Source: Falsirhodobacter algicola
GTDB lineage: Bacteria > Pseudomonadota > Alphaproteobacteria > Rhodobacterales > Rhodobacteraceae
Assembly (NCBI RefSeq): GCF_018279165.1
Contig: NZ_CP047289.1
Coordinates: 682,001 to 746,000, forward strand
Reading direction: 5' to 3'
DNA: 64,000 bases
Each line of letters opens with the position of its first letter. Positions within the stretch are counted from its first letter, which is position 1. This document shows positions 1 to 64,000 of this stretch, in pieces. The notes beneath the pieces were generated by a model that was not told where the DNA came from, made no database searches, and saw only the letters and a program-made list of their open reading frames with translations. Both the position numbers and the translations under genes were made by a program.

Positions 1-118
1 TCTCTTCGTCCGAATCGAGGAACGGCACCCCGATCCGTTTGGCCAGATGCTGGCCGACCGTGGTCTTTCCCGCCCCCATCATGCCGACAAGGACGACCGT
101 TTTCTTCAAGGCGCACAC
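1..118 (-). CDS. aroK: Shikimate kinase, N-terminal part (runs off the left edge)
   Basis: Only the first 39 or so codons are present; the gene continues beyond base 1. The translated start contains the P-loop [17 protein letters not shown] followed by [10 protein letters not shown], the ATP site and the shikimate-binding DSD/E region of shikimate kinases. The enzyme phosphorylates shikimate in cytoplasmic aromatic amino acid biosynthesis. I chose GTG at 118 because AAAGG lies about 10 nt upstream; a TTG at 109 is the alternative but lacks a visible ribosome site. It is divergent from the small membrane protein gene at 264. The family assignment is firm from the P-loop and DSD region even though the protein is truncated by the window. 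Confidence 0.85.
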
Positions 119-263
119 GCGTCAGATGCCTTTCAACTCGCTTTGACCGGCCACGGGTGGCCCGCGGCACTGTTATGCGGTAATGGCGTGATAAACGGGC
201 GAACGCCATATACAATCGCATGGAAGGCGCCCCCCGCCGGGGGTGCAAGAGGAACGGAAGTCG

Positions 264-401
264 ATGATGGGATGGATCGTCAAGGCGGTGCTGGTGCTGG
301 TGGTGCTGGGTTTCGTGGCCCTCGCGGCCTTTGCGTATCTGGGCGACATGACCCCGCCGCAGGACGAAGAGACGCGGCCGGTGACATTGGATGCGAACTA
401 G
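264..401 (+). CDS. 45-aa single-span membrane protein
   Basis: This short ORF is preceded by GAGGAA at a workable distance and starts ATG ATG GGA TGG. It encodes a positively flanked hydrophobic segment (roughly residues 4–26, rich in V, L, A) followed by an acidic, proline-containing tail ending in DAN. Topology is probably N-in with the tail in the periplasm. Its stop codon lies 11 bp inside the next reading frame, whose ATG is at 391, so the two are likely translationally coupled. I do not recognise a named family. The good ribosome site, hydrophobic pattern and overlap argue that it is real; its function is unknown. Confidence 0.6.
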   Translation: MMGWIVKAVLVLVVLGFVALAAFAYLGDMTPPQDEETRPVTLDAN

Positions 402-1896
402 GGCATTTGCCGCAGCCTGCGCATTCGCCTGCCCCGCACTCGCCTTGGCGGAGCAACCGCTGTCGGCCATAGACTGGCTGTCGCGTTCGATCACGGCGCC
501 GGCGCCCGTTTCGGCGCCGCGTCCGCGCGCGGAAAAGACGCAGCCCGCCCCGGTGGTGCCCTCCCGCGATGCGGGGCTGGATGCGGCGGGGCTTTTGTCG
601 CCGCGGCAGACGGGCCTGCCGCGCGATCTGTGGGGGTCTGGCCCGACCGAGGCGATCGCGGCGCGGCTGACGGCGCTGCCCGACGGCGCGCTGCCCGCGC
701 TGCACGATCTGATGATGCGCCTTCTGCTGGCCGAGGCGACGCCCCCGCGCGATGCCAAGGACGGCACCCTGTTCCTTGCCCGCATCGACAAGCTGCTGCA
801 ACTTGGCGCGCTCGATCAGGCGCAAGCCCTTTTGGAGGCGGCGGGCAGCGATGCGCCCGGCCCGCTGCGCCGCATCTTCGACATCGCCCTGCTGCTCGGA
901 ACCGAGAATGACGCCTGCGGCCGGGTGGAGCGTATTCCCGGATTGGCCCCGACCTTCCCGGCGCGGATCTTCTGCCTTGCCCGCTCCGGCGATTGGAACG
1001 CGGCGGCGCTGACCCTTCGCACCGGCGAGGCGCTGGACCTCGTACCCGAGCGTGAGGCCGCGCTTCTGGCCCGCTTCCTCGATCCCGACCTTTATGAGGG
1101 GGAGCCGGTGCCGCCCGTGCCGGAGCGGATGACCCCCCTCGTCTGGCGGCTCTATGAGGCGATCGGAGAGCCGCTTCCCACCTACAGCCTGCCCATCGCC
1201 TTTGCTCATGCCGAACTGCGCGAGACGGCGGGCTGGAAGGCGCAGCTCGACGCGGCCGAGCGTCTGACGCGGGCGGGCGTTCTCGATCCGAACCATCTTT
1301 TGGGCCTCTATACGCTTCAGCGGCCGGCGGCCTCGGGCGGGGTCTGGGACCGGGTGGCGGCGGTGCAGGCCGTGGACAGCGACATCTCCAACGAGGACAC
1401 GGATGCGCTGCAGGTCGATCTGCCCCGCGCCGTGGCCCGGATGCAGGAGGCGGAGCTTCTGGTCCCGCTGTCCCGCATCTTCGCCAAACCGCTGCTCGCG
1501 ATGGATCTGCCGGACGCCACGGCGCGGCAGGCCTTCCGCCTCGGCCTTTTGTCGGGCGATTTCGAGGATGCCCTTGCTGGCCCGGTGCCGGAAAACCCGC
1601 TGGATCGGTTCCTTGCCTCCATCGCCCGGGGCGAACCCGATGCGCCGCCCGCCGACGACATGGCCCGCAGCGTGCAGTCCGGCCTGACGGATGCCGCCCC
1701 GCCCGACGAAGCCGCCGATCTGATCGCCGAAGGGCGCACCGGCGAGGCGCTGATGCTGGGCATCGAGCGGCTGAACCTTGGCGCAGAGGGCGATCTGCGC
1801 GCCATGACCGAGGGCCTCGGCACCCTGCGCGCGCTGGGTCTGGACCAGCCCGCCCGCCGCGTTGCGATCCAAGCGCTGCTTTTGGGCCGGACATGA
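391..1896 (+). CDS. Conserved exported protein, helical-repeat-like, function unknown
   Basis: A 501-aa protein starting MRTRAFAAACAF with a signal peptide that probably ends at ALA–EQP (about residues 1–20). The rest is alanine- and leucine-rich, predicted mainly helical, with repeated pairs of amphipathic helices reminiscent of TPR/SEL1 solenoids, but no motif I can name. It lies between the 45-aa membrane protein (11 bp overlap upstream) and xerD (ATGA overlap downstream), so the three genes form one transcription unit. A periplasmic scaffolding or envelope role is conceivable but is inference only. Codon use matches its neighbours, so there is no sign of transfer. Confidence 0.75.
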   Translation: MRTRAFAAACAFACPALALAEQPLSAIDWLSRSITAPAPVSAPRPRAEKTQPAPVVPSRDAGLDAAGLLSPRQTGLPRDLWGSGPTEAIAARLTALPDGALPALHDLMMRLLLAEATPPRDAKDGTLFLARIDKLLQLGALDQAQALLEAAGSDAPGPLRRIFDIALLLGTENDACGRVERIPGLAPTFPARIFCLARSGDWNAAALTLRTGEALDLVPEREAALLARFLDPDLYEGEPVPPVPERMTPLVWRLYEAIGEPLPTYSLPIAFAHAELRETAGWKAQLDAAERLTRAGVLDPNHLLGLYTLQRPAASGGVWDRVAAVQAVDSDISNEDTDALQVDLPRAVARMQEAELLVPLSRIFAKPLLAMDLPDATARQAFRLGLLSGDFEDALAGPVPENPLDRFLASIARGEPDAPPADDMARSVQSGLTDAAPPDEAADLIAEGRTGEALMLGIERLNLGAEGDLRAMTEGLGTLRALGLDQPARRVAIQALLLGRT

Positions 1897-2807
1897 CCGA
1901 TCTGAACTGGATCTCCCGCTTTCTGGAGGCGCAGGCCGCCGAACTCGGCGCGGCGCAGAACACGCTTTTGGCCTATGGCCGCGATCTGCGCGATTTCGCC
2001 GGTTGGTTGGCGCGCCGGGACAGCGATTTCGCCCGCGCCGACCGCCATGCCGTAGAGGATTACCTCGTCTTTTGCGATGCGCAGGGGCTGTCTGTGGCGA
2101 CACGGGCGCGGCGGCTGGCCTCCATCCGGCAGCTCTATCGGTTCGCCTTCGAGGAAGGTCTGCGCACCGACAACCCCGCCATCCGCATCCGCGGCCCGGC
2201 CAAACGCCGCTCGCTTCCCGGAACGCTCGAGATCGACGAGGTGGACCGCCTGCTGGAGGCCGCGCGCGATCAGGGGCGCAAGGACGCGCTTCAGATGCGC
2301 AACCGCTGCCTTTTGGAACTGCTCTATGCCACGGGGATGCGGGTGTCCGAACTCGTCGGGCTGCCCGACAGCGCGGCACGGGGCAATCCGCAGATGCTGC
2401 TGGTGCGCGGCAAGGGGGGCAAGGAACGGCTCGTCCCCCTCTCCCCCCCGGCGCGGGAGGCGCTGACGATTTGGCTGCGCGAACGCGACCGGATCGAAGA
2501 GGCGTCCGCCACCCCCTCGCGCTTCCTCTTTCCGGGGCGCGGGCGTACGGGGCATATCACGCGCGAGTATTTCTTCCGCCTCATTCAGGACATCGCGGTG
2601 GCGGCGGGCATCCCCCCATCGCGCGTTACGCCGCACAAACTGCGCCACGCCTTTGCCACGCATCTTCTGGCGGGCGGCGCCGATCTGCGGGCGATCCAGA
2701 TGATGCTGGGCCATTCCGACATCTCCACCGTGGAGATCTACACCCATGTCGTGGACGAGCAGTTGAAGGATCTGGTGCTGAAGCGGCACCCGCTGGCGAA
2801 AGAGTGA
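1893..2807 (+). CDS. xerD: Site-specific tyrosine recombinase, XerD type
   Basis: A 304-aa tyrosine recombinase with an N-terminal SAM-like core-binding domain (about residues 1–90) and a C-terminal catalytic domain. All active-site residues are visible: R150 (ATGMRVSEL), K174 (RGKGGKE), H248 and R251 (HKLRH), H274 (LGHSDIS) and the nucleophile Y283 (EIYTHV). With a XerC partner it resolves chromosome dimers at dif during division; the partner is not in this window. It starts within the stop of the preceding gene (ATGA at 1893). Length and gene position favour XerD over XerC, but the two paralogues are similar, so the letter is less certain than the family. Confidence 0.88.
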   Translation: MTDLNWISRFLEAQAAELGAAQNTLLAYGRDLRDFAGWLARRDSDFARADRHAVEDYLVFCDAQGLSVATRARRLASIRQLYRFAFEEGLRTDNPAIRIRGPAKRRSLPGTLEIDEVDRLLEAARDQGRKDALQMRNRCLLELLYATGMRVSELVGLPDSAARGNPQMLLVRGKGGKERLVPLSPPAREALTIWLRERDRIEEASATPSRFLFPGRGRTGHITREYFFRLIQDIAVAAGIPPSRVTPHKLRHAFATHLLAGGADLRAIQMMLGHSDISTVEIYTHVVDEQLKDLVLKRHPLAKE

Positions 2808-2816
2808 ACATTTGTG

Positions 2817-2845
2817 TTGACGCTGGCCGGTCCTGCCGATAGCCT
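2817..2845 (+). promoter_or_regulatory. Possible promoter between xerD and ialB
   Basis: TTGACG at 2817–2822 is separated by 17 bp from TAGCCT at 2840–2845. The –35 is good and the –10 is weak (3 of 6). It lies just after the xerD stop and would give a short leader containing the hairpin at 2891–2917 and the small ORF at 2885. Confidence 0.35.
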
Positions 2846-2884
2846 TTGTATCAATAAGTCGGCCGGTCCGACGGGGAGAAGACT

Positions 2885-2968
2885 ATGGATAAGGGGCTGG
2901 CTTTGCCGCCCCTTTTTCAATTTCACCTCCGCATGAAGGGGCCTGACAGGGGACGCGCGGCGTGGTAA
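2885..2968 (+). CDS. Possible 27-codon leader ORF upstream of ialB
   Basis: An ATG at 2885 preceded by GGGGAG at about 6 nt opens a 27-codon frame ending TAA at 2966–2968. It overlaps the terminator-like hairpin at 2891–2917, so translating it could disturb that hairpin. The peptide has no recognisable domain and no codon run that suggests amino-acid sensing. It may be chance; I list it because of the ribosome site and its position. Confidence 0.25.
   Translation: MDKGLALPPLFQFHLRMKGPDRGRAAW
2891..2917 (+). terminator. Intrinsic terminator-like hairpin (after xerD / before ialB)
   Basis: AAGGGGC at 2891–2897 pairs with GCCCCTT at 2908–2914, with an inner GGC/GCC pair and a TTT loop, followed by a T run to 2917. 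The simplest reading is the xerD operon terminator. As it sits between a possible promoter at 2817 and ialB, it could instead act as an attenuator or end a short RNA. Confidence 0.6.
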
Positions 2969-3002
2969 GTCCGGCGCGGAACCATCTCAAGGACCGGTGA
3001 AT

Positions 3003-3620
3003 ATGTCCAGAAAACTCCCCAGCCTGCTTGCCCTGATGATCGGACTGGGCCTTGCCGTGCCGGCCTTCGCGCAGGACGCGCCTGCCCCCGCCGCCGATGA
3101 CGCCACCGCCGAACAAGGGCTGAGCATGGGACAGACCGAAGGCCAGCCGGCCCAGGACGGCCCCGGCAGCATGTATGTCGAAGCGACGTTCGAGGATTGG
3201 CAGCAGCGCTGCATCCGCGCCGAGGAAGGCCAGAAGGACCGCTGCCAGCTGTACAAGCTGCTGAAGGACGATCAGAACAACGCTGTTGCGGAATTCAGCC
3301 TGTTCAACCTGCCGCAGGGCAATCAGGCCGCGGCCGGTGCGACGGTCATCGTTCCGCTGGAAACGCTGCTGACGGCGAACCTGTCGCTGAAGGTCGATAG
3401 CTCGCCCGCGAAGGTCTATCCCTTCACGTGGTGCAGCGAAGTCGGCTGCGTCGCCCGCATCGGCTTCACGCAGGCCGAGGTGGACGCGCTGAAACGCGGC
3501 TCCAAGGCGGTTCTGACGATCGTTCCGGTCGTGGCACCGGACCAGAAGGTCAATCTCGATGTCTCGCTCGCGGGGTTCACCGCCGGCTATGACGCCGTCG
3601 TCACCTCGAACGCCGAGTGA
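3003..3620 (+). CDS. Invasion-associated locus B (IalB) family protein
   Basis: A 205-aa exported protein: signal peptide at residues 1–24 (MSRKLPSLLALM … AFAQD), a low-complexity linker rich in A, P and Q, then an IalB-type beta domain with paired cysteines (QRC, DRC, WCSEVGC). The family is widespread in alphaproteobacteria and periplasmic; the Bartonella founder affects erythrocyte invasion, but in free-living species the role is unknown. I prefer ATG at 3003 over GTG at 2997 because AAGGA lies 9 nt before the former and only about 2 nt before the latter. The gene ends at 3620, directly abutting the stop of the convergent fabF-like gene, with no room for a shared terminator. Confidence 0.85.
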   Translation: MSRKLPSLLALMIGLGLAVPAFAQDAPAPAADDATAEQGLSMGQTEGQPAQDGPGSMYVEATFEDWQQRCIRAEEGQKDRCQLYKLLKDDQNNAVAEFSLFNLPQGNQAAAGATVIVPLETLLTANLSLKVDSSPAKVYPFTWCSEVGCVARIGFTQAEVDALKRGSKAVLTIVPVVAPDQKVNLDVSLAGFTAGYDAVVTSNAE

Positions 3621-4829
3621 TCAGACACGCCTGAGCGCCAGAACGGCGTTCAGGCCCCCGAAGGCAAAGGCGTTGGACAGGGCGACATTCACCTGCCGGT
3701 CGCGGGCGGTGTTCGGCACTACGTCCAGCGCGCATTCGGGATCGGGTTCCTGATACCCGATCGTCGGCGCGATGACCCCGTCGCGCAGCGCCATGATGCA
3801 GGCCAGAAGCTCCACCGCGCCGGTGCCGCCGATCAGGTGGCCATGCATCGATTTCGTCGAGGAAATCATCAGCCGGTCCGCGTGATGCCCGAAGACATCG
3901 GCCACCGCCGCGCATTCCGTCTTGTCGTTCGCCGCCGTCCCGGTGCCATGGGCGTTGATATAGCCGACCTCGTCCCCGTTCAGCCGCGCATCGCGCAGTG
4001 CCCCCGAAATCGCGCGCGCCGCCCCTTGCTTGTTCGGCATGACGATGTCCGATGCGTCGGATGTCATGGCAAAGCCGATCACCTCGGCCAGAATGTCAGC
4101 CCCGCGGGCGCGGGCATGGTCGTAATCCTCGAAGACGAAGATCGCCGCCCCCTCGCCCTGCACCATGCCGTTGCGGTTCAGGCTGAACGGGCGGCAGGCA
4201 TCGCGCGACATGACGCGCAGCCCCTCCCACGCCTTGATCCCGCCGAAGCAAAGCATCGATTCCGATCCCCCCGTCAGCATCACCTGCGTCATGCCGGAGC
4301 GGATCATGTGGAACGCCTGCCCCATGGCGTGGTTCGAACTGGCGCAGGCCGTCGCCACGGTGAAGCTCGGCCCCTTCAGGTTGAACTCCATCGTCAGGTG
4401 GCTGGCGGCGGCGTTATTCATCAGCTTGGGCACGACGAAGGGGTGAACGCGGTTCTTCCCCTCCTCGTAGACGGTGCGGTAATTCTCATCCCAAGTGTTT
4501 ACGCCGCCCGCGGCCGTGCCCAGCACGACCCCGGCCTGATAACTCAGCCGCCCATCGAAATTCAGCCCGGCCTGCGCCACAGCCTGCCGTGCAGCCAGAA
4601 GCGTGAATTGGGTGAACTTGTCGTAGAGGACGATCTGCTGGCGGTTGAACCACGTTTCTGGGCCCCAGTCATGGACCTGCGCACCGATGCGGATCGACAG
4701 CCGGTCGCGGTCGCGGATGTCCAGGCCGCTGATCCCGCAGCGCCCCTCGCGGAAGGCCGCGAAGGTGCCGTTCACGTCATGGGCCAGCGCGTTGACCGTT
4801 CCCGCGCCGGTGATGGCGACGCGGTTCAT
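3621..4829 (-). CDS. Beta-ketoacyl-ACP synthase (FabF/KAS II-like), paired with its own ACP
   Basis: A 402-aa thiolase-fold condensing enzyme with the complete Cys-His-His triad: C162 (TACASSNH), H294 (NAHGTGT) and H331 (SMHGHLIGG). It elongates acyl-ACP by Claisen condensation with malonyl-ACP in the cytoplasm. It starts inside the stop codon of the acyl carrier protein gene (ATGA at 4826–4829), and lpxD and an L,D-transpeptidase lie upstream on the same strand. The context suggests a condensing enzyme dedicated to an envelope acyl chain rather than the housekeeping FabF. By analogy the AcpXL/FabF sets of Rhizobiales make the very long lipid A acyl chain. Substrate and product length are inference. 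Confidence 0.85.
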   Translation of the reverse strand: MNRVAITGAGTVNALAHDVNGTFAAFREGRCGISGLDIRDRDRLSIRIGAQVHDWGPETWFNRQQIVLYDKFTQFTLLAARQAVAQAGLNFDGRLSYQAGVVLGTAAGGVNTWDENYRTVYEEGKNRVHPFVVPKLMNNAAASHLTMEFNLKGPSFTVATACASSNHAMGQAFHMIRSGMTQVMLTGGSESMLCFGGIKAWEGLRVMSRDACRPFSLNRNGMVQGEGAAIFVFEDYDHARARGADILAEVIGFAMTSDASDIVMPNKQGAARAISGALRDARLNGDEVGYINAHGTGTAANDKTECAAVADVFGHHADRLMISSTKSMHGHLIGGTGAVELLACIMALRDGVIAPTIGYQEPDPECALDVVPNTARDRQVNVALSNAFAFGGLNAVLALRRV

Positions 4830-5089
4830 GCCGCCTTCTGCGCCACCAAGTGATCCACCGCATCGGCGATCGCCCCGACCGAGGTGATGTCGAACCCGCT
4901 CGACAGCGGGTCGTTGGCGTTGAACGGCACCGCGATGTCGAAGGTTTCCTCGATCGCGAAGATCGTCTCCACCAGCCCCATGCTGTCGATGCCGAGATCG
5001 GCGGGCGACGAGTCCGCCGTCACGTCCGAAGGTGCCAGCATCGCCTGATGCGCGATGATGGCGATGACCTTCTGATGGATGTCGTTCAT
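4826..5089 (-). CDS. Acyl carrier protein (specialised, AcpXL-like context)
   Basis: An 87-aa acidic four-helix carrier protein. The phosphopantetheine attachment serine is S36 in LGIDSMGLVE, followed by the recognition helix (TIFAIEETFDIAVP). It differs from the housekeeping AcpP pattern (DSLDTVELVMALEE) and is closer to the FAI-xx-xFxIxIP form of AcpXL-type carriers. It lies 33 bp downstream of lpxD and overlaps the fabF-like gene by 4 bp, so carrier, ketosynthase and LpxD acyltransferase are probably co-expressed. Likely role: carry the hydroxyacyl chain for lipid A. Another specialised lipid, such as an ornithine or sphingolipid acyl chain, remains possible. Confidence 0.8.
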   Translation of the reverse strand: MNDIHQKVIAIIAHQAMLAPSDVTADSSPADLGIDSMGLVETIFAIEETFDIAVPFNANDPLSSGFDITSVGAIADAVDHLVAQKAA

Positions 5090-5122
5090 GGCTGTTCCCC
5101 CGGGATGCGTCTCCCGAAGGGT

Positions 5123-6205
5123 TTACCCGTCTTTTGCGACAGTTTTTTGCAGCTCGGCAACCGTTTTGGCAAGGCGCGGCAGGCGGCGCAGGGCCTTCTG
5201 CATTTCGATATGCAGATCCATCTTCACGGCGGGATAGCCCAGAAGCACCCGGCCCGCCGGTGCGTTGCTCAGGATCTTGGTGCCGCCGCCCGCGATCACG
5301 TCATCGCCGATGAAGATGTTGTCCGACACGCCGACCTGACCGGCCAGCACCACCCGGTCACCGATCTTGACCGACCCGGCGACCCCGACCATGGCACACA
5401 GAAGGCAATCGCGCCCGACCTGCACATTGTGGCCAAGATGCACGAGGTTGTCGATCTTGGTGCCGTTTCCGACCTTGGTGTCGCGGATCGTGCCCCGGTC
5501 GATGCAGGAGTTCACCCCCACCTCCACATCGTCGCCGATGCTGACGCTGCCGAGCGAGTGGATGCGGACCCATTCCTGTTTGCGGATTTCCTCGCGCAGG
5601 CCCAGCGTGTGGCGGATTTCCTCCACGCCGGACACTTCGGGCGTGACGAAGGAGAATCCGTCGCCGCCGATCGTAGCCCCCGGATGCGCGATGAAGCGAT
5701 CGCCGATCACCACGCGCGCGCCGATCCGTGCGCCGTTCAGGATCAGGGCATCATCGCCGATCACCGCCCCTTCGGCGATGGAGGCATGGGGCGCGATGCG
5801 CGCATTCGCCCCGATCCGCGCACCGGCACCGATCGTCACGAAGGGGCCGATCGCGGCACCGTCGCCAATGGTCGCCGTCGGGTCGATCACCGTCATGGGG
5901 TGGATGCCCGGCGCGATGGCGGGGCCAGGATCCATCATGCGCGACAGATGCGCCATGGAGAGCCGCCCACGCGGCGCGAAGATCGCAGCCTCCAGCCCCA
6001 GGGCGCGCCAGTCGGCCCCCTGCCACAGCATCGCGGCGCGCGCAGCCCCCTGCGCCAGCCCATCCGCGTATTTCGGATCGACCGCCAGCGCCAGATCTTC
6101 GGGGCCCGCCGCCGCCGGTTCCGCCGTCGCACCGACCATGAGGTCGAGATTGCCCTCCGCCTCGGCGTTCAGGGCTTTGGCGATGTTGCGGATGGTATGG
6201 GGCAT
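5123..6205 (-). CDS. lpxD: UDP-3-O-acyl-glucosamine N-acyltransferase LpxD
   Basis: A 360-aa enzyme of lipid A synthesis that transfers a 3-hydroxyacyl chain from ACP to the 2-amine of UDP-3-O-acylglucosamine. The N-terminal uridine-binding domain (about 1–100) is followed by a left-handed beta-helix of hexapeptide repeats (about 103–320) and a C-terminal helical tail. The catalytic histidine is H259 in DNLVHLGHNVQVG. Length is slightly above the roughly 340 aa usual for the family. It sits 27 bp after an L,D-transpeptidase gene and 33 bp before an acyl carrier protein gene. This is the only lpxD in the window; the canonical slot between skp and fabZ (31895–31953) is empty. Confidence 0.92.
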   Translation of the reverse strand: MPHTIRNIAKALNAEAEGNLDLMVGATAEPAAAGPEDLALAVDPKYADGLAQGAARAAMLWQGADWRALGLEAAIFAPRGRLSMAHLSRMMDPGPAIAPGIHPMTVIDPTATIGDGAAIGPFVTIGAGARIGANARIAPHASIAEGAVIGDDALILNGARIGARVVIGDRFIAHPGATIGGDGFSFVTPEVSGVEEIRHTLGLREEIRKQEWVRIHSLGSVSIGDDVEVGVNSCIDRGTIRDTKVGNGTKIDNLVHLGHNVQVGRDCLLCAMVGVAGSVKIGDRVVLAGQVGVSDNIFIGDDVIAGGGTKILSNAPAGRVLLGYPAVKMDLHIEMQKALRRLPRLAKTVAELQKTVAKDG

Positions 6206-6232
6206 GTCGTTCTCCGGTGGTTTGAGGGGAAT

Positions 6233-7786
6233 CTAGCCATCCTCGCCCCGCAGCGCCACCCCGGCCCGCGCCATAGCGTCCCAGATCGCGGCATCGCGAC
6301 CGTAAATGTCGGGACGATAGCGAATATGGCCATCCTCGGCCGGATAGGCGGTGAAGTACACCAGATGCACCTGCGGCGGATCGCGCAGGGTGATCACCGT
6401 TTCCTTGCCGCTGTCCACCGCCGCCTTGATCCGCGCCGCCGGATCGTCCGATTGCGGGCCGATCAGCACCTCGGCCAGCGTCGAGGGATCGGACACGCGC
6501 ACGCAGCCATGGCTGAAGGCCCGGTCCGACTGCCCGAACAGATGCCGCGCCGGGGTGTCGTGCAGATAGATGTTCCACGGGTTCGGGAACATGAACTTCG
6601 CCATACCGAGCGCGTTGTCATCCGATGGCGGCTGACGCAGCCGATAGGGGAAGGTCTGCGCGGTATAGGCGCGGAAATCGATGAAGCGCCGGTCGATCAC
6701 GGTGCCGGTGGCATCCACGACCTGAAGCTGCGGCGCGGCATAGGGGTCTTTTTGCAGCTTCGGCAGATACTCGGCCGTCGCGATGGATCCGGGCACATGC
6801 CATGCCGGATTGATCACGATGTAATCCATCCGGTCCGAGAATTCGGGCGTCCGGTAGGTCGGATCGGGCTTGCCGATCACGCCGCGCGTCTCGAACACGG
6901 TCTGGCCATGATCGACGAGGCGGATCATCTGCTCGGTCAGGTCCACCCAGACATAGCGATCGCCGCGCGATCCGTGCATCCAGCGCAGCCGCTCCATCGC
7001 GACGATGACCTGCTGGGCGCGGATCTCGGCCGGGACGTTGATCTCGGCCAAGGTGGCGGGACCGGCGATGCCGTCCGCGGCAAGACCGTGATCGGCTTGA
7101 AACGCGCGGACGCCGCGGCGCAGCGCCTCGTCATAACCGGCGCCGTCCGGGGCATAGCCCATGGCCGCGAGCCGGGCATGCAGTGCCGCAACGGCAGGCC
7201 CGCCCTCTCCGGGGTGGAGGGTGACGGCCATCGGGACGGGATCGCCCCAATCGGCCGTGGCCAGTTCCACCCGCTGCGCGACGAGGCGGCCATAGGCCGG
7301 ATCCGCCGGGAAAAGCGTAGCGAGATAACCCGCGGGATCATGGGCGAAATTCGCCATTTCCGCCTGCGGGCTGCGCCGGTACACGTCGCGCACGATGGTC
7401 GGATCGACGCGCTTGGGTTGCACCGCGCCGCTGCGGGCATCTTGCACGAAGGCAAAGAAGGCGCGGGTGATCGCGACATCGACCCGCGCAAGATCGGCGG
7501 GTTCGGTCGCGGCCCGAAGCTGCTGGCGCAGCGCGCGCGAATCGTAGCGGCCGATCGGCAAGCCATGCATCCACGCATCGTCGAGCGCCTTCAGGAACGG
7601 CTCCAGCCGTGCCTCGCGGTCCTGCAGCCAGAAGGTTTCGAAGGCCCGATCGTGATAGAACGCTGCCACCGGATCGCCGGGGCGCCAGTTCGGGGGCTCC
7701 TGCGCCCGGGGTGGCATGGGCGCGGCGACAGCGGCATGAAGCCCGCCAAGAGCGACCACGGCGGCAAGCAGGGTGATTCTGAACAT
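6233..7786 (-). CDS. L,D-transpeptidase, YcbB/LdtD type
   Basis: A 517-aa periplasmic enzyme with signal peptide (1–21, ending AVAA), a scaffold domain, a peptidoglycan-binding PG_binding_1 domain (about 190–250) and a C-terminal YkuD catalytic domain (about 277–455). The active site is complete: H409, then S425-H426-G427-C428-V-R430 with nucleophile C428. Such enzymes make 3-3 (mDAP–mDAP) cross-links in peptidoglycan or attach proteins to it. It is the first gene of a probable operon running into lpxD (27 bp gap). It is divergent from a MepK-like peptidase gene, whose E. coli homologue cleaves the 3-3 bonds LdtD makes and whose gene is also next to ldtD. Confidence 0.9.
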   Translation of the reverse strand: MFRITLLAAVVALGGLHAAVAAPMPPRAQEPPNWRPGDPVAAFYHDRAFETFWLQDREARLEPFLKALDDAWMHGLPIGRYDSRALRQQLRAATEPADLARVDVAITRAFFAFVQDARSGAVQPKRVDPTIVRDVYRRSPQAEMANFAHDPAGYLATLFPADPAYGRLVAQRVELATADWGDPVPMAVTLHPGEGGPAVAALHARLAAMGYAPDGAGYDEALRRGVRAFQADHGLAADGIAGPATLAEINVPAEIRAQQVIVAMERLRWMHGSRGDRYVWVDLTEQMIRLVDHGQTVFETRGVIGKPDPTYRTPEFSDRMDYIVINPAWHVPGSIATAEYLPKLQKDPYAAPQLQVVDATGTVIDRRFIDFRAYTAQTFPYRLRQPPSDDNALGMAKFMFPNPWNIYLHDTPARHLFGQSDRAFSHGCVRVSDPSTLAEVLIGPQSDDPAARIKAAVDSGKETVITLRDPPQVHLVYFTAYPAEDGHIRYRPDIYGRDAAIWDAMARAGVALRGEDG

Positions 7787-8027
7787 GGGAATTCCGAGGG
7801 TTCGTTAATCATTCGTTACACTTGCCCCGCGCCATGTCGAGAGTGCGCGCAAGAAGCCCCCCGCATCGGTGCAGAGATGCAACGATCGGCAATCAGCAAA
7901 TTATCGCCGAGATCCTTTAACCGAAAGGTTCATCGCGCTTGGTGACTCGGGCCGATCATGACATAGATGGGTGGTACGAATACGAAGCCGTGCAAAACGC
8001 GGCACAGACACGTAGCGGACAGGCAGA
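7787..8027. promoter_or_regulatory. Divergent intergenic region between ldt and mepK-like genes
   Basis: This 241-bp region must hold promoters for both the transpeptidase operon and the peptidase gene. On the plus strand TTGGTG (7939–7944), 17 bp, CATAGA (7962–7967) is a possible promoter for the peptidase. An AACC-GAAA-GGTT stem-loop lies just upstream, in the 7919–7930 area. I see no convincing –10 box for the minus strand and no ORF in the region. Confidence 0.4.
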
Positions 8028-8597
8028 ATGACAGGACAACCTCTTTCCGGGATTTCCCGGCGTGGGCTAATGGGTGCTTTCGCGGCAACCATGATCACAG
8101 CAGCGCCCACCGCATCGCACGCATTCGGTTTCCTACGGGGCGCCGGCGATATCCGACGCATCAAGATGTACAATGGGCGTACGGGCGAAAGCATCGATCA
8201 GATCTATTGGATCGACGGCAATTACGTTCCCGAGAGCCTTGCCGAGATCAACCGTTTCATGCGCGACTGGCGCACCGGCGGCGTGATCAATTTCGACCCG
8301 CGCACCGTGGACATCCTGACCGCTGCGCACCGCCTGATGGATGCCCCGGAGCCCTATCTTCTGCTGTCGGGCTACCGCTCGCCGCAGACGAACGCGATGC
8401 TGCGGGCCCGCTCTTCGGGTGTGGCGCAGAACTCGCTCCACATGAAGGGCGAGGCGGCGGACGTGCGGCTCAAATCCCGGTCGGTCAGCCAGATGGCCCG
8501 CGCGGCCGAAGCCTGCGCTTCGGGCGGGGTCGGTCGTTACAGCGGTTCGAACTTCGTGCACATGGATTGCGGCCCGGTCCGCCACTGGGGCGCCTGA
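8028..8597 (+). CDS. MepK-like murein endopeptidase (DUF882, peptidase M15 fold), Tat-exported
   Basis: A 189-aa protein with a Tat signal, S10-R-R-G-L-M followed by a hydrophobic stretch and cleavage near ASHA–F. The catalytic region has the M15/LAS metallopeptidase metal ligands H138 (SLHMKGEAAD), D145 and H178 (FVHMD), with D180 alongside. In E. coli the homologue MepK (YcbK) is a lipoprotein that cleaves mDAP–mDAP (3-3) and some 4-3 cross-links. Here it would be a soluble, folded-before-export periplasmic enzyme. Its divergent position to the L,D-transpeptidase gene supports a paired making/cleaving role. The assignment to DUF882 is firm; the exact bond cleaved is inferred. Confidence 0.85.
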   Translation: MTGQPLSGISRRGLMGAFAATMITAAPTASHAFGFLRGAGDIRRIKMYNGRTGESIDQIYWIDGNYVPESLAEINRFMRDWRTGGVINFDPRTVDILTAAHRLMDAPEPYLLLSGYRSPQTNAMLRARSSGVAQNSLHMKGEAADVRLKSRSVSQMARAAEACASGGVGRYSGSNFVHMDCGPVRHWGA

Positions 8598-8605
8598 CGG
8601 CGCCC

Positions 8606-9319
8606 TCAGGTATCGCGGCGCCCGCGATACCCCATGGCCACGACGAACTTCTCGGATGAATCCGCGCGCGATGCGGGCGGCTTCACGTTGGCGACCTTGG
8701 TGAAGTTCTTCTTCAGGATGGTCTGAAGCTCGTTCTCCGCGCCGCCCGCCAGAACCTTGGCGACGAAGGTCCCGCCCTCCTCCAGCACGTCGAAGGCGAA
8801 ATAGGCCGCCGCTTCGCACAGCGCGATGATGCGCAGGTGATCGGTGTTCTTATGGCCGGACGAGGCTGCGGCCATATCGCTCATCACCACATCCGCCGCA
8901 CCGCCGAGCCAGCCTTTCACGAGGCTGTCGGCATCGTCGGCCAGGAAATCAAGCTGGTGGATCTCGGCGCCCGAAATCGGTTCCACCTCCTGAATGTCCA
9001 CGCCGAGGACGGTGCCTTGCTTGCCGGACCCTTCGCCGAGCGCATTCACCCGCCGCACGGCCACCTGACACCAACCACCCGGCGCGCAGCCGAGATCGAC
9101 CACCCGCGCGCCGGGCTTCAGGAACCCGAACTTGTTGTCCAGTTCGAGGATCTTGAACGCCGCACGGCCGCGATAGCCGTCCTTCTTGGCCCGCTGCACA
9201 TAGGGGTCGTTCAGCTGCCGTTCCAGCCAAAGCGTGGAGGACAGCTTGCGCCCCTTCGCCGTCTTGACCCGGACGCGCAGATCGCGCTGCCCGCGGCCGG
9301 AGGTGTTCTTCGCCGTCAT
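8606..9319 (-). CDS. rlmE: 23S rRNA (uridine-2'-O)-methyltransferase RlmE (FtsJ)
   Basis: A 237-aa SAM-dependent methyltransferase that methylates U2552 of 23S rRNA in the A loop. The SAM-binding loop [11 protein letters not shown], the catalytic Asp in VMSDMAA and the catalytic Lys in [11 protein letters not shown] are all visible. The N-terminus is basic ([17 protein letters not shown]), as usual in alphaproteobacterial members. I set the start at 9319 ([10 protein letters not shown]), where ATG overlaps the ppx stop as ATGA; a longer frame to 9421 would run through ppx. It is co-transcribed behind ppx, an arrangement common in Rhodobacterales. Confidence 0.92.
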
Positions 9320-10425
9320 GTCAATGGTCCGTCTTCCAGAACGCCGTCGGCGTTCATTTGTTGATAAAGCAGGCCTTCGCGCAGGCCGCGATCGGCGACC
9401 GAAAGTCGGTCCGTCGGCCACACGCGCATCAGCGCCTGAAGGATTGCCGCGCCGGACATGATCAGGCTGTGCCGATCCCGTCCGATCTGCGGATCGACGC
9501 GCCGCCCCTCGGGGCCGAGCGCGAGGTATTCGCGGATCACATGGTCGATCTGGTCCGAGGTCATGTGCAGCCCGTCCACCTTGGTGCGGTCATAGCGCCG
9601 CAGCTTCAGGAACGAGGCCGCAACCGTCGTGATCGTCCCAGAGGTGCCGATGATCTGGAACCCCTCGCGCGCGTTGTCCGCATTGTAGGGCGAGAAGGTC
9701 GCGAGGTTCTCTTCGAAATACCAACTCATCAGGGCAAAGCGGGCGGCGTCATCCTCCACATCCGCGAACTGATCCTTCAGCGTCGCCACCCCCAGCGGGA
9801 CCGAGATCCAATCCACCACCCGCGCCGCGCCCTGCCGGGGTTTGAACCCCTTGTGCAGCGCCATGATGGAGCGGGCGCGGTTCTCCGGTTCCACCTGCGA
9901 CAGGTCGATCCAGACGAGTTCGGTCGAACCGCCGCCGATGTCGATCACCAAAAGCTGCTCGGTCTTCGGGCTGACCAGCGGCGCGCAGGAGATGACGGCA
10001 AGGCGCGCCTCCTCCTCCGGGCGGATGATCTCCAGTTGCAGGCCCGTCTCGCGCCGGACCATGTGGATAAAATCGCGCGCATTTCGGGCGCGGCGGCAGG
10101 CCTCGGTCGCAACAAGGCGCATCCGGCGAACCCGGTGCTTCTCGATCTTCTTCTGGCAGATGCGCAACGCTTGAACCGTCCGTCCCATGGAGGCACGCGA
10201 CAGCCGGCCGGAACTTTCCAACCCAAGGCCAAGCTGTACGGTCTTGGAGAAACTGTCCACGACCTGAAAGTGACTGCCCCTTGGCTGGGCAATCAGCATG
10301 CGGCAACTGTTCGTGCCAAGATCCAGTGCCGCATACAGCGCCGGACCGGACGGGGTGGCGGATGGTTCGACCTGCAGGATGTCTGCAGGGATCGCGTCCA
10401 CACCCCTGGGACGCTCGGGCGCCAT
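9316..10425 (-). CDS. ppx: Ppx/GppA family exopolyphosphatase
   Basis: A 369-aa member of the ASKHA fold: phosphate-1 loop [14 protein letters not shown] and phosphate-2 loop [13 protein letters not shown]. The family hydrolyses terminal phosphate from polyphosphate or converts pppGpp to ppGpp; the sequence alone does not decide between them. It is single-domain, shorter than the roughly 500 aa of E. coli Ppx, as usual in alphaproteobacteria. The ATG at 10425 has GGAGGG just upstream and was chosen over the longer frame to 10527. It overlaps rlmE by ATGA at 9316–9319. The gene symbol is conventional; gppA would be equally defensible. Confidence 0.85.
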
Positions 10426-10544
10426 TGTATCGCCCTCCAACTCTCGGTTGTGTCCATGGTATTCCTGCCGACGGACAAGCGCAAGTGGAGGGGAACCGCC
10501 CGCTCGCGCAAGCGTTACCCATGCCATGTGGAGAGGAGAGCGCG

Positions 10545-11003
10545 ATGCGTGTCATCACCTTCTGCGCCGCGATGCTGCTGGCGATGCCGGCTGCGGCGGC
10601 GAATGTCTACGATTTCGCGGCCACCACGCCGCAGCTTTCGATCTTTGCGCAAAAGATGCGCCAGACGGGCATCGACCGCGCCCTCGCCAATCCCGGCCCC
10701 TACACCATCTTCGCCCCGACCGATGCGGCGGCGGCAAAGCTGTCCCCGTCCTTGGACCGCGAAACGTTGGTGCAAATCCTGACCTGTCACATGGCCCCGA
10801 CCGAGGTCGTGAGCCGCGCCCTCGCCTCCGGTCAATCGGCCGTTATCCGCACCGTCGGCGGCTGCCGCCTGACGCTGACGCGCACGCCGTCGGGACTGAC
10901 GCTGAAGGATGATGCGGGCCGGTCGCACCGGATCGAAGCGGCCGATCTCGATCAGGCGAACGGCGTCGTGCATATCGTGGATTCGCTGATCCTGCCGCGG
11001 TGA
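10545..11003 (+). CDS. Fasciclin (FAS1) domain exported protein
   Basis: A 152-aa protein with a short signal peptide (MRVITFCAAMLLAMPAAAA) and one FAS1 domain. The H1 motif region PGPYTIFAPTDAAAAKL and the C-terminal H2-like segment NGVVHIVDSLILPR are typical. FAS1 domains mediate adhesion or small-ligand binding outside the cytoplasm; the role of short bacterial members is mostly unknown. GAGAGGAGAG stands directly before the ATG at 10545. It is divergent from ppx and followed 46 bp later by tRNA-Gly. Two cysteines (TCHM, GGCRL) could form a disulfide in the periplasm. Confidence 0.85.
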   Translation: MRVITFCAAMLLAMPAAAANVYDFAATTPQLSIFAQKMRQTGIDRALANPGPYTIFAPTDAAAAKLSPSLDRETLVQILTCHMAPTEVVSRALASGQSAVIRTVGGCRLTLTRTPSGLTLKDDAGRSHRIEAADLDQANGVVHIVDSLILPR

Positions 11004-11011
11004 AGAGCGTC

Positions 11012-11038
11012 TTGACGCCCTGCCCGCTTTCGCATAAT
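11012..11038 (+). promoter_or_regulatory. Promoter of tRNA-Gly
   Basis: TTGACG at 11012–11017 and CATAAT at 11033–11038 each match the housekeeping consensus at five of six positions, with a 15-bp spacer. Transcription would start near 11045, a few bases before the mature tRNA 5' end at 11050. Confidence 0.6.
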
Positions 11039-11049
11039 TCAAGCGCATC

Positions 11050-11123
11050 GCGGGTGTAGCTCAATGGTAGAGCAGCAGCTTCCCAAGCTGAATACGAGGG
11101 TTCGATTCCCTTCACCCGCTCCA
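11050..11123 (+). tRNA. tRNA-Gly (anticodon CCC)
   Basis: A 74-nt cloverleaf with acceptor GCGGGTG pairing with CACCCGC, D arm GCTC…GAGC, anticodon loop TTCCCAA giving anticodon CCC, T arm GAGGG-TTCGATT-CCCTT and an encoded CCA. The outermost anticodon-stem pair is a G·A mismatch. It reads GGG glycine codons. It has its own promoter and lies in front of a strong hairpin shared with the convergent pgi gene. Confidence 0.95.
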
Positions 11124-11149
11124 TCATTCCATCGCTGAACGGCCCAAAG

Positions 11150-11180
11150 GCCGCCGACCGAAGTCGGCGGCTTCTGTCTT
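11150..11180. terminator. Bidirectional terminator between tRNA-Gly and pgi
   Basis: GCCGCCGAC (11150–11158) pairs with GTCGGCGGC (11163–11171) around CGAA, followed on the plus strand by TTCTGTCTT. Read on the minus strand the loop is the very stable C(UUCG)G tetraloop followed by CTTT. It can therefore end both the tRNA transcript and the zwf–pgl–pgi transcript. Confidence 0.7.
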
Positions 11181-12768
11181 AGCGCAGGAAGTCCACCAAT
11201 TGGCGGGTGGAGCCGTCCTTGCCATCGGCGGATGCGCCCTCGAGGATCGGCTGAAGCGCCAGCGCCAGTTCCTTGCCCAGCTCCACGCCCCATTGATCGT
11301 AGGAGTTGATGCCGAGAATCACACCCTCGACGAAGACGCGATGTTCATAGAGCGCGATGATCTGCCCCAGCACGAAGGGCGTCAGCTTCGGATAGCACAG
11401 CGTCGTGGACGGACGATTGCCCGGGAAGACGCGGTGACGAGCCTGCCGTTCCAGTTCGGCCCCCTCGAAGCCCTTCTTGCGCATGATCTCCGTCGCCTCG
11501 GCCAAGGAACGTCCGCGCATCAGCGCCTCGGATTGGGCGAGGCAGTTGGCCACGAGCAGCAGATGCTGGTGGGCCAGCTCCGGCTCATGCCCCTCGCGGG
11601 CGACCATGAACTCGCAGGGGATGACGCGGGTGCCTTGGTGGATCAGTTGATAGAAGGCGTGCTGGCCGTTCGTCCCCGGCTCCCCCCAGACGACGGGGCC
11701 GGAATGGATCGCAAGATCGCGGCCATCCATGGACACGCGTTTGCCGTTCGATTCCATCTCCAGCTGCTGAAGATAGGCCGGAAGCCGGGCCAGCCGCTGT
11801 TCATAGGGCAGAACGGCGCGCGTTGCGTAATCGCAGACCTGATTGTGCCAGATCCCCGTCAGCGCCAGCAGCACCGGCAGGTTGTCCCGCCAATCGGCGC
11901 TGCGGAAATGCGCGTCCATCGCGGCGCCGCCGGCAAGGAAGGCGTCGAAATCATCCGGGCCCACCGCCAGCATGATCGACAGGCCGATCGGCCCCCACAT
12001 GCTATAGCGGCCACCCACCCAATCCTCGAAACCGAAGACGCGGCTCGCGTCGATGCCGAAGGCGGCTGTCTTGTCCTCGGCGGTGGAAACGGCGGCGAAC
12101 TGCTTGGCCGGATCGGAAACGCTGCCCGACATCCACGCCTTCGCCGTTTCGGCATTGGTCATCGTTTCGATCGTGGTGAACGTCTTGGAGGCGACGATCA
12201 CCAGCGTCGTCGTAGGATCGAGCCCGGCGAGCACATCCGCGACATGCGCCCCATCCACGTTCGACACGAAATGGCAGCGCGGCCCGTCAGCATAGGGCGA
12301 AAGCGCGATGCAGGCCATGGCCGGGCCAAGGTCCGACCCGCCGATCCCGATATTCACCACATCGGTGATCTGCCCGCCCTGCCCGGCAAAGGCGCCGCTG
12401 CGCACATCGTCGGCAAAGGCGCGCATGCGGGCATGCGTCTCGCGCAGCGCGACGGTGACGTCGGTGCCCCCCACCTCCAGCGGCGTGCCCATGTTGCGCA
12501 GCGCGGTGTGCAGGACCGAGCGATGCTCCGTTTCGTTCAGTTGCGCGCCACGGAACATCGCCTCGCGCTTCGTGGCAAGGTCCGCCCCGTCCACGAGGGC
12601 GAGCAGAAGCTCCATTCCCGTGTCGCAGATGTTCGTCTTGGAATAATCGAACAGCAGCCCATCCGCCCGGGCGGAGAAACGTTCGGCGCGGGTATCGTCG
12701 AACAGCGTCAGGATCGGGCGATCCGCGACAATCCGGTGGTGGTCGCGCAGGGCCTGCCAGTCGTTCAT
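11179..12768 (-). CDS. pgi: Glucose-6-phosphate isomerase
   Basis: A 529-aa phosphoglucose isomerase interconverting glucose-6-P and fructose-6-P. Family signatures are visible: [11 protein letters not shown], the SIS-domain segment [13 protein letters not shown], the first PGI signature region [10 protein letters not shown] and the second GVELGKELA. Length is close to the usual 540–550 aa of the long bacterial form. The start has GGAGC about 5 nt upstream of ATG at 12768. It is third in the zwf–pgl–pgi operon, 10 bp after pgl. In Rhodobacter-type metabolism, which relies on the Entner-Doudoroff route, Pgi feeds fructose-6-P back into zwf. It ends at the bidirectional hairpin. Confidence 0.95.
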
Positions 12769-12778
12769 CTCATGCTCC

Positions 12779-13450
12779 TCATTCGGCCCAATGGACCGTG
12801 GTGTCAGCGAGGAAGGCGCGGATCGGCGCCTCCATCGGGGTAAGTTTCTCGGCGCGGTGCAGCGCCTCGCGCTTGTCCGGCCCGGTGATCAGCAGATGGG
12901 TGGAGATCGCCTGCTTCAACGGGCGCGCGGTCAGGGTGATCCGCGGCTCGCCCGCGCCCTCGGCGCGCATGGGCAGAAGAAGCGGGGCCTTGTCGGACAG
13001 CCCCTCCTCCAGCCGGTCCGCACCGGGGAAGAGCGAGGCCGTGTGCATATCCACGCCCATCCCCAAAAGCAGGACCGAGATCGGCAGATGCGGCTCCAGC
13101 CCTTCGGCCAGATGCTCCAGCGCCTCTTCGGGGGTGCCGTTGTCGGAATGGATCGGAATGTAGGTGGCCGCCGCCGCCCGCCCCGTCAGCAACCGGCGCT
13201 TCAGAAGGCGCGTGTTGGACCGGGCGTGATCCTCCGGAACCCAGCGTTCGTCGTTCAGGAACACGGTGACGTTGGCCCAATCGAGATCGACGCCTGACAG
13301 CGTGTCGAACACCGGCCCGGGGGTGGTCCCCCCGGGAACGCAGAGCGTCGCCCGCCCCTCGCGGCGCAGGAAATCGCCAAGCTCGCTCGCGATGCGGTTC
13401 GCAAGTTGAAGATACAGGAATTCGCGATCGGGATATTCGTTGAAGTTCAT
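12779..13450 (-). CDS. pgl: 6-phosphogluconolactonase
   Basis: A 223-aa DevB-type lactonase of the glucosamine-6-P deaminase fold. It hydrolyses 6-phosphogluconolactone made by Zwf. Typical segments are [13 protein letters not shown] (substrate phosphate loop), [16 protein letters not shown] and [17 protein letters not shown]. In the last, the family motif GxGxDGHxASLFP carries a Met at the usual Gly (VDMHTASL). The ATG at 13450 overlaps the zwf stop as ATGA and was preferred to the slightly longer frame starting at 13468. It is followed 10 bp later by pgi. Confidence 0.92.
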
Positions 13451-14901
13451 TCCTTGATCTCCCTCCACCGGCGACCGTCGCGATGCAGCAGCATCAGCGC
13501 ATCCTCCGGGCCGGATGTTCCGGGCTCATAGGCGTGCGGGCGTTCCTGCCGCGTCTCCCAGCCTTCGATGATCGGATCGGCCCAAGCCCAAGCGGCCTCC
13601 ACCTCGTCGCCGCGCATGAACAGGGTCTGGTTGCCCCGGATCACGTCCATGATCAGCCGTTCATAGGCGTCCGGGATGTCCGAACCGTCCGGGCCGAGCG
13701 CCTGCGCGAAGGACATGTCCAGCGGCACCTGCGTCAGGCGCATACCGCCCGGCCCCGGTTCCTTGATCATGACCTTGAGGTTGATGCCCTCGTTGGGTTG
13801 CAGACGGATGACGAGCACATTCTCGCGCCCGCCTTCGGGATCGTCGAAGATCGAATGCGGAGGACGGCGGAAATAGATCGCGATTTCCGAGGTGCGCGCC
13901 CGCAGACGCTTGCCGGTACGCAGATAGAAGGGGGTGCCCTTCCAACGCCAGTTGGCGATGCCGACCTTCAGCGCGATGTAGCTTTCGGTCCGGCTGTCGG
14001 GATTGCCGGCATCGTCGCGATACCCAGCCTTGCCGTTCTTGGGCGCATACTGGCCGCGCACGATGTCTTCGGGGCGGACCGGCTCCAGCGCGCGGATCAC
14101 CTTCAGCTTCTCATCACGGACGGCATCCGGGTCGAAGTGATAGGGCGGCTCCATCGCGATCAGGCACAGAAGCTGCATCAGGTGGTTCTGCACCATGTCG
14201 CGCATCGCGCCCGAGGTGTCGTAATAGGCGCCCCGCCCGTCCACGGCCACCGTCTCGGCGACGGTGATCTGAACGTGGTCGATGTACTCGGTCTTCCACA
14301 GCGGCTCGAACAGGATGTTGGCGAAGCGGATCGCCATCAGGTTCTGAACGGTTTCCTTGCCGAGATAGTGGTCGATCCGGTAGATCTGCTGTTCGGTGAA
14401 ATGTTCGGCCAGCGTCGCGTTCAGCGCGCGGGCGGTCTTCAGATCCTTGCCGAACGGCTTTTCCACGACGATGCGGCTGTTGCCATCGGCGATGCCATGC
14501 TCGTGCAGACGCTCGGCGATGGCCCCGAACAGCGACGGCGCGACGGAGAAGTAGAAGGCATGCACCATGCCCTCGCGCATCTCCTCGCGCAGTTCCTGCC
14601 AGCCTTGCGTGCCCGTCGCGTCGATCGCGACATAGCGCAGATGGTCGATGAAGGCCGTCAGCGAGGCGGCGTCGCGCTTGCTGCTCGGCACGAATTCGGT
14701 GATCGAGTCCCGCGCCATGGCGCGATATTCCTCGACCGAGATCTCCGTCCGGGCCGCACCGATGATGCGGCTTTCCTCGGGCATCTGACCGGCAAGGAAG
14801 CGGCGATACAGGCTCGGCAGGATCTTGCGCCGCGCGAGGTCCCCCGTGCCGCCGAAGATCACTAGATCGAATGGATCCACTGGGATCGTCCGCGAAACCA
14901 T
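13447..14901 (-). CDS. zwf: Glucose-6-phosphate 1-dehydrogenase
   Basis: A 484-aa enzyme oxidising glucose-6-P with NAD(P)+ and feeding the Entner-Doudoroff and pentose-phosphate routes. The dinucleotide-binding motif is IFGGTGDLARRKILPSLY near the N-terminus. The active-site signature RIDHYLGKETVQN contains the catalytic His and Lys residues. ATG at 14901 is preceded by AGGAGG at 6 nt; a TTG at 14904 is less likely. It is first in the zwf–pgl–pgi operon, with an ATGA overlap to pgl. The upstream 88 bp to the HNH gene hold no clear promoter that I can identify. Confidence 0.95.
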   Translation of the reverse strand: MVSRTIPVDPFDLVIFGGTGDLARRKILPSLYRRFLAGQMPEESRIIGAARTEISVEEYRAMARDSITEFVPSSKRDAASLTAFIDHLRYVAIDATGTQGWQELREEMREGMVHAFYFSVAPSLFGAIAERLHEHGIADGNSRIVVEKPFGKDLKTARALNATLAEHFTEQQIYRIDHYLGKETVQNLMAIRFANILFEPLWKTEYIDHVQITVAETVAVDGRGAYYDTSGAMRDMVQNHLMQLLCLIAMEPPYHFDPDAVRDEKLKVIRALEPVRPEDIVRGQYAPKNGKAGYRDDAGNPDSRTESYIALKVGIANWRWKGTPFYLRTGKRLRARTSEIAIYFRRPPHSIFDDPEGGRENVLVIRLQPNEGINLKVMIKEPGPGGMRLTQVPLDMSFAQALGPDGSDIPDAYERLIMDVIRGNQTLFMRGDEVEAAWAWADPIIEGWETRQERPHAYEPGTSGPEDALMLLHRDGRRWREIKE

Positions 14902-14989
14902 CAAGGTCCTCCTGCTGTTAGCGCAAACAGGGTCAGTGTTACCCGCACCCGAGCCCCAAGTCTAGCGCAAGCCACAGGAATGTCAGCCC

Positions 14990-15574
14990 TCAGGCGTCCA
15001 GCTCCGCATCCCAGTAGAGGAAATCGAGCCAGCTTTCGTGCAGGTGGTTCGGCGGGAAGCGGCGACCGTGATTCTGCATCTCTTCGGCGGTGGGGCGGCG
15101 CGGGGCGCGGTGCAGCCGCAAGCCCGATTGCCGCAGCGTCTGCGAGCCCTTGCGCAGATTGCAGGGCGAACATGCCGCGACCACGTTTTCCCAACTTGTG
15201 ATGCCGCCGCGCGCGCGGGGAAGGACGTGATCGAAGGTCAGATCCCCCTTCGCACCGCAATATTGGCAGCAGAATTCGTCCCTTAGAAAAAGATTGAAGC
15301 GCGTGAAGGCCACGCGCTTCTGAGGTTTGACGAAATCTTTGAGGACGACGACCGACGGTATCCGTATCTCGGCCCGCTGGCTTCGCACCGTCTGTTCGTA
15401 TTCGGCGACGATGGTGACGCGGTCGAGGAAGGCGGCCTTGATCGCGTCCTGCCAAGGCCAAAGCGACAGCGGATAATAGGAGAGCGGCCGGTAATCGGCG
15501 TTCAGAACGAGCGCGGGGAACTGCTTCAGCGCCGCTGGCTCTCTCACGAAATGGGTCCTGAAATCTCCGTCCAT
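14990..15574 (-). CDS. HNH endonuclease family protein
   Basis: A 194-aa protein with a central HNH module: paired CQYC and CSPC zinc knuckles around the DH…N core (TFDHVLPRARGG then WENVVAACSPCN). Proteins of this type are widespread as single chromosomal copies in alphaproteobacteria and are not obviously part of restriction or intron systems; their substrate is unknown. ATG at 15574 has GAAGGAG at 7–8 nt, so I prefer it to the longer frame to 15667. A good promoter lies upstream (15644–15671). Surrounding genes are housekeeping and no repeats flank it, so a mobile origin is not supported. Confidence 0.82.
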   Translation of the reverse strand: MDGDFRTHFVREPAALKQFPALVLNADYRPLSYYPLSLWPWQDAIKAAFLDRVTIVAEYEQTVRSQRAEIRIPSVVVLKDFVKPQKRVAFTRFNLFLRDEFCCQYCGAKGDLTFDHVLPRARGGITSWENVVAACSPCNLRKGSQTLRQSGLRLHRAPRRPTAEEMQNHGRRFPPNHLHESWLDFLYWDAELDA

Positions 15575-15643
15575 CCGCAACTCTCCTTCGCCCCGTCCCG
15601 CTAGGGTCAAGGGGCGGGGAGCCCGCCCCATCGCCTGTCTTGA

Positions 15644-15671
15644 ACTATATAGGGCGCCGAACACCATGCAA
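15644..15671 (-). promoter_or_regulatory. Promoter of the HNH endonuclease gene
   Basis: On the minus strand TTGCAT (15666–15671), 16 bp, TATAGT (15644–15649). The –10 matches five of six positions. A GGGGCGGG/CCCGCCCC stem follows in the leader before the start codon at 15574. Confidence 0.5.
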
Positions 15672-15716
15672 GCCCCTATCCATGCGACGATAGAGGCGGC
15701 AGGTTACGGTTTCGTG

Positions 15717-16367
15717 TCAGCCCAGCCGATCCCGCAGGAAGGACAGCGCGACCGATAGGCCATCCGGCGCGATCCCATGGCCGGTATCCTTCATCACATG
15801 GCCGAAGGTCTGAAAGCCCGCCGATACGAGGGCGTCACCGGCTAGGCCCATCTCCTCGAACGGAACGACGGGGTCCTGATCGCCATGGGCCAGCAGAACC
15901 GGCGGACGCGACGGCGCATCGGCCAGACGCTCCGGCCCGATCAGCTTGCCCGAGAAGGCGACGATCCCGCCGATCTGGGGCACGCGCCGGGGACCGACCT
16001 CGAGGCTCATCATCGAGCCCTGCGAAAAGCCGATGAGCACGAGGCGTTCGGGGGCGATGCCCTCTTCGGCAAGTCGTTCGTCGATGAAGGCCTGAAGCTG
16101 GGTCGTGGCGCGGGCGAAGCCTTCCTCCATCATCAGCTGGGTCGACCCATCGAGCCGCGGAATGGGGAACCACTGAAAACCGCCCGGGCTGCCGGGGCAG
16201 CGTTCGGGGGCGTCGGGCGCGATGAAGACGGTGCGCGGCAGATGCGGGGCCAGCGGTGCGGACAGGCCCAGAAGATCGGCCCCATTCGCGCCGAAGCCAT
16301 GCACGAAGATCACCATGCTGTCGGCGGTGCCGGTGGCGGGGGCGGTGCGTCCGAAGGTCAGGGTCAT
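15717..16367 (-). CDS. Alpha/beta hydrolase, phospholipase/carboxylesterase family
   Basis: A 216-aa serine esterase of the Abhydrolase_2 type. Visible: oxyanion-side motif VHGFGANGADL, nucleophile elbow GFSQGSMM (Ser), acid in HGDQDPVVP (Asp) and the histidine in DTGHGIAPDG. Substrates in the family are short-chain esters, lysophospholipids or acyl thioesters; the natural substrate here is unknown. No signal peptide, so cytoplasmic. It sits 30 bp downstream of the NDUFAF6-like gene, which itself overlaps cysS, so the three are probably co-transcribed. Confidence 0.85.
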   Translation of the reverse strand: MTLTFGRTAPATGTADSMVIFVHGFGANGADLLGLSAPLAPHLPRTVFIAPDAPERCPGSPGGFQWFPIPRLDGSTQLMMEEGFARATTQLQAFIDERLAEEGIAPERLVLIGFSQGSMMSLEVGPRRVPQIGGIVAFSGKLIGPERLADAPSRPPVLLAHGDQDPVVPFEEMGLAGDALVSAGFQTFGHVMKDTGHGIAPDGLSVALSFLRDRLG

Positions 16368-16397
16368 GTCGCGTGGCTCCGTGGAAAAGGGGTGGGA

Positions 16398-17144
16398 TCA
16401 GCCGAGGAAGGCGCGCAGCAGCAGCGCGCCGCGTTTGCGGAATTCGGGCAGCGCGAGGCGTCCCTCCTCGATCCGCTGCGGTTCCTTTTCGGCAAGGCGC
16501 AACAGGGCGGCGGCCTGCCATGCCGGAAGCACGGCGGGCGCGATCCGCCGGGGCACGCGCCCTGCCCGCGCCTGCCGCTTGCGGGCGGTGCGGGCCAGCG
16601 CCGGAATGTCGCACTCGCTCGGCAGCGGTATGCGGCCACGGGCCCGAAGCTCTGCCGTGGCCTGCAAAAGCGCGGCGACGCCCTGCGCATGGGCATGGGC
16701 GCGCACCTTGGGTTCAAGCCCCGCCTCTGCGCCAAGGGACAGGGCCGCCAGCCACATCAGATGCCCGGCGGTCCGGTCGATATAGCGGTCGAACTCCTCG
16801 GCGGTCGGGCCTTCGGGGTAGATGTCGGCCCGCCGCGCCTCTACGATATCGGTCAGGAGCGCGACGGGAAGGCCCGCCTCCTGCACCAGCGTGGCAAGGG
16901 GGGCCACGACCTCATGGGCACGGGTGCCGCCCTGCCCGATCTCCTCGGCGATGTCGGCCCACCATTGCAGGCGCATCTCCGCGATCAGCGGCTCGGCCGA
17001 GGCCCAAGGCGCGCGCGCCACCTCGAGGTTGAAGGCATAGAGCGGCAGAAGACTCGCCCGTGCGGAAGGCGGCGCGGCCATCACGGCGGCGAACCGGTCC
17101 GGGTCGCCGGCCGCGACCAGTCGGGCGCAGTCGTCCAGACTCAC
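16398..17144 (-). CDS. Squalene/phytoene synthase family protein, NDUFAF6-like
   Basis: A 248-aa all-helical protein of the squalene/phytoene synthase superfamily. The segment [13 protein letters not shown] and the later RGRIPLPSE resemble the alphaproteobacterial relatives of mitochondrial NDUFAF6 (complex I assembly factor). The DxxxD prenyl-diphosphate motifs of true synthases are not evident: only AD-xxx-E remains at the first site. It is therefore more likely a non-catalytic or altered family member than a carotenoid enzyme. GTG at 17144 overlaps the cysS stop (GTGA), so translation is coupled; the longer frame to 17360 would run through cysS. Function is inferred from family resemblance only. 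Confidence 0.75.
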
Positions 17145-18505
17145 GTCAGAGCCTGGAGTTTGGCCATGTCGAACCCAGGGGCGAGCGACCATTCCGTGCC
17201 CTCGGCCGTGTCCTTCACCACGACACCCGCCGCCGCAAAACCATCGCGCAGCGCGTCGGCGCGGGCAAAATCGCGCGCGGCGCGGGCGGCGGCCCGTTGT
17301 TCCAGCAGATCGGCGATCAGCGCGGACACATCGGCATCCGGCCCCGCCACCTCGGCCCAAGTCCCGAGATCCGGCAGCAGCAGTCCCATCAGCGGCGCCG
17401 ATCCGGCAAGGCCCGCCGCATCCCCCTCGCTGGCCATGCGGTGCAGTTCGGCCATGGCGGCGGCGGTGTTCAGATCATCGCCAAGCGCCGCGACGAAGGC
17501 CGCATCCGGCATCCCGGCCTCGGTGCCCGCGATCAGGGCGCGCCATTTGCGCAGCGTCGCCTCGGCGTTGCGGGCCTTTTTGGCGGTCCAATCCATCGGG
17601 CGCGTGTAATGCGTGGACAAAAGCACGAAACGGACCACCTCGCCCGGAATCCCCTGATCCAAGAGATCGCGCACGGTGAAGAAATTTCCGAGCGATTTCG
17701 ACATCTTGCGGCCATCGACCAGCAGCATCTCGTTATGCAGCCAGACCTTCGCGAAATCGCTTTCGGGATGGGCGCAGCAGCTCTGTGCGATCTCGTTCTC
17801 ATGGTGCGGGAATTGCAGGTCGATCCCGCCGGCATGAATGTCGAAGGCCGGTCCCAGAAGATCATGAGCCATGGCCGAGCATTCGATATGCCAGCCCGGA
17901 CGCCCCCGGCCCCACGGGCTGTCCCAGCCCGGCTGATCCTCGGCCGAGGGTTTCCAAAGGACGAAATCCATCGGATCGCGCTTGAAGGGGGCCACCTCCA
18001 CCCGCGCGCCGGCGATCATGTCATCGACCGAACGGCCGGACAGGCGCCCGTAATCGGGAAAGCTGCGCACATCGAACAGCACATGCCCCTCGGCGGCATA
18101 GGCGTTGCCGCGTTCGACCAGTTGCAGGATCATGGCGATCATCTGCGCGATGTAATCGGTCGCCCGCGGCTCATGCGTCGGGCGCAGCGCGCCGAGCGCG
18201 TCCATATCCACGTGATACCAGCCGATCGTCTCGTCGGTGATGTCGCGGATGCCGCGCCCGGTGGCGGCGGCGCGGTCGTTGATCTTGTCGTCCACATCCG
18301 TGAAATTGCGGACATAGGTGACGTGGTCGATCCCGTGCAGATGCCGCAGCAGGCGGAACAGCGTGTCGAACACGATGACGGGCCGCGCATTGCCCAGATG
18401 GGCGCGATCATAGACGGTCGGGCCGCAGACATACATCCGCACATTCGACGGGTCCAACGGCGCGAAATCCTCCTTCGCGCGGGTGCGGGTGTTGTACAGC
18501 TTCAT
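17141..18505 (-). CDS. cysS: Cysteinyl-tRNA synthetase
   Basis: A 454-aa class I synthetase charging tRNA-Cys. The HIGH-type motif appears as AHLGNAR after YVCGPTVYD, whose Cys is a zinc ligand. Further zinc-site residues lie in WHIECSAM and PHHENE, and the KMSKS loop is [10 protein letters not shown]. The C-terminal DALR-like helical domain is present, and the length is normal for the family. ATG at 18505 starts [14 protein letters not shown]. It is the first gene of the cysS – NDUFAF6-like – esterase run and lies just beyond the terminator of the outer-membrane barrel gene. Confidence 0.96.
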
Positions 18506-18549
18506 CGCGACCTCCGGTTCGCCCGGGACTTAGCACGGGCCGCGGCATT

Positions 18550-18581
18550 GAAAAAGGGCGCGAAGGTTCCCCCTCGCGCCC
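18550..18581 (-). terminator. Terminator of the outer-membrane barrel gene
   Basis: On the minus strand GGGCGCGA pairs with TCGCGCCC around a loop of about 10 nt, followed by TTTTT (18551–18555). It lies about 25 bp after the stop codon of the barrel gene and insulates cysS from it. Confidence 0.85.
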
Positions 18582-18604
18582 CAAATCCCGAAGCGGGACC
18601 GTTA

Positions 18605-19204
18605 TCAGAAGCGGTAAGCCGCTTTGACCTGAACGGTCGTCGGGTTGTAGTTCACGCCCGTGTCGTCGAAGTCGTCGAAGCTGTAGGTCGCGACTTCGCC
18701 ACCGATGGTCCAGTTGTCGTTGACAGCGTAGTCAACGCCCAGACCCACGGTGTAGCCGTAGTCGTCGGCATCGTCGGAACCGGCGAAGTCGCCCGAACCG
18801 TAAGCCACACCGGCGCTGGCGTAGACCAGCGTGCGGCCGAGGTCGTAGCCGACTTGGCCGGTGATCGTCGCGAGGTCGTTCAGCTTGATCGTGTCGTCGT
18901 CGTTCGACAGGTCAGCGTTGTTGTACGCGCCTTCGACACCGAGAACGGTGTTGCCGAGATCCCAGCGGTAGCCGCCGTGGATGCCGCCGAGAGCGCCGTC
19001 ACCGTCGACGTCGCCGCCGTCACCATAGCCGAGCTGGGCGCCGAAGTAGGCGCCGTTCCAGTCGCCCGAAACCGGTGCGATCATGACGGGTGCCGGAGCA
19101 GCCACGACGGGTTCCGGAGCAGCCACGACCGGGCCACCAGCGAAGGCGGCCGGAGCGGCGACGACGGCAGCGGTGCCGAGAGCGAGTACTGCGATGCGTT
19201 TCAT
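18605..19204 (-). CDS. Small outer-membrane beta-barrel protein (opacity/porin-like)
   Basis: A 199-aa exported protein: signal peptide about 1–22 (MKRIAVLALG … AFAG), a proline/alanine/valine linker with repeated VVAAPEPV-type units, then an eight-strand-like barrel (about 46–199). The barrel shows alternating Gly/aromatic strands (WNGAYFGAQLGYG, YGYTVGLGVDYAV) and Asp-rich loops. It ends with a terminal Phe (KAAYRF), the BAM recognition signature. Likely a structural OmpA/Opa-like surface protein; no pore or ligand can be assigned. Isolated transcription unit with GGAG before ATG at 19204 and its own strong terminator, suggesting high expression. Confidence 0.85.
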   Translation of the reverse strand: MKRIAVLALGTAAVVAAPAAFAGGPVVAAPEPVVAAPAPVMIAPVSGDWNGAYFGAQLGYGDGGDVDGDGALGGIHGGYRWDLGNTVLGVEGAYNNADLSNDDDTIKLNDLATITGQVGYDLGRTLVYASAGVAYGSGDFAGSDDADDYGYTVGLGVDYAVNDNWTIGGEVATYSFDDFDDTGVNYNPTTVQVKAAYRF

Positions 19205-19322
19205 GGGATATTCTCCAATTCGTTCGTTCGGGCGGTCCTGCCACCCGACACGGGATGCAAATTGTCCTTTCCATTCAAAAGCGCCAGACCCCCTGACATC
19301 ACGAATTCTTTACGTCCTCGTG

Positions 19323-21131
19323 TTAGCCGGCGGCCTTGTTTTCGAGCGTAAGCCACTCATCCTCCGCAGCTGACAGAGCGGCCTGACGCTCCTCCAGCAT
19401 CTGACTCGCCTTGCGGAATTTCACCGGCTCGGCGGTGTAGAGGTCGGGCGTGGCCAGCAGCTCCGACAGCTTTGCCAGTTCCGCTTCCAGCCGCGAGATC
19501 AATGCAGGAAGCTCTTCGAGGCGCTTGCGCTCGGTGAAGCTGAGGCCGTCGGCGACCGGTTTGGTGGCGGACGTCTTAGGAGTTGCGGTAGACACAACCT
19601 CAGGTTGAGTGACGTCCTCTTCGGGGGTGCGCTGGGTCTGATAATCGGTCCAGCCGCCGGCATAGACGACGGCCCGTCCTTCACGTTCGAGTGCAACAGT
19701 GGATGTCGCAACCCGGTCGATGAAGTCCCGATCGTGGCTTACGAGCAACACTGTCCCGTCATATTCCCCCAAAATATCCTGAAGCAGGTCGAGAGTCTCG
19801 ACATCGAGGTCGTTCGTCGGCTCGTCCAGCACCAAAAGATTCGATTCGCGGGCCATGATCCGGGCCAGAAGAAGCCGTGCTTTTTCACCCCCGGACAGCG
19901 AACGGACCGGCGCACGAACTTGCGCATCGTCGAACAGGAAGTCCTTTAGATAGCCGACCACATGGCGCGGCTGCCCCCGGACCATCACCTGATCCGCCCG
20001 CCCCGACACACCCAGAAGGGGATCGCCGGTCAGGTTTTCCCACAGGCTCGCCTCGCCATCGAGTTGCGCGCGGGTCTGATCGAACACCGCCATCTGCAGG
20101 TTCGAGCCAAGGGTGACGGTGCCGGTATCGGGCGCAAGCTCCCCCGTCAGCATCTTCAGCAGGGTCGTCTTGCCGGCGCCGTTCGGGCCGACGAAGGCGA
20201 TCCGCTCCCCGCGCTGCACACGCAGATCGAAGGGTTGCAGGATCACCCGCTCTCCGTAGGTCTTGGAGATGCCCTTGGCCTCGATGACGCGCTTGCCCGA
20301 TACGGGGCCACTTTCCAATTCCATCGCGGCGGTGCCTTGACGGCGGATCTGGCCCGCGCGTTCGGCCTTCATATCGGCCAAGGCGCGCAGACGGCCCTGA
20401 TTGCGCTTGCGGCGGGCCGAGATGCCCTCCACCGCCCAACGGGCCTCGGCCTTGATCTTGCGATCCAGCTTGTGGCGGGCTTCGTCCTCTTCGGCCCAAG
20501 CCGCCTCGCGCCACTCCTCGAACCCCTCGAACCCCTGCTCGCGCCGCCGCACTTGGCCGCGGTCGATCCACAGCGTCGCGCGGGTCAGCGCCTTCAGGAA
20601 GGCGCGGTCGTGGCTGATCAGGACATAGCCCGCGCGGGTGGAGCGCAGATGATCCTCCAGCCATTCGATCGCCTGAATGTCGAGGTGGTTCGTCGGCTCG
20701 TCCAGAAGCATCAATTCCGGTTCGGCCGCCAGAAGGCGGGCCAGCGCGGCGCGGCGCTTTTCCCCGCCCGACGCCGCGTCGATCCGCGTCTCCGGGTCCA
20801 GCTTCAGGCCCTCGGCAACCATGGCGATGCGGTATTCCTCGCCCTCCGGCAGGCCGGAGGCCGCGAAATCGCCCAGCGTCTCGAAGCCCGACAGATCGGG
20901 GTCCTGTTCCATATATCCGACGGTGACACCGGGAGAGAGCGTCTTGTCGCCGCGATCCGCCTCCACCAGCCCGGCCATGATCTTCATCAGCGTGGACTTG
21001 CCCGAGCCGTTGCGCCCGACCAGCGCCACCCGGTCCCCCGGCTGCACGACCAGCGACAGCCCGTCGAAGACCGGATCGCCCCCCCATGTCAGGGAGATGT
21101 CGTTGAGTTGCAGAAGCGGTGCGCGTGCCAT
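19323..21131 (-). CDS. uup: ABC-F ATPase, Uup type
   Basis: A 602-aa soluble protein with two ABC domains and no membrane segments. Walker A motifs are GRNGSGKST and GPNGAGKTT, signatures SGGEKRRAAL and LSGGEKARLLL, Walker B LMLLDEPTNHLD and LLVLDEPTNDLD. The C-terminal coiled coil (about 530–602, LEELPALISRLEAELAKL and after) is the hallmark of Uup among ABC-F proteins. These act on ribosomes and, for Uup, branched DNA intermediates. Start set at ATG 21131, sharing one base with the hisI stop (TGATG); the longer frame to 21395 would run back through hisI. Probably co-transcribed with hisI. Confidence 0.88.
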   Translation of the reverse strand: MARAPLLQLNDISLTWGGDPVFDGLSLVVQPGDRVALVGRNGSGKSTLMKIMAGLVEADRGDKTLSPGVTVGYMEQDPDLSGFETLGDFAASGLPEGEEYRIAMVAEGLKLDPETRIDAASGGEKRRAALARLLAAEPELMLLDEPTNHLDIQAIEWLEDHLRSTRAGYVLISHDRAFLKALTRATLWIDRGQVRRREQGFEGFEEWREAAWAEEDEARHKLDRKIKAEARWAVEGISARRKRNQGRLRALADMKAERAGQIRRQGTAAMELESGPVSGKRVIEAKGISKTYGERVILQPFDLRVQRGERIAFVGPNGAGKTTLLKMLTGELAPDTGTVTLGSNLQMAVFDQTRAQLDGEASLWENLTGDPLLGVSGRADQVMVRGQPRHVVGYLKDFLFDDAQVRAPVRSLSGGEKARLLLARIMARESNLLVLDEPTNDLDVETLDLLQDILGEYDGTVLLVSHDRDFIDRVATSTVALEREGRAVVYAGGWTDYQTQRTPEEDVTQPEVVSTATPKTSATKPVADGLSFTERKRLEELPALISRLEAELAKLSELLATPDLYTAEPVKFRKASQMLEERQAALSAAEDEWLTLENKAAG

Positions 21132-21487
21132 CAGGCCTCCGGCGTCAGGATTTCGGTCTCGTTCCCATCCCGCACGGCGGTATAGAAGCAGGAACGACGG
21201 TTGGTGTGACAGGCGGGGCCGACTTGCTCCACCAGCGCCAGAAGGCAGTCGCGGTCGCAATCCACCCGCATCTCGATCAGGGTCTGCACATGGCCCGAAC
21301 TTTCGCCCTTCGCCCAGAACGCCTGACGCGAGCGCGACCAATAGGTCATGCGCCCCGTTTCCATCGTGCGTGCGAGCGAGGTCGCGTTCATCCAAGCCAT
21401 CATCAGAACCTCGCCGGAGGCATGGTCCTGCGCGATCACCGGGATCAGGCCGTTGGCGTCATAGCTCAGGGTATCTGGATCGAACAT
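21131..21487 (-). CDS. hisI: Phosphoribosyl-AMP cyclohydrolase
   Basis: A 118-aa enzyme of histidine biosynthesis that opens the purine ring of PR-AMP. Metal-binding residues are in the conserved VDCDRDCLLALV (Cys and Asp ligands) and PACHTNRRSCFY segments; MTYWSRSR is the usual substrate motif. It lacks a fused HisE domain, as in most alphaproteobacteria. ATG at 21487 has AGGAAAAG upstream; the longer frame to 21940 is antisense to the neighbouring gene. It is followed by uup with a one-base overlap and is divergent from the Fe-S scaffold-like gene (57 bp between). Confidence 0.93.
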   Translation of the reverse strand: MFDPDTLSYDANGLIPVIAQDHASGEVLMMAWMNATSLARTMETGRMTYWSRSRQAFWAKGESSGHVQTLIEMRVDCDRDCLLALVEQVGPACHTNRRSCFYTAVRDGNETEILTPEA

Positions 21488-21544
21488 CTCTTTTCCTCGC
21501 AGGGGGTCGCGTCTATCTAGGGGAAGCATGACGGGAAGGGAACG

Positions 21545-21946
21545 ATGTCCACGCTCTATTCCACGGAACTTCTGGCCCTCGCCTCCGATATCGGCCATGC
21601 GGGCCGCCTGCCCGCGCCCACCGGCAGCGCGACGCGCCGCTCCCCCACCTGCGGATCGACGGTGACGGTGGATGTGGTGACGGAGGGTGAAAGGCTCACC
21701 GCCTTTGCACAAGAGGTGCGGACCTGCCTTCTGGGTCAGGCGTCGGCCGCGCTGCTGGGTCGCTGCGTGTTCGATGCCGATCTGCCGCGCCTGCGCGCCG
21801 AGGTGGCGGCGATGCTGGCGGGCGGTCCGATCTGCGAGGCCTATGCCCCGCTGGCCCCGGCGGCGGAGCATCCGGCCCGCCATGCGGCCATCCTGCTGCC
21901 GATGGATGCCGCAATCGAAGCGATGGAAAAAAGCCGCCAACGCTGA
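21545..21946 (+). CDS. IscU/NifU-N-like Fe-S scaffold protein, degenerate ligand set
   Basis: A 133-aa protein of the NifU N-terminal/IscU fold. C36 (SPTCGSTV) and C61 (RTCLLGQAS) match the first two cluster cysteines of IscU, followed by the conserved helix after C61. The third IscU cysteine lies in an H-C-S motif near the C-terminus; here the aligned segment is ARHAAILLP with His113 but Ala at the Cys position. The Asp two residues after the first Cys is Ser. It may thus bind metal differently or serve as an accessory. Start ATG follows GGGAAGGG. Its 3' end overlaps the minus-strand terminator at 21926–21956. Confidence 0.75.
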   Translation: MSTLYSTELLALASDIGHAGRLPAPTGSATRRSPTCGSTVTVDVVTEGERLTAFAQEVRTCLLGQASAALLGRCVFDADLPRLRAEVAAMLAGGPICEAYAPLAPAAEHPARHAAILLPMDAAIEAMEKSRQR

Positions 21947-21956
21947 GGCTGGCGGC
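21926..21956 (-). terminator. Terminator of the SOS-controlled small membrane protein gene
   Basis: Read on the minus strand, GCCGCCA (21950–21956 side) pairs with TGGCGGC, followed by TTTTTT (21927–21932). It begins about 30 bp beyond the stop of the 38-aa ORF and overlaps the end of the convergent scaffold gene. It makes the small gene a self-contained unit. Confidence 0.8.
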
Positions 21957-21985
21957 AGTTGGCGCGTCAGGCAGGGCCGCGCAAC

Positions 21986-22102
21986 TCAGAAAGCGATATG
22001 AAGGCCTACGAAGAGGCCGGAGAACAGAACGACGACGCCCACGGCGTCCTCGATCAGCGTGGCACGGGAATGAGTCAGTACGGAACGGGCTTGATCCAGC
22101 AT
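21986..22102 (-). CDS. 38-aa single-span membrane protein under a LexA box (SidA-like design)
   Basis: Thirty-eight codons from ATG 22102 to TGA 21986, with a perfect AGGAGG 6 nt before the start. The N-terminal half (MLDQARSVLTHSRATLIED) is amphipathic and charged. The C-terminal half (AVGVVVLFSGLFVGLHIAF) is one transmembrane helix ending almost at the C-terminus. A LexA box of the alphaproteobacterial form GTTC-N7-GTTC lies 54 nt upstream (22157–22171), just past the recG stop, and a terminator follows. The design, a tiny SOS-regulated inner-membrane peptide, recalls the Caulobacter division inhibitor SidA. That functional link is inference; no sequence relationship is claimed. Confidence 0.75.
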   Translation of the reverse strand: MLDQARSVLTHSRATLIEDAVGVVVLFSGLFVGLHIAF

Positions 22103-22156
22103 AGGCAACCTCCTGTGTGTTGCCCGATTGTTCTCATACGTTCTGGAACAAGTAAA

Positions 22157-22171
22157 GAACTTATTAAGAAC
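22157..22171 (-). promoter_or_regulatory. LexA (SOS) box, GTTC-N7-GTTC
   Basis: The minus strand reads GTTC-TTAATAA-GTTC, an exact match to the LexA operator known from Rhodobacter, Caulobacter and rhizobia. It starts 3 bp beyond the recG stop and precedes the 38-aa gene. Nearer the gene the minus strand has GTTC-CA-GAAC (22140–22149) and a further GAAC (22130–22133). These could be additional contacts but do not have the canonical spacing. Confidence 0.75.
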
Positions 22172-22173
22172 AT

Positions 22174-26387
<4,214 letters not shown>

Positions 26388-26417
26388 CTAGAGGGCCGTC
26401 CCGTGACAGTCTAGCCC

Positions 26418-27113
26418 CTAGGCCCCCATGGCAAGCGGCGCGGGATCGCGCAGCATGTAGCCGCGGCCCCAGACCGTCTCGATATGGTTGGCACCGCCGG
26501 TCGCCTCGGCCAGCTTCTTGCGCAGCTTGCAGATGAACACGTCGATGATCTTCAACTCCGGCTCATCCATGCCGCCATAGAGATGGTTGAGGAACATCTC
26601 CTTCGTCAGCGTCGTGCCCTTGCGCAGGCTGAGGAGTTCGAGGATCTGATATTCCTTGCCCGTCAGATGCACTTGACGGCCATGCACATCCACCGTCTTG
26701 GCATCGAGATTCACCACCACATCGCCGGTGCGGATCAACGACTGGGCGTGGCCCTTGGAGCGGCGGATGATGGCGTGGATGCGGGCCACCAACTCCTCGC
26801 GGTGGAAAGGTTTGGTCAGGTAATCGTCTGCGCCCGAACCGAAACCGCGCACCTTGCTTTCGGGATCATCCTCGCCCGACAGGATCAGGATCGGCGTGTT
26901 CACGCGGTTCATCCGCAACTGGCGCAACACGTCATGCCCGCTCATATCCGGCAGGTTCAGGTCGAGCAGGATAAGGTCGTATTCGTAGACTTTCGCCAGG
27001 TCGATTCCGTCTTCACCAAGATCGGTGCAGAACACGTTGAAATTCGCGCCCTTCAGCATCAACTCAATACTGCGCGACGTGATTGGATCGTCCTCGACCA
27101 GCAATATACGCAT
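26418..27113 (-). CDS. ctrA: Cell-cycle response regulator CtrA
   Basis: A 231-aa OmpR-family regulator: receiver domain (1–120) with acidic pocket ED8-D9, phospho-acceptor D51 ([13 protein letters not shown]) and K in [11 protein letters not shown] winged-helix DNA-binding domain (about 125–225) contains [14 protein letters not shown] and VWGRGYMLR. CtrA activates flagellar, GTA and cell-cycle genes; in Rhodobacterales it is usually non-essential and governs motility and gene transfer agents. Slightly shorter at the C-terminus than Caulobacter CtrA, lacking its long degradation tail. SciP, a CtrA-binding inhibitor, is encoded immediately upstream on the same strand. Confidence 0.95.
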
Positions 27114-27209
27114 TGGAAACCCTGTCGATAAAATATGGATAAAATATGGAATCGAATGGTTAACCGAACGTGTACGGAAAGCGAGAAAATGTGATCGACT
27201 TCTTCACTT
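27114..27209 (-). promoter_or_regulatory. ctrA upstream region: CtrA-like motif, GANTC site and 11-bp tandem repeat
   Basis: This 96-bp AT-rich region between sciP and ctrA contains, read on the minus strand, TTAACCAT (27156–27163), a motif reported at CtrA-controlled promoters. It also has a CcrM-type GANTC site (GATTC, 27149–27153). Two perfect copies of an 11-bp unit (plus strand ATAAAATATGG at 27128–27138 and 27139–27149) follow. One possible promoter uses TTCGGT, 16 bp, TATTTT, which would put TTAACCAT next to the –35. Confidence 0.5.
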
Positions 27210-27482
27210 TCAGCGAAAGCGTCGCAAAGCGGTCACTTTCAGCGCCTGCTCCCCGTGAATGCTGAGGCTGCGCATCCAGCCCTGAAGTTCCTCCTCGGAC
27301 AGGGAATAGATGGTGATCGCATCGTCCGCCGTGATCAGGCCATGCGCGACGGCACGGACCACGATGGCCTTGCGGCTGGCCACCCAGCGGCGGGTGTCGG
27401 CGGGCGGCAGGTCCGCGCGCGTCAGAAGGCTTCCGTCTGGCAGGCGCACATGGCGGGGACCGGATGATTTCCTGAGATACAT
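27210..27482 (-). CDS. sciP: CtrA inhibitor SciP (DUF1153)
   Basis: A 90-aa helix-turn-helix protein with the DUF1153 pattern: LPDGSLLTRADLPPADTRRW, then ASRKAIVVRAV and a second helical pair LSEEELQGWMRSLSIHG. In Caulobacter SciP binds CtrA and represses CtrA-dependent transcription in G1. Length and motifs agree with the family. ATG at 27482 has GGAG 7 nt upstream. It is 96 bp upstream of ctrA on the same strand, so the regulator and its antagonist are genetically linked here. A TTAACC at 27524–27529 in its own upstream region could be a CtrA half-site. Confidence 0.9.
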   Translation of the reverse strand: MYLRKSSGPRHVRLPDGSLLTRADLPPADTRRWVASRKAIVVRAVAHGLITADDAITIYSLSEEELQGWMRSLSIHGEQALKVTALRRFR

Positions 27483-27547
27483 GAGGCAGCTCCGTTGAAC
27501 CGCTTCACCCTTGCGCCGCCGGCTTAACCGAGGGTGAACCCGCAGGG

Positions 27548-27576
27548 TTGAGATTACTTACGATTTTTCCTATCTT
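27548..27576 (+). promoter_or_regulatory. Promoter of mnmA
   Basis: TTGAGA (27548–27553), 17 bp, TATCTT (27571–27576): five and four of six consensus positions at ideal spacing. Transcription would start about 20 nt before the mnmA ATG at 27602. Confidence 0.6.
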
Positions 27577-27601
27577 GCGGGCTTATCATTCGGGGGCACC
27601 T

Positions 27602-28738
27602 ATGCTCGACCATCCTCTCAATTCGCTCGGCTTTGCCAAACCGCCTGCCGCGACCCGCGTCGTGGTGGCCATGTCCGGGGGCGTGGACAGCTCCGTCGTC
27701 GCGGCGCAGCTGAAGGAGGAGGGCTACGATGTCGTCGGCGTCACGCTGCAGCTCTATGATCATGGGGCGGCGCTGGCCAAGAAAGGCGCCTGCTGCGCCG
27801 GGCGCGATATCCACGACGCCCGCCGCGTGGCCGAGACGATGGGCTTTCCCCATTACGTCCTCGATTACGAGAACACCTTCCGCGAGGCGGTGATCGACGA
27901 GTTCGCCGATGCCTATCTGGCCGGCGCCACGCCCGTCCCCTGCATCCGCTGCAACGAACGGGTGAAGTTCAAGGACCTGCTTCAGACCGCCAAGGATCTG
28001 GACGCCGACTGCATGGCGACGGGCCATTATATCCAGCGCAAGATGGGCGATGTGGGGGCCGAACTGCATTCGGCCGCCGATGCGAACCGCGATCAGAGCT
28101 ATTTCCTGTTCTCCACCACGGCCGAGCAGTTGGATTACCTGCGTTTCCCGCTCGGCCATCTGGCGTCGAAGGCGGAAACGCGGGCGCTTGCGGCGCGCTA
28201 CGGGCTTTCGGTCGCCGATAAGCCCGACAGTCAGGATATCTGCTTCGTGCCGAATGGCGATTACGCCTCGGTGATCGAAAAGCTGCGCCCCGGCGCGGCC
28301 GATCCCGGCGATATTGTGGATATGGATGGCAATATCCTCGGCACCCATCGCGGCGTGATCCATTACACCGTGGGCCAACGGCGCGGCCTTGGGATCGGCG
28401 GATTGGGAGAGCCGCTTTATGTCGTCCGCCTCGATCCCGACAACCGCCGCGTGATCGTCGGCCCGAAGGACGCGCTGTCGACCCGCATCATTCCGGTGCG
28501 CGAGATCAACTGGCTCGGCGATGCCCCGTTCGACTCGCAGCCCGAATGGCATGTCAGCGTCAAGGTCCGCTCCACCCGCGCGCCGCGCCCGGCGATCATC
28601 CGTCCGCTGTCGCCGACCACCGCCGAGGTGGAGCTTCTGTCGCCCGAAGATGGCGTCTCGGTCGGGCAGGCTTGCGTCTTCTATGCCAACGAAGGCAGCC
28701 GCATCTTTGGCGGCGGCTGGATCTGGCGCGGTTACTGA
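27602..28738 (+). CDS. mnmA: tRNA-specific 2-thiouridylase MnmA
   Basis: A 378-aa enzyme that thiolates U34 of tRNA-Lys, -Glu and -Gln using ATP and a sulfur relay. The PP-loop [13 protein letters not shown] binds ATP; C117 ([10 protein letters not shown]) and C214 ([11 protein letters not shown]) fit the two catalytic cysteines. A central and a C-terminal beta-barrel domain complete the fold. I chose ATG at 27602 ([10 protein letters not shown]), 20 nt after the predicted transcription start, over the longer frame at 27548, which would begin inside the promoter. Its last 7 bp overlap the 3' end of the convergent lpxB gene. Confidence 0.94.
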
Positions 28739-29868
28739 AGGGCCGAAAGCACCGATCGCGCCGCCCGCAGGCCGGGCGGCTCGCCCCCTTCACCAAGGCG
28801 CTGCATCGTCAGTTCCATCGCCTCGCGCTGACCGGCGGTCGCGTCGCCCCCCTCGAGGAGGCGCAAGATGGCCGGCGCGATCCGGTGCGGGCGGCAATCG
28901 GTGCCCAAGAACTCCGGCACATGCCGCGTTTCCGACACCAGATTGACCAGCGTGACCGTATCGATCAGCGCCATGCGCCGCATCAGCCACATGGTCAGCG
29001 GCGACATGTCATAGGCGATGACCATCGGCACCCGGTTCGCCGCCAGTTCCAATGACACGGTGCCCGAGGCCGCGATCGCGACATCCGCCGCCTGAAACGC
29101 CACGCGCTTGCCCGATGTCTCTTCGATGATGCGGGGCTGGATGGGCCAACCGCGCGTCACCTCATGCACGAGGTCCGAAACCGAGGGCAGCGTCGGCAGC
29201 AGCACCCCCGCCTTGGGATGCACCGCCACGACCCGTTCCAGCACCTGCCCGATGATCGGGGCAAGGCGCATGATCTCGCTCCGCCGCGATCCGGGAAGGG
29301 CGAGGATCATGGGGTCCTGCCCGATATTCTCGCGGAACTTGCGGGCCTCGTCCGGGGTGGCGCGATGCTCGGACACGACGGGATGGCCCACGAAATCGCA
29401 GCTCATGCCCGCCGCCGTCATATAGGGCGGCTCGAACGGAAGAAGCGCGAGGACATGGTCGATCCACTTCGCCATCTTCGCCGCCCGCCCCGGACGCCAT
29501 GCCCAGACCGAGGGCGCGACATAATGGATCGTGCGCAGATCGGGCCGCGACTCTTTCACGAGCCGTGCCACGCGCAGGTTGAAATCGGGGGAATCGATGG
29601 TGATCAGCGCGTCCGGGCGCAGATCGGCCACGGCATCGGCGCATTCGCGGATGCGGCGCTTCAGCGCGCGGTATTTTGGCAGAACCTCGGCAATGCCCAT
29701 GACCGACAATTCGTCCATGGGAAACAGGCTCCGAAGCCCCTCCGCCTGCATCAGGGGGCCGCCGACGCCGACGAACTCCACCCCCGGTGCCAGCGTCGTC
29801 AGGCCCTGCATCAGCGCAGCGCCCAGCCGGTCGCCCGACGGCTCCCCGGCGATCAGGAACAGCTTCAC
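28732..29868 (-). CDS. lpxB: Lipid-A-disaccharide synthase LpxB
   Basis: A 378-aa GT19 glycosyltransferase joining 2,3-diacylglucosamine-1-P to UDP-diacylglucosamine at the inner membrane. N-terminal motif [17 protein letters not shown], then [13 protein letters not shown] and [16 protein letters not shown], and the C-terminal donor-site region [10 protein letters not shown] are all typical. GTG at 29868 overlaps the lpxI stop (GTGA), so I discard the longer frame to 29958. It is the last gene of the pyrH-to-lpxB run and overlaps mnmA by 7 bp at the 3' ends, leaving no room for an intrinsic terminator. Confidence 0.94.
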
Positions 29869-30653
29869 GACGCCCTCGCCCAGAGGGTGATACCCTGTGC
29901 CTCGGCCTCGGCCAGAACGGCCTCCCGGTTCAAAAGGATCACGCCACCAGCCTCCCATGCGATGCAGGACAAAGCGGCCTTGGCCGCCCGGCGGATCGTT
30001 GCGGGTCCGAGGGTCGGCAGGTCGATGCGTCGATCCTGCCCGGGTTTCGGTGCCTTGAAGAACACGCCGCCTTCACCTTCCCGCGTCATCGCAACCCAGT
30101 CAAGCATGGCGTCCGTCCCGGGAAGCGCCTCTATGGCAAGGCAGAGCCCGCCCGCCACCACCGCGCCCTGCCCGACATCGACATCGCCAAGCGCGCGAAC
30201 GATCGCGGCGGCGCGGGCGGCGTCGGCCTCGTCGGCGGCTGTGGGCGCGCCGGTCAGCACACCTTCGGCCGGGACCAGATCGGGGGCGACATCGCCGATG
30301 CCCAAAACCTCGAATCCCCGCTCCTCGAACACGGCGATCACGGCGCGCAGAAGCCCGTCATCGCCGCCCTGCATCGCGGCAAGGATGCGCGGCACGAGTT
30401 GCGCGGTTTCGGGATCGAAGAAGGACGGATCGAGATCGGGGCGGCGCACGGCCCCGGCAAAGATCACGCGGGTCACGTCCTCGGCGATAAGGTTGCGCAT
30501 CAGGATGGCCAAACGCTCCAGACGGAACGTCGCATCCGGCACGAGACCTTCGGGGATGAACCCCTCCAGCGCGGCCACGACCGGGGCGTCGAGACGGGCG
30601 GCAAGCGCCGCCGGCAGATCGCCCTGTCCGGCGATGATGGCGGTACGGGTCAT
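29865..30653 (-). CDS. lpxI: UDP-2,3-diacylglucosamine pyrophosphatase LpxI
   Basis: A 262-aa DUF1009/LpxI protein that replaces LpxH in alphaproteobacteria and hydrolyses UDP-diacylglucosamine to lipid X. The N-terminal motif TAIIAGQGDLPAALA and the C-terminal segments RREGEGG-like (AMTREGEGGVFFKAPKPGQD) and DLPTLGPATI are characteristic of the family. The catalytic Asp region lies in the C-terminal domain. It lies between lpxA and lpxB with GTGA and ATGA-type overlaps, forming the core lipid A cassette. Confidence 0.92.
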   Translation of the reverse strand: MTRTAIIAGQGDLPAALAARLDAPVVAALEGFIPEGLVPDATFRLERLAILMRNLIAEDVTRVIFAGAVRRPDLDPSFFDPETAQLVPRILAAMQGGDDGLLRAVIAVFEERGFEVLGIGDVAPDLVPAEGVLTGAPTAADEADAARAAAIVRALGDVDVGQGAVVAGGLCLAIEALPGTDAMLDWVAMTREGEGGVFFKAPKPGQDRRIDLPTLGPATIRRAAKAALSCIAWEAGGVILLNREAVLAEAEAQGITLWARAS

Positions 30654-31429
30654 TTGGGCGTCAGGAAGGATCGATCGGTGGCGCCGAGGATGAAATCCGT
30701 CATCTCGCGCACATGGCGGCTTTCGGTTTCGTCATGCAGACGGCGGGCGCGGTCGAGGAACGTCCCCTCGCCTTGGGCCAGCATCTGATAGCCCGCGCGC
30801 AGGGCCGTGATCTCCGACCGCTCCACCCCGCGGCGTTTCAGCCCGACGAGGTTCAGCCCATCGAGATCGCCCCGCGGCCCCTGCACCAGACCATGCGGCA
30901 GCACATCGTTCGTCACCATGGTGACGGCGCCGATGATCGCACCGCGGCCCACGCGCACCCATTGGTGAATGCCCGACAGCCCGCCCACGATCACGTCATC
31001 GCCCAGCACGCAATGCCCCGCGACCGCGACTTGGTTCGCAAGGATCACCCGGTCACCCAGCGTCGCATCATGGCCGACATGGCTGCCGGTCATCAGCAGG
31101 CAATCGTCGCCGATCCGCGTGACGCCGCCGCCGCCCTCGGTCCCGAGGTTCAGCGTCGCACCTTCGCGGATGCGGTTGCGCTTGCCGATGACGAGGCGCG
31201 TCCTCTCCCCTCGGAACTTCAGATCCTGCGGCACCTCGCCGACGACGGCGAAGGGAAAGACCACCGTCTCGTCGCCGATCTCGGTCCAGCCGGTGACGAC
31301 CGCGTGGCTCTTGATCACCACATTGTCGCCCAGCGTCACCTCCGGGCCGATGACGGCAAAGGGGCCGACTTCGCACCCGGCGCCAAGCACCGCCTTTGGG
31401 TCCACGATTGCCGCGGGATGAATCGCCAT
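30650..31429 (-). CDS. lpxA: UDP-N-acetylglucosamine O-acyltransferase LpxA
   Basis: A 259-aa left-handed beta-helix trimer that performs the first step of lipid A synthesis, adding a 3-hydroxyacyl chain from ACP. Hexapeptide repeats fill residues 1–185, and the C-terminal helical domain follows. H120 (SHVGHDATLGD) matches the catalytic H125 of E. coli. At the hydrocarbon-ruler position (E. coli G173, the second G of VGG) the sequence reads GAIIGAVT, giving Ala168, which suggests a chain shorter than C14. It lies 3 bp after fabZ and overlaps lpxI. Confidence 0.94.
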   Translation of the reverse strand: MAIHPAAIVDPKAVLGAGCEVGPFAVIGPEVTLGDNVVIKSHAVVTGWTEIGDETVVFPFAVVGEVPQDLKFRGERTRLVIGKRNRIREGATLNLGTEGGGGVTRIGDDCLLMTGSHVGHDATLGDRVILANQVAVAGHCVLGDDVIVGGLSGIHQWVRVGRGAIIGAVTMVTNDVLPHGLVQGPRGDLDGLNLVGLKRRGVERSEITALRAGYQMLAQGEGTFLDRARRLHDETESRHVREMTDFILGATDRSFLTPK

Positions 31430-31432
31430 GGG

Positions 31433-31894
31433 TCAGCCTTTCGGAAAGTCCATCATGGCGCTGAATTCGGCTTCAGCCGCCAGTTCGCCGTCGACCTCGG
31501 CCCGGGCGGAGAATTTCCACACCTTGCCGCCGCCGCGCTTCGTCGTCACAGTCATCATCAGCTGATCACCCGGAACGACCTTGCGCCGGAACTTGCAGCT
31601 GTCGATGCCCATGAAATACACGAGCATGTTCTTGTCCGCGAGGTTCATGGACACGCCGACCATGACCGCCGCCGTCTGGGCCATCGCCTCGACGATCTGC
31701 ACACCGGGGAAGATCGGCGCGCCGGGGAAGTGCCCGGTGAATTGCGGTTCGTTGAAGGTGACGTTCTTGATCCCGACCGCCGATTTCATCGGGTCGATGT
31801 CACGGACCTTGTCCACGAGCAGAAACGGATAGCGATGCGGAAGGATCCGCTGGATCAGCTGGATGTCGGCTTCGACGGGAACGGCGTCGGTCAT
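31433..31894 (-). CDS. fabZ: 3-hydroxyacyl-ACP dehydratase FabZ
   Basis: A 153-aa hot-dog fold dehydratase of fatty acid elongation. Catalytic His is in [11 protein letters not shown] and the catalytic Glu in [22 protein letters not shown] is the usual loop. It competes with LpxA/LpxD for 3-hydroxyacyl-ACP, so linkage with lpxA is a known conserved arrangement. ATG at 31894 has AAGGAG 6–7 nt upstream and was preferred to the frame at 31930. The 59-bp gap to skp is where lpxD normally sits; it holds no reading frame. Confidence 0.94.
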
Positions 31895-31953
31895 TCTGTC
31901 TCCTTCAGAGCTTCCGAGGATGGGTATCAACTGCGCCGTCTGTGGACAAGACG

Positions 31954-32514
31954 TCAGGGTGCCGGGGTATCGTCATAGATGGATGCGCCGTCGCCCAGCT
32001 GCGTGTCGATCTGTGCGATGGCCCGGTCCGTCACGTCGATCAGATCGAAGGACAGGAACACGCTGCCACGGTCGAGGATGGCAAGCGCGCCCTCCTCTTC
32101 CATCAGGTTCGCAAGGACGGGAATGGCCGCTTGGAAGAAAGCCTTGCGGTCGGCATCGCGCAGCCGCGTCAGGGCGCGGGATTTGGCGTCCTGCTCTTCG
32201 CGGATCTTCTCGACCTTCTTGTCGAACGCCTCGCTCAGCACATGGAAATCCTGCGGCGCCGTCGTGGCGCGCCGCTCGGTCAGTTCCTGCTCTTCGGCGG
32301 TCAGGTCGGCCTCGATGCCGCGGTTTTCGGTCAGCAGATCGCGCGAGCGTTGTTCGAACCGCGCGGCGGCCGTCTTACCGGCTTGCGTTTCCTCGAACAG
32401 GCGGTCGGGCACGATGGTCAGGATGGCGCTGCTGCGCGGCGGCGGGGTCGCCGCCTCCTGCGCGGCAAGACCGCCGGGCAGGAATGCGCAGATCAGGGCC
32501 AGAGCCTTCCACAT
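31954..32514 (-). CDS. skp: OmpH/Skp-family periplasmic chaperone
   Basis: A 186-aa protein with a signal peptide ([19 protein letters not shown]), an N-terminal strand segment ([15 protein letters not shown]) and a long charged coiled-coil of two tentacle helices (about 45–135), then the returning strands ([25 protein letters not shown]). This is the Skp jellyfish architecture; it holds unfolded outer-membrane proteins for BamA. Its ATG shares one base with the bamA stop (TGATG), and it precedes fabZ. Length is a little above the roughly 160 aa of E. coli Skp. Confidence 0.88.
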
Positions 32515-34823
32515 CAGAAGCGCGTATTGATCGTCAGATCGAAGTTGCGCTCTTCGTCGTAGTCTTCTTTCTTCAACGCCTTGGTGAAGTTCAGGCGCAG
32601 CGGCCCGATCGGCGTCGACCAGAAGACCGAGAAGCCGACGGACGAGCGCAGGTTCATGCTGTCATCGACCTCCACCCCATCGGTGCCGACATTGTCGTCC
32701 AGACCCCAGACGCTGCCCGCATCCATGAATAGACCGCCCGTGATCCCGTATTCGGCCGGAAGGCCCAGCGGGAACTCGGATTCGAGGCGCGCCACGGCGA
32801 AGTAGTTGCCGCCGAGGGCGTCTTCGTTCTCGGCCGTCAGGTCGCGCGGGCCGATCCCGTTCGGATCGAAGCCGCGGATGGAGTTGCCGAAGTAACGGTT
32901 CGGCACGGTGCTGACATCGTCGTTCAGCATGGTCAGCGCCCCGCCTTCGAACACGGCGCGCAGCGTCAGATCCTCGTTCCAGACCCGGCGCTCGGCCACG
33001 GCGGTCATGCTCGTCTTAACGTAGTCCACGTCGCCGCCGAGGCCCGCGAAGTCCTGCCCAAAGCGCAGCAGAACGCCGCCCAGCGGGTTGATGCCGTTCG
33101 TCCGCGTGTCGTAGCTGAAGCTGTACCCGACCGAGCTGGTGATCTGATCGCCCAGATCCTCTTCTCGCTGAAGGATCTCCGAGGAGTCGTCCTCCACATC
33201 CGAGATATCCGCTTCGGAGATGTTGTAGCGCAGTTCCAACCGGCTGTAATCGCCGACCGGGAAGGTCAGCGAGGGGCTGATGCCGATGCTCTTGGTGTCG
33301 TAGTCGGAGTTCTCGCTGTCGGTCGTGGTGTAGTTGGCCGACAGGCCGAATTTCAGATCCCGCCCTAGGAAGGCCGGTTCCGAGAAGCTGATCGTCGAGC
33401 TGACGCTGTCGCTGCCCGTCCCGATATTGACGCCCAGCGACTGCCCGCGACCGAGGAAGTTCGATTCCGAGAAGCCGATGTTGAAACCGACCCCCGACAC
33501 CGCGCCATAAGCCACCCCGAAGGACAGCGAGCCGGTCGGCTGTTCTTCGACATCGACGTTGACGACGACCTGATCGGGCGAGCTGCCCTGCTGGCTTTCG
33601 ACCTGCGCATCCGAGAAGAAGCCGAGAGCACGGATGCGTTCGGCGGCCTGACGGATCTCGCGCGGGTTGAAGGGGTCGCCTTCGACCGTGCGGAACTGGC
33701 GACGGATCACCCGGTCCTGCGTGGTGGTGTTGCCCTCGATGTCGATGCGCTCGACGAAGATGCGGGGGCCGCGGACCAGCGCGAATTGCACATCCAGCGT
33801 GCCGTTCTGCACGTTGCGCGTCACGCGCGGCTCCACCCGGATGAAGTTCAGCCCCTGCTGAACGCCGACATTCTCCATCCGCGTCGTCACGTTATCGACC
33901 GAGGACGGCGAGTAATAGCTACCCCGTTTGATCCAAAGCTGATCTTGGAAGTCGGACAGGTCGATCCCCGGCACCTCGGACACGACCGAGACATTGCCGA
34001 AACGGTAGCGCTGGCCTTCCTGAATGTTGAAGGTCAGGAAATACGAACCGCGATCGCGCGTCAGTTCCGCCGACGGCTGGCCGATCTGCACATCCGCGAA
34101 ACCGCGCGACAGATAGAAATCGCGCAGCATCTGGCGGTCCACCTGCGTACGTTCGGGGATGAACGTGTCCGCGCGGATCAGCCGGCGCAGGATGCCCGCC
34201 TGACGGGTTTCCAGAACCTGCCGCAGACGGCGGTCCGAATAGGTGCGGTTTCCGGCAAAGGCGATGCGTTCGATCTCGGCGACGCGGCCTTCGGTGATGG
34301 TGAACACCAGATCGACCGAATTGGCGGAGCGGCGGATGATCTGCGGCTCCACCGTGGCGGCGGTGCGGCCCGATTGCGAATAGGCCAGCGTGATGGCGGC
34401 GGCATCGGCCTCGGCCTGCGTCGGCGAGAAGACGCGCCGCGTCTGCGATTTCACCAGCGTTGCCAGCCGCTCATCGCCGATGATCGAGTTCCCCTCGAAG
34501 GCGATGGTGTTCACGATCGGGAATTCCTCGACCGTGATGCGCAGCGTGTTGCCTTGGGGCGTCATTTCCACGGACTGGAACAGGCCGGAATCCATGATGC
34601 GCTGATAGGCGTCGTTCAGTTCCCCCCCGCTGAGCGATTGCCCGCGGCTGATACCGGCGAAGGACAGGATCGTCGGATCGTCGACCTGCGTGTTCCCTTC
34701 CACCACCACGTTGGAGAAGTTGAAGTTCTGCGCGATGGCCGGCATCGCCGACAGCCCCAGAACGACAGAGAAGACCGCAGGGCGCAGCCCGATCCCGCCT
34801 GCACGACCCTTTGTGCGTCCCAT
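32514..34823 (-). CDS. bamA: Outer membrane protein assembly factor BamA
   Basis: A 769-aa Omp85 protein: signal peptide (1–32, ending SAMPAIAQ), five POTRA domains (about 35–420, each with a VEGNT/FEGNS/FAGNR-type repeat) and a 16-strand barrel to the terminal Phe (LTINTRF). It inserts beta-barrel proteins in the outer membrane; BamB is encoded at 44–46 kb and Skp immediately downstream. I set the start at ATG 34823 (MGRTKGRAGG) because the frame extending to 34868 begins with TTG and has no ribosome site. It follows rseP with a 75-bp gap. Confidence 0.95.
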   Translation of the reverse strand: MGRTKGRAGGIGLRPAVFSVVLGLSAMPAIAQNFNFSNVVVEGNTQVDDPTILSFAGISRGQSLSGGELNDAYQRIMDSGLFQSVEMTPQGNTLRITVEEFPIVNTIAFEGNSIIGDERLATLVKSQTRRVFSPTQAEADAAAITLAYSQSGRTAATVEPQIIRRSANSVDLVFTITEGRVAEIERIAFAGNRTYSDRRLRQVLETRQAGILRRLIRADTFIPERTQVDRQMLRDFYLSRGFADVQIGQPSAELTRDRGSYFLTFNIQEGQRYRFGNVSVVSEVPGIDLSDFQDQLWIKRGSYYSPSSVDNVTTRMENVGVQQGLNFIRVEPRVTRNVQNGTLDVQFALVRGPRIFVERIDIEGNTTTQDRVIRRQFRTVEGDPFNPREIRQAAERIRALGFFSDAQVESQQGSSPDQVVVNVDVEEQPTGSLSFGVAYGAVSGVGFNIGFSESNFLGRGQSLGVNIGTGSDSVSSTISFSEPAFLGRDLKFGLSANYTTTDSENSDYDTKSIGISPSLTFPVGDYSRLELRYNISEADISDVEDDSSEILQREEDLGDQITSSVGYSFSYDTRTNGINPLGGVLLRFGQDFAGLGGDVDYVKTSMTAVAERRVWNEDLTLRAVFEGGALTMLNDDVSTVPNRYFGNSIRGFDPNGIGPRDLTAENEDALGGNYFAVARLESEFPLGLPAEYGITGGLFMDAGSVWGLDDNVGTDGVEVDDSMNLRSSVGFSVFWSTPIGPLRLNFTKALKKEDYDEERNFDLTINTRF

Positions 34824-34898
34824 TCCCACTGCCCCAATTTGGTTTCTTTGGGTTGTGACTATCGACAACCGGGGCGGTTGTCAAAAGCACCGCGTGGA

Positions 34899-36236
34899 TC
34901 AGGGGCAGAAAATGTCGTTGGTCAGCGCAAAGACCATCAGCGACAGGATCGCAGCCACGCCCGCCGTCATCAGCACCTGCAGCACGCGGGGCGACGGCGG
35001 ACGGCGCAGCACCGCCTCCACGGCATAGAAGACGAGGTGCCCACCATCCAGCGCCGGGATCGGGAAGAGGTTCATCATCCCCACCGCGACCGACAGGATC
35101 GCGATGAACCAGATGAAGCTCTGCGCGCCCGCCGATGCCGCCGCGCCGGAGCTTTCGGCGATGCCGATCGGCCCCTGCAGGTTGCAGGTGGAGATGGACC
35201 CCGTGATCATGTGCCATAGGCCGGACAGGCTGGTGGTGATGATCGTCCCGAGCTGCGAGACCGAGACCGAAAGCGCCTCCACCGGGCCGGGGGTGCGCGT
35301 TTCGGGCGTGAAGACGAGGCCGCCCGACAGCCCGATCAGCCAGCGCGTCTCGAACCCGCCGGAGGGGAGCGGGATGTCCTGACGGCGCGGGGTCAGTTCC
35401 AGCTCTTGCTCCGTTCCGTCGCGCCACAGCGTCAGCGTCACGGGGCTGCCATCGCCTTGGCCGATGCTGTCGCGAAGTTCGTTGAAGGACCAGACGGGAC
35501 GGCCGTCGAATGCGGTGATCACATCCCCCGCTTTCACCCCGGCGTCCGAGGCGGCCGACCCCGGCGCGACCGAGGTGACGGCAGCCGGGAACGGGAACGG
35601 ACCGTCGAAGCGCAGATCGGCGCCTGCACGTTCCACTACATAGGGAACGGTGGGGACCGGCGGCAGATCCTGTGCAACCTCGGCAAAGGCCGTAAGGTCC
35701 GGCGTGTCCTGTCCGTTCAGGGAGAGGATGCGATCGCCCGGCTGAAGCGTCTGCTCCGTTCCCGGCAGATCCTGAACCCGCGCCACGATGGGCTCGTCGA
35801 TGGCGATGCCGGACCAAAGGGTGAAGGCGAAGAAGATCGCGATGGCCGACACGAAGTTGAAGATCGGCCCCGCCGCCACCGTCGCCGTCCGCGCCCAGAG
35901 CGGGGCACCGTGCAGCGTGCGCCGCCGTTCGGCCTCTGGCAGCGCGGTAAGGTCCGCCGTTCCCGGCCCCGAGGCCGCGTCCGCATCGCCCTTGAACCGC
36001 ACATATCCGCCCATGGGCAGCGCCGCGATCTGCCAGCGTGTGCCGCGCCGATCCACCCGCGATGCGATCACCGGCCCGAACCCGAGCGAGAACACATCCG
36101 CCTCGATCCCGCACAGGCGACCGACGATGTAATGACCGTATTCGTGGATCGTCACGATGATGGATAGCGCGACGACAAACGCCGCGAGCGTCCAGAGTAC
36201 CCCTCCGAACTGCGGCAGCAGACCAGCCAGATCCAT
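34899..36236 (-). CDS. rseP: Site-2 intramembrane metalloprotease RseP
   Basis: A 445-aa zinc protease of the inner membrane that cleaves anti-sigma factors and signal-peptide remnants. The HExxH motif is H31-E-Y-G-H35 in the first transmembrane helix. Two central PDZ domains follow, and the third metal ligand lies in NLFPIPALDGGHL in a C-terminal helix; about four membrane spans in all. ATG at 36236 (MDLAGLLPQFGG) lies one base from the dxr stop; the longer frame to 36284 runs into dxr. Situated between dxr and bamA as in most proteobacteria. Confidence 0.94.
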   Translation of the reverse strand: MDLAGLLPQFGGVLWTLAAFVVALSIIVTIHEYGHYIVGRLCGIEADVFSLGFGPVIASRVDRRGTRWQIAALPMGGYVRFKGDADAASGPGTADLTALPEAERRRTLHGAPLWARTATVAAGPIFNFVSAIAIFFAFTLWSGIAIDEPIVARVQDLPGTEQTLQPGDRILSLNGQDTPDLTAFAEVAQDLPPVPTVPYVVERAGADLRFDGPFPFPAAVTSVAPGSAASDAGVKAGDVITAFDGRPVWSFNELRDSIGQGDGSPVTLTLWRDGTEQELELTPRRQDIPLPSGGFETRWLIGLSGGLVFTPETRTPGPVEALSVSVSQLGTIITTSLSGLWHMITGSISTCNLQGPIGIAESSGAAASAGAQSFIWFIAILSVAVGMMNLFPIPALDGGHLVFYAVEAVLRRPPSPRVLQVLMTAGVAAILSLMVFALTNDIFCP

Positions 36237-36237
36237 G

Positions 36238-37410
36238 TCAGCCCTCCTTGGCCACCTCGGCCGCCCTGCGGCGCGCCTCGGCATCGGCCTCCATCACATC
36301 GTCCAGCGAGGACGCAGGACGGGCGAGCGCATTGCGCCCCGCCATCCGCGTCAACGTTTCCTCTACGATGACGGCCATGCGGGGGAAGGCAATCGTCCCC
36401 GCGATGAAGTGATCGAGCGCGATCTCCTTGGCAGCGTTGAAGGCCGCACCGAAAAGACCCCGAGCCTCCATCACGCCGCGCGCAAGGCGAAGCGCCGGAA
36501 AGCGTTGTTCGTCAGGCGCTTGGAACGAAAGGTTCGCAATCTTCGCGAGGTTCAGGCGCTCCACCGGAACCGAACCGCGACCCGGCCAGTGCAGCGCGAA
36601 ACCGATGGCGTGGCGCATGTCGGGCGGGCCGAGATGCGCCATTATGCCGCCGTCGCAGAACCCGACCAGCGCATGGACGATGGATTGCGGATGGACCAGA
36701 ACCTCGATCCGCGCGGGATCGATGTCGAAGAACTCGCGCGTTTCGATCAGTTCCAGCGCCTTGTTGAACATGGAGGCGCTGTCGATGGAGATCCGCTGCC
36801 CCATGGACCAGTTCGGATGGGCCACCGCCTCGTTCAAGGTGGCCGCGGCGATCCGCTCTTCCGACCAATCGCGGAACGGCCCGCCCGAGGCGGTGATGAT
36901 GATCCGCTCCACGCAGGCCGGATCCTCGCCGAGGAGCGCCTGAAAGACGGCGGAATGTTCGCTGTCCACGGGAACGATGGTCGCCCCGGCGTCGCGCGCG
37001 GTCTGCATCAGCAGCGGACCTGCCGCGACGAGGCTTTCCTTGTTCGCAAGTGCCAGAGTGCCGCCATGGCGCAGCGCCGTCAGCCCCGGAAGAAGGCCCG
37101 CCGCCCCGACGATCGCCGACATGACCCAATCGGCCGGGCGATCGGCTGCCTCGGCGATGGCCTTCGAACCGGCGGCGACGGCCACATCGCTCCCGGCAAG
37201 CGCGTCGCGCAGGACCGGCAGGCATTCCTCATGGGCGGTGACGGCAATCTCGGCCCGCAACTCGCGCGCCATTTCGGCCAGCCGGGCGACGTTGCGCCCG
37301 CCGGTCAGCGCGACGGTGCGGAACCGCTCGGCCCCGCCCTGACGGCGGATCAGGTCGAACGTACTTTCGCCGATGGAGCCGGTGGCCCCGAAAATCGAAA
37401 TGCTGCGCAT
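36238..37410 (-). CDS. dxr: 1-deoxy-D-xylulose-5-phosphate reductoisomerase
   Basis: A 390-aa NADPH enzyme making 2-C-methyl-erythritol-4-P in the non-mevalonate isoprenoid pathway. NADPH motif IFGATGSIGESTFD at the N-terminus; substrate/metal motifs VDSEHSAVFQ and TASGGPFRDW, and the MGQRISIDSASMFNKALE block. Normal length. It lies 3 bp downstream of cdsA and 1 bp upstream of rseP, in the tightly packed minus-strand run. Its product supplies the undecaprenyl carrier made by UppS two genes upstream. Confidence 0.96.
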   Translation of the reverse strand: MRSISIFGATGSIGESTFDLIRRQGGAERFRTVALTGGRNVARLAEMARELRAEIAVTAHEECLPVLRDALAGSDVAVAAGSKAIAEAADRPADWVMSAIVGAAGLLPGLTALRHGGTLALANKESLVAAGPLLMQTARDAGATIVPVDSEHSAVFQALLGEDPACVERIIITASGGPFRDWSEERIAAATLNEAVAHPNWSMGQRISIDSASMFNKALELIETREFFDIDPARIEVLVHPQSIVHALVGFCDGGIMAHLGPPDMRHAIGFALHWPGRGSVPVERLNLAKIANLSFQAPDEQRFPALRLARGVMEARGLFGAAFNAAKEIALDHFIAGTIAFPRMAVIVEETLTRMAGRNALARPASSLDDVMEADAEARRRAAEVAKEG

Positions 37411-37413
37411 GGA

Positions 37414-38214
37414 TCAGAGGCTGTCCGGAATGGGCAAGGGAAACAGGAGGCTGAGAAGCATGATCGCCACGACCGCCCCGATCAGCGCGTCGAACCGGTC
37501 CAGCACGCCGCCATGCCCGGGGATGAGGCTGGAGCTGTCCTTGATCCCGGCCCGGCGCTTGATCCAGCTTTCGGCGATGTCACCAAGCTGGCCCGCAAAG
37601 GCGACGACGGGCGACAGCAGGATCAGCTGCCACGGCTCGTTCTGCGCGACAACGAAGATCGCACCGATCACCGCCGCACCAACCCAGCCGCCGATCGTGC
37701 CCGACCATGTCTTGTTCGGGCTGACGCGCGGCCAGAATTTCGGCCCGCCAAGGCTGCGCCCGACGAAATAGCCCATCACATCCGACACCACGACCAGCGC
37801 GATCAGCCAGACGATGACGGCCGTCCCCGCCTCGGATCGAAGATCGATCAGAGTGTAGCCGGAAATCAGGATGGCGAAGGTATAGACCGCCGCCACCTTG
37901 TGATGCCGCGACAGCAGCGCCGCCGCGACGGACGGCACGAACAGCAGGACCACCCGCACCGCAACCGGCGTCTGCAGGATCGCCAGCAGCGTCACCGCCG
38001 CCAGCAGCCCAAGGCCGATGGGCACCCATGTAGCGCGCGGGTTCTGCATCCGCGCAAGTTCCCACGTCATCAGCCCCGTAAGCAGGATGACGAGCCACGC
38101 GAAGGTCACGCCGCCCATCCACACCTCGACTACGCCGACGAGCAGCATGATCGCGGCCGAAAGCATCCGCTTGGGAAGATCGCCCCAACGTCCGTGTTTC
38201 TTCGCGGGTTTCAT
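37414..38214 (-). CDS. cdsA: Phosphatidate cytidylyltransferase
   Basis: A 266-aa polytopic membrane enzyme making CDP-diacylglycerol for phospholipid synthesis. About seven hydrophobic spans are visible, beginning MLSAAIMLLVGVVEVWM. The C-terminal signature SPNKTWSGTIGGW … GDIAESWIKRRAGIKDSS … LPGHGG-like (LIPGHGGVLDRFD) is complete. ATG at 38214 (MKPAKKHGRW) overlaps the uppS stop as ATGA; the longer frame to 38343 is discarded. It is followed by dxr after 3 bp. Confidence 0.95.
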   Translation of the reverse strand: MKPAKKHGRWGDLPKRMLSAAIMLLVGVVEVWMGGVTFAWLVILLTGLMTWELARMQNPRATWVPIGLGLLAAVTLLAILQTPVAVRVVLLFVPSVAAALLSRHHKVAAVYTFAILISGYTLIDLRSEAGTAVIVWLIALVVVSDVMGYFVGRSLGGPKFWPRVSPNKTWSGTIGGWVGAAVIGAIFVVAQNEPWQLILLSPVVAFAGQLGDIAESWIKRRAGIKDSSSLIPGHGGVLDRFDALIGAVVAIMLLSLLFPLPIPDSL

Positions 38215-38933
38215 GCGTGCCGAACACCGCCGAAACGGCGATCGCGATTGCCGAACCGCTCCACGATGCGCGCCAATTCGTCCGGCGTGAAATCGGGCCA
38301 GAGCGTCGGCGTGAATTCGTATTCCGAATAGGCGCATTGCCACGGCAGGAAGTTCGAGGTCCGCGTCTCGCCGGAGGTGCGGATCACGAGGTCCGGGTCG
38401 GGAATGCCGCCGGTGTCGAGCGCGGCCGAAAGCCCCGCCTCATCCAGCGCGTCGGGCGCAAGCCGCCCTTCGGCCGCGTCGCGCGTCAACTGGCGGACCG
38501 CGCGCAGGATCTCGTCCCGGCCGCCGTAATTGATCGCCACGGTCAGGTTCAGGCGCGACAGGTGAGCGGTCCGCTCCTCGATGCCGCGCATCAGGCCCTG
38601 CAACTTGCCATCCAGCCGACCGCGATTGCCGATGAAGCGCATGCGCACGCCCTCGGCGGCAAGGCGGTCGGCCTCCCGCTCGATATAGCGCGCGAAAATA
38701 CCCATCAGACCAAGGACTTCCTCGGTCGAGCGTTTCCAGTTCTCGGTCGAGAACGCGTAGATCGTCAGCCACTCGATCCCCAGATCGGGGGCGCAGCGGA
38801 CGATCTGCTTCACACGTTCGGCCCCCTTGCGGTGACCGACCAGCCGGGGCCAGCTGCGGTTCGTGGCCCAGCGGCCATTGCCATCCATGATGATGGCGAC
38901 ATGGCGCGCCCCGTCCTGATGCTTGCCGGCCAC
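38211..38933 (-). CDS. uppS: Undecaprenyl diphosphate synthase (isoprenyl transferase)
   Basis: A 240-aa cis-prenyltransferase building the C55 lipid carrier for peptidoglycan and O-antigen. Signature motifs: AIIMDGNGRWA with the catalytic Asp, HRKGAERVK, YAFSTENWKRS, and the C-terminal DPDLVIRTSGETRTSNFLPWQ and EYEFTPTLWPDF. Normal length. It starts MAGKHQDGARH at 38933, 28 bp after frr, and overlaps cdsA by 4 bp. Confidence 0.95.
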   Translation of the reverse strand: MAGKHQDGARHVAIIMDGNGRWATNRSWPRLVGHRKGAERVKQIVRCAPDLGIEWLTIYAFSTENWKRSTEEVLGLMGIFARYIEREADRLAAEGVRMRFIGNRGRLDGKLQGLMRGIEERTAHLSRLNLTVAINYGGRDEILRAVRQLTRDAAEGRLAPDALDEAGLSAALDTGGIPDPDLVIRTSGETRTSNFLPWQCAYSEYEFTPTLWPDFTPDELARIVERFGNRDRRFGGVRHA

Positions 38934-38961
38934 GAAAGCCCTCCCACGATCAGACAGGCCG

Positions 38962-39525
38962 TCAGACCTGCATGATCTCCTGCTGTTTCTGTTCCAGCGC
39001 CTTGTCCACGTTCGCGATGGCCTTGTCGGTCAGCGCCTGCACCTCGTCCGCCCACATCTTCTGGTCGTCCTCGGACATGCCGGCGGCCTTGGCTTTCTTG
39101 ATCTGGTCCATGCCGTCGCGGCGCACGTTGCGGATCGCGACGCGCGCATGTTCGGAATACCCGGCCGCGACCTTGGTCAGTTCGCGGCGGCGTTCTTCGT
39201 TCAGTTCCGGGATCGGAAGGCGGATCAGCGGGCCGTCCACCACGGGGTTGATGCCGATACCGCTTTCGCGGATCGCCTTTTCCACCTTGGAAATCATGCC
39301 CTTGTCCCAGACGTTGATGACGACCATCCGCGGCTCGGGGACGTTGACCGTGCCTAGCTGGTTGATCGGCGTCGACTGGCCATAGGCTTCGACCTGGATC
39401 GCGTCGAGGATCGAACCCGAGGCCCGGCCCGTCCGCAAGGAGGCAAACTCCACCCGCAGGGCAGCCAGAGCGCCGTCCATGCGCCGCTCGATCGCGTCGA
39501 GATCGATCTCCAGATCGTCAGACAT
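38962..39525 (-). CDS. frr: Ribosome recycling factor
   Basis: A 187-aa RRF that dismantles post-termination ribosomes with EF-G. The family pattern is visible: [21 protein letters not shown] near the N-terminus, the GRASGSILD and [14 protein letters not shown] block, and the long C-terminal helix with [10 protein letters not shown] and [11 protein letters not shown]. Two ATG codons lie in tandem (39528 and 39525); AAGGAAG is better spaced to the second. It is 68 bp downstream of pyrH, as in most bacteria, and 28 bp before uppS. Confidence 0.95.
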
Positions 39526-39593
39526 CATTCTTCCTTCCCGTAAAACGAAGCGTCCGGCGTGTCCTTATCAGGCCCCTACCGGATGGTATAGTC

Positions 39594-40325
39594 TCAGCCA
39601 TGCACGTGGGTATAGGTACCCTCGCCGCGCAGGATACCACAGAATCCGCCCGGTTCATCCAACGAGAAGACGATGATTGGCAGGTGGTTGTCCCGCGCCA
39701 GCGCGATGGCGGATGCGTCCATGACGCCGAGATGCTTTTGCAGCACCTCGTCATAGCTGACCTTGTCGTACCGGCGGGCATCGGCGAACTTGGCCGGGTC
39801 CTTGTCATAGACCCCATCGACCTTGGTGCCCTTGAAGATCGCCTGACAGGCCATCTCGTTCGCGCGCAGCGTCGCGGCGGTGTCGGTCGTGAAATAGGGG
39901 TTGCCCGTTCCGGCGGCGAAGATGCAGACGCGCTTCTTCTCCAGATGGCGGACGGCGCGGCGGCGGATATAGGGCTCGCAGACCTGATCCATCGGAATGG
40001 CGCTGATGACGCGGGTGTGGATGGACAGCGCCTCCAGCGCCGCCTGCATCGCCAGCGCGTTCATCACCGTGGCGAGCATGCCCATGTAGTCGGCGGTCGT
40101 CCGTTCCATCCCCTGCGCCGAGCCTTGGAGGCCGCGGAAGATGTTGCCCCCGCCGATCACCATGCAGATCTCGACCCCGAGATCATGGACCGATTTCACC
40201 TCTTGCGCGATGCGCGCGACGGTGGGCGGATTGAGGCCGAAGCCCTGATCGCCCATCAACGCCTCGCCCGAAATCTTCAGCATGACGCGCTTATAGGCAA
40301 CGGGAGACGGAGATTGATCAATCAT
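39594..40325 (-). CDS. pyrH: Uridylate (UMP) kinase
   Basis: A 243-aa hexameric UMP kinase of the amino-acid kinase fold. Visible motifs: [13 protein letters not shown] (phosphate loop), [11 protein letters not shown], and [18 protein letters not shown] near the acceptor site. ATG at 40325 ([13 protein letters not shown]) was chosen because the family starts a short distance before KISGE; the frame to 40514 enters the divergent miaA gene. It heads the minus-strand run of essential genes. Unlike in E. coli, rpsB–tsf are not directly upstream but about 10 kb away. Confidence 0.95.
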
Positions 40326-40398
40326 GGCGGGCTTTCGTGTTTGACTTGCCGTGAAAATGTCCGAAAACGCCGTCGGATACAACCGGGAGCCGCCGTTG

Positions 40399-41262
40399 AT
40401 GGTAAGGATAGGCGTAAATATTCCGGCGGACCGCCACGTCCTGATCGCCGGCCCGACCGCCAGCGGCAAATCGGCGCTGGCGGCAGAGATCGCGGCGCGG
40501 CATGGCGGGACCATCGTGAACGCCGACGCCCTTCAGGTGTTCTCCAACTGGCGGCTGCTGACGGCACGGCCAAGCGCCGAGGAGGAAGCTGCGCTGCCCC
40601 ATGCCCTCTATGGCCATGTGGGGCGCGATCAGCCCTATTCCGCAGGCCATTGGTTGCGCGATCTGCGCCCGATCCTCGAAACCGGCCGCGCGATCATCGT
40701 GGGTGGTACGGGACTGTATTTCTCATCCCTTATCATCGGCTTGGCGGACATTCCTGATGTACCGCCTGAGATACGCCACCATGCCGATACCTTAGCCTTG
40801 GAGGAGATGATCGCCCGCCTCGACCCGCCGACCGCCGCGAAGATCGACCTGCGCAACCGTGCCCGCGTTCAGCGCGCATGGGAGGTGCTGACCGCGACGG
40901 GCCGTGGCCTGTCGGACTGGCAGGCCGATACGGGCCCGCCGCTTCTGCGCCGCACGGACGTGGAGGCGATCGTCCTGCGCCCCGATCCCGACTGGCTGCG
41001 CGCCCGCATCGACCGGCGGTTCGATGCGATGATGCAGGCCGGGGCGCTGGACGAGGTCCGGGCGGAACTGCCGCATTGGAACCCCTCCCTCCCATCGTCG
41101 CGCGCAATCGGAGCGCCGGAGCTTGTGGCCCATCTGCGGGGGGAACTGACGCTGGCGGATGCCGTGCAGCAGGCCAAGATCGCAACCCATCAATATGCGA
41201 AACGTCAGCGGACATGGTTCCGCAACCGGATGAGGGATTGGCACAGCGTCGCGCTTCCCTGA
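40399..41262 (+). CDS. miaA: tRNA dimethylallyltransferase MiaA
   Basis: A 287-aa enzyme adding dimethylallyl to A37 of tRNAs reading UNN codons. P-loop [14 protein letters not shown], catalytic region [18 protein letters not shown] (where the usual DSMQVY is DALQVF) and [15 protein letters not shown], and the IVGGTGLYF motif. The C-terminal ends with [12 protein letters not shown], the tRNA contact segment. I prefer ATG at 40399, with GGGAG upstream; ATG at 40357 would add 14 residues with no family support. It is divergent from pyrH. It likely uses dimethylallyl-PP from the Dxr pathway. Confidence 0.92.
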
Positions 41263-41299
41263 TGCTGGCCTTTCCCGCAGCCACACTAGATCATCGCGC

Positions 41300-42928
41300 A
41301 TGACCCATCCCGCCGCCCGTCATCACGCCGCCGACCACCTCGCCGGACGAATCAACCGGCGGGAGTTTCTGTCCCATGCCACCGCGCTCGGCGTCTCGGT
41401 GCCCGTCGCCTATGGGCTGATCGGGCTGCGCAGTCCCGCGCGCGCCGCAGGGCCGGCCCCCGGCGGCACCCTGCGCATGGCGATGTCGGCGCTGCCCCTC
41501 TGCGATCCGCGCATCGCCGATTGGCCGGAGATCGGGAATGTCCTGCGCGGCTGGTTGGAGCCGCTGGTGCAGTACAACCCCGACGGCACCTTCACCGGCG
41601 CGCTGCTGGAGAGTTGGGCCTATGCCGACGATGCGCGCACCCTGACGCTGCATCTGCGCCCCGGCATCCGGTGGAGCAATGGCGATCCCTTCACCGCCGC
41701 CGATGTGGCCGCGAACCTGCGCCGATGGGCCGATGCGGGCGTGCCGGGCAATGCGATGGCCGCCGTGACGGCGGCGCTGCAAACCGATGGGCGGCTCAAT
41801 GAGGATGCGGTGGCGATTGCCGACGATCTGACGCTGACCCTCACCCTCGGCTTTCCCGATGCGACCCTGATCGCGAGCTTTGCCGAATACACCGCGCTGC
41901 TGGTCCATCCCGCCTATGACGGGGCGGACCCCTCGGTCGATCCGGTCGGCACGGGGCCGTTCCTGCCGGTTCAGATCGAACCCGGCACCCGCCATGTGCT
42001 GGAGCTCGATGTTGCCCGCCCGTGGTGGGGCACCGAGGTCCTTGGCGGGCCATGGTTGGACCGGATCGAATATGTGGACCTCGGCACCGATCCCGCGCGT
42101 GCCGCCGTCGCCGCCCGTGCGGGCGAGATCGAGGCCGTCGATCAGACCATTGGCCGCGCCACCTCGGAACTGGACGATCTGGGATGGGAACGCAGCGAAT
42201 GCCCCTCGGCGGCGACGCTGGCCATCCGCTTCAATCAGCGCATGCCGCCTTATGACGACCGGCGCGTGCGGCTGGCGATCCAGAAGATCGTCTCCAACGC
42301 CGTGGTTCTAGAAATCGGCTATGCCGGTCAGGGCGAGATCGGCGAGAACCACCACGTTGCCCCCCTTCAGCCCGACTACAGCCCGATCGGCCCGGCCGAG
42401 TTCGACACCGAGGCCGGCCTTGCCCTGCTGCGCGAAGCGGGGATGGAGGGGGAGGAGTTCACGCTCACCTCGCTCGATGACGAATGGCAGGCCCTAAGCT
42501 GCGATGTCGTCGCGGCGCAGATGGTGGATGCGGGTCTGACCGTGACGCGGCAGATCCTACCGGGGCGCGACTATTGGCCGAATTGGCGGGGCTTCGCCTT
42601 TTCCGCCACGAACTGGAACATGCGTCCGCTAGGGGTGCAGGTCCTGCGCCTTGCCTATCAAAGCGGGTCGGTCTGGAATGAAACGGGCTTTGCCGATCCC
42701 GCCTTCGACGAGGCGCTGCGCGATGCGCTGGCCATCGTCGATGCGGAGGAACGGCAGAGCGTCATGCAGCGGCTGGAGACGATGCTGCGCGATCAGGGCG
42801 TGCTGATCCAGCCGTTCTGGCGCCGCCTTGCGCGGCATGTCCACCCCCGCGCGCATGGGATGGACATCACGCCGGTGCTGGATCACCGCCACCACGAATG
42901 GTGGCTGGAGCCTGCGCCCGCCCCTTAG
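41300..42928 (+). CDS. Extracellular solute-binding protein family 5, Tat-exported, orphan
   Basis: A 542-aa periplasmic binding protein of the peptide/nickel ABC class (SBP_bac_5). A Tat signal is visible at N19-R-R-E-F-L followed by a hydrophobic stretch, with cleavage near ARAAGPAP. The core pattern includes [31 protein letters not shown]-type sequence (about residues 113–140) and the conserved DPVGTGPF. Substrate is unknown; family members bind oligopeptides, opines or glutathione. No permease or ATPase genes are adjacent, so it must share a transporter encoded elsewhere. The Tat route is less common than Sec for this family. It follows miaA by 37 bp and overlaps der by 4 bp, convergently. 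Confidence 0.85.
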
Positions 42929-44391
42929 GGCTTGCGCTTGTCGAGGTGCTTGCGCAGCCGAGAGGGCGTGCCGAAGTTCTTCTTGTCCTTGTAGGGGTTC
43001 TTGTCGCCCTGCCCGCGCAGCGTCAGACGGATCGGCGTGCCGGGCATGTCGAAGTGATCGCGCAGCCCGTTCACCAGATACCGTTTGTAGCTGTCCTGCA
43101 TCATGTCCGGATGGCTGCACATGACGATGAAGCCCGGCGGACGAGTTTTCACCTGCGTCATGTAGCGCAGCTTGATCCGGCGGCCGCCGGGGGCCGGCGG
43201 CGGGTGCGCCTCGGTCATGGCACCAAGCCACGAGTTGAGCCGCGCCGTCGGAATACGGCGGTTCCAGATGTCATGGGCGCGCAGGATCGCCTCGCGCAGA
43301 CGCTCCAGCCCGCGGCCGGTCTTGGCCGACACGGTGATCAGCGGCGCACCGCGCAGCTGCGGCAGCAGGCGTTCGAACATTTCCTTCAGTTCGAACAGCT
43401 TGTCCTGCTTGTCATCCTCCAGATCCCATTTGTTCACGGCGATGACGACGGCCCGGCCCTCGGTCTCGGCGAAATCGGCGATGCGCAGATCCTGCTGCTC
43501 GAACGGGATCTCCACGTCCAGAAGCACGACCACAACTTCGGCGAAGCGCACGGCGCGCAAACCATCGGCGACGGACAGCTTTTCGACCTTGTCGCTGATC
43601 TTGGCCTTCTTGCGCATGCCTGCGGTGTCGAAGATGCGGATCGGCGTGCCGCTCCAGTCGGCGCGGAGCGAGATGGCATCGCGCGTGATGCCAGCCTCCG
43701 GCCCCGTCAGAAGACGGTCCTGCCCGATGATCTTATTGATCAGCGTCGATTTGCCGGCATTCGGGCGACCGATCACGGCAATCTGCAGGGGATGCTTCTC
43801 CGTCGGCTTGTAGGCCTCGGGATCGTCCTCCTCCTCGGAGCCTTCGGGAACGTCCACATCCACGACCGGCGCATCCGCCAGTGCGCGTTCGACGAAACCG
43901 TCCGCGATGGGCACGAGGATGCGATAGAGATCGTCCATCCCCTCGCCATGCTCGGCCGAAAGGCGCACCGGCTCACCGAGGCCGAGGCTCCACGCCTCGA
44001 TCGCCCCGGCATCGCCGGCCTTGCCTTCGGCCTTGTTCACGGCCAGCACCACATGCGCGTTCTTGCGGCGCAGGATGTCGGCGAACATCTCGTCCTGCGG
44101 GGTCACCCCCACACGGCCGTCGATGACGAACAGGCAGATATCGGCCATTTCCACGGCCCGCTCCGTCAGGCGGCGCATCCGCCCCTGAAGGCTGTCATCG
44201 GTCGCGTCTTCCAGCCCCGCCGTGTCGATCACGGTAAAGCGGAGGTCGATCAGCTTGGCGTCGCCCTCGCGCAGATCGCGCGTGACGCCGGGCTGATCGT
44301 CCACGAGCGCAAGGCGCTTGCCGACCAGCCGGTTGAACAGGGTCGATTTGCCCACATTGGGGCGACCGACGATGGCGAGGGTGAAGCTCAT
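42925..44391 (-). CDS. der: Ribosome assembly GTPase Der (EngA)
   Basis: A 488-aa protein with two tandem GTPase domains and a KH-like C-terminal domain, required for 50S assembly. First G domain: [23 protein letters not shown]; second: [25 protein letters not shown]. The domains are joined by an acidic linker ([13 protein letters not shown]). The C-terminus is basic ([10 protein letters not shown]). bamB and yfgM lie upstream on the same strand, reproducing the yfgM–bamB–der order of E. coli. ATG at 44391 begins MSFTLAIVG. The 3' end overlaps the solute-binding protein gene by 4 bp. Confidence 0.96.
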
Positions 44392-44434
44392 GCCCGTCTC
44401 CTTCCGAAGGATGGGTGCTTACACCCTTGCGCAC

Positions 44435-45772
44435 TCAGCGGAAAGCGTGAATCGCGCCGTCGCCGGATTCCACGTAGATCGCGCCCCCCGCCACGGCCGG
44501 CTGCGCCGCCGCCCCGTCCGGGATCGCGACCGAACCGACAAGCGCGCCGCTGACCGGATCGAAGAACCGCAGCAGCCCATCGCTGGAGGCGACGACGATT
44601 CGCCCGCCCGCGATGACCGGCCCGTAATGGGCGGTGATGGAGCTGCGCTTGCGGACTTTCTCGGCCTCGAAATAGGGCATCGGCACAGACCAGATGGTTT
44701 CCCCCGTCCGAGCGTCGAGCCGCACCAGATGCGCCTCGTCGGATACGAGGAAGACCGAGTTCCCGCCCACGGCCACGGGGCCATAGGCCCCTTCCTTCGC
44801 GGCCCAGATCCGCTCACCGCTGGAGCGGTCCAGCGCGACGGTGCTGCCCGCTTGGTTGCCGACATAGACGACCGAGCCGTTCACGACCGGATCGGAGGTG
44901 ATGTCCGGGATCAGGCCATAGCTGCGGCCCCGGCGCTGCCCGGCCACGGCGCTCGTCCAGACCCGCGAACCCGATTGCTGACGCACCGCCAGCACCTGCC
45001 CGGTGGAGAAGGGAAGGATCACCTCCGCGTCCGACACCGCCGGGGATGCCGTGCCGATCATGCCCGCCACTTCCGACGTTCCGGTGACCGTCCATTCCAC
45101 CCGACCATTGGCCAGATCGACGGACCATGCCGTGCCGTCCCGCGCCACGACATAGACGGAGTTTCCGTCCACCGTCGGCGCACCGATCGCCGGGGCGCCA
45201 AGGTCCTGCCGCCACTGGATCGCGCCGGTCGCCGCATCGAGTGCGATCAGCTCGCCATAGCCGGTCGTCGCAAGGATGCGCCCGCTGCCATAGGCCAGCC
45301 CCCCGCCCGAGATGTCGGAGCGTTCGCCCGCCGGGCGCAGCGAGGTTTTCCACAGCAGCTGCCCCTCGGTCGAGACGGCGGCCAGATGCGCATCGGAATC
45401 CATGCCGAAGACACGCCCCTGCGCCACGACGGGCGCCGCGGCGATGCGCGCACGTTCGATGTTGCCGGCGCCGATATCCACGCTCCAGATGCGCTGCGGC
45501 GCGGCGCTGAGGGCACCGTTGCCCGCAAGGTGGCGGGCATTGCCGCCGCGATGCGTCCAATCGGTGCTGGTCTGCGCCGGGAGCGAGATCGGCAATGCCC
45601 GGTTCGCAACCGTCGCGGTGCCGCCCACGGGGGACGGGTTGGACGCGGTCGGCAGGCTTGCCTCCAGCGGGGCGCGCACATCGAACCGCTCGCCCGGCAG
45701 GGTGTCATCCTTCTGACAGGCCGCCACGCTCAGGGCCGCCAGCGTCATCAGGGCCGTCGTCGCCTTCATCAT
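44435..45772 (-). CDS. bamB: Outer membrane protein assembly lipoprotein BamB-like (PQQ beta-propeller)
   Basis: About 445 aa with a lipoprotein signal (ALSVAAC lipobox, Cys around residue 19), then an eight-bladed beta-propeller of PQQ-like repeats. Examples are LIALDAATGAIQWRQDLGAP, STVALDRSSGERIWAAK and VRLDARTGETIWSVPM. BamB scaffolds the BAM complex by binding BamA POTRA domains. Several start codons lie in tandem; ATG at 45772 is best spaced (8 nt) from GAGGAG, while GTG at 45781 and ATG at 45778 are too close. It is 12 bp after yfgM and 43 bp before der. Confidence 0.9.
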   Translation of the reverse strand: MMKATTALMTLAALSVAACQKDDTLPGERFDVRAPLEASLPTASNPSPVGGTATVANRALPISLPAQTSTDWTHRGGNARHLAGNGALSAAPQRIWSVDIGAGNIERARIAAAPVVAQGRVFGMDSDAHLAAVSTEGQLLWKTSLRPAGERSDISGGGLAYGSGRILATTGYGELIALDAATGAIQWRQDLGAPAIGAPTVDGNSVYVVARDGTAWSVDLANGRVEWTVTGTSEVAGMIGTASPAVSDAEVILPFSTGQVLAVRQQSGSRVWTSAVAGQRRGRSYGLIPDITSDPVVNGSVVYVGNQAGSTVALDRSSGERIWAAKEGAYGPVAVGGNSVFLVSDEAHLVRLDARTGETIWSVPMPYFEAEKVRKRSSITAHYGPVIAGGRIVVASSDGLLRFFDPVSGALVGSVAIPDGAAAQPAVAGGAIYVESGDGAIHAFR

Positions 45773-45784
45773 CCGCATCACTCC

Positions 45785-46435
45785 TCAGCCGGCTTCGGTG
45801 GTTGAACCGCCGAGGGCGGTGATGACCTGCGCAACGCGCTGGCGCAGATCCTGCGGGGCCTGCTGATCGGTCAGCAGCGCACGCAGACCTTCGATGGCGG
45901 CATCGCGGTCGCCGCCCTCCAGATCGAGATAGGCCAGAAGCTCCAGCGCCAGCGGGCGATAGGGCTGCCCCGGCCCGGAGATCGGGCGCAGCAGAGCGCG
46001 GCGCTCCTCCACGCTCAGATCGCCCCCGGCGACCACGACCTTGCGCAGCACGGCCAGATCGTGGAACTGCGGCGACAGCCCGTCCATCCCGATCACCCGG
46101 TCGAGCGCGGCCAGCGTCGCGGCCTTGTCCTGTTCGGGGTCCGAGGCCTGCATCAGCCCTACGAGGGCCCCGCGTTCGCCACTCGCATCGACCGCGTCCA
46201 GCGCGCTGCGGCGCGTCGCCGGATCATCGGCGTCCAGCGCGGCAAAGAGCGTATCGCCCAAGGCCCGCGCCTCGGCGGTGTCGGTCCGGTCCTGCCATTC
46301 GGTCCATGCCACGCCGCCGGCAATGGCCACGACGGCAAGCACCGCGATCCAGCCAAACCGCTTCGCAGCGTTGAACAGTTTCTCGCGACGCAGCTCGTCG
46401 GCCACCTCGTTGATGAAGTTGTCGGAGTTGCTCAC
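45785..46435 (-). CDS. YfgM-like membrane-anchored TPR protein
   Basis: A 216-aa protein with a short cytoplasmic N-terminus (MSNSDNFINEVADELRREKL), one transmembrane span (about 28–46, IAVLAVVAIAGGVAW) and a periplasmic helical domain of degenerate TPRs ending in RPLALELLAYLDLEGGDRD-type repeats. In E. coli YfgM associates with PpiD and the SecYEG translocon and assists periplasmic chaperones. The conserved yfgM–bamB–der neighbourhood supports the assignment. A candidate promoter lies just upstream at 46464–46491. Confidence 0.82.
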   Translation of the reverse strand: MSNSDNFINEVADELRREKLFNAAKRFGWIAVLAVVAIAGGVAWTEWQDRTDTAEARALGDTLFAALDADDPATRRSALDAVDASGERGALVGLMQASDPEQDKAATLAALDRVIGMDGLSPQFHDLAVLRKVVVAGGDLSVEERRALLRPISGPGQPYRPLALELLAYLDLEGGDRDAAIEGLRALLTDQQAPQDLRQRVAQVITALGGSTTEAG

Positions 46436-46463
46436 GAAAACCGCCCCCTTATCCTTGCTTCCT

Positions 46464-46491
46464 CTTACACAATATGCAGGCGCATTGCCAA
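46464..46491 (-). promoter_or_regulatory. Candidate promoter for yfgM–bamB–der
   Basis: On the minus strand TTGGCA (46486–46491), 16 bp, TGTAAG (46464–46469): five and four of six consensus positions. An AGGGCGG-A-CCGCCCT palindrome (46491–46505) sits directly upstream, overlapping the –35; its role is unclear. Confidence 0.4.
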
Positions 46492-46506
46492 GGGCGGTCC
46501 GCCCTC

Positions 46507-48285
46507 CTACGCCTCTTCGGCGGACTGATGCGCCCAGAGGCGGGCATAGCGGCCGCCGAGGGCCAGAAGTTCCTCGTGCCGGCCCTCCTCCACGACGCGG
46601 CCCTCCTCCATCACCAGGATGCGGTCCGCATCGGCGATGGTGGACAGACGGTGCGCGATCGTCACCACCGTGCGCCCCTGCGACATCAGGCGCAGACTGT
46701 CCTGAATGTCCCGCTCCGTCTGGGTGTCGAGCGCAGAGGTCGCCTCGTCCAGCAGCAGGATCGGCGGGTTCTTCAGCATAGTGCGGGCGATACCGACGCG
46801 CTGCTTCTCGCCGCCCGACAGCTTCAGCCCACGCTCGCCCACGGTCGTCTCGTAGCCATCGGGCAGAGACATGATGAAATCGTGAATGCGCGCCGACCGG
46901 GCGGCGGCATGGATCGCCTCTTCGGAGGCGTCCGCACGGCCATAGGCGATGTTGTAGCGGATGGTGTCGTTGAAGAGCACGGTATCCTGCGGCACGACGC
47001 CGATCTGGGCGTGCAGACTGTCCTGCGTCACGGCGCGCAGATCCTGCCCGTCGATGCGCACGGCGCCGCCCGTCACGTCATAGAAACGGAACAGCAACCG
47101 GCCGACCGTGGATTTCCCCGCGCCCGACGGGCCGACGAGGGCGATGGTCTGGCCCGGTTCGGCCCGGAAGGACAGACCGCGCAGGATCGGACGTTCGGGC
47201 GAATAGCCGAAGGTCACATCGTCGAACTCCACCGCGCCGCCGACGACGTGCAGATCGGGCGCGCCGGGGCGATCCTCGATCTCGGCGGGCTGGCGCAGAA
47301 GGCCGAACATCTGCCCCATATCCACCAGCGCCTGCCGAATTTCGCGGTACACCGTTCCCAGAAAGCCGAGCGGCATGGTGATCTGGATCATGTACGCATT
47401 GACCATGACGAAATCGCCCACGGTCAGCGTGCCCGCCGTCACCCCGCGCGCCGCCATCACCATCACCGCCACGAGGCCCGTTGTGATGATCGCACCCTGC
47501 CCCATGTTCAGCAGCGACAGGCTTTGTCCGGTGCGCACCGCAGCGTGCTCATAGCCCGCCATCGCGGTGTCGTAGCGCGACGCTTCGCGCAGCTCGGCCC
47601 CGAAATACTTCACCGTTTCGAAGTTCAGCAGGCTGTCCACGGCCTTCTGATTGGCGTCGTTGTCCATGTCGTTCATCTCCTGCCGGATACGAACGCGGAT
47701 CTCCGTGACCTTCAGCGTATAGGCGACATAGGCCGCCACCGTGGCCAGCACGACGGCCATATAGGCAAAGCCGAACACCACCCAGAAGATGATGGCGACC
47801 AATAGCAGCTCGAGAATCAGCGGCCCGATGGAGAAGATGAGGAAACGCAGGAGGAACTCCACCCCCTTCACCCCACGCTCCACGATGCGCGAGAGGCTGC
47901 CCGTGCGCCGCATGATGTGATAGCGGAGCGAGAGGCGGTGGATATGCGTGAAGGTTTCGAGCGCAAGCTGCCGCAGCGCACGCTGCCCGACCCGCACGAA
48001 GACGAGATCGCGCAACTCGCCAAACGCGATCGCGCCGAAGCGGGCGATGCCATAGGCCACCGTCAGCGCGACCGCGCCCAGCACCGCAGGCGGGGCATCC
48101 CCGCCAAGCGCATCGACCGCCGCCTTGTAGACGGCGGGCGTGGTCACCGAAACGATCTTGGCCAGCACCAGAAGGCACAGCGCGATCACCACGCGGCGTT
48201 TGACCCAAGGCTGATCCTTGGGCCAGATGTAGGGAAGAACGCGGGCGATGGTCTGCCAGCCGCTGCTTTTGACATCAAGGCTCAT
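46507..48285 (-). CDS. Atm1-type ABC exporter (half-transporter)
   Basis: A 592-aa membrane-ATPase fusion: six-helix exporter domain (about 1–330) and nucleotide-binding domain (about 360–592). Motifs: Walker A GPSGAGKSTVGRLLFRFYD, signature LSGGEKQRVGIART, Walker B ILLLDEATSALD. The TM1 segment (LLVLAKIVSVTTPAVYKAAVDAL) and the FRFYD sequence are typical of the Atm1/HMT1 family. These export glutathione derivatives or glutathione-bound metals and support Fe-S or metal homeostasis. ATG at 48285 (MSLDVKSSGW) was preferred to the frame at 48366, which enters the divergent LOG gene. Substrate is inferred from family. Confidence 0.85.
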   Translation of the reverse strand: MSLDVKSSGWQTIARVLPYIWPKDQPWVKRRVVIALCLLVLAKIVSVTTPAVYKAAVDALGGDAPPAVLGAVALTVAYGIARFGAIAFGELRDLVFVRVGQRALRQLALETFTHIHRLSLRYHIMRRTGSLSRIVERGVKGVEFLLRFLIFSIGPLILELLLVAIIFWVVFGFAYMAVVLATVAAYVAYTLKVTEIRVRIRQEMNDMDNDANQKAVDSLLNFETVKYFGAELREASRYDTAMAGYEHAAVRTGQSLSLLNMGQGAIITTGLVAVMVMAARGVTAGTLTVGDFVMVNAYMIQITMPLGFLGTVYREIRQALVDMGQMFGLLRQPAEIEDRPGAPDLHVVGGAVEFDDVTFGYSPERPILRGLSFRAEPGQTIALVGPSGAGKSTVGRLLFRFYDVTGGAVRIDGQDLRAVTQDSLHAQIGVVPQDTVLFNDTIRYNIAYGRADASEEAIHAAARSARIHDFIMSLPDGYETTVGERGLKLSGGEKQRVGIARTMLKNPPILLLDEATSALDTQTERDIQDSLRLMSQGRTVVTIAHRLSTIADADRILVMEEGRVVEEGRHEELLALGGRYARLWAHQSAEEA

Positions 48286-48378
48286 GCCCTGTGTCTTAGG
48301 GGAGCGGCACCGCGATGACCAGTGCCTTGGCGCGCGATCCCGCGATCTGTAGGCTGCGCCCAACAACAGGAGAAACGA

Positions 48379-48918
48379 ATGTCCCCGAGCTTATCCGTCT
48401 GCGTCTTCTGCGGCTCCCGCCCCGGGAATCGCCCGTCCTACATGGAAGCCGCCCGGCAGACCGGCGAGATGATCGCCCGGCGCGGCTGGCGCCTTGTCTA
48501 TGGTGCGGGGGATGTCGGCCTGATGGGCGAAGTGGCGCGCGGCGCGGCCGATGGAGACACGCTCGGCGTCATTCCTCAGCATCTGATGATACGCGAACAG
48601 GGCCGCCGCGCGGTGTCGCAGTTCATCGTCACCGACAACATGCATGTCCGCAAGACGGTCATGTACATGAACTCCGACCGGATCGTGGTGCTTCCGGGCG
48701 GCGCGGGATCGCTGGACGAATTTTTTGAGGTGTTGACATGGCGGCAGATCGGCCTGCATGACAAGCCGATTTACCTATTGAATACGGATGGTTATTGGGA
48801 ACCCCTCATGCAGCTTCTGAAGCATTCCGTGTCCGAGGGGTTCGCCGATGCGTCGCTTTTGGACTTCGTCACCGTCGTAGCTGACGTCGCGACGCTGGAG
48901 GAAGAGCTGGCGCGCTAG
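48379..48918 (+). CDS. LOG family protein (cytokinin riboside 5'-monophosphate phosphoribohydrolase)
   Basis: A 179-aa Rossmann-like protein of the LOG/TIGR00730 family. N-terminal VCVFCGSRPGNRPSY and the catalytic PGGAGSLDEFFEVLTW (family PGGxGTxxE with Ser for Thr, and the conserved Arg in MHVRK) are visible. It releases ribose-5-P from nucleoside monophosphates; cytokinin-type substrates could arise from MiaA-modified tRNA turnover, which is speculation. ATG at 48379 has CAGGAGAAACGA upstream. Its 3' end overlaps the convergent host-attachment gene by 4 bp. Confidence 0.9.
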   Translation: MSPSLSVCVFCGSRPGNRPSYMEAARQTGEMIARRGWRLVYGAGDVGLMGEVARGAADGDTLGVIPQHLMIREQGRRAVSQFIVTDNMHVRKTVMYMNSDRIVVLPGGAGSLDEFFEVLTWRQIGLHDKPIYLLNTDGYWEPLMQLLKHSVSEGFADASLLDFVTVVADVATLEEELAR

Positions 48919-49370
48919 GCGGCGGCAAGCTCGTCCGTGATGGCCTTTTCGATCTTGTCGATGGGCATGGATGTCAGGGATTTCGCGATTTCGCCGACAA
49001 TCCGGTCCTGCACCTCCTTGTGCAGTTCTGGGCGGATCGCGCCCAAGGTCTGCGGTGCCGCAACGAGGATCAGTCGGTCGAACCGGCCCGCATGGGCCAG
49101 CTTGTAAAGCGTCTGCGCGAGGTCATGCGCAAAACGATCTTTTTCGAGCTGGTGGAAATCGGTCTGATCCATCGCGGATCCGGTGCCACCACGGCCATTG
49201 CCGATCTGACCGCCCTTGTCGGTGCCTTGGTCGCGGTCCGGCGGGTTCTCATGCGTCTCGAGGCGGCGCACACGAAGAACGGGATATTGACCGTCGCCTT
49301 CGTTTTCCATGAACAGGGCTTTTTCCCCATCCGCGACGACGACCCAAGTTCCGTGCGTCAAGCGTTGCAT
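48915..49370 (-). CDS. Host attachment family protein
   Basis: A 151-aa protein of the family named after an Agrobacterium plant-attachment locus. The N-terminal TWVVVADGEKALFMENEGD strand segment resembles a release-factor-like (eRF1 domain 2/baeRF) fold. It is followed by an acidic and glycine-rich linker and the segment RFDRLILVAAPQTLGAIRPEL near the C-terminus. Biochemical function is not established; a ribosome-linked role has been suggested from the fold. AAGGAGG at 7 nt makes ATG 49370 the clear start. No signal peptide, so the adhesion name should not be taken literally. Confidence 0.82.
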   Translation of the reverse strand: MQRLTHGTWVVVADGEKALFMENEGDGQYPVLRVRRLETHENPPDRDQGTDKGGQIGNGRGGTGSAMDQTDFHQLEKDRFAHDLAQTLYKLAHAGRFDRLILVAAPQTLGAIRPELHKEVQDRIVGEIAKSLTSMPIDKIEKAITDELAAA

Positions 49371-49427
49371 CAGTGCCTCCTTCAGATGTCGGATGACAAC
49401 GTCCGAAGGAAGGCCATGTTCCAACGC

Positions 49428-49458
49428 GGAAAAATATGGCCCGCACGCGGCGGGCCAT
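49428..49458 (-). terminator. Terminator of sodB
   Basis: On the minus strand ATGGCCCGC pairs with GCGGGCCAT around a five-base loop (49436–49458), followed by ATTTTTCC. It begins 8 bp after the sodB stop codon. Confidence 0.85.
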
Positions 49459-49465
49459 TTCGGGA

Positions 49466-50065
49466 TCACATGCGCGCGGCGACGGCTTCCCAGTTCACCA
49501 GCTTTTCGAGGAAGTTGGAGAGGTAGGCCGGGCGTTTGTTGCGGAAGTCGATGTAGTAGCTGTGCTCCCACACGTCGCAGCCCAGCAGGGCCGTTTCGTT
49601 GAAGCAGAGCGGGTTCACCCCGTTCTCGGTCTTGGTGATCTTCAGGGCGCCACCGGCGTCCTTGACCAGCCACGCCCAGCCCGAACCGAACTGTGCGGCA
49701 CCGGCGGCGGCGAAGTCCTCTTTGAACTTCTCGACCGAGCCGAAGGATTCGGTCAGCGCCTTTTCCAGTTCGGACGGCATGGATTTCTGGCCCGGGCCCA
49801 TCACTTCCCAGAACAGGTTGTGGTTCCAGTGCTGCGAGGCGTTGTTGAAGATGCCCGACTGGGCAACCGCGCCGGCCTTGTAGGTGCCTTTCACGATCGC
49901 GTCGAGCGACTGGCCCTCCCACTCGGTACCGGCGATCAGCTTGTTGCCGTTGTCGACATAGGCCTTGTGGTGGATGTCATGGTGGAATTCGAGCGTTTCC
50001 CTCGACATGCCCAGATCGGCGAGCGCGTCATGGGCATAGGGAAGTTCGGGGAGCGTGAATGCCAT
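49466..50065 (-). CDS. sodB: Superoxide dismutase, Fe type
   Basis: A 199-aa cytoplasmic SOD. Metal ligands: H28 (LEFHHDIHH), H82 (QHWNHNLFW), D164 and H168 (GCDVWEHSYY). Gln78 in NNASQHWNH is at the position (E. coli FeSOD Gln69) typical of iron enzymes; manganese enzymes place the Gln in the second domain and carry Gly here. No signal peptide. Monocistronic, with promoter and terminator visible, and GGAGG ahead of the ATG at 50065. Confidence 0.95.
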   Translation of the reverse strand: MAFTLPELPYAHDALADLGMSRETLEFHHDIHHKAYVDNGNKLIAGTEWEGQSLDAIVKGTYKAGAVAQSGIFNNASQHWNHNLFWEVMGPGQKSMPSELEKALTESFGSVEKFKEDFAAAGAAQFGSGWAWLVKDAGGALKITKTENGVNPLCFNETALLGCDVWEHSYYIDFRNKRPAYLSNFLEKLVNWEAVAARM

Positions 50066-50093
50066 CTTGGGCCTCCTTCAGTCATGTCGCGTC

Positions 50094-50122
50094 AATAAGA
50101 GGACAGGCGGCCGGAAGGTCAA
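50094..50122 (-). promoter_or_regulatory. Promoter of sodB
   Basis: On the minus strand TTGACC (50117–50122), 17 bp, CTTATT (50094–50099). The –35 matches five of six positions; the –10 is weak. Transcription would start about 22 nt before the sodB ATG. Confidence 0.45.
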
Positions 50123-50147
50123 GGGGCTGTGCCGGGTATGAGGACAG

Positions 50148-50184
50148 CAAAAGGCGCCGCTTCCCTTCGGAAACGGCGCCTTTC
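50148..50184 (-). terminator. Terminator of rpsB–tsf
   Basis: On the minus strand AAAGGCGCCG pairs with CGGCGCCTTT around a 14-nt loop, followed by a short T run. It lies 18 bp after the tsf stop codon. Confidence 0.85.
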
Positions 50185-50201
50185 GGGTATTCAGGGCAGG
50201 A

Positions 50202-51077
50202 TCAGCCCTTGAGGGTCTTCGCCACTTCGGCTGCGAAGTCCTCTTTTTCTTTCTCGATGCCTTCGCCGACAGCCATGCGCACGAAGCCCACGACCTCGAC
50301 ACCGGCGTCCTTGGCGGCTTGCGCCACGGTCACGTCGGGGTTCAGCACGAACTTCTGGCCCAGCAGCGTGACTTCTTCGAAGTACTTCGCCATGCGGCCT
50401 TGGATCATCTTCTCGATGACCGCTTCCGGCTTGCCGGATTCGCGCGCTTGCTCGGTCAGAACGTTCTTCTCACGCTCCACCAGCGCCGGATCCAGATCGG
50501 CTTCGGAGAGCGAGGCCGGGTTGGTCGCGGCGACGTGCATCGCGATCTGCTTGGCGATGCCGTTGTCGGTGCCCTTCACGGCCACCAGCACGCCGATGCG
50601 GCCCATGCCCTCGGCGGCCGAGGTGTGGACGTAGGAGGCGACGGAATCACCTTCGACGACCGCCATGCGGCGCAGGGTCATGTTCTCGCCGATGACGGCG
50701 ATGGCTTCGTTCAGCACGTCCGCAACGGGCTTGCCGTTCAGATCGGCCGCCTTCAGCGCTTCGGTATCGGCCACGTTCAGCGCGGTTTCCGTGATGCCCG
50801 ACACGAGCTTTTGGAAATCGGCGTTCTTGGCGACGAAGTCGGTTTCGGAGTTCACCTCGACCGCGACACCTTTGCCGTCGCGAACGGCAACGCCGACCAG
50901 ACCTTCGGCGGCGACACGGCCGGATTTCTTGGCGACCTTGGCCAGACCCTTGGTGCGCAGCCAGTCAACGGCCGCTTCCATGTCGCCATCCGTCTCGGTC
51001 AGCGCCTTCTTGGCGTCCATCATGCCTGCGCCGGTCGTCTCGCGCAGTTCCTTCACCATCTGGGCGGTGATTGCCAT
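50202..51077 (-). CDS. tsf: Elongation factor Ts
   Basis: A 291-aa nucleotide exchange factor for EF-Tu. UBA-like N-terminal domain with [18 protein letters not shown], then the EF-Tu contact motif [14 protein letters not shown] and the core and coiled-coil domains, ending [17 protein letters not shown] at 51077 has GAGGAGAG upstream; the longer frame to 51269 would enter rpsB. It is second in the rpsB–tsf operon after a 74-bp spacer that contains a stable hairpin. Confidence 0.97.
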
Positions 51078-51107
51078 CGTGGCTCTCCTCGGTATTCGAA
51101 TGGAAAT

Positions 51108-51131
51108 CCCGGCGGGGATACTCCCGCCGGG
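51108..51131 (-). promoter_or_regulatory. Hairpin between rpsB and tsf (possible attenuator)
   Basis: CCCGGCGGG pairs with CCCGCCGGG around a short loop (51108–51131) on the minus strand, with only ATTTCC after it. The lack of a real T tract suggests partial termination or an RNA-processing/stability element rather than a full stop. Confidence 0.5.
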
Positions 51132-51151
51132 TAACGGTCGGACGACAGGCC

Positions 51152-51910
51152 TCAGGCCTCTTCGACAGCTTCTTCCTCGGGCGCGGCTTCCAGCTCGCCC
51201 AGGTCGATGCCGGCAGCGCCCATTTGGGCGGTCATGCCGTCCAGCGCCGCACGGGCCACCAGATCGCAATAGAGGCCGATCGCACGGGCCGCATCGTCGT
51301 TGCCCGGGATCACATAGTCCACGCCCTTGGGCGAGGCGTTGGTGTCCACGATCGCGACGACCGGGATGCCCAGCTTCTGCGCTTCGAGGATGGCGAGGTC
51401 TTCCTTGTTCACGTCGACGATGAACAGAAGGTCCGGAACGCCGCCCATGTCGCGGATACCGCCCAGCGAGGCTTGCAGTTTGGCCTGCTCACGCTCCATG
51501 TTCAGGCGCTCTTTCTTGGTGAGGCCTTCGGCGCCCGTCGCCATCAGCTCGTCCAGCTGCTTCAGGCGCTGGATGGAGTTGGAGACGGTTTTCCAGTTGG
51601 TGAGCGTGCCGCCCAGCCAGCGGTGGTTCATGTAGTGCTGCGCGCAACGCTCGGCGGCGTCGGCGATCGGCTTTTGCGCTTGGCGCTTGGTGCCGACGAA
51701 CAGAACGCGGCCGCCCTTGGCAACGGTGTCACGCACCACTTGCAGCGCCTTGTCCAGCATCGGGACGGTCTGCGTCAGGTCGATGATGTGGATGCCGTTG
51801 CGGTCGCCGTAGATGAACTCGCCCATCTTGGGGTTCCAGCGGGCGGTTTGGTGACCGTAGTGAACGCCAGCTTCCAGCAGCTGACGCATGGAGAAATCAG
51901 GGAGCGCCAT
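51152..51910 (-). CDS. rpsB: 30S ribosomal protein S2
   Basis: A 252-aa S2 protein. The family start [22 protein letters not shown] and the blocks [26 protein letters not shown] and [23 protein letters not shown] are all present. The tail is acidic ([12 protein letters not shown]). ATG at 51910 (MALPDFSM) agrees with family starts and has AAGGA at 8–10 nt; ATG two codons earlier at 51916 is possible. It is followed by tsf and has its own promoter with a leader of about 110 nt. Confidence 0.97.
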
Positions 51911-52023
51911 GTCCATATCCTTTTCCGGTTTGCGCCTCGGCGAAGCCTTGAGGGATCTCTCCCAACCGGCGGACCTTTCGGGATGTCTCCCCGATCGGCC
52001 CAAGCCTCGCCTGTGAAGTGGCG

Positions 52024-52052
52024 CGCATATAACCCGGCCGTGAACCCGCCGC
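52024..52052 (-). promoter_or_regulatory. Promoter of rpsB–tsf
   Basis: On the minus strand TTGCGG (52047–52052), 17 bp, TATATG (52024–52029). The spacing is ideal and the –10 good. The resulting 5' leader of about 105 nt to the rpsB ATG is GC-rich and could carry an S2 feedback site, as in E. coli. Confidence 0.6.
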
Positions 52053-52093
52053 AACCCCTTGCGCCGCGCGGGCCTGTGCATCAGAAGCGGTAC

Positions 52094-52960
52094 ATGGATA
52101 TTCTCTGCATCGGTTCCGTCCTCTGGGACATCATCGGGCGTTCGCCCTCGGCCATGCGACTCGGCTCGGACGTGCCGGGGCGCATCACGCGCATTCCCGG
52201 CGGCGTGGCGATGAACATCGCCATCACGCTGCGCCGATTCGGCCTGACCCCCGGCCTGCTGACCGCCATCGGCCGCGACCCCGAGGGGGACGAACTGGTG
52301 GCAGACTGCGCCCGGCTTGGGATGGTGATCGATCACATCTATCGCTCGGACGATCTGCCGACCGACCGCTACATGGCGGTGGAGGGCGCGAACGGGCTGA
52401 TCGCGGCCATCGCCGACGCCCATTCGCTGGAGGCCGCGGGCGACAAGATCCTGCGCCCGCTGACGGACGCGCTTGCCGGCTGGTCCGGGCCCATCGCCCT
52501 CGACGGCAACCTGACCGAGCAGCTTCTGGCAGAAATCGCCGTCTCGCCGCTCTTTGCCGGAGCCGATCTGCGCGTGGCGCCCGCAAGCCCGGGCAAGGCC
52601 GAACGGCTCCTGCCGCTTCTGGGCTGCGCGAACGCGACGATCTATGTGAACCTCGAGGAGGCGAACATCCTCTCCAAGGTCCATTCGGACACCGCCGCCG
52701 CCGCCGCCGAGGCGCTTCTGGCGCGCGGGGCCGCGCATGTATTGGTGACGGATGGCGGCCGCGCCTGCGCCGAAGGGCGCGCCGGCGAAGGCGTCATCAC
52801 CGACACCCCGCCCCCCGTTCTGGTGACGCGCGTCACCGGCGCGGGTGACACCTTCATGGCCGCGCATCTCGTGGCCGAACAACAGGGCGCCAGCCGGACG
52901 GAGGCGCTGCGCGCCGCCCTTCGCGCTGCCGCCGACCATGTATCCGGAGACATCGCATGA
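52094..52960 (+). CDS. psuK: PfkB-family kinase, probably pseudouridine kinase
   Basis: A 288-aa ribokinase-fold enzyme. PfkB signature 1 lies around [18 protein letters not shown] and signature 2 is [14 protein letters not shown], with the catalytic base in GAGD. On its own the family is broad (ribose, fructose, nucleosides). The ATGA overlap with psuG identifies the substrate as pseudouridine, which it would phosphorylate at the 5' position. ATG at 52094 begins [16 protein letters not shown], the usual first strand of the fold; the upstream extension is antisense to rpsB–tsf. It is divergent from rpsB, about 40 bp from its promoter. Confidence 0.85.
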
Positions 52961-53871
52961 CCCTGCCCCTCATCCTTCAGTCGGACGTGGCCGATGCGCT
53001 GGCCGAGGGCACGCCCGTCGTCGCCCTCGAAAGCACCATCATCACCCATGGCATGCCCTTCCCGCAGAACGTGGAGATGGCCCGCGCCGTGGAGGCCGTG
53101 ATCCGCGAAGGCGGCGCCGTTCCCGCGACCATCGCGATCATGAACGGCGCGATCCATGTGGGCCTCGATGACGAGGATCTCGATTTCCTCGGTCAGACGC
53201 CGGACGCGATGAAACTGTCGCGGGCGGATCTGGCCGTCGGCATCACCTCGGGCCGGGTCGGCGCGACGACGGTCGCGGCAACGATGATCTGCGCGCGGCT
53301 GGCGGGCATCGACGTCTTCGCCACCGGCGGCATCGGCGGCGTACATCGCGGGGCAGAAACCAGCTTCGACATCTCGGCCGATCTTCCCGAACTCGGGCAG
53401 ACCGCAGTGACCGTCGTCGCGGCGGGCGCGAAGGCGATCCTCGATCTGCCCAAGACGCTGGAAGTGCTGGAGACGCATGGCGTTCCCGTCATCGCCTATG
53501 GTCAGGACGATTTCCCGGCCTTCTGGTCGCGCGCATCGGGTCTGAAATCGCCGCTGCGGATGGACAGCGCCGCCGAGATTGCGGCCGCCCATCTGATGCG
53601 CGGCACGCTGGGCCTGCCCGGCGGGCAACTGGTCGCGAACCCGATCCCCGTTGCGCATGAAATCCCGCAAGAGGAAATCACTCCGGCGATCGAAGCCGCG
53701 CTGCGCGAGGCCGAGAGCCAAGGCATCGCCGCCAAGGAAGTGACGCCCTTCCTCCTCGACCGCATCTTCGCGCTGACCGAGGGGCGCTCGCTCCGCTCCA
53801 ACATCGAGCTTGTTCTGAACAACGCGCGACTGGCGGCGGAAATCGCTGGGGAAATCGCGCGGCTGCGGTGA
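52957..53871 (+). CDS. psuG: Pseudouridine-5'-phosphate glycosidase
   Basis: A 304-aa enzyme cleaving pseudouridine-5'-P to uracil and ribose-5-P. The catalytic Glu lies in [13 protein letters not shown] and the Schiff-base-like Lys in [39 protein letters not shown] and [14 protein letters not shown] are family blocks. It completes a two-gene pseudouridine salvage unit with psuK (4 bp overlap). No pseudouridine transporter is adjacent, so turnover of endogenous RNA is the likely source. The C-terminus is followed by the candidate small RNA on the opposite strand. Confidence 0.95.
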
Positions 53872-53888
53872 CGCGCGGACCTGCGGAC

Positions 53889-53963
53889 AAAAAAAGACGC
53901 CGGCACGAAGCCGGCGTTCAGTATGAGGCAGGTTTCATACAGGCAAGAAACCTATCGAGCAGT
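53889..53963 (-). ncRNA. Candidate small RNA, about 75 nt, between psuG and a solute-binding protein gene
   Basis: On the minus strand a promoter (53970–53998) is followed by about 75 nt with no ORF. A stem-loop AGGTTTC/GAAACCT (plus-strand 53930–53936 with 53947–53953) comes first. A strong terminator hairpin follows, ACGCCGGC/GCCGGCGT (53897–53904 with 53910–53917), then seven T (53889–53895). No minus-strand gene ends here, so the terminator needs another owner. I do not recognise the RNA family. The same hairpin could also help end psuG on the plus strand, but there it lacks a T tract. Confidence 0.65.
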
Positions 53964-53969
53964 GAGGCC

Positions 53970-53998
53970 TTTATACGCCCCCACTCTCACTTGGCCAA
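53970..53998 (-). promoter_or_regulatory. Promoter of the candidate small RNA
   Basis: On the minus strand TTGGCC (53993–53998), 17 bp, TATAAA (53970–53975). The –10 matches five of six positions at ideal spacing. The predicted start is near 53963. Confidence 0.65.
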
Positions 53999-54064
53999 GT
54001 TAAAAGTTTGAAATGGCGGGTCTTGCACCTAATCTGGCCGCCATCCAGCATAGGTGCGGGGGGC

Positions 54065-55867
54065 ATGGCAGGCATGACGCGGCAATACATCAGCATTTTG
54101 GCGGCCGCGGTCCTAGCCTTCCTACCGGGCGTGACAGCGGCCGAACCGGCGCATGGAATTGCGATGTATGGCGAACCGGCCCTGCCGCCGGACTTCGACC
54201 ACCTGCCCTATGCCAACCCCGATGCGCCCAAGGGCGGGACGATGGTGATGGGCGAATCGGGCGGATTCGACTCGCTCAATCCGTTCATCCTGAAGGGGCG
54301 CGCGCCGTGGTTCCTCGGCCCTTGGACGGTGGAAACGCTGATGGCCCGGTCCATCGACGAGCCGTTCACCCTGTACGGCCTCTTGGCCGAAAGCATCGAC
54401 ACCGACGAGGCGCGCAGCTACGCCGAATTCACCCTGCGCCCCGAGGCCCGCTTCTCCGACGGCAATCCCGTGACGGTGGAGGATGTGATCTGGTCCTTCC
54501 GCACGCTGGCCGAGGAAGGCCAGCCCCGCTATGCCGGCGCATGGTCCAAGATCGCGAGCGTGGAGCAGACGGGCCCCCGCTCCGTCCGCTTCACCTTCAC
54601 CGAAGCCGACCGCGAGATGCCGCTGATCCTCGGCCTGCGTCCCGTGCTGGAAAAGGCCCAGTGGGAGGGCAAGGATTTCGCGGCCTCCTCGCTCGAGGCG
54701 CCGATCGGCTCCGGCCCCTATGTGGTCGAAGATTTCGAGCCGAACCGCTACATCACCTACCGTCGGAACCCCGATTGGTGGGGCGCGGATCTTCCGGTCA
54801 ATCGCGGCCTCTACAACTTCGATCACCTGCGGACCGAGTTCTACGGCGATCAGGGCGTCGTCTTCGAGGCGTTCAAGGCGGGCAGTTTGTCGATCTGGCG
54901 CGAGGAGAATCCCGCCCGCTGGATGACCGCCTTCGATTTCCCCGCCGTGCAGGATGGCCGTGTCGTGATGGAGGAGATCCCCCATCACCGCCCCTCGGGG
55001 ATGCATGGCTTCGTGATGAACACCCGCCGCCCCGTCTTCGACGATCTGCGCGTGCGCGAGGCGATGATCCTTGCCTTCGATTTCAAACGGATCAACGGCA
55101 TCCTGACCGGCGGGACCGAGCCGCGGATCGAAAGCTACTTCTCCAACTCCGACCTCGGCATGACGCCCGGCACGCCTGCGCCGAAGGATGTGTCGGACCT
55201 CTTGGCCCCCTATCGTCAGACGCTGCTGCCGGGGGTGATGGACGGCTATGCCCTGCCCAGCACGGATGGATCGAACCGCGCGAACCTGCGCCGCGCCGCG
55301 ATGCTTCTGAGCGAGGCCGGATGGACGGTGGAGCATGGCCGCCTGATGAAGAACGGCACGCCCTTCACCTTCGAAATCCTGCTGCCCCAAGGCGCGGGGG
55401 AGACGGCGACCATCGCCAACATCTACATTCAGGCCCTGCGTCGCCTTGGGATCGACGCGACGCTCCGCAGCGTCGATGCCGCGCAATACAGCCAGCGCGT
55501 CACCAATTTCGACTTCGACATGACCGAGATCTTGCGCAGCTTCTCGTTGTCGCCGGGGAACGAACAGACGCTCTATTGGGGATCGTCGGGGGCGAACCAG
55601 CCCGGCTCGCGCAATCTGATGGGCATGGTCGATCCGGCCGCCGATGCGATGATCACCGCCATGGTCCGGTCCGAGGATCCGGCCCAGTTCAACGCCGCAA
55701 CCCGTGCGTTGGACCGGGTGCTGATGTCGGGGCGCTATGTCATCCCGTTCTGGTATGCGCGCGTGTCGCGGATCGCCTATGACCGCGCGTTCCATCACCC
55801 CGACCGCCTGCCGCTCTATGGCGACTGGCCGGGCTTCCAACCCGATACATGGTGGTACGCGCCCTGA
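54065..55867 (+). CDS. Extracellular solute-binding protein family 5 (YejA-like)
   Basis: About 600 aa with a Sec signal peptide (MTRQYISILAAAVLAFLPG … TAAEP) and a family-5 binding fold. HGIAMYGEPALPPDFDHLPY and NPDAPKGGTMVMGESGGFDS near the N-terminus are typical of the YejA/microcin C and oligopeptide subgroup. RPEARFSDGNPVTVEDV and GSGPYVVEDF are the usual core motifs. Substrate unknown; likely peptides. No yejBEF-type permease or ATPase genes follow, so it is an orphan here. Start is uncertain: ATG 54065 follows GGGGGG; ATG 54074 (MTRQYISIL) is also plausible. It is divergent from the candidate small RNA. Confidence 0.85.
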   Translation: MAGMTRQYISILAAAVLAFLPGVTAAEPAHGIAMYGEPALPPDFDHLPYANPDAPKGGTMVMGESGGFDSLNPFILKGRAPWFLGPWTVETLMARSIDEPFTLYGLLAESIDTDEARSYAEFTLRPEARFSDGNPVTVEDVIWSFRTLAEEGQPRYAGAWSKIASVEQTGPRSVRFTFTEADREMPLILGLRPVLEKAQWEGKDFAASSLEAPIGSGPYVVEDFEPNRYITYRRNPDWWGADLPVNRGLYNFDHLRTEFYGDQGVVFEAFKAGSLSIWREENPARWMTAFDFPAVQDGRVVMEEIPHHRPSGMHGFVMNTRRPVFDDLRVREAMILAFDFKRINGILTGGTEPRIESYFSNSDLGMTPGTPAPKDVSDLLAPYRQTLLPGVMDGYALPSTDGSNRANLRRAAMLLSEAGWTVEHGRLMKNGTPFTFEILLPQGAGETATIANIYIQALRRLGIDATLRSVDAAQYSQRVTNFDFDMTEILRSFSLSPGNEQTLYWGSSGANQPGSRNLMGMVDPAADAMITAMVRSEDPAQFNAATRALDRVLMSGRYVIPFWYARVSRIAYDRAFHHPDRLPLYGDWPGFQPDTWWYAP

Positions 55868-55917
55868 CGGAACCGGCGCGGGCCTGCGCCGTTGTCCCCC
55901 AAATCACGGAGGACACC

Positions 55918-56262
55918 ATGCGCTGGCGCACCGTCGCAGACAACTGGGAAGCGTTTCAGGAATCCATCCTCGAGGCATGGCCCGACCTGACCGAGGAAGA
56001 CCTGATCGAGATCGAGGGCGACCGCGTCGCCTTCGAAAAGCGCCTCGTCGATCTGACGGGCGATGATCAGGACGACATCGCCCAGCAGGTGGAGGAATGG
56101 ATGGAAGGTGCCGTCCCCTCGGACGTGCATATGGACGAGCATCACGACGACGATTCGATCCGCGACAGCCGTCTTTATGTCTCGCCGGGCGAGGATGCGT
56201 CCGACGACGATCGCAAGTTCGGTGATGACAACGTAACGGACGATCCCGTCAGCGGCGGCTGA
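55918..56262 (+). CDS. CsbD-like small acidic stress protein
   Basis: A 114-aa soluble protein. Residues 1–62 match the CsbD pattern: MRWRTVADNWEAFQESILE, then LTEEDLIEIEGDRVAFEKRL and DIAQQVEEWM. CsbD proteins are small stress-induced proteins (sigma-B regulon in Bacillus) of unknown mechanism. The C-terminal half (about 63–114) is an unusual, very acidic and probably disordered tail with DEHHDDDS and ASDDDRKFGDDN. ATG at 55918 has ACGGAGGACACC upstream. It follows the solute-binding protein gene by 50 bp and ends before a perfect terminator. Confidence 0.75.
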   Translation: MRWRTVADNWEAFQESILEAWPDLTEEDLIEIEGDRVAFEKRLVDLTGDDQDDIAQQVEEWMEGAVPSDVHMDEHHDDDSIRDSRLYVSPGEDASDDDRKFGDDNVTDDPVSGG

Positions 56263-56312
56263 TCGCAGAATTTCACACGGCCCGTCTGGTCAACACCCAT
56301 CTGTGCACCCAT

Positions 56313-56346
56313 AAGAGAAGAGCTTCACCAAGCTCTTCTCTTTTCG
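56313..56346 (+). terminator. Terminator after the CsbD-like gene
   Basis: AAGAGAAGAGCTT (56313–56325) pairs perfectly over 13 bp with AAGCTCTTCTCTT (56330–56342) around CACC, followed by further T residues. It ends only about 15 bp before the ATG of the DsbA-family gene. Confidence 0.85.
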
Positions 56347-56360
56347 GTCAGGACAAGACG

Positions 56361-57017
56361 ATGCGCACGCCGAGTGTTCCCCTCGACATTTTTTTCGATC
56401 CGGTTTGCCCGTGGTGCCATATCGGCAAAGCTTTGTTGGATCGGGCACTGGAAACACGCCCGGCCCATCCTTTGGTCGTGACATGGCATCCCTTCCGTCT
56501 GAACCCCGACATCCCGCCCGAAGGCGCCGAGCGCGCGACATGGCTCGAAGTGAAGTTCGGCGATCGCCGCACCGCCGCCGAAGCCATGGCCCGCGTGCAG
56601 ACCGCCGCCGATCAAAACAACGTCGTGATGGATCTGGGCCGGGCCGAGCGTGTGCCCGACACCATCGACGCGCATCGCCTGACGCATTGGGCCGGCCTTG
56701 AAGGGCGTCAGTCCCATGTCGTCGATGCGCTGTTCCGGGCCTATTTCCGCGATGGCCTCGACATCGGGGATGCGGATGTGCTGACGGGCATCGCCGCGTC
56801 CTGCGGCATGGATGCGGATATGACGGCGCGCCTTCTGAAGGGCGACGCGGACCGTGACGATTTGATGGCGCGCGATCTCGATGCCCGCGAAAAGGGCGTG
56901 ACCGCCGTTCCCACCTTCCTTCTGGATCGCCAATTCGTGCTGACCGGCGTGCAATCCACCGAGATGTGGCAGAACGTCATCGACGAAATCATAGAGCAGT
57001 TGGAGAGTCAGGAATGA
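56361..57017 (+). CDS. DsbA-family oxidoreductase, FrnE type
   Basis: A 218-aa thioredoxin-fold protein with active site CPWC (FFDPVCPWCHIGK), a long helical insertion and the cis-proline motif TAVPTFLLD. The pattern matches FrnE/2-hydroxychromene-2-carboxylate isomerase-like DsbA proteins. No signal peptide, so it acts in the cytoplasm as a disulfide oxidoreductase/isomerase, possibly under oxidative stress; the physiological substrate is unknown. It starts right after a terminator, so it must have a promoter within that short gap or depend on read-through. It overlaps the transporter gene by ATGA. Confidence 0.88.
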   Translation: MRTPSVPLDIFFDPVCPWCHIGKALLDRALETRPAHPLVVTWHPFRLNPDIPPEGAERATWLEVKFGDRRTAAEAMARVQTAADQNNVVMDLGRAERVPDTIDAHRLTHWAGLEGRQSHVVDALFRAYFRDGLDIGDADVLTGIAASCGMDADMTARLLKGDADRDDLMARDLDAREKGVTAVPTFLLDRQFVLTGVQSTEMWQNVIDEIIEQLESQE

Positions 57018-58216
57018 CCGGCGCGCGCAAGCTGGGCCCGGTCGAATTCATCGCATTGATGGCGGCGACGATGGCCGTCGTGGCCTTCGCGATCGATTCG
57101 ACGCTGCCCGCCTTCCCCACGATCATCGCCGAGATGACGCCCGACGCGCCGAACCATGTGCAGCTGCTGATCACGACCTTCATGCTGGGCATTGGGATCG
57201 GCACGCTGGTGGTCGGCCCGCTGTCGGACGCCTATGGCCGCAAGCCGGTGCTGATCGGCTGCGCGGTCCTTTATTCCACCGGCGCGCTGCTGGCATGGCA
57301 GGCCCCCTCGCTGGAGCCGATGCTGGCGGCCCGCCTCGTGCAGGGCCTTGGCGCTGCGGGCGCGCGCGTCGTTACGGTGGCCCTTGTCCGCGACCTCTAC
57401 AAGGGGCGGGAGATGGCGCGCGTCGTCAGCTTCATCATGATGGTCTTCACGATCGTGCCCGCGATGGCGCCGATGATCGGCAGCGTCATCATCGGGGCGT
57501 TCGGCTGGCGCGCGCTTTTCCTCGCCTATGTGCTGATGTCGGCCATCACCTGCCTCTGGCTCGTGATCCGGCAGGAAGAGACGCTGCCCCCCGTTCAGCG
57601 CCGCCCCCTGCGGATCGGCACCCTGATCTCGGGCATGGCGGAGATCATGCGCAACCGCGTGGTGATGATGACGATCATCGCGCAGGGCTTTGCCTTCGGG
57701 TGCATGTTCTCCACCATCTCCTCGATCCAGCAGATCTTCACCGTGCGTTTCGATGCCGAGGCGACGTTCACCTATTGGTTCTTCGCCATCGCTGTGGTGG
57801 CAGGCTTCTCCAGCCTTCTGAACGCGGCGCTGGTGGTGAAGGTGGGGATGCGCATCCTCGTCACCTCGGTCCTGACGGCGGAGTTTCTGATCTCTCTCTC
57901 CATGGCCGTGCTGAATGGGTTCGACCTGCTGCCCGAAGGGGTCGCCTTTGCCGCGCAGATCCTGTGGACCATGTCGATGTTCGGGATGCTCGGCCTGTGC
58001 ATGGGCAATCTCAACGCGCTGGCGCTGGAACCGCTGGGCCATCTGGCAGGCCTCGGGGCCTCCGTCTCGGGCTGCATCGCCACGATCATGGCGGTGGTCT
58101 TGTCGCTGCCGGTGGGGCAATCGTTCGATGGGACGAACATTCCGCTGGCGATCGGGATGACCGTCTATACCGGCATCGCCCTTACCATCATGCTGGCCTT
58201 GCCGAAGCGTCACTGA
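57014..58216 (+). CDS. MFS multidrug transporter, Bcr/CflA family
   Basis: A 400-aa transporter with 12 predicted membrane spans. The loop 2–3 motif A GPLSDAYGRKPVLIG and the motif around helix 5 (TIVPAMAPMIGSVI) are characteristic of the Bcr/CflA drug-proton antiporter group. Substrate cannot be predicted; known members export bicyclomycin, chloramphenicol or cysteine. It is coupled to the FrnE-type gene (ATGA overlap), which hints at a thiol-linked role, though that is inference. The 3' end overlaps mfd by 7 bp on the opposite strand. Confidence 0.88.
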   Translation: MTGARKLGPVEFIALMAATMAVVAFAIDSTLPAFPTIIAEMTPDAPNHVQLLITTFMLGIGIGTLVVGPLSDAYGRKPVLIGCAVLYSTGALLAWQAPSLEPMLAARLVQGLGAAGARVVTVALVRDLYKGREMARVVSFIMMVFTIVPAMAPMIGSVIIGAFGWRALFLAYVLMSAITCLWLVIRQEETLPPVQRRPLRIGTLISGMAEIMRNRVVMMTIIAQGFAFGCMFSTISSIQQIFTVRFDAEATFTYWFFAIAVVAGFSSLLNAALVVKVGMRILVTSVLTAEFLISLSMAVLNGFDLLPEGVAFAAQILWTMSMFGMLGLCMGNLNALALEPLGHLAGLGASVSGCIATIMAVVLSLPVGQSFDGTNIPLAIGMTVYTGIALTIMLALPKRH

Positions 58217-61200
58217 CGCTTCGGTTTCACCACCTTCTCGGCCAGATCGCGTGCGATGGCGAAGGCGCCACGGATGCGGTCGGCCTCGGTCGCCCATTCG
58301 GCGGCGATCGTGATCTTATTGCCGACGACCTTCGCCTCGGGTTGCGCCTTCACGAAATCCACAAGTCCGGCCGGATTGGCGAATTTGTCGTTGTGGAACT
58401 GGATCGTCGCGCCCTTCGGCCCGGCATCCAGCCGCGAAATCCCGGCCCGCTTGCACATCGCCTTGATCCGCACCACAAGCATCAGGGTGTTCACCTCCTT
58501 TGGCAATTCGCCGAAACGGTCGATCAATTCGGCGGCGAACCCTTCTAGCTCCACCTTCGTTACAAGGCTGGACAAACGGCGGTAGAGGCCAAGGCGGATG
58601 TCAAGATCGGGGATATACTCCTCCGGGATCAGGACCGGCACGCCGATATTGATCTGCGGCGCCCATTGCTCGTCCATCTCGCTCAGGCCGCCGATCTCGC
58701 CCGAGCGGATCTTCTGGATCGTCTCCTCCAGCATGTTCTGATAGAGCTCGTAGCCGACCTCCTTGATATGGCCGGACTGCTCCTCGCCCAGAAGATTGCC
58801 CGCGCCGCGCAGGTCCAGATCGTGCGAGGCGAGGTTGAACCCCGCCCCCAGACTGTCGAGGCTGCTGAGCAGGCGAAGACGTTTTTGCGCCTGCGGCGTC
58901 AGCGCCGCGCGCGGTTTCGTCGTCAGATAGCAATAGGCCCGCGTCTTGGCCCGGCCCACCCGCCCACGGATCTGATAGAGCTGCGACAGGCCGAACATAT
59001 CGGCCCGGTGCACGATCATCGTGTTCGCCGTCGGAATATCGAGGCCGGATTCCACGATGGTCGTCGCCAGCAGCACATCGAACTTGCCGTCGTAGAAGGC
59101 GTTCATACGCTCATCCAACTCGCCGGCGGCCATCTGGCCATTGGCGATGGTGAAGGTGACTTCGGGCACCTGCTCGCGCAGGAACGCCTCGATCTCCGGC
59201 AGGTCGGACACGCGCGGCACGACGAAGAAGCTTTGCCCGCCGCGATACCGCTCGCGCAGCAACGCCTCGCGGATCGTGACCGTATCGAACTCCGAGACAT
59301 AGGTGCGTATCGCAAGCCGATCGACCGGCGGCGTCGCGATGATCGACAGATCGCGCACCCCCGTCAGCGACAGTTGCAACGTACGCGGAATGGGCGTCGC
59401 CGTAAGGGTCAGGACATGGATCTCCGAGCGCATCTCCTTCAGGCGTTCCTTGTGGGAGACGCCGAAATGCTGCTCCTCGTCGATGACCAGCAGGCCGAGG
59501 TTCTTGATCTTCACCCCTTTGGCCAGAAGCGCGTGGGTGCCGACGCAGATGTCCACCGTGCCGTCGGCCAGACCGGCGCGCGTTTCGGCGGCCTCCTTGG
59601 CGGGCACGAAGCGCGACAGTTGACGCACCTTGAACGGGAAGCCGCGGAAGCGTTCGGCAAAGCTGCGGAAATGCTGGCGCGCCAGCAGCGTCGTCGGGCA
59701 GATGACGGCGACCTGCATCCCGGCCATCGCGGCCACGAAGGCGGCGCGCATCGCCACCTCGGTCTTGCCGAAGCCGACATCGCCGACGACCAGCCGGTCC
59801 ATCGGGCGGCCCGCTTCCAGATCGCCGACGACATCGGCAATGGCCGAAAGCTGGTCGTCGGTTTCCTGATACGGAAAGCGGGCGGCGAACGCCTCCCACA
59901 TCTGATGCGGCGCTTCGAGGATCGGGGCGTGGCGCAGATGCCGCTCGGCGGCGATGCGCATCAGACGGTCGGCGATCTCGCGGATGCGTTCCTTCAGGCG
60001 GGCCTTCTTGGCCTGCCACGCGCCACCGCCCAGCTTGTCGAGAAGACCCTCCTCATGGCCATAGCGGCTTAGGAGTTCGATATTCTCCACCGGCAGGTAG
60101 AGCTTCGCATCGTCGGCATAGACGAGGTTCAGGTAATCATGCGGCGGACCGGGCCGGTTGCGCGGCGGCTGGGGCACGCGCAGCGTCTCCAGCCCCATAT
60201 AGCGGCCCACGCCATGTTCCACATGCACGACCAGATCGCCGGGGGACAGGGTATCCACCTCGCGCAGGAAGTTGTCGGATTTACGCTTCTTGCGCGGCTT
60301 TCCGACCAGCCGGTCGCCCAGAACGTCCTGTTCGGAGATGACGGCAAGCCCCGGCGCGATGAACCCGCTTTCCAGCGGCCAGACGATCAGGAACAGACCG
60401 CCCTTGCCGTCCTTGACCTGACGGAAATCGGCGACGCTGGCCGCGCTCAGATCCTGATCCTCCAGAAGGCCCTTCAGGCGTTCGCGCGCGCCTTCGGACC
60501 AACTGGCGACGACCACCTGCGCATCTTTGCGCAACGTGCGAATATGTGCGGCCAACGCCTCGAAAATGCTGACGTTTTCCTGCTGACGCTCGGGCGAGAA
60601 ATTGCGGCCGAGCCGCCCGCCGGCATCCAGAACGCCCGGTCCCGGCGCCTGCGCCAAGGGCGACAGCTGCACCGTGCGGTGCGGGGCCAAGCTTGCGGCC
60701 CATGCGGCATCGTCGAGATAGAGCGCGTCGGGCGCGACCGGCTTATAGACGGTATCGACGCGGTTCTTCTGGCCCATGGCTTCGCGCCGCGCGTCGTATT
60801 GATCGGCGATCCCTTCCCACCGCGAGAGGCGCGCGGGCGTCACCTGATCGTCGAGCATCACCGCCGCGTCCGGCATATAGTCGAACACCGTCTCCAGCCG
60901 ATCATGGAAGAAGGGGAGCCAATGCTCCATCCCCTGATGCTTGCGCCCGGCACTGACCGCCTCATAGAGCGGGTCGTTCGCGCCGCCCGCCCCGAACTCC
61001 ACCCGGTAGTTCTGGCGGAAGCGGGTGATCGCGCCTTCGTCCAGCATCACCTCCGACACGGGCGCCAGATCGAGCGTCTGAAGCTTTTGCGTCGAACGCT
61101 GGCTCTCGGCGTCGAACTGGCGCAGGCCGTCCAATGTGTCGCCGAAGAGATCAAGGCGGACCGGATCGCTTTCGGGCGGATAGATGTCGATGATGCCGCC

Positions 61201-61665
61201 GCGGATCGCGAAATCGCCGGGCTCGGCCACCGTGGTGACGGGGGAATAACCCATGCGGCCAAGGTAATCGCGCAGACGCTTTTCATCGATGCGGTCGCCG
61301 ACCTGCGCCGAGAAGCTGGCCCCGGCCACCGTCGCCCGCGACGGCACCTTCTGCGTTGCGGCGTTCAGCGTCGTCAGCAGCACGAAGGCCCCCGGACGCC
61401 CCTGCGCCAGCGCCGCAAGCGTGGCCATGCGCCGCGCCGCGATCAGCGGGTTCGGGGAGATGCGGTCATAGGGCAAACAATCCCATGCCGGGAATTCCAA
61501 CACCGGCACATCGGGGGCCATCACCGACAGCGCGGTGCGCATCGCCTCCAGCCGCTTGTCGTCGCGGGCGACATGGATGACCGGCGCGCCCTTGGCCAAT
61601 TCCTTCGCCAGAAGCCGGGCGTCGAAACCTTCGGGCGCACCCCCCAGAATGATACGGTCGGCCAT
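58210..61665 (-). CDS. mfd: Transcription-repair coupling factor Mfd
   Basis: A 1151-aa protein that removes stalled RNA polymerase and recruits UvrA. Order: UvrB-like N-terminal domains (about 1–340), the RNA polymerase-interacting module near 470–540 (PGDLVVHVEHGVGRYMGLE), the RecG-like translocase with GDVGFGKTEVAMRAAF, DEEQHFGVSHK and QIRGRVGRAKTRAY, and the C-terminal UvrA-masking domain. Full length. ATG at 61665 (MADRIILGGAPEG) was chosen over the frame at 61704, which enters the neighbouring gene. It overlaps the MFS gene by 7 bp at the 3' ends. Confidence 0.96.
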   Translation of the reverse strand: MADRIILGGAPEGFDARLLAKELAKGAPVIHVARDDKRLEAMRTALSVMAPDVPVLEFPAWDCLPYDRISPNPLIAARRMATLAALAQGRPGAFVLLTTLNAATQKVPSRATVAGASFSAQVGDRIDEKRLRDYLGRMGYSPVTTVAEPGDFAIRGGIIDIYPPESDPVRLDLFGDTLDGLRQFDAESQRSTQKLQTLDLAPVSEVMLDEGAITRFRQNYRVEFGAGGANDPLYEAVSAGRKHQGMEHWLPFFHDRLETVFDYMPDAAVMLDDQVTPARLSRWEGIADQYDARREAMGQKNRVDTVYKPVAPDALYLDDAAWAASLAPHRTVQLSPLAQAPGPGVLDAGGRLGRNFSPERQQENVSIFEALAAHIRTLRKDAQVVVASWSEGARERLKGLLEDQDLSAASVADFRQVKDGKGGLFLIVWPLESGFIAPGLAVISEQDVLGDRLVGKPRKKRKSDNFLREVDTLSPGDLVVHVEHGVGRYMGLETLRVPQPPRNRPGPPHDYLNLVYADDAKLYLPVENIELLSRYGHEEGLLDKLGGGAWQAKKARLKERIREIADRLMRIAAERHLRHAPILEAPHQMWEAFAARFPYQETDDQLSAIADVVGDLEAGRPMDRLVVGDVGFGKTEVAMRAAFVAAMAGMQVAVICPTTLLARQHFRSFAERFRGFPFKVRQLSRFVPAKEAAETRAGLADGTVDICVGTHALLAKGVKIKNLGLLVIDEEQHFGVSHKERLKEMRSEIHVLTLTATPIPRTLQLSLTGVRDLSIIATPPVDRLAIRTYVSEFDTVTIREALLRERYRGGQSFFVVPRVSDLPEIEAFLREQVPEVTFTIANGQMAAGELDERMNAFYDGKFDVLLATTIVESGLDIPTANTMIVHRADMFGLSQLYQIRGRVGRAKTRAYCYLTTKPRAALTPQAQKRLRLLSSLDSLGAGFNLASHDLDLRGAGNLLGEEQSGHIKEVGYELYQNMLEETIQKIRSGEIGGLSEMDEQWAPQINIGVPVLIPEEYIPDLDIRLGLYRRLSSLVTKVELEGFAAELIDRFGELPKEVNTLMLVVRIKAMCKRAGISRLDAGPKGATIQFHNDKFANPAGLVDFVKAQPEAKVVGNKITIAAEWATEADRIRGAFAIARDLAEKVVKPKRQ

Positions 61666-61673
61666 GCGTTCCC

Positions 61674-62189
61674 CTATGGCATCAACAGGCTGAGATTGCG
61701 CCACGCACCCCAGATGAAAGTCAGAAAAATCGTGCCGCCTGCAATGGCTTGCATGGCTATCTTATGCCAGATCAGCAGGCCGGCAAGGGCCTCGGCCCCC
61801 GGTGCGTCGCGCATCAGGCGGCGGGCCAGCCGTTCGCGCAGCGCCTCTATCAGGATCCATGGCAGAAGGAAGGGCAGCAGCGCCTGCGCCGCCTCCAGCC
61901 CGGACAGCGCCAGCGTCAGGAGGGCCGAGGCCGCGAACGCAAGCAGCGTCACCGCGATCATGCGCCGCGGCGCGGACACGGCCATGCGGCGGCGCACCTC
62001 GAAGCGGGCGAACCAGAGCGCCTCTTCGGCGGCGCGGGGATCGGACTGGGCGCGGATCGCCAGTTCCCCCGGCACGCCTAGCACGCGCCGCGTCACCACC
62101 GACCAGAAGAACCACAGCGCGATCCAGTACCACAGCACGGAGAACGACCGTAGGCTGATCAGCGAAAGAAAGAGGTCATACCATTGCAC
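61674..62189 (-). CDS. Small polytopic membrane protein (often named 'component of SufBCD complex')
   Basis: About 171 aa with three to four hydrophobic spans. The N-terminus WYDLFLSLISLRSFSVLWYW is characteristic of a Rhodobacterales family that databases label 'component of SufBCD complex'; I see no feature supporting a role in Fe-S assembly. Other visible spans lie around TLLAFAASALLTLAL, AQALLPFLLPWIL and the C-terminal IAGGTIFLTFIWGA. The start is uncertain: GTG at 62189 fits the family start, but the ribosome site is weak. It is 8 bp upstream of mfd on the same strand and divergent from hemB. Confidence 0.65.
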   Translation of the reverse strand: MQWYDLFLSLISLRSFSVLWYWIALWFFWSVVTRRVLGVPGELAIRAQSDPRAAEEALWFARFEVRRRMAVSAPRRMIAVTLLAFAASALLTLALSGLEAAQALLPFLLPWILIEALRERLARRLMRDAPGAEALAGLLIWHKIAMQAIAGGTIFLTFIWGAWRNLSLLMP

Positions 62190-62263
62190 GCTGCCGCGGT
62201 CTCCGTCCGTTTCGCCTCTACCTACCCTTGAGACAGGGGCATTTCCATGGCAGGACGCAATAA

Positions 62264-63319
<1,056 letters not shown>

Positions 63320-63383
63320 TCGGCGTGACAGATGCCGGGCGATGCGCTAGGCTTCGCCCGGGACAGATGAACGAGGGAACGAC

Positions 63384-63932
63384 ATGCTGAACCGGCGCAA
63401 TTTCCTGGCCGCCTCCGGGGTCACGCTGGCGCTTGGCGCCTGCGCCAATGGCGTGAACAGCAGTGGCGGCGCGATGATCGACGCGCGCGTGGATGTGGCG
63501 CGGGACTATCTGTTCCAGCAATATCCCGGCACGCGAGATCTGGCGGATCGGTCGGCGGGCGTGCTGTTCATGCCGCTCATCACCGAGGCCGGGCTTGGCA
63601 TCGGCGGCGCCTATGGGCGCGGCGCGCTGCGGATCAACGGCGCGACGGTGGATTACTATTCGGCCGCCAAGGCCACCGTGGGCTTCCAGATCGGGGCGCA
63701 GCAATACGCCCATGCGCTGTTCTTCATGACCCCGGCCTCGCTGGCGGAATTCCGCAGTTCTTCGGGGTGGGTCGCGGGGGCCGATCTGCGCTATGCCGTG
63801 CCCGAACAGGGCGGCAGCATCGGCAAGGACACGACCGAGATCAATCCCGTCATCGCGCTGGTCTATGGCCAGTCGGGCCTAATCGCCGGGGCCACGGTCG
63901 CGGGCACGAAATACACGCGCATCATTCCGTAA
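63384..63932 (+). CDS. SYLF-domain (YSC84-related) lipoprotein
   Basis: A 182-aa protein with a lipoprotein signal, starting MLNRRNFLAASG and lipobox LALGAC (Cys about 20), whose twin arginines also resemble a Tat motif. The SYLF domain follows: SAGVLFMPLITEAGLGIGGAYGRGALR, YYSAAKATVGFQIGAQQY and the C-terminal SGLIAGATVAGTKYTRI. SYLF domains bind phosphoinositides in eukaryotes; the bacterial role is unknown, probably membrane-associated. It lies 64 bp after hemB. The last 68 bp of the window beyond it hold nothing I can identify. Confidence 0.87.
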   Translation: MLNRRNFLAASGVTLALGACANGVNSSGGAMIDARVDVARDYLFQQYPGTRDLADRSAGVLFMPLITEAGLGIGGAYGRGALRINGATVDYYSAAKATVGFQIGAQQYAHALFFMTPASLAEFRSSSGWVAGADLRYAVPEQGGSIGKDTTEINPVIALVYGQSGLIAGATVAGTKYTRIIP

Positions 63933-64000
63933 GTCGTGACCTGACGGTTCTGGACCTGCGGGGGGCGATGGGGTAGCACCCGATCATCCCGCAGGGCCGA

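Follow-up and report, generated by a model that had tools for sequence, protein, structure and literature searches.

The 38-codon open reading frame (ORF) that lies next to recG in Falsirhodobacter algicola looks like an undescribed core element of the DNA-damage response of the Rhodobacteraceae. As judged from the conservation of the sequence, the gene is very probably LexA-controlled and translated, and the explanation that accounts best for the data, to which we give roughly even chances, is that of a core Rhodobacteraceae SOS gene for a LexA-controlled membrane protein delaying division. The Rhodobacteraceae include abundant marine bacteria and model phototrophs, and no SOS division inhibitor was found described for them in the literature searched. 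No description of the small gene was found in the open-access literature searched, and it is likewise unnamed in the literature examined on the LexA regulon of the Alphaproteobacteria. Since the candidate gene is nearly universal, occurs in a single copy and has a defined promoter, damage-induced division arrest becomes directly testable in the family. All coordinates of the original prediction, those of the ORF, the ribosome site, the box and the terminator, were reproduced in the window, a 64,000-nt stretch of the F. algicola genome, and the earlier observation proves to be correct and understated.

Organization of the locus and its LexA-type promoter

The unit lies on the minus strand of the window, downstream of its conserved neighbour recG (22174-24279, minus strand, with Pfam RecG domains). 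The first LexA-type operator, GTTC-N7-GTTC (22157-22171), is located 3 nt past the recG stop and directly above the -35 hexamer, and is unchanged among relatives. A second GTTC-N7-GTTC (22146-22160) overlaps the first and has one half-site in common with it, and three GTTC half-sites are thereby arranged at 11-bp steps within 22146-22171. The likely -35 hexamer TTTACT (22151-22156) corresponds to TTTAC in most relatives and to TTGAC in diverged ones, and 17 nt separate it from GAACAA, which opens a GAAC-N7-CAAC element (22119-22133). This element is a near-match to the LexA operator, covers the likely -10/+1 region and is a putative further binding site; several diverged relatives have a perfect GAAC-N7-GAAC there. 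Next, a ribosome-binding site AGGAGG (22109-22114) precedes by 6 nt the ATG at 22102 of the ORF (21986-22102, MLDQARSVLTHSRATLIEDAVGVVVLFSGLFVGLHIAF), for which a short N-terminal helix and one membrane helix are predicted. Finally, a small hairpin with CCUGCCUG in its loop (21958-21985), an apparent remnant of a large 3′ RNA of the relatives, is followed by a Rho-independent terminator (21927-21956; hairpin part 21933-21956) with nine pairs, a 6-nt loop and TTTTTT, and congeners carry the same terminator hairpin. A convergent 133-aa ORF on the plus strand (21545-21946), which has no Pfam match, overlaps the terminator hairpin with its final bases.

The direct repeat GTTC-N7-GTTC is the LexA operator in Alphaproteobacteria (PMC3323433). 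The window genome encodes one full LexA, and N7 repeats precede lexA, recA, uvrA, uvrD and two imuA-like genes, where LexA and RecA were assigned by Pfam and the other SOS gene names by reading translations. The lexA promoter of this genome contains GAAC-N7-GAAC-N7-GAAC (L040:1455-1480), three GAAC half-sites at 11-bp steps that mirror the GTTC triple of the window, and the lexA and recA promoters of the Rhodobacteraceae have GAAC half-sites at or beside the -10 element. The small ORF has an N7 direct-repeat operator in its promoter in a genome where LexA is present, and the operator stays with the gene despite divergence of the promoter and relocation of the unit, as described below. The earlier assignment of the box as a LexA-type operator is upheld by the N7 sites at SOS genes and by the diverged loci. 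In the proposed mechanism, LexA bound to the tandem GTTC-N7-GTTC at -35, and probably also to GAAC-N7-(G/C)AAC at -10, would keep a short transcript off until DNA damage leads to RecA-stimulated LexA cleavage and release of the promoter; the transcript, with a leader of a few tens of nucleotides and a good ribosome site, would then yield a protein of 38-40 aa.

Direct repeats one turn apart just above the -35 element are also typical of OmpR-type activators, and the gene of such a regulator is found nearby (26418-27113), so that the GTTC repeats might serve another regulator that uses 11-bp direct repeats, with no SOS control at all. We regard this as extremely unlikely, since diverged relatives may have the oppositely oriented GAAC-N7-GAAC at -10, as in the recA and lexA promoters of the family, which favours a repressor with the site of LexA. 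Acceptance of both orientations at both places would be unexpected for a regulator other than LexA. The presence of LexA and that of the box do not divide the genomes cleanly, as some genomes without a detected lexA still have the box, but these are mostly fragmented assemblies. A search for joint absence of lexA and the ORF gave no clear pattern either, most genomes without a detected lexA being fragmented and few candidates having been scored. As a separate observation, each of the two imuA-like genes in the window genome (G000 C1:873780 and C6:29267; loci L026 and L031) stands after a LexA-type box.

Conservation of the operator and the small ORF

In the window, 1.3 exact matches to GTTC-N7-GTTC are expected by chance, and the whole genome has 100, compared with 58 for the reversed control. 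The box by itself is weak, non-significant evidence, and the case for it rests on conservation. The 44-bp promoter pattern GTTCN7GTTCTTTACN18GAACAA is present in one copy per genome in 240 of 395 Rhodobacteraceae genomes, whereas the reversed pattern has no matches in the same set. A blind scan with this pattern covered one genome per species from 84,980 species, and among the 80 matches listed, 78 have recG directly upstream and a match to the ORF profile downstream, which at some of these loci is weak; their taxa are Rhodobacteraceae, or bins with a broad name only. Both recG and the ORF are missing at the remaining two of the listed matches, one from a Thermolongibacillus and one from an Acidimicrobiaceae bin, and no copy of the promoter was found in the viral contigs searched. 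The 240 conserved copies and the outcome of the blind scan rule out a chance box.

Among 39 loci selected by the ORF, the promoter positions AAGTTCTTTAC, TGAGAACAA and CAACA are near-invariant while the spacer is free. In the diverged loci, where the -35 element turns into TTGAC and the flanking sequence is altered, the N7-spaced half-sites are almost alone in persisting: 17 of 19 loci retain a perfect GTTC-N7-GTTC or GAAC-N7-GAAC, where shuffled sequence would lead one to expect 0.05. The spacing of the GTTC pairs in these loci is only 7 (17 cases) or 6 (three cases), and in some members the operator at -10 is the only perfect one.

The claim that the ORF forms an independent transcription unit with its own operator is borne out by loci in which recG lies at a distance. 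The gap between recG and the box is 545 nt in Frigidibacter, and the box and the ORF remain together, as they do in two genomes where both are found away from recG. Because the box and the ORF move jointly without recG, the operator is assigned to the ORF, and the Frigidibacter gap and the two relocated units rule out recG as its target. LexA control of recG itself has been predicted for some Alphaproteobacteria (PMC3323433), and the main text of a study of LexA in Dinoroseobacter does not mention recG (PMC6473078).

The ORF itself is more widespread than the exact promoter pattern. A single-sequence search of 61 genomes found it in 19, all of which have the same kind of box upstream and recG before it, and a profile seeded with these matches detected the ORF in 354 of the 395 Rhodobacteraceae genomes, almost every one from a separate genus. 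When 30 profile-negative genomes were re-examined, recG was found in 25, of which 17-19 have a diverged small membrane ORF downstream of it, adding at least 17 genomes to the 354. The original prediction had staked itself on conservation of the ORF or box in related genomes, and both are clearly conserved. The other five re-examined genomes (G020, G035, G125, G184 and G238) have no recG match and show weak Mfd-like matches or none. Outside the Rhodobacteraceae, approximately 380 genomes of the class contain no convincing member, with weak partial matches in three.

In 1240 of 1252 pairwise comparisons pN is below pS, and the differences at the first, second and third codon positions amount to 22172, 13669 and 29247, respectively, second positions varying least. 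Judged by these substitutions the ORF is under purifying selection, and the pattern rules out that it is not a gene. Asp19 and Gly22 do not vary across 56 sequences. An AlphaFold2 model consists of helices 2-11 and 13-37 with a mean pLDDT of 87, and together with hydropathy it indicates one membrane helix in a protein of 38-40 aa, which is a prediction and not a localisation. The helix would span the inner membrane, with the charged N-terminus probably inside. Purifying selection and the predicted helix agree with the earlier view of a real 38-aa single-helix membrane microprotein. Searches against Pfam, NCBIfam and PHROGs gave no match that is above the curated cut-off or common to many members, and there was no significant match in the PDB.

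A conserved structured RNA downstream of the ORF

Across most of the family, the transcript of the small ORF would end in a structured 3′ RNA, which may act as a regulatory RNA. Among 135 loci, CTGCCTG is found downstream of the stop codon in 102 and CTGTCCC in 90, and the tail measures 100-235 nt and closes with a strong terminator in 113 (for example, L074:1705-1885 and L076:1702-1871). Most relatives have about three unpaired CUGCCUG/CCUGUCCC copies per tail; in predicted folds, 74% of the positions in these motifs are unpaired compared with 42% overall. A whole-family MAFFT/RNAalifold alignment recovered the terminator only, and the analysis therefore turned to an arm-swap test that needs no alignment and to alignments of subgroups. 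In the former, the stem arms of a locus paired better with each other than with arms from other loci, with z-scores of -15 for the closing stem, -8.8 for the first hairpin, -2.5 for the second hairpin and +0.8 for the control; the test leaves some relatedness effect, although control arms from the same genomes show none. One pair of the closing stem GCGnTCTx ... yAGAnnCGC is C-G in 13, G-C in 13 and U-A in 6 of the 32 loci scored, without a mismatch, and in a subgroup of ten members RNAalifold found the closing stem, the CCUGUCCC hairpin and the terminator. Rfam gave no match at the gathering score for the RNA of the tail or locus.

The conserved 3′ RNA, with its repeated unpaired C-rich motifs, may be a regulatory RNA, and the peptide may account for just one half of what the unit produces. 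The original prediction was right about the peptide part of the unit, but it had missed this RNA. In the genus of the window the tail is approximately 59-71 nt long, and in the window it comprises one hairpin and the terminator; the large 3′ RNA has been lost there and is hence not essential to the unit in this genus. A bifunctional LexA-controlled transcript of ~300 nt, encoding an inner-membrane checkpoint microprotein and carrying a new class of structured 3′ regulatory RNA with about three unpaired CUGCCUG/CCUGUCCC motifs, which is conserved across the Rhodobacteraceae and reduced to a remnant in the window genus, appears to us slightly less than evenly probable. Should the 3′ RNA prove functional, the transcript would rank as a dual-function RNA under SOS induction, and the window genus, which has kept the protein and lost most of the RNA, would separate the two functions naturally.

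The structured 3′ part, its covarying stems and the near-invariant unpaired motifs might also mean that the unit works chiefly through its RNA, an SOS-induced regulatory RNA whose short ORF serves mainly for localisation or processing. The tail motif CUGCCUG/CCUGUCCC differs from the CcsR-type motif CUCCUCCC. Precedents exist in Rhodobacter, where ccaF1-CcsR (the CIN1 locus) and Pos19 of R. sphaeroides are stress-induced small-ORF transcripts with regulatory RNA (PMC10253847, PMC8625941, PMC5036791) and Pos19 is a coding sRNA that continues to regulate without translation (PMC5036791). The likeness to ccaF1-CcsR lies in a small ORF with RNAs in its 3′ UTR. In contrast to the LexA-type operator of the small ORF, these transcripts are RpoH- or RpoE-driven, and the ccaF1 product is a DUF1127 RNA-binding protein, whereas the small ORF has a predicted membrane helix and no Pfam match. 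A main role for the RNA is quite unlikely, as the window genus kept the ORF and promoter while losing nearly all of the 3′ RNA, and the ORF bears the marks of purifying selection. Identity with the R. sphaeroides 3′-UTR sRNA UdsC is also unlikely, its promoter being RpoHII-dependent and its mature RNA 67 nt long. In nine genomes CTGCCTGTCCC is not enriched, and the other CTGCCTGTCCC matches examined are single motifs in unrelated contexts, which argues against the 3′ RNA being one of several copies and against a common target upstream of one gene.

Candidate role in division arrest

The closest functional parallel is SidA of Caulobacter crescentus, a 29-aa LexA-controlled inner-membrane protein (PMC4211646, PMC12700426) that blocks division through FtsW and partners (PMC4211646). 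Shared features are a tiny protein, predicted here to be a very small single-span membrane protein, and an alphaproteobacterial host with the LexA site GTTC-N7-GTTC. In contrast, the FtsW target is established for SidA while a division target of the Rhodobacteraceae protein is inferred, the small-ORF family has no homologue found outside Rhodobacteraceae, and approximately 97% of Caulobacter SOS promoters have one LexA box whereas the small-ORF promoter has several half-sites. By analogy, the protein would most likely bind a late division protein (FtsW/FtsI/FtsN) in the membrane and delay septation until repair is finished, as SidA does in Caulobacter, and we regard such a division-brake role as about as likely as not. 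A search for SulA in 61 Rhodobacteraceae genomes found it in none, which leaves the place for an SOS division inhibitor vacant. YneA of Bacillus and SosA of Staphylococcus, both larger than the 38-40-aa protein, are similar in functional class. They are SOS-induced membrane division inhibitors (PMC13396833, PMC6851548), and YneA acts on FtsW (PMC13396833).

Small size, a single membrane helix in fewer than 40 aa and SOS control are also features of the TisB/DinQ kind of toxin, and DinQ is an SOS-regulated toxic peptide with a single membrane span (PMC3567139). The helix of such a toxin would depolarise or permeabilise the membrane and cause growth arrest or persistence. We consider this unlikely for the small ORF, as the distance from GAACAA to the ATG is 22-66 nt (median 34), too short for a long inhibitory leader, and no Rfam match reached the gathering score, whereas TisB and DinQ have long leaders and antisense RNAs. 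Pairing of the 3′ RNA with its own leader is likewise unsupported (z +1.7), and the gene shows wide one-locus conservation, single-copy beside recG across most of the family, unlike mobile toxin modules. The near-universal presence, the single copy beside recG and the short leader make a division checkpoint fit better than a toxin. An SOS-induced membrane protein that serves a different purpose, for instance in releasing gene transfer agents or in some other response of the envelope to damage, would accord with the link that exists in Rhodobacter capsulatus between LexA and these agents (Kuchinski 2016, as cited in PMC6473078), but is very unlikely, since the small ORF adjoins recG and not gene-transfer-agent genes. 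A variation in size is seen in Paracoccus aerius and P. saliphilus (L112 and L167), where the N-terminus is seemingly shortened; these forms of ~31 aa, near SidA in size, retain D-x-x-G, the membrane helix and the terminal LWLP.

Follow-up and report, generated by a model that had tools for sequence, protein, structure and literature searches.

The leader of the dcw operon yields the sRNA UpsM through partial termination (PMC5089854). In Rhodobacter sphaeroides, the dcw 5′ UTR is 268 nt long and UpsM 206 nt, and RNase E cleavage of UpsM gives a 130-nt 3′ fragment (PMC5089854). UpsM is reported to be the most abundant sRNA of this species and to represent about 60% of the Hfq-bound sRNA (PMC5089854); its domain R1 has been described as hardly conserved (PMC5089854). 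StsR (formerly RSs0827) is reported to be 72 nt long, to be controlled by RpoHI/RpoHII, to bind both UpsM and the 5′ UTR of dcw, and to trigger the cleavage of UpsM by RNase E (PMC8307010, PMC11354728, PMC8625941). Among other described RNAs, the alphaR8 family (MmgR and SisA-D; Rfam RF00519, suhB), in which the sponge CrfA is known (PMC12559287), resembles the sRNA examined here in size and layout, and SorX of R. sphaeroides (RF02784) resembles it in size and terminator. The intergenic sRNAs 60 and 134 of Paracoccus denitrificans (80 and 84 nt) are strongly expressed and conserved across Rhodobacteraceae (PMC5107571). Either of these two might be the present sRNA.

We analysed an sRNA locus in a window of 64,000 nucleotides, by which we mean the whole stretch of Falsirhodobacter algicola DNA under study. 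Unlike UpsM, which arises in cis from the dcw leader, the present sRNA comes from a separate locus that has a promoter of its own; in the mechanism proposed below, UpsM is its partner, which would link two sRNAs with each other as well as an sRNA with a leader. A search of open-access papers gave none that describes this sRNA, which may sit among uncharacterised RNA-seq candidates.

Architecture and conservation of the sRNA locus

The original prediction described a TTGGCC-17-TATAAA promoter on the minus strand, driving a unit of about 75 nt that contains an AGGTTTC/GAAACCT stem with a loop of about 10 nt and ends in an 8-bp hairpin followed by seven T. All of these parts were present, the unit running from 53963 to 53889. 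The features of the locus are as follows.

54001..54010, minus strand: A/T-rich, UP-like upstream promoter element CAAACTTTTA, adjoining the −35 element on its upstream side
53993..53998, minus strand: −35 element TTGGCC (within CTTGGCC), from sequence reading and conservation
53970..53975, minus strand: −10 element TATAAA, 17 nt from the −35 element
53889..53963, minus strand: sRNA gene, 75 nt, with +1 A at 53963; start predicted from the −10 spacing and the onset of invariance
53956..53962, minus strand: 5′ single-stranded segment CTGCTCG, a potential pairing partner of CGAGCAG in R2, a hairpin of the UpsM leader
53930..53953, minus strand: stem-loop 1 (AGGTTTC/loop/GAAACCT), predicted fold
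53934..53946, minus strand: segment TTGCCTGTATGAA, perfect complement of TTCATACAGGCAA in the dcw leader of the same genome
53897..53917, minus strand: Rho-independent terminator hairpin, 8 bp, from a terminator scan match and covariation
53889..53895, minus strand: T7 tract of the terminator (U-tail), a T run kept in all aligned relatives
52957..53871, plus strand: psuG, pseudouridine-5′-phosphate glycosidase (Indigoidine_A, PF04227), the downstream neighbour, reading towards the sRNA
54065..55867, plus strand: extracellular solute-binding protein family 5 (SBP_bac_5, PF00496), the divergent neighbour

On the minus strand, the arms of stem-loop 1 occupy 53953-53947 (AGGTTTC) and 53936-53930 (GAAACCT) and enclose a 10-nt loop, TTGCCTGTAT, at 53946-53937 (UUGCCUGUAU in the RNA form). 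The terminator reads ACGCCGGC-TTCGT-GCCGGCGT at 53917-53897 and continues with CTTTTTTT down to 53889. The predicted fold of the 77-nt stretch 53965-53889 (the sRNA and 2 further nt) had an energy of −25.8 kcal/mol, compared with a mean of −15.0 for shuffled sequences (z = −4.0), and none of 200 shuffles folded equally well. No stop codon is conserved after an ATG in the loop: of 105 sequences, 50 lack a stop and the others stop after 5–7 codons. A small-protein reading of this ATG was rejected on these grounds.

The 195-bp region around the sRNA was matched by blastn in 59 of 60 other sampled Rhodobacteraceae genomes, and nothing convincing was found in 40 genomes from other families of the class. 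A search with a 21-nt core, TTTCTTGCCTGTATGAAACCT, allowing up to 3 mismatches, gave matches in 382 of 394 Rhodobacteraceae genomes, a set that represents almost every genus by a single genome; for good assemblies, the count was 343 of 347. All but one or two of the sRNA copies among the matches listed are free of mismatches. Within Paracoccus, a 32-nt core was present in 124 of 125 genomes, every listed copy being exact even though 2 mismatches were allowed. Nucleotides 1–38 of the sRNA were identical in 46 of 50 aligned sequences, 44 of which had not been picked for an exact core, and the exceptions were G021, G023, G035, and G036. The core also persists in G010, G014, G020, and G060 despite drifted promoter and terminator sequences. 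A further scan of named genomes used an exact 40-mer, with which invariance arises by construction, and served only for names, neighbours, and promoters. Two records with unexpected names, L091 (Nocardioides marinus) and L083 (a Sphingomonadales MAG), carry the sRNA core together with nearby psuG homologues, and are probably misnamed or contaminated.

An E. coli-type promoter scan did not call the sRNA promoter because position −7 is A and not T. The argument for promoter function comes instead from conservation in relatives: across 140 loci, most of which were picked for an exact RNA core, TTGG (−35 to −32) is 94–100% conserved, TATA 98–100%, and the A at −7 78%, and the TATAAA element would be sigma-70-like. 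The upstream element (−47 to −39) is 84–99% conserved in the same 140 relatives and has been lost in a few diverged members. The strongly conserved sequence at −47 to −38 in relatives, TCAAACTTTTA, adjoins the −35 element within upstream DNA that the divergent solute-binding gene shares, and may be a UP element or a regulator site.

In the terminator helix, two-sided compensatory changes were observed in 7 of 8 pairs among 49 distinct sequences, with a covariation score that was reached by none of 500 shuffles. Stem-loop 1 is invariant, 6 of its 7 pairs never varying, and covariation is therefore uninformative for it, neither for nor against. Support from covariation is thus confined to the terminator helix. 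A covariance model scored the Rhodobacteraceae sRNAs at 96–106 bits and gave nothing convincing in 289 genomes of the class outside the family (best about 28 bits). A sequence in a distant alphaproteobacterium, AAGTTTTTAGCCTGTATATAACTT (L297, G693:C16:20047-20118), resembles stem-loop 1 and has no terminator; this match may be due to chance or may be a remote relative.

Judged by its conservation, the sRNA is real. The original prediction of a terminated sRNA with its own promoter and an exposed pairing loop is supported on the same grounds, and the promoter and hairpins whose absence from relatives was to count against it are kept. Thirty-eight nucleotides so constant over several hundred genera are rare for a bacterial trans-sRNA.

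Comparison with StsR and other small RNAs

No Rfam family matched the sRNA at the gathering cut-off. The score against RF00519 was 22.7 bits (E 0.004) in the window and 29.0 bits in a relative (L047), with a cut-off of 41 bits, and the score against SorX was 19.1 bits, compared with a cut-off of 46.6 bits. Membership of alphaR8 and of SorX was rejected, both matches being sub-threshold. The pyrimidine stretch UUUCCUCCCU of the RF00519 consensus in the Rfam alignment is absent from the present sRNA; we take this stretch to be the published 10-mer of the alphaR8 family. The genome that carries the window contains no alphaR8 match at E ≤ 0.001. In G057, an R. sphaeroides-like genome, a sub-threshold RF00519 match of 32 bits (L272, G057:C4:1639296-1639375), separate from the present sRNA, is a candidate MmgR-like sRNA.

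The published Northern probe for StsR is GGACAGTGAAGGTAGAACGG (PMC11354728). Its complement, CCGTTCTACCTTCACTGTCC, is absent from the present sRNA, the best among the matches listed having at least 8 mismatches. In G057 and G137, the exact probe complement sits at a different locus, which in G057 is about 586 kb from the counterpart of the present sRNA (G057:C4:1443996-1444124); G057 is probably R. sphaeroides, since it carries this exact site. The probe locus lies between rRNA methyltransferase-like and CoA-binding-like genes (L168 and L169, near position 1500) and has a terminator and a CCCATGT −10 element, whereas the present sRNA has TATAAA. We take CCCATGT to be of the RpoH type according to the E. 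coli sigma-32 consensus, which fits the control of StsR by RpoHI/RpoHII. The positions of UpsM (RSs0682, 695 kb) and of the probe site (858 kb) would also fit sequential numbering for RSs0827.

In G057, a 12-nt segment of the RNA from the probe locus, CCTTCACTGTCC, is the perfect complement of GGACAGTGAAGG, which lies 24 nt upstream of mraZ; GGACAGTG occurs in only 9 of the 41 leaders examined below. StsR is like the present sRNA in being small and terminated and in its complementarity to the UpsM/dcw leader, but its leader site differs. Two distinct sRNAs thus appear to share the dcw leader as a partner.

Complementarity to the dcw leader and UpsM

The blastn search with the 195-bp region gave a second, shorter match to the sRNA loop and 3′ arm in many genomes. 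Twenty of these second-match regions were fetched, and 18 were TGCCTGTATGAAACCTG, antisense to the leader of mraZ, the first gene of the dcw (cell-division) operon. In 41 leaders with the site, we determined the longest perfect complement to nt 1–40 of the sRNA. Its median length was 17 nt (range 9–19), compared with a mean of 6.9 nt (maximum 14) for shuffled leaders and a median of 7 nt for the sense strand. Part of this set was found via the match itself, and two counts therefore matter more. The site was absent from 4 (G014, G033, G035, and G036) of 30 leaders fetched via MraZ alone (20 and 10), the remainder carrying it intact or, in a few, eroded. The strict pattern TTCATACAGGC...ATCCG was present in 266 of the 394 Rhodobacteraceae genomes, a handful of these matches being the sRNA gene itself. 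In the genome of the window, the match TTCATACAGGCAA is 13 nt long, compared with 17–19 nt in relatives, and starts at 218861 (G000:C1); this dcw/UpsM leader lies about 517 kb from the sRNA.

The local hybridisation energy including opening costs had a median of −14.8 kcal/mol for the leaders. By whole-RNA duplexfold energies, only 23 of the 41 leaders were better than all of their shuffles. Long loops bring down the energies of the shuffles as well, which makes this comparison uninformative, and it was replaced by the longest-run and opening-energy tests. A second element, CGAGCAG, follows the main site within 90 nt downstream in 36 of the 41 leaders, in the same order as CUGCUCG in the sRNA. 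No compensatory change between sRNA and leader was observed in the checkable diverged members G021, G035, and G036; the leader of G023, which was left out, is off its contig. Cofolding pointed to invasion of the 5′ strand of R1 by the invariant CCUCA, an idea that was abandoned because some leaders lack GAGG.

The position of the site within UpsM was determined in G057 (leader L233, from −54 to +214 relative to the pairing site). Counting back from the mraZ GTG, the site corresponds to UpsM nt 55–71. The reported 206- and 130-nt species place the RNase E cut near nt 76/77, which falls within the 3′ strand of the helix closing R1. The site therefore ends about 5 nt from the cut, directly against this helix. 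The predicted fold of the G057 leader recovers the R1 closing helix and the published R1–R4 layout. By eye, many genera apparently retain the closing helix while differing in its sequence, as in GATGAGGACGGG/CCCGATTTCATC and GACGAGGGCGG/CCGCTTTCGTC.

The locus combines a promoter and start, a U-tailed terminator, no conserved reading frame, and conserved complementarity in trans, as in trans-encoded base-pairing sRNAs; its U tail and single-stranded linker fit putative Hfq binding, no more. We infer an RNA of about 75 nt that would have a sigma-70-like promoter and a terminator of its own and act in trans as an Hfq-type base-pairing sRNA. Its loop and 3′ arm would pair in vivo with the dcw leader inside UpsM, as the computed complementarity suggests, and its CUGCUCG could form a co-linear duplex with the CGAGCAG of R2. 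Base-pairing next to the RNase E site could then tune the processing of UpsM and, through the shared leader, the expression of dcw or read-through into it. Such tuning was judged the most likely effect because the duplex adjoins the R1 closing helix, about 5 nt from the cut. The complementarity makes it probable, to a good degree of confidence, that pairing with the UpsM/dcw leader is a real function of the sRNA. That the sRNA tunes UpsM processing and thereby dcw expression is held more tentatively, at a little under an even chance.

Alternative roles of the sRNA

The original prediction named the divergent peptide-binding protein gene as a possible target. The placement of the sRNA beside this gene is indeed conserved: of the 126 loci that hold enough sequence, 124 have an SBP_bac_5 gene upstream that reads divergently. 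In relatives, psuG frequently lies no more than about 3 kb away. The SBP start region also shows mild enrichment of a few 7-mers, CAAGAAA among them. The mean longest complement between this region and the sRNA was, however, 6.4 nt compared with 6.1 nt in shuffles (138 loci), which is no excess, and the conserved shared promoter region accounts for the neighbourhood without pairing. Regulation of the divergent gene by the sRNA is therefore highly improbable, and the conserved partner is the dcw/UpsM leader. That leader is also a reported partner of StsR, and a common partner RNA, a similar size (72 nt reported, compared with 75–76 nt), and the same bacterial family might suggest that the two sRNAs are one. 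Their probe sites, loci, and leader sites all differ, as do their promoters, that of the present sRNA being of a non-RpoH class; identity with StsR was rejected, and we regard it as extremely improbable.

The remaining alternatives concern what the pairing is for. The sRNA is intact where the leader site is absent (G014) or eroded (G020 and G060), and UpsM alone therefore does not explain the 38 near-invariant nucleotides; additional targets or a protein ligand are likely. This constraint beyond UpsM would be expected if the abundant UpsM/dcw leader were a sponge that keeps the sRNA inactive during growth, the sRNA mainly regulating other mRNAs through its loop and 5′ end until StsR-triggered RNase E cleavage in stress frees or removes it. 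The reported share of UpsM in Hfq-bound sRNA (about 60%; PMC5089854) and the sRNA sponges known in the class, such as CrfA and SisA-D in Caulobacter (PMC12559287), are in keeping with this role. Against it, no conserved mRNA target was found: in 12 genomes, 11-mers complementary to the loop or 5′ end recurred only in the sRNA gene itself and in scattered matches at a chance-like level. We consider the sponge rather unlikely. Persistence of the sRNA after loss of the leader site (G014) would equally suit an RNA that acts by binding a protein, for which the invariant stem-loop 1 is as well suited as for pairing, the match to UpsM then being a coincidence. Many genera, however, have perfect antisense of 17–19 nt at one and the same position of the leader, which is not chance, and this explanation is very unlikely. 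A base-pairing sRNA acting on the UpsM/dcw leader remains our best explanation overall, with a probability somewhat better than even.

With this explanation, UpsM and the cell-division operon would have a second candidate RNA regulator in the family to which Rhodobacter, Paracoccus, and the marine roseobacters belong, and the exact complementary segments make the pairing directly testable. A wider proposal, which we offer as speculative and unlikely, is a family-wide RNA switch in which transcription of the division genes makes the sponge that holds the sRNA and so determines how active a global sRNA regulator is, the StsR-triggered RNase E cut beside the pairing site releasing or destroying the sRNA in stress. 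As far as can be read from sequence, the sRNA may help to tie cell division to growth in these bacteria.
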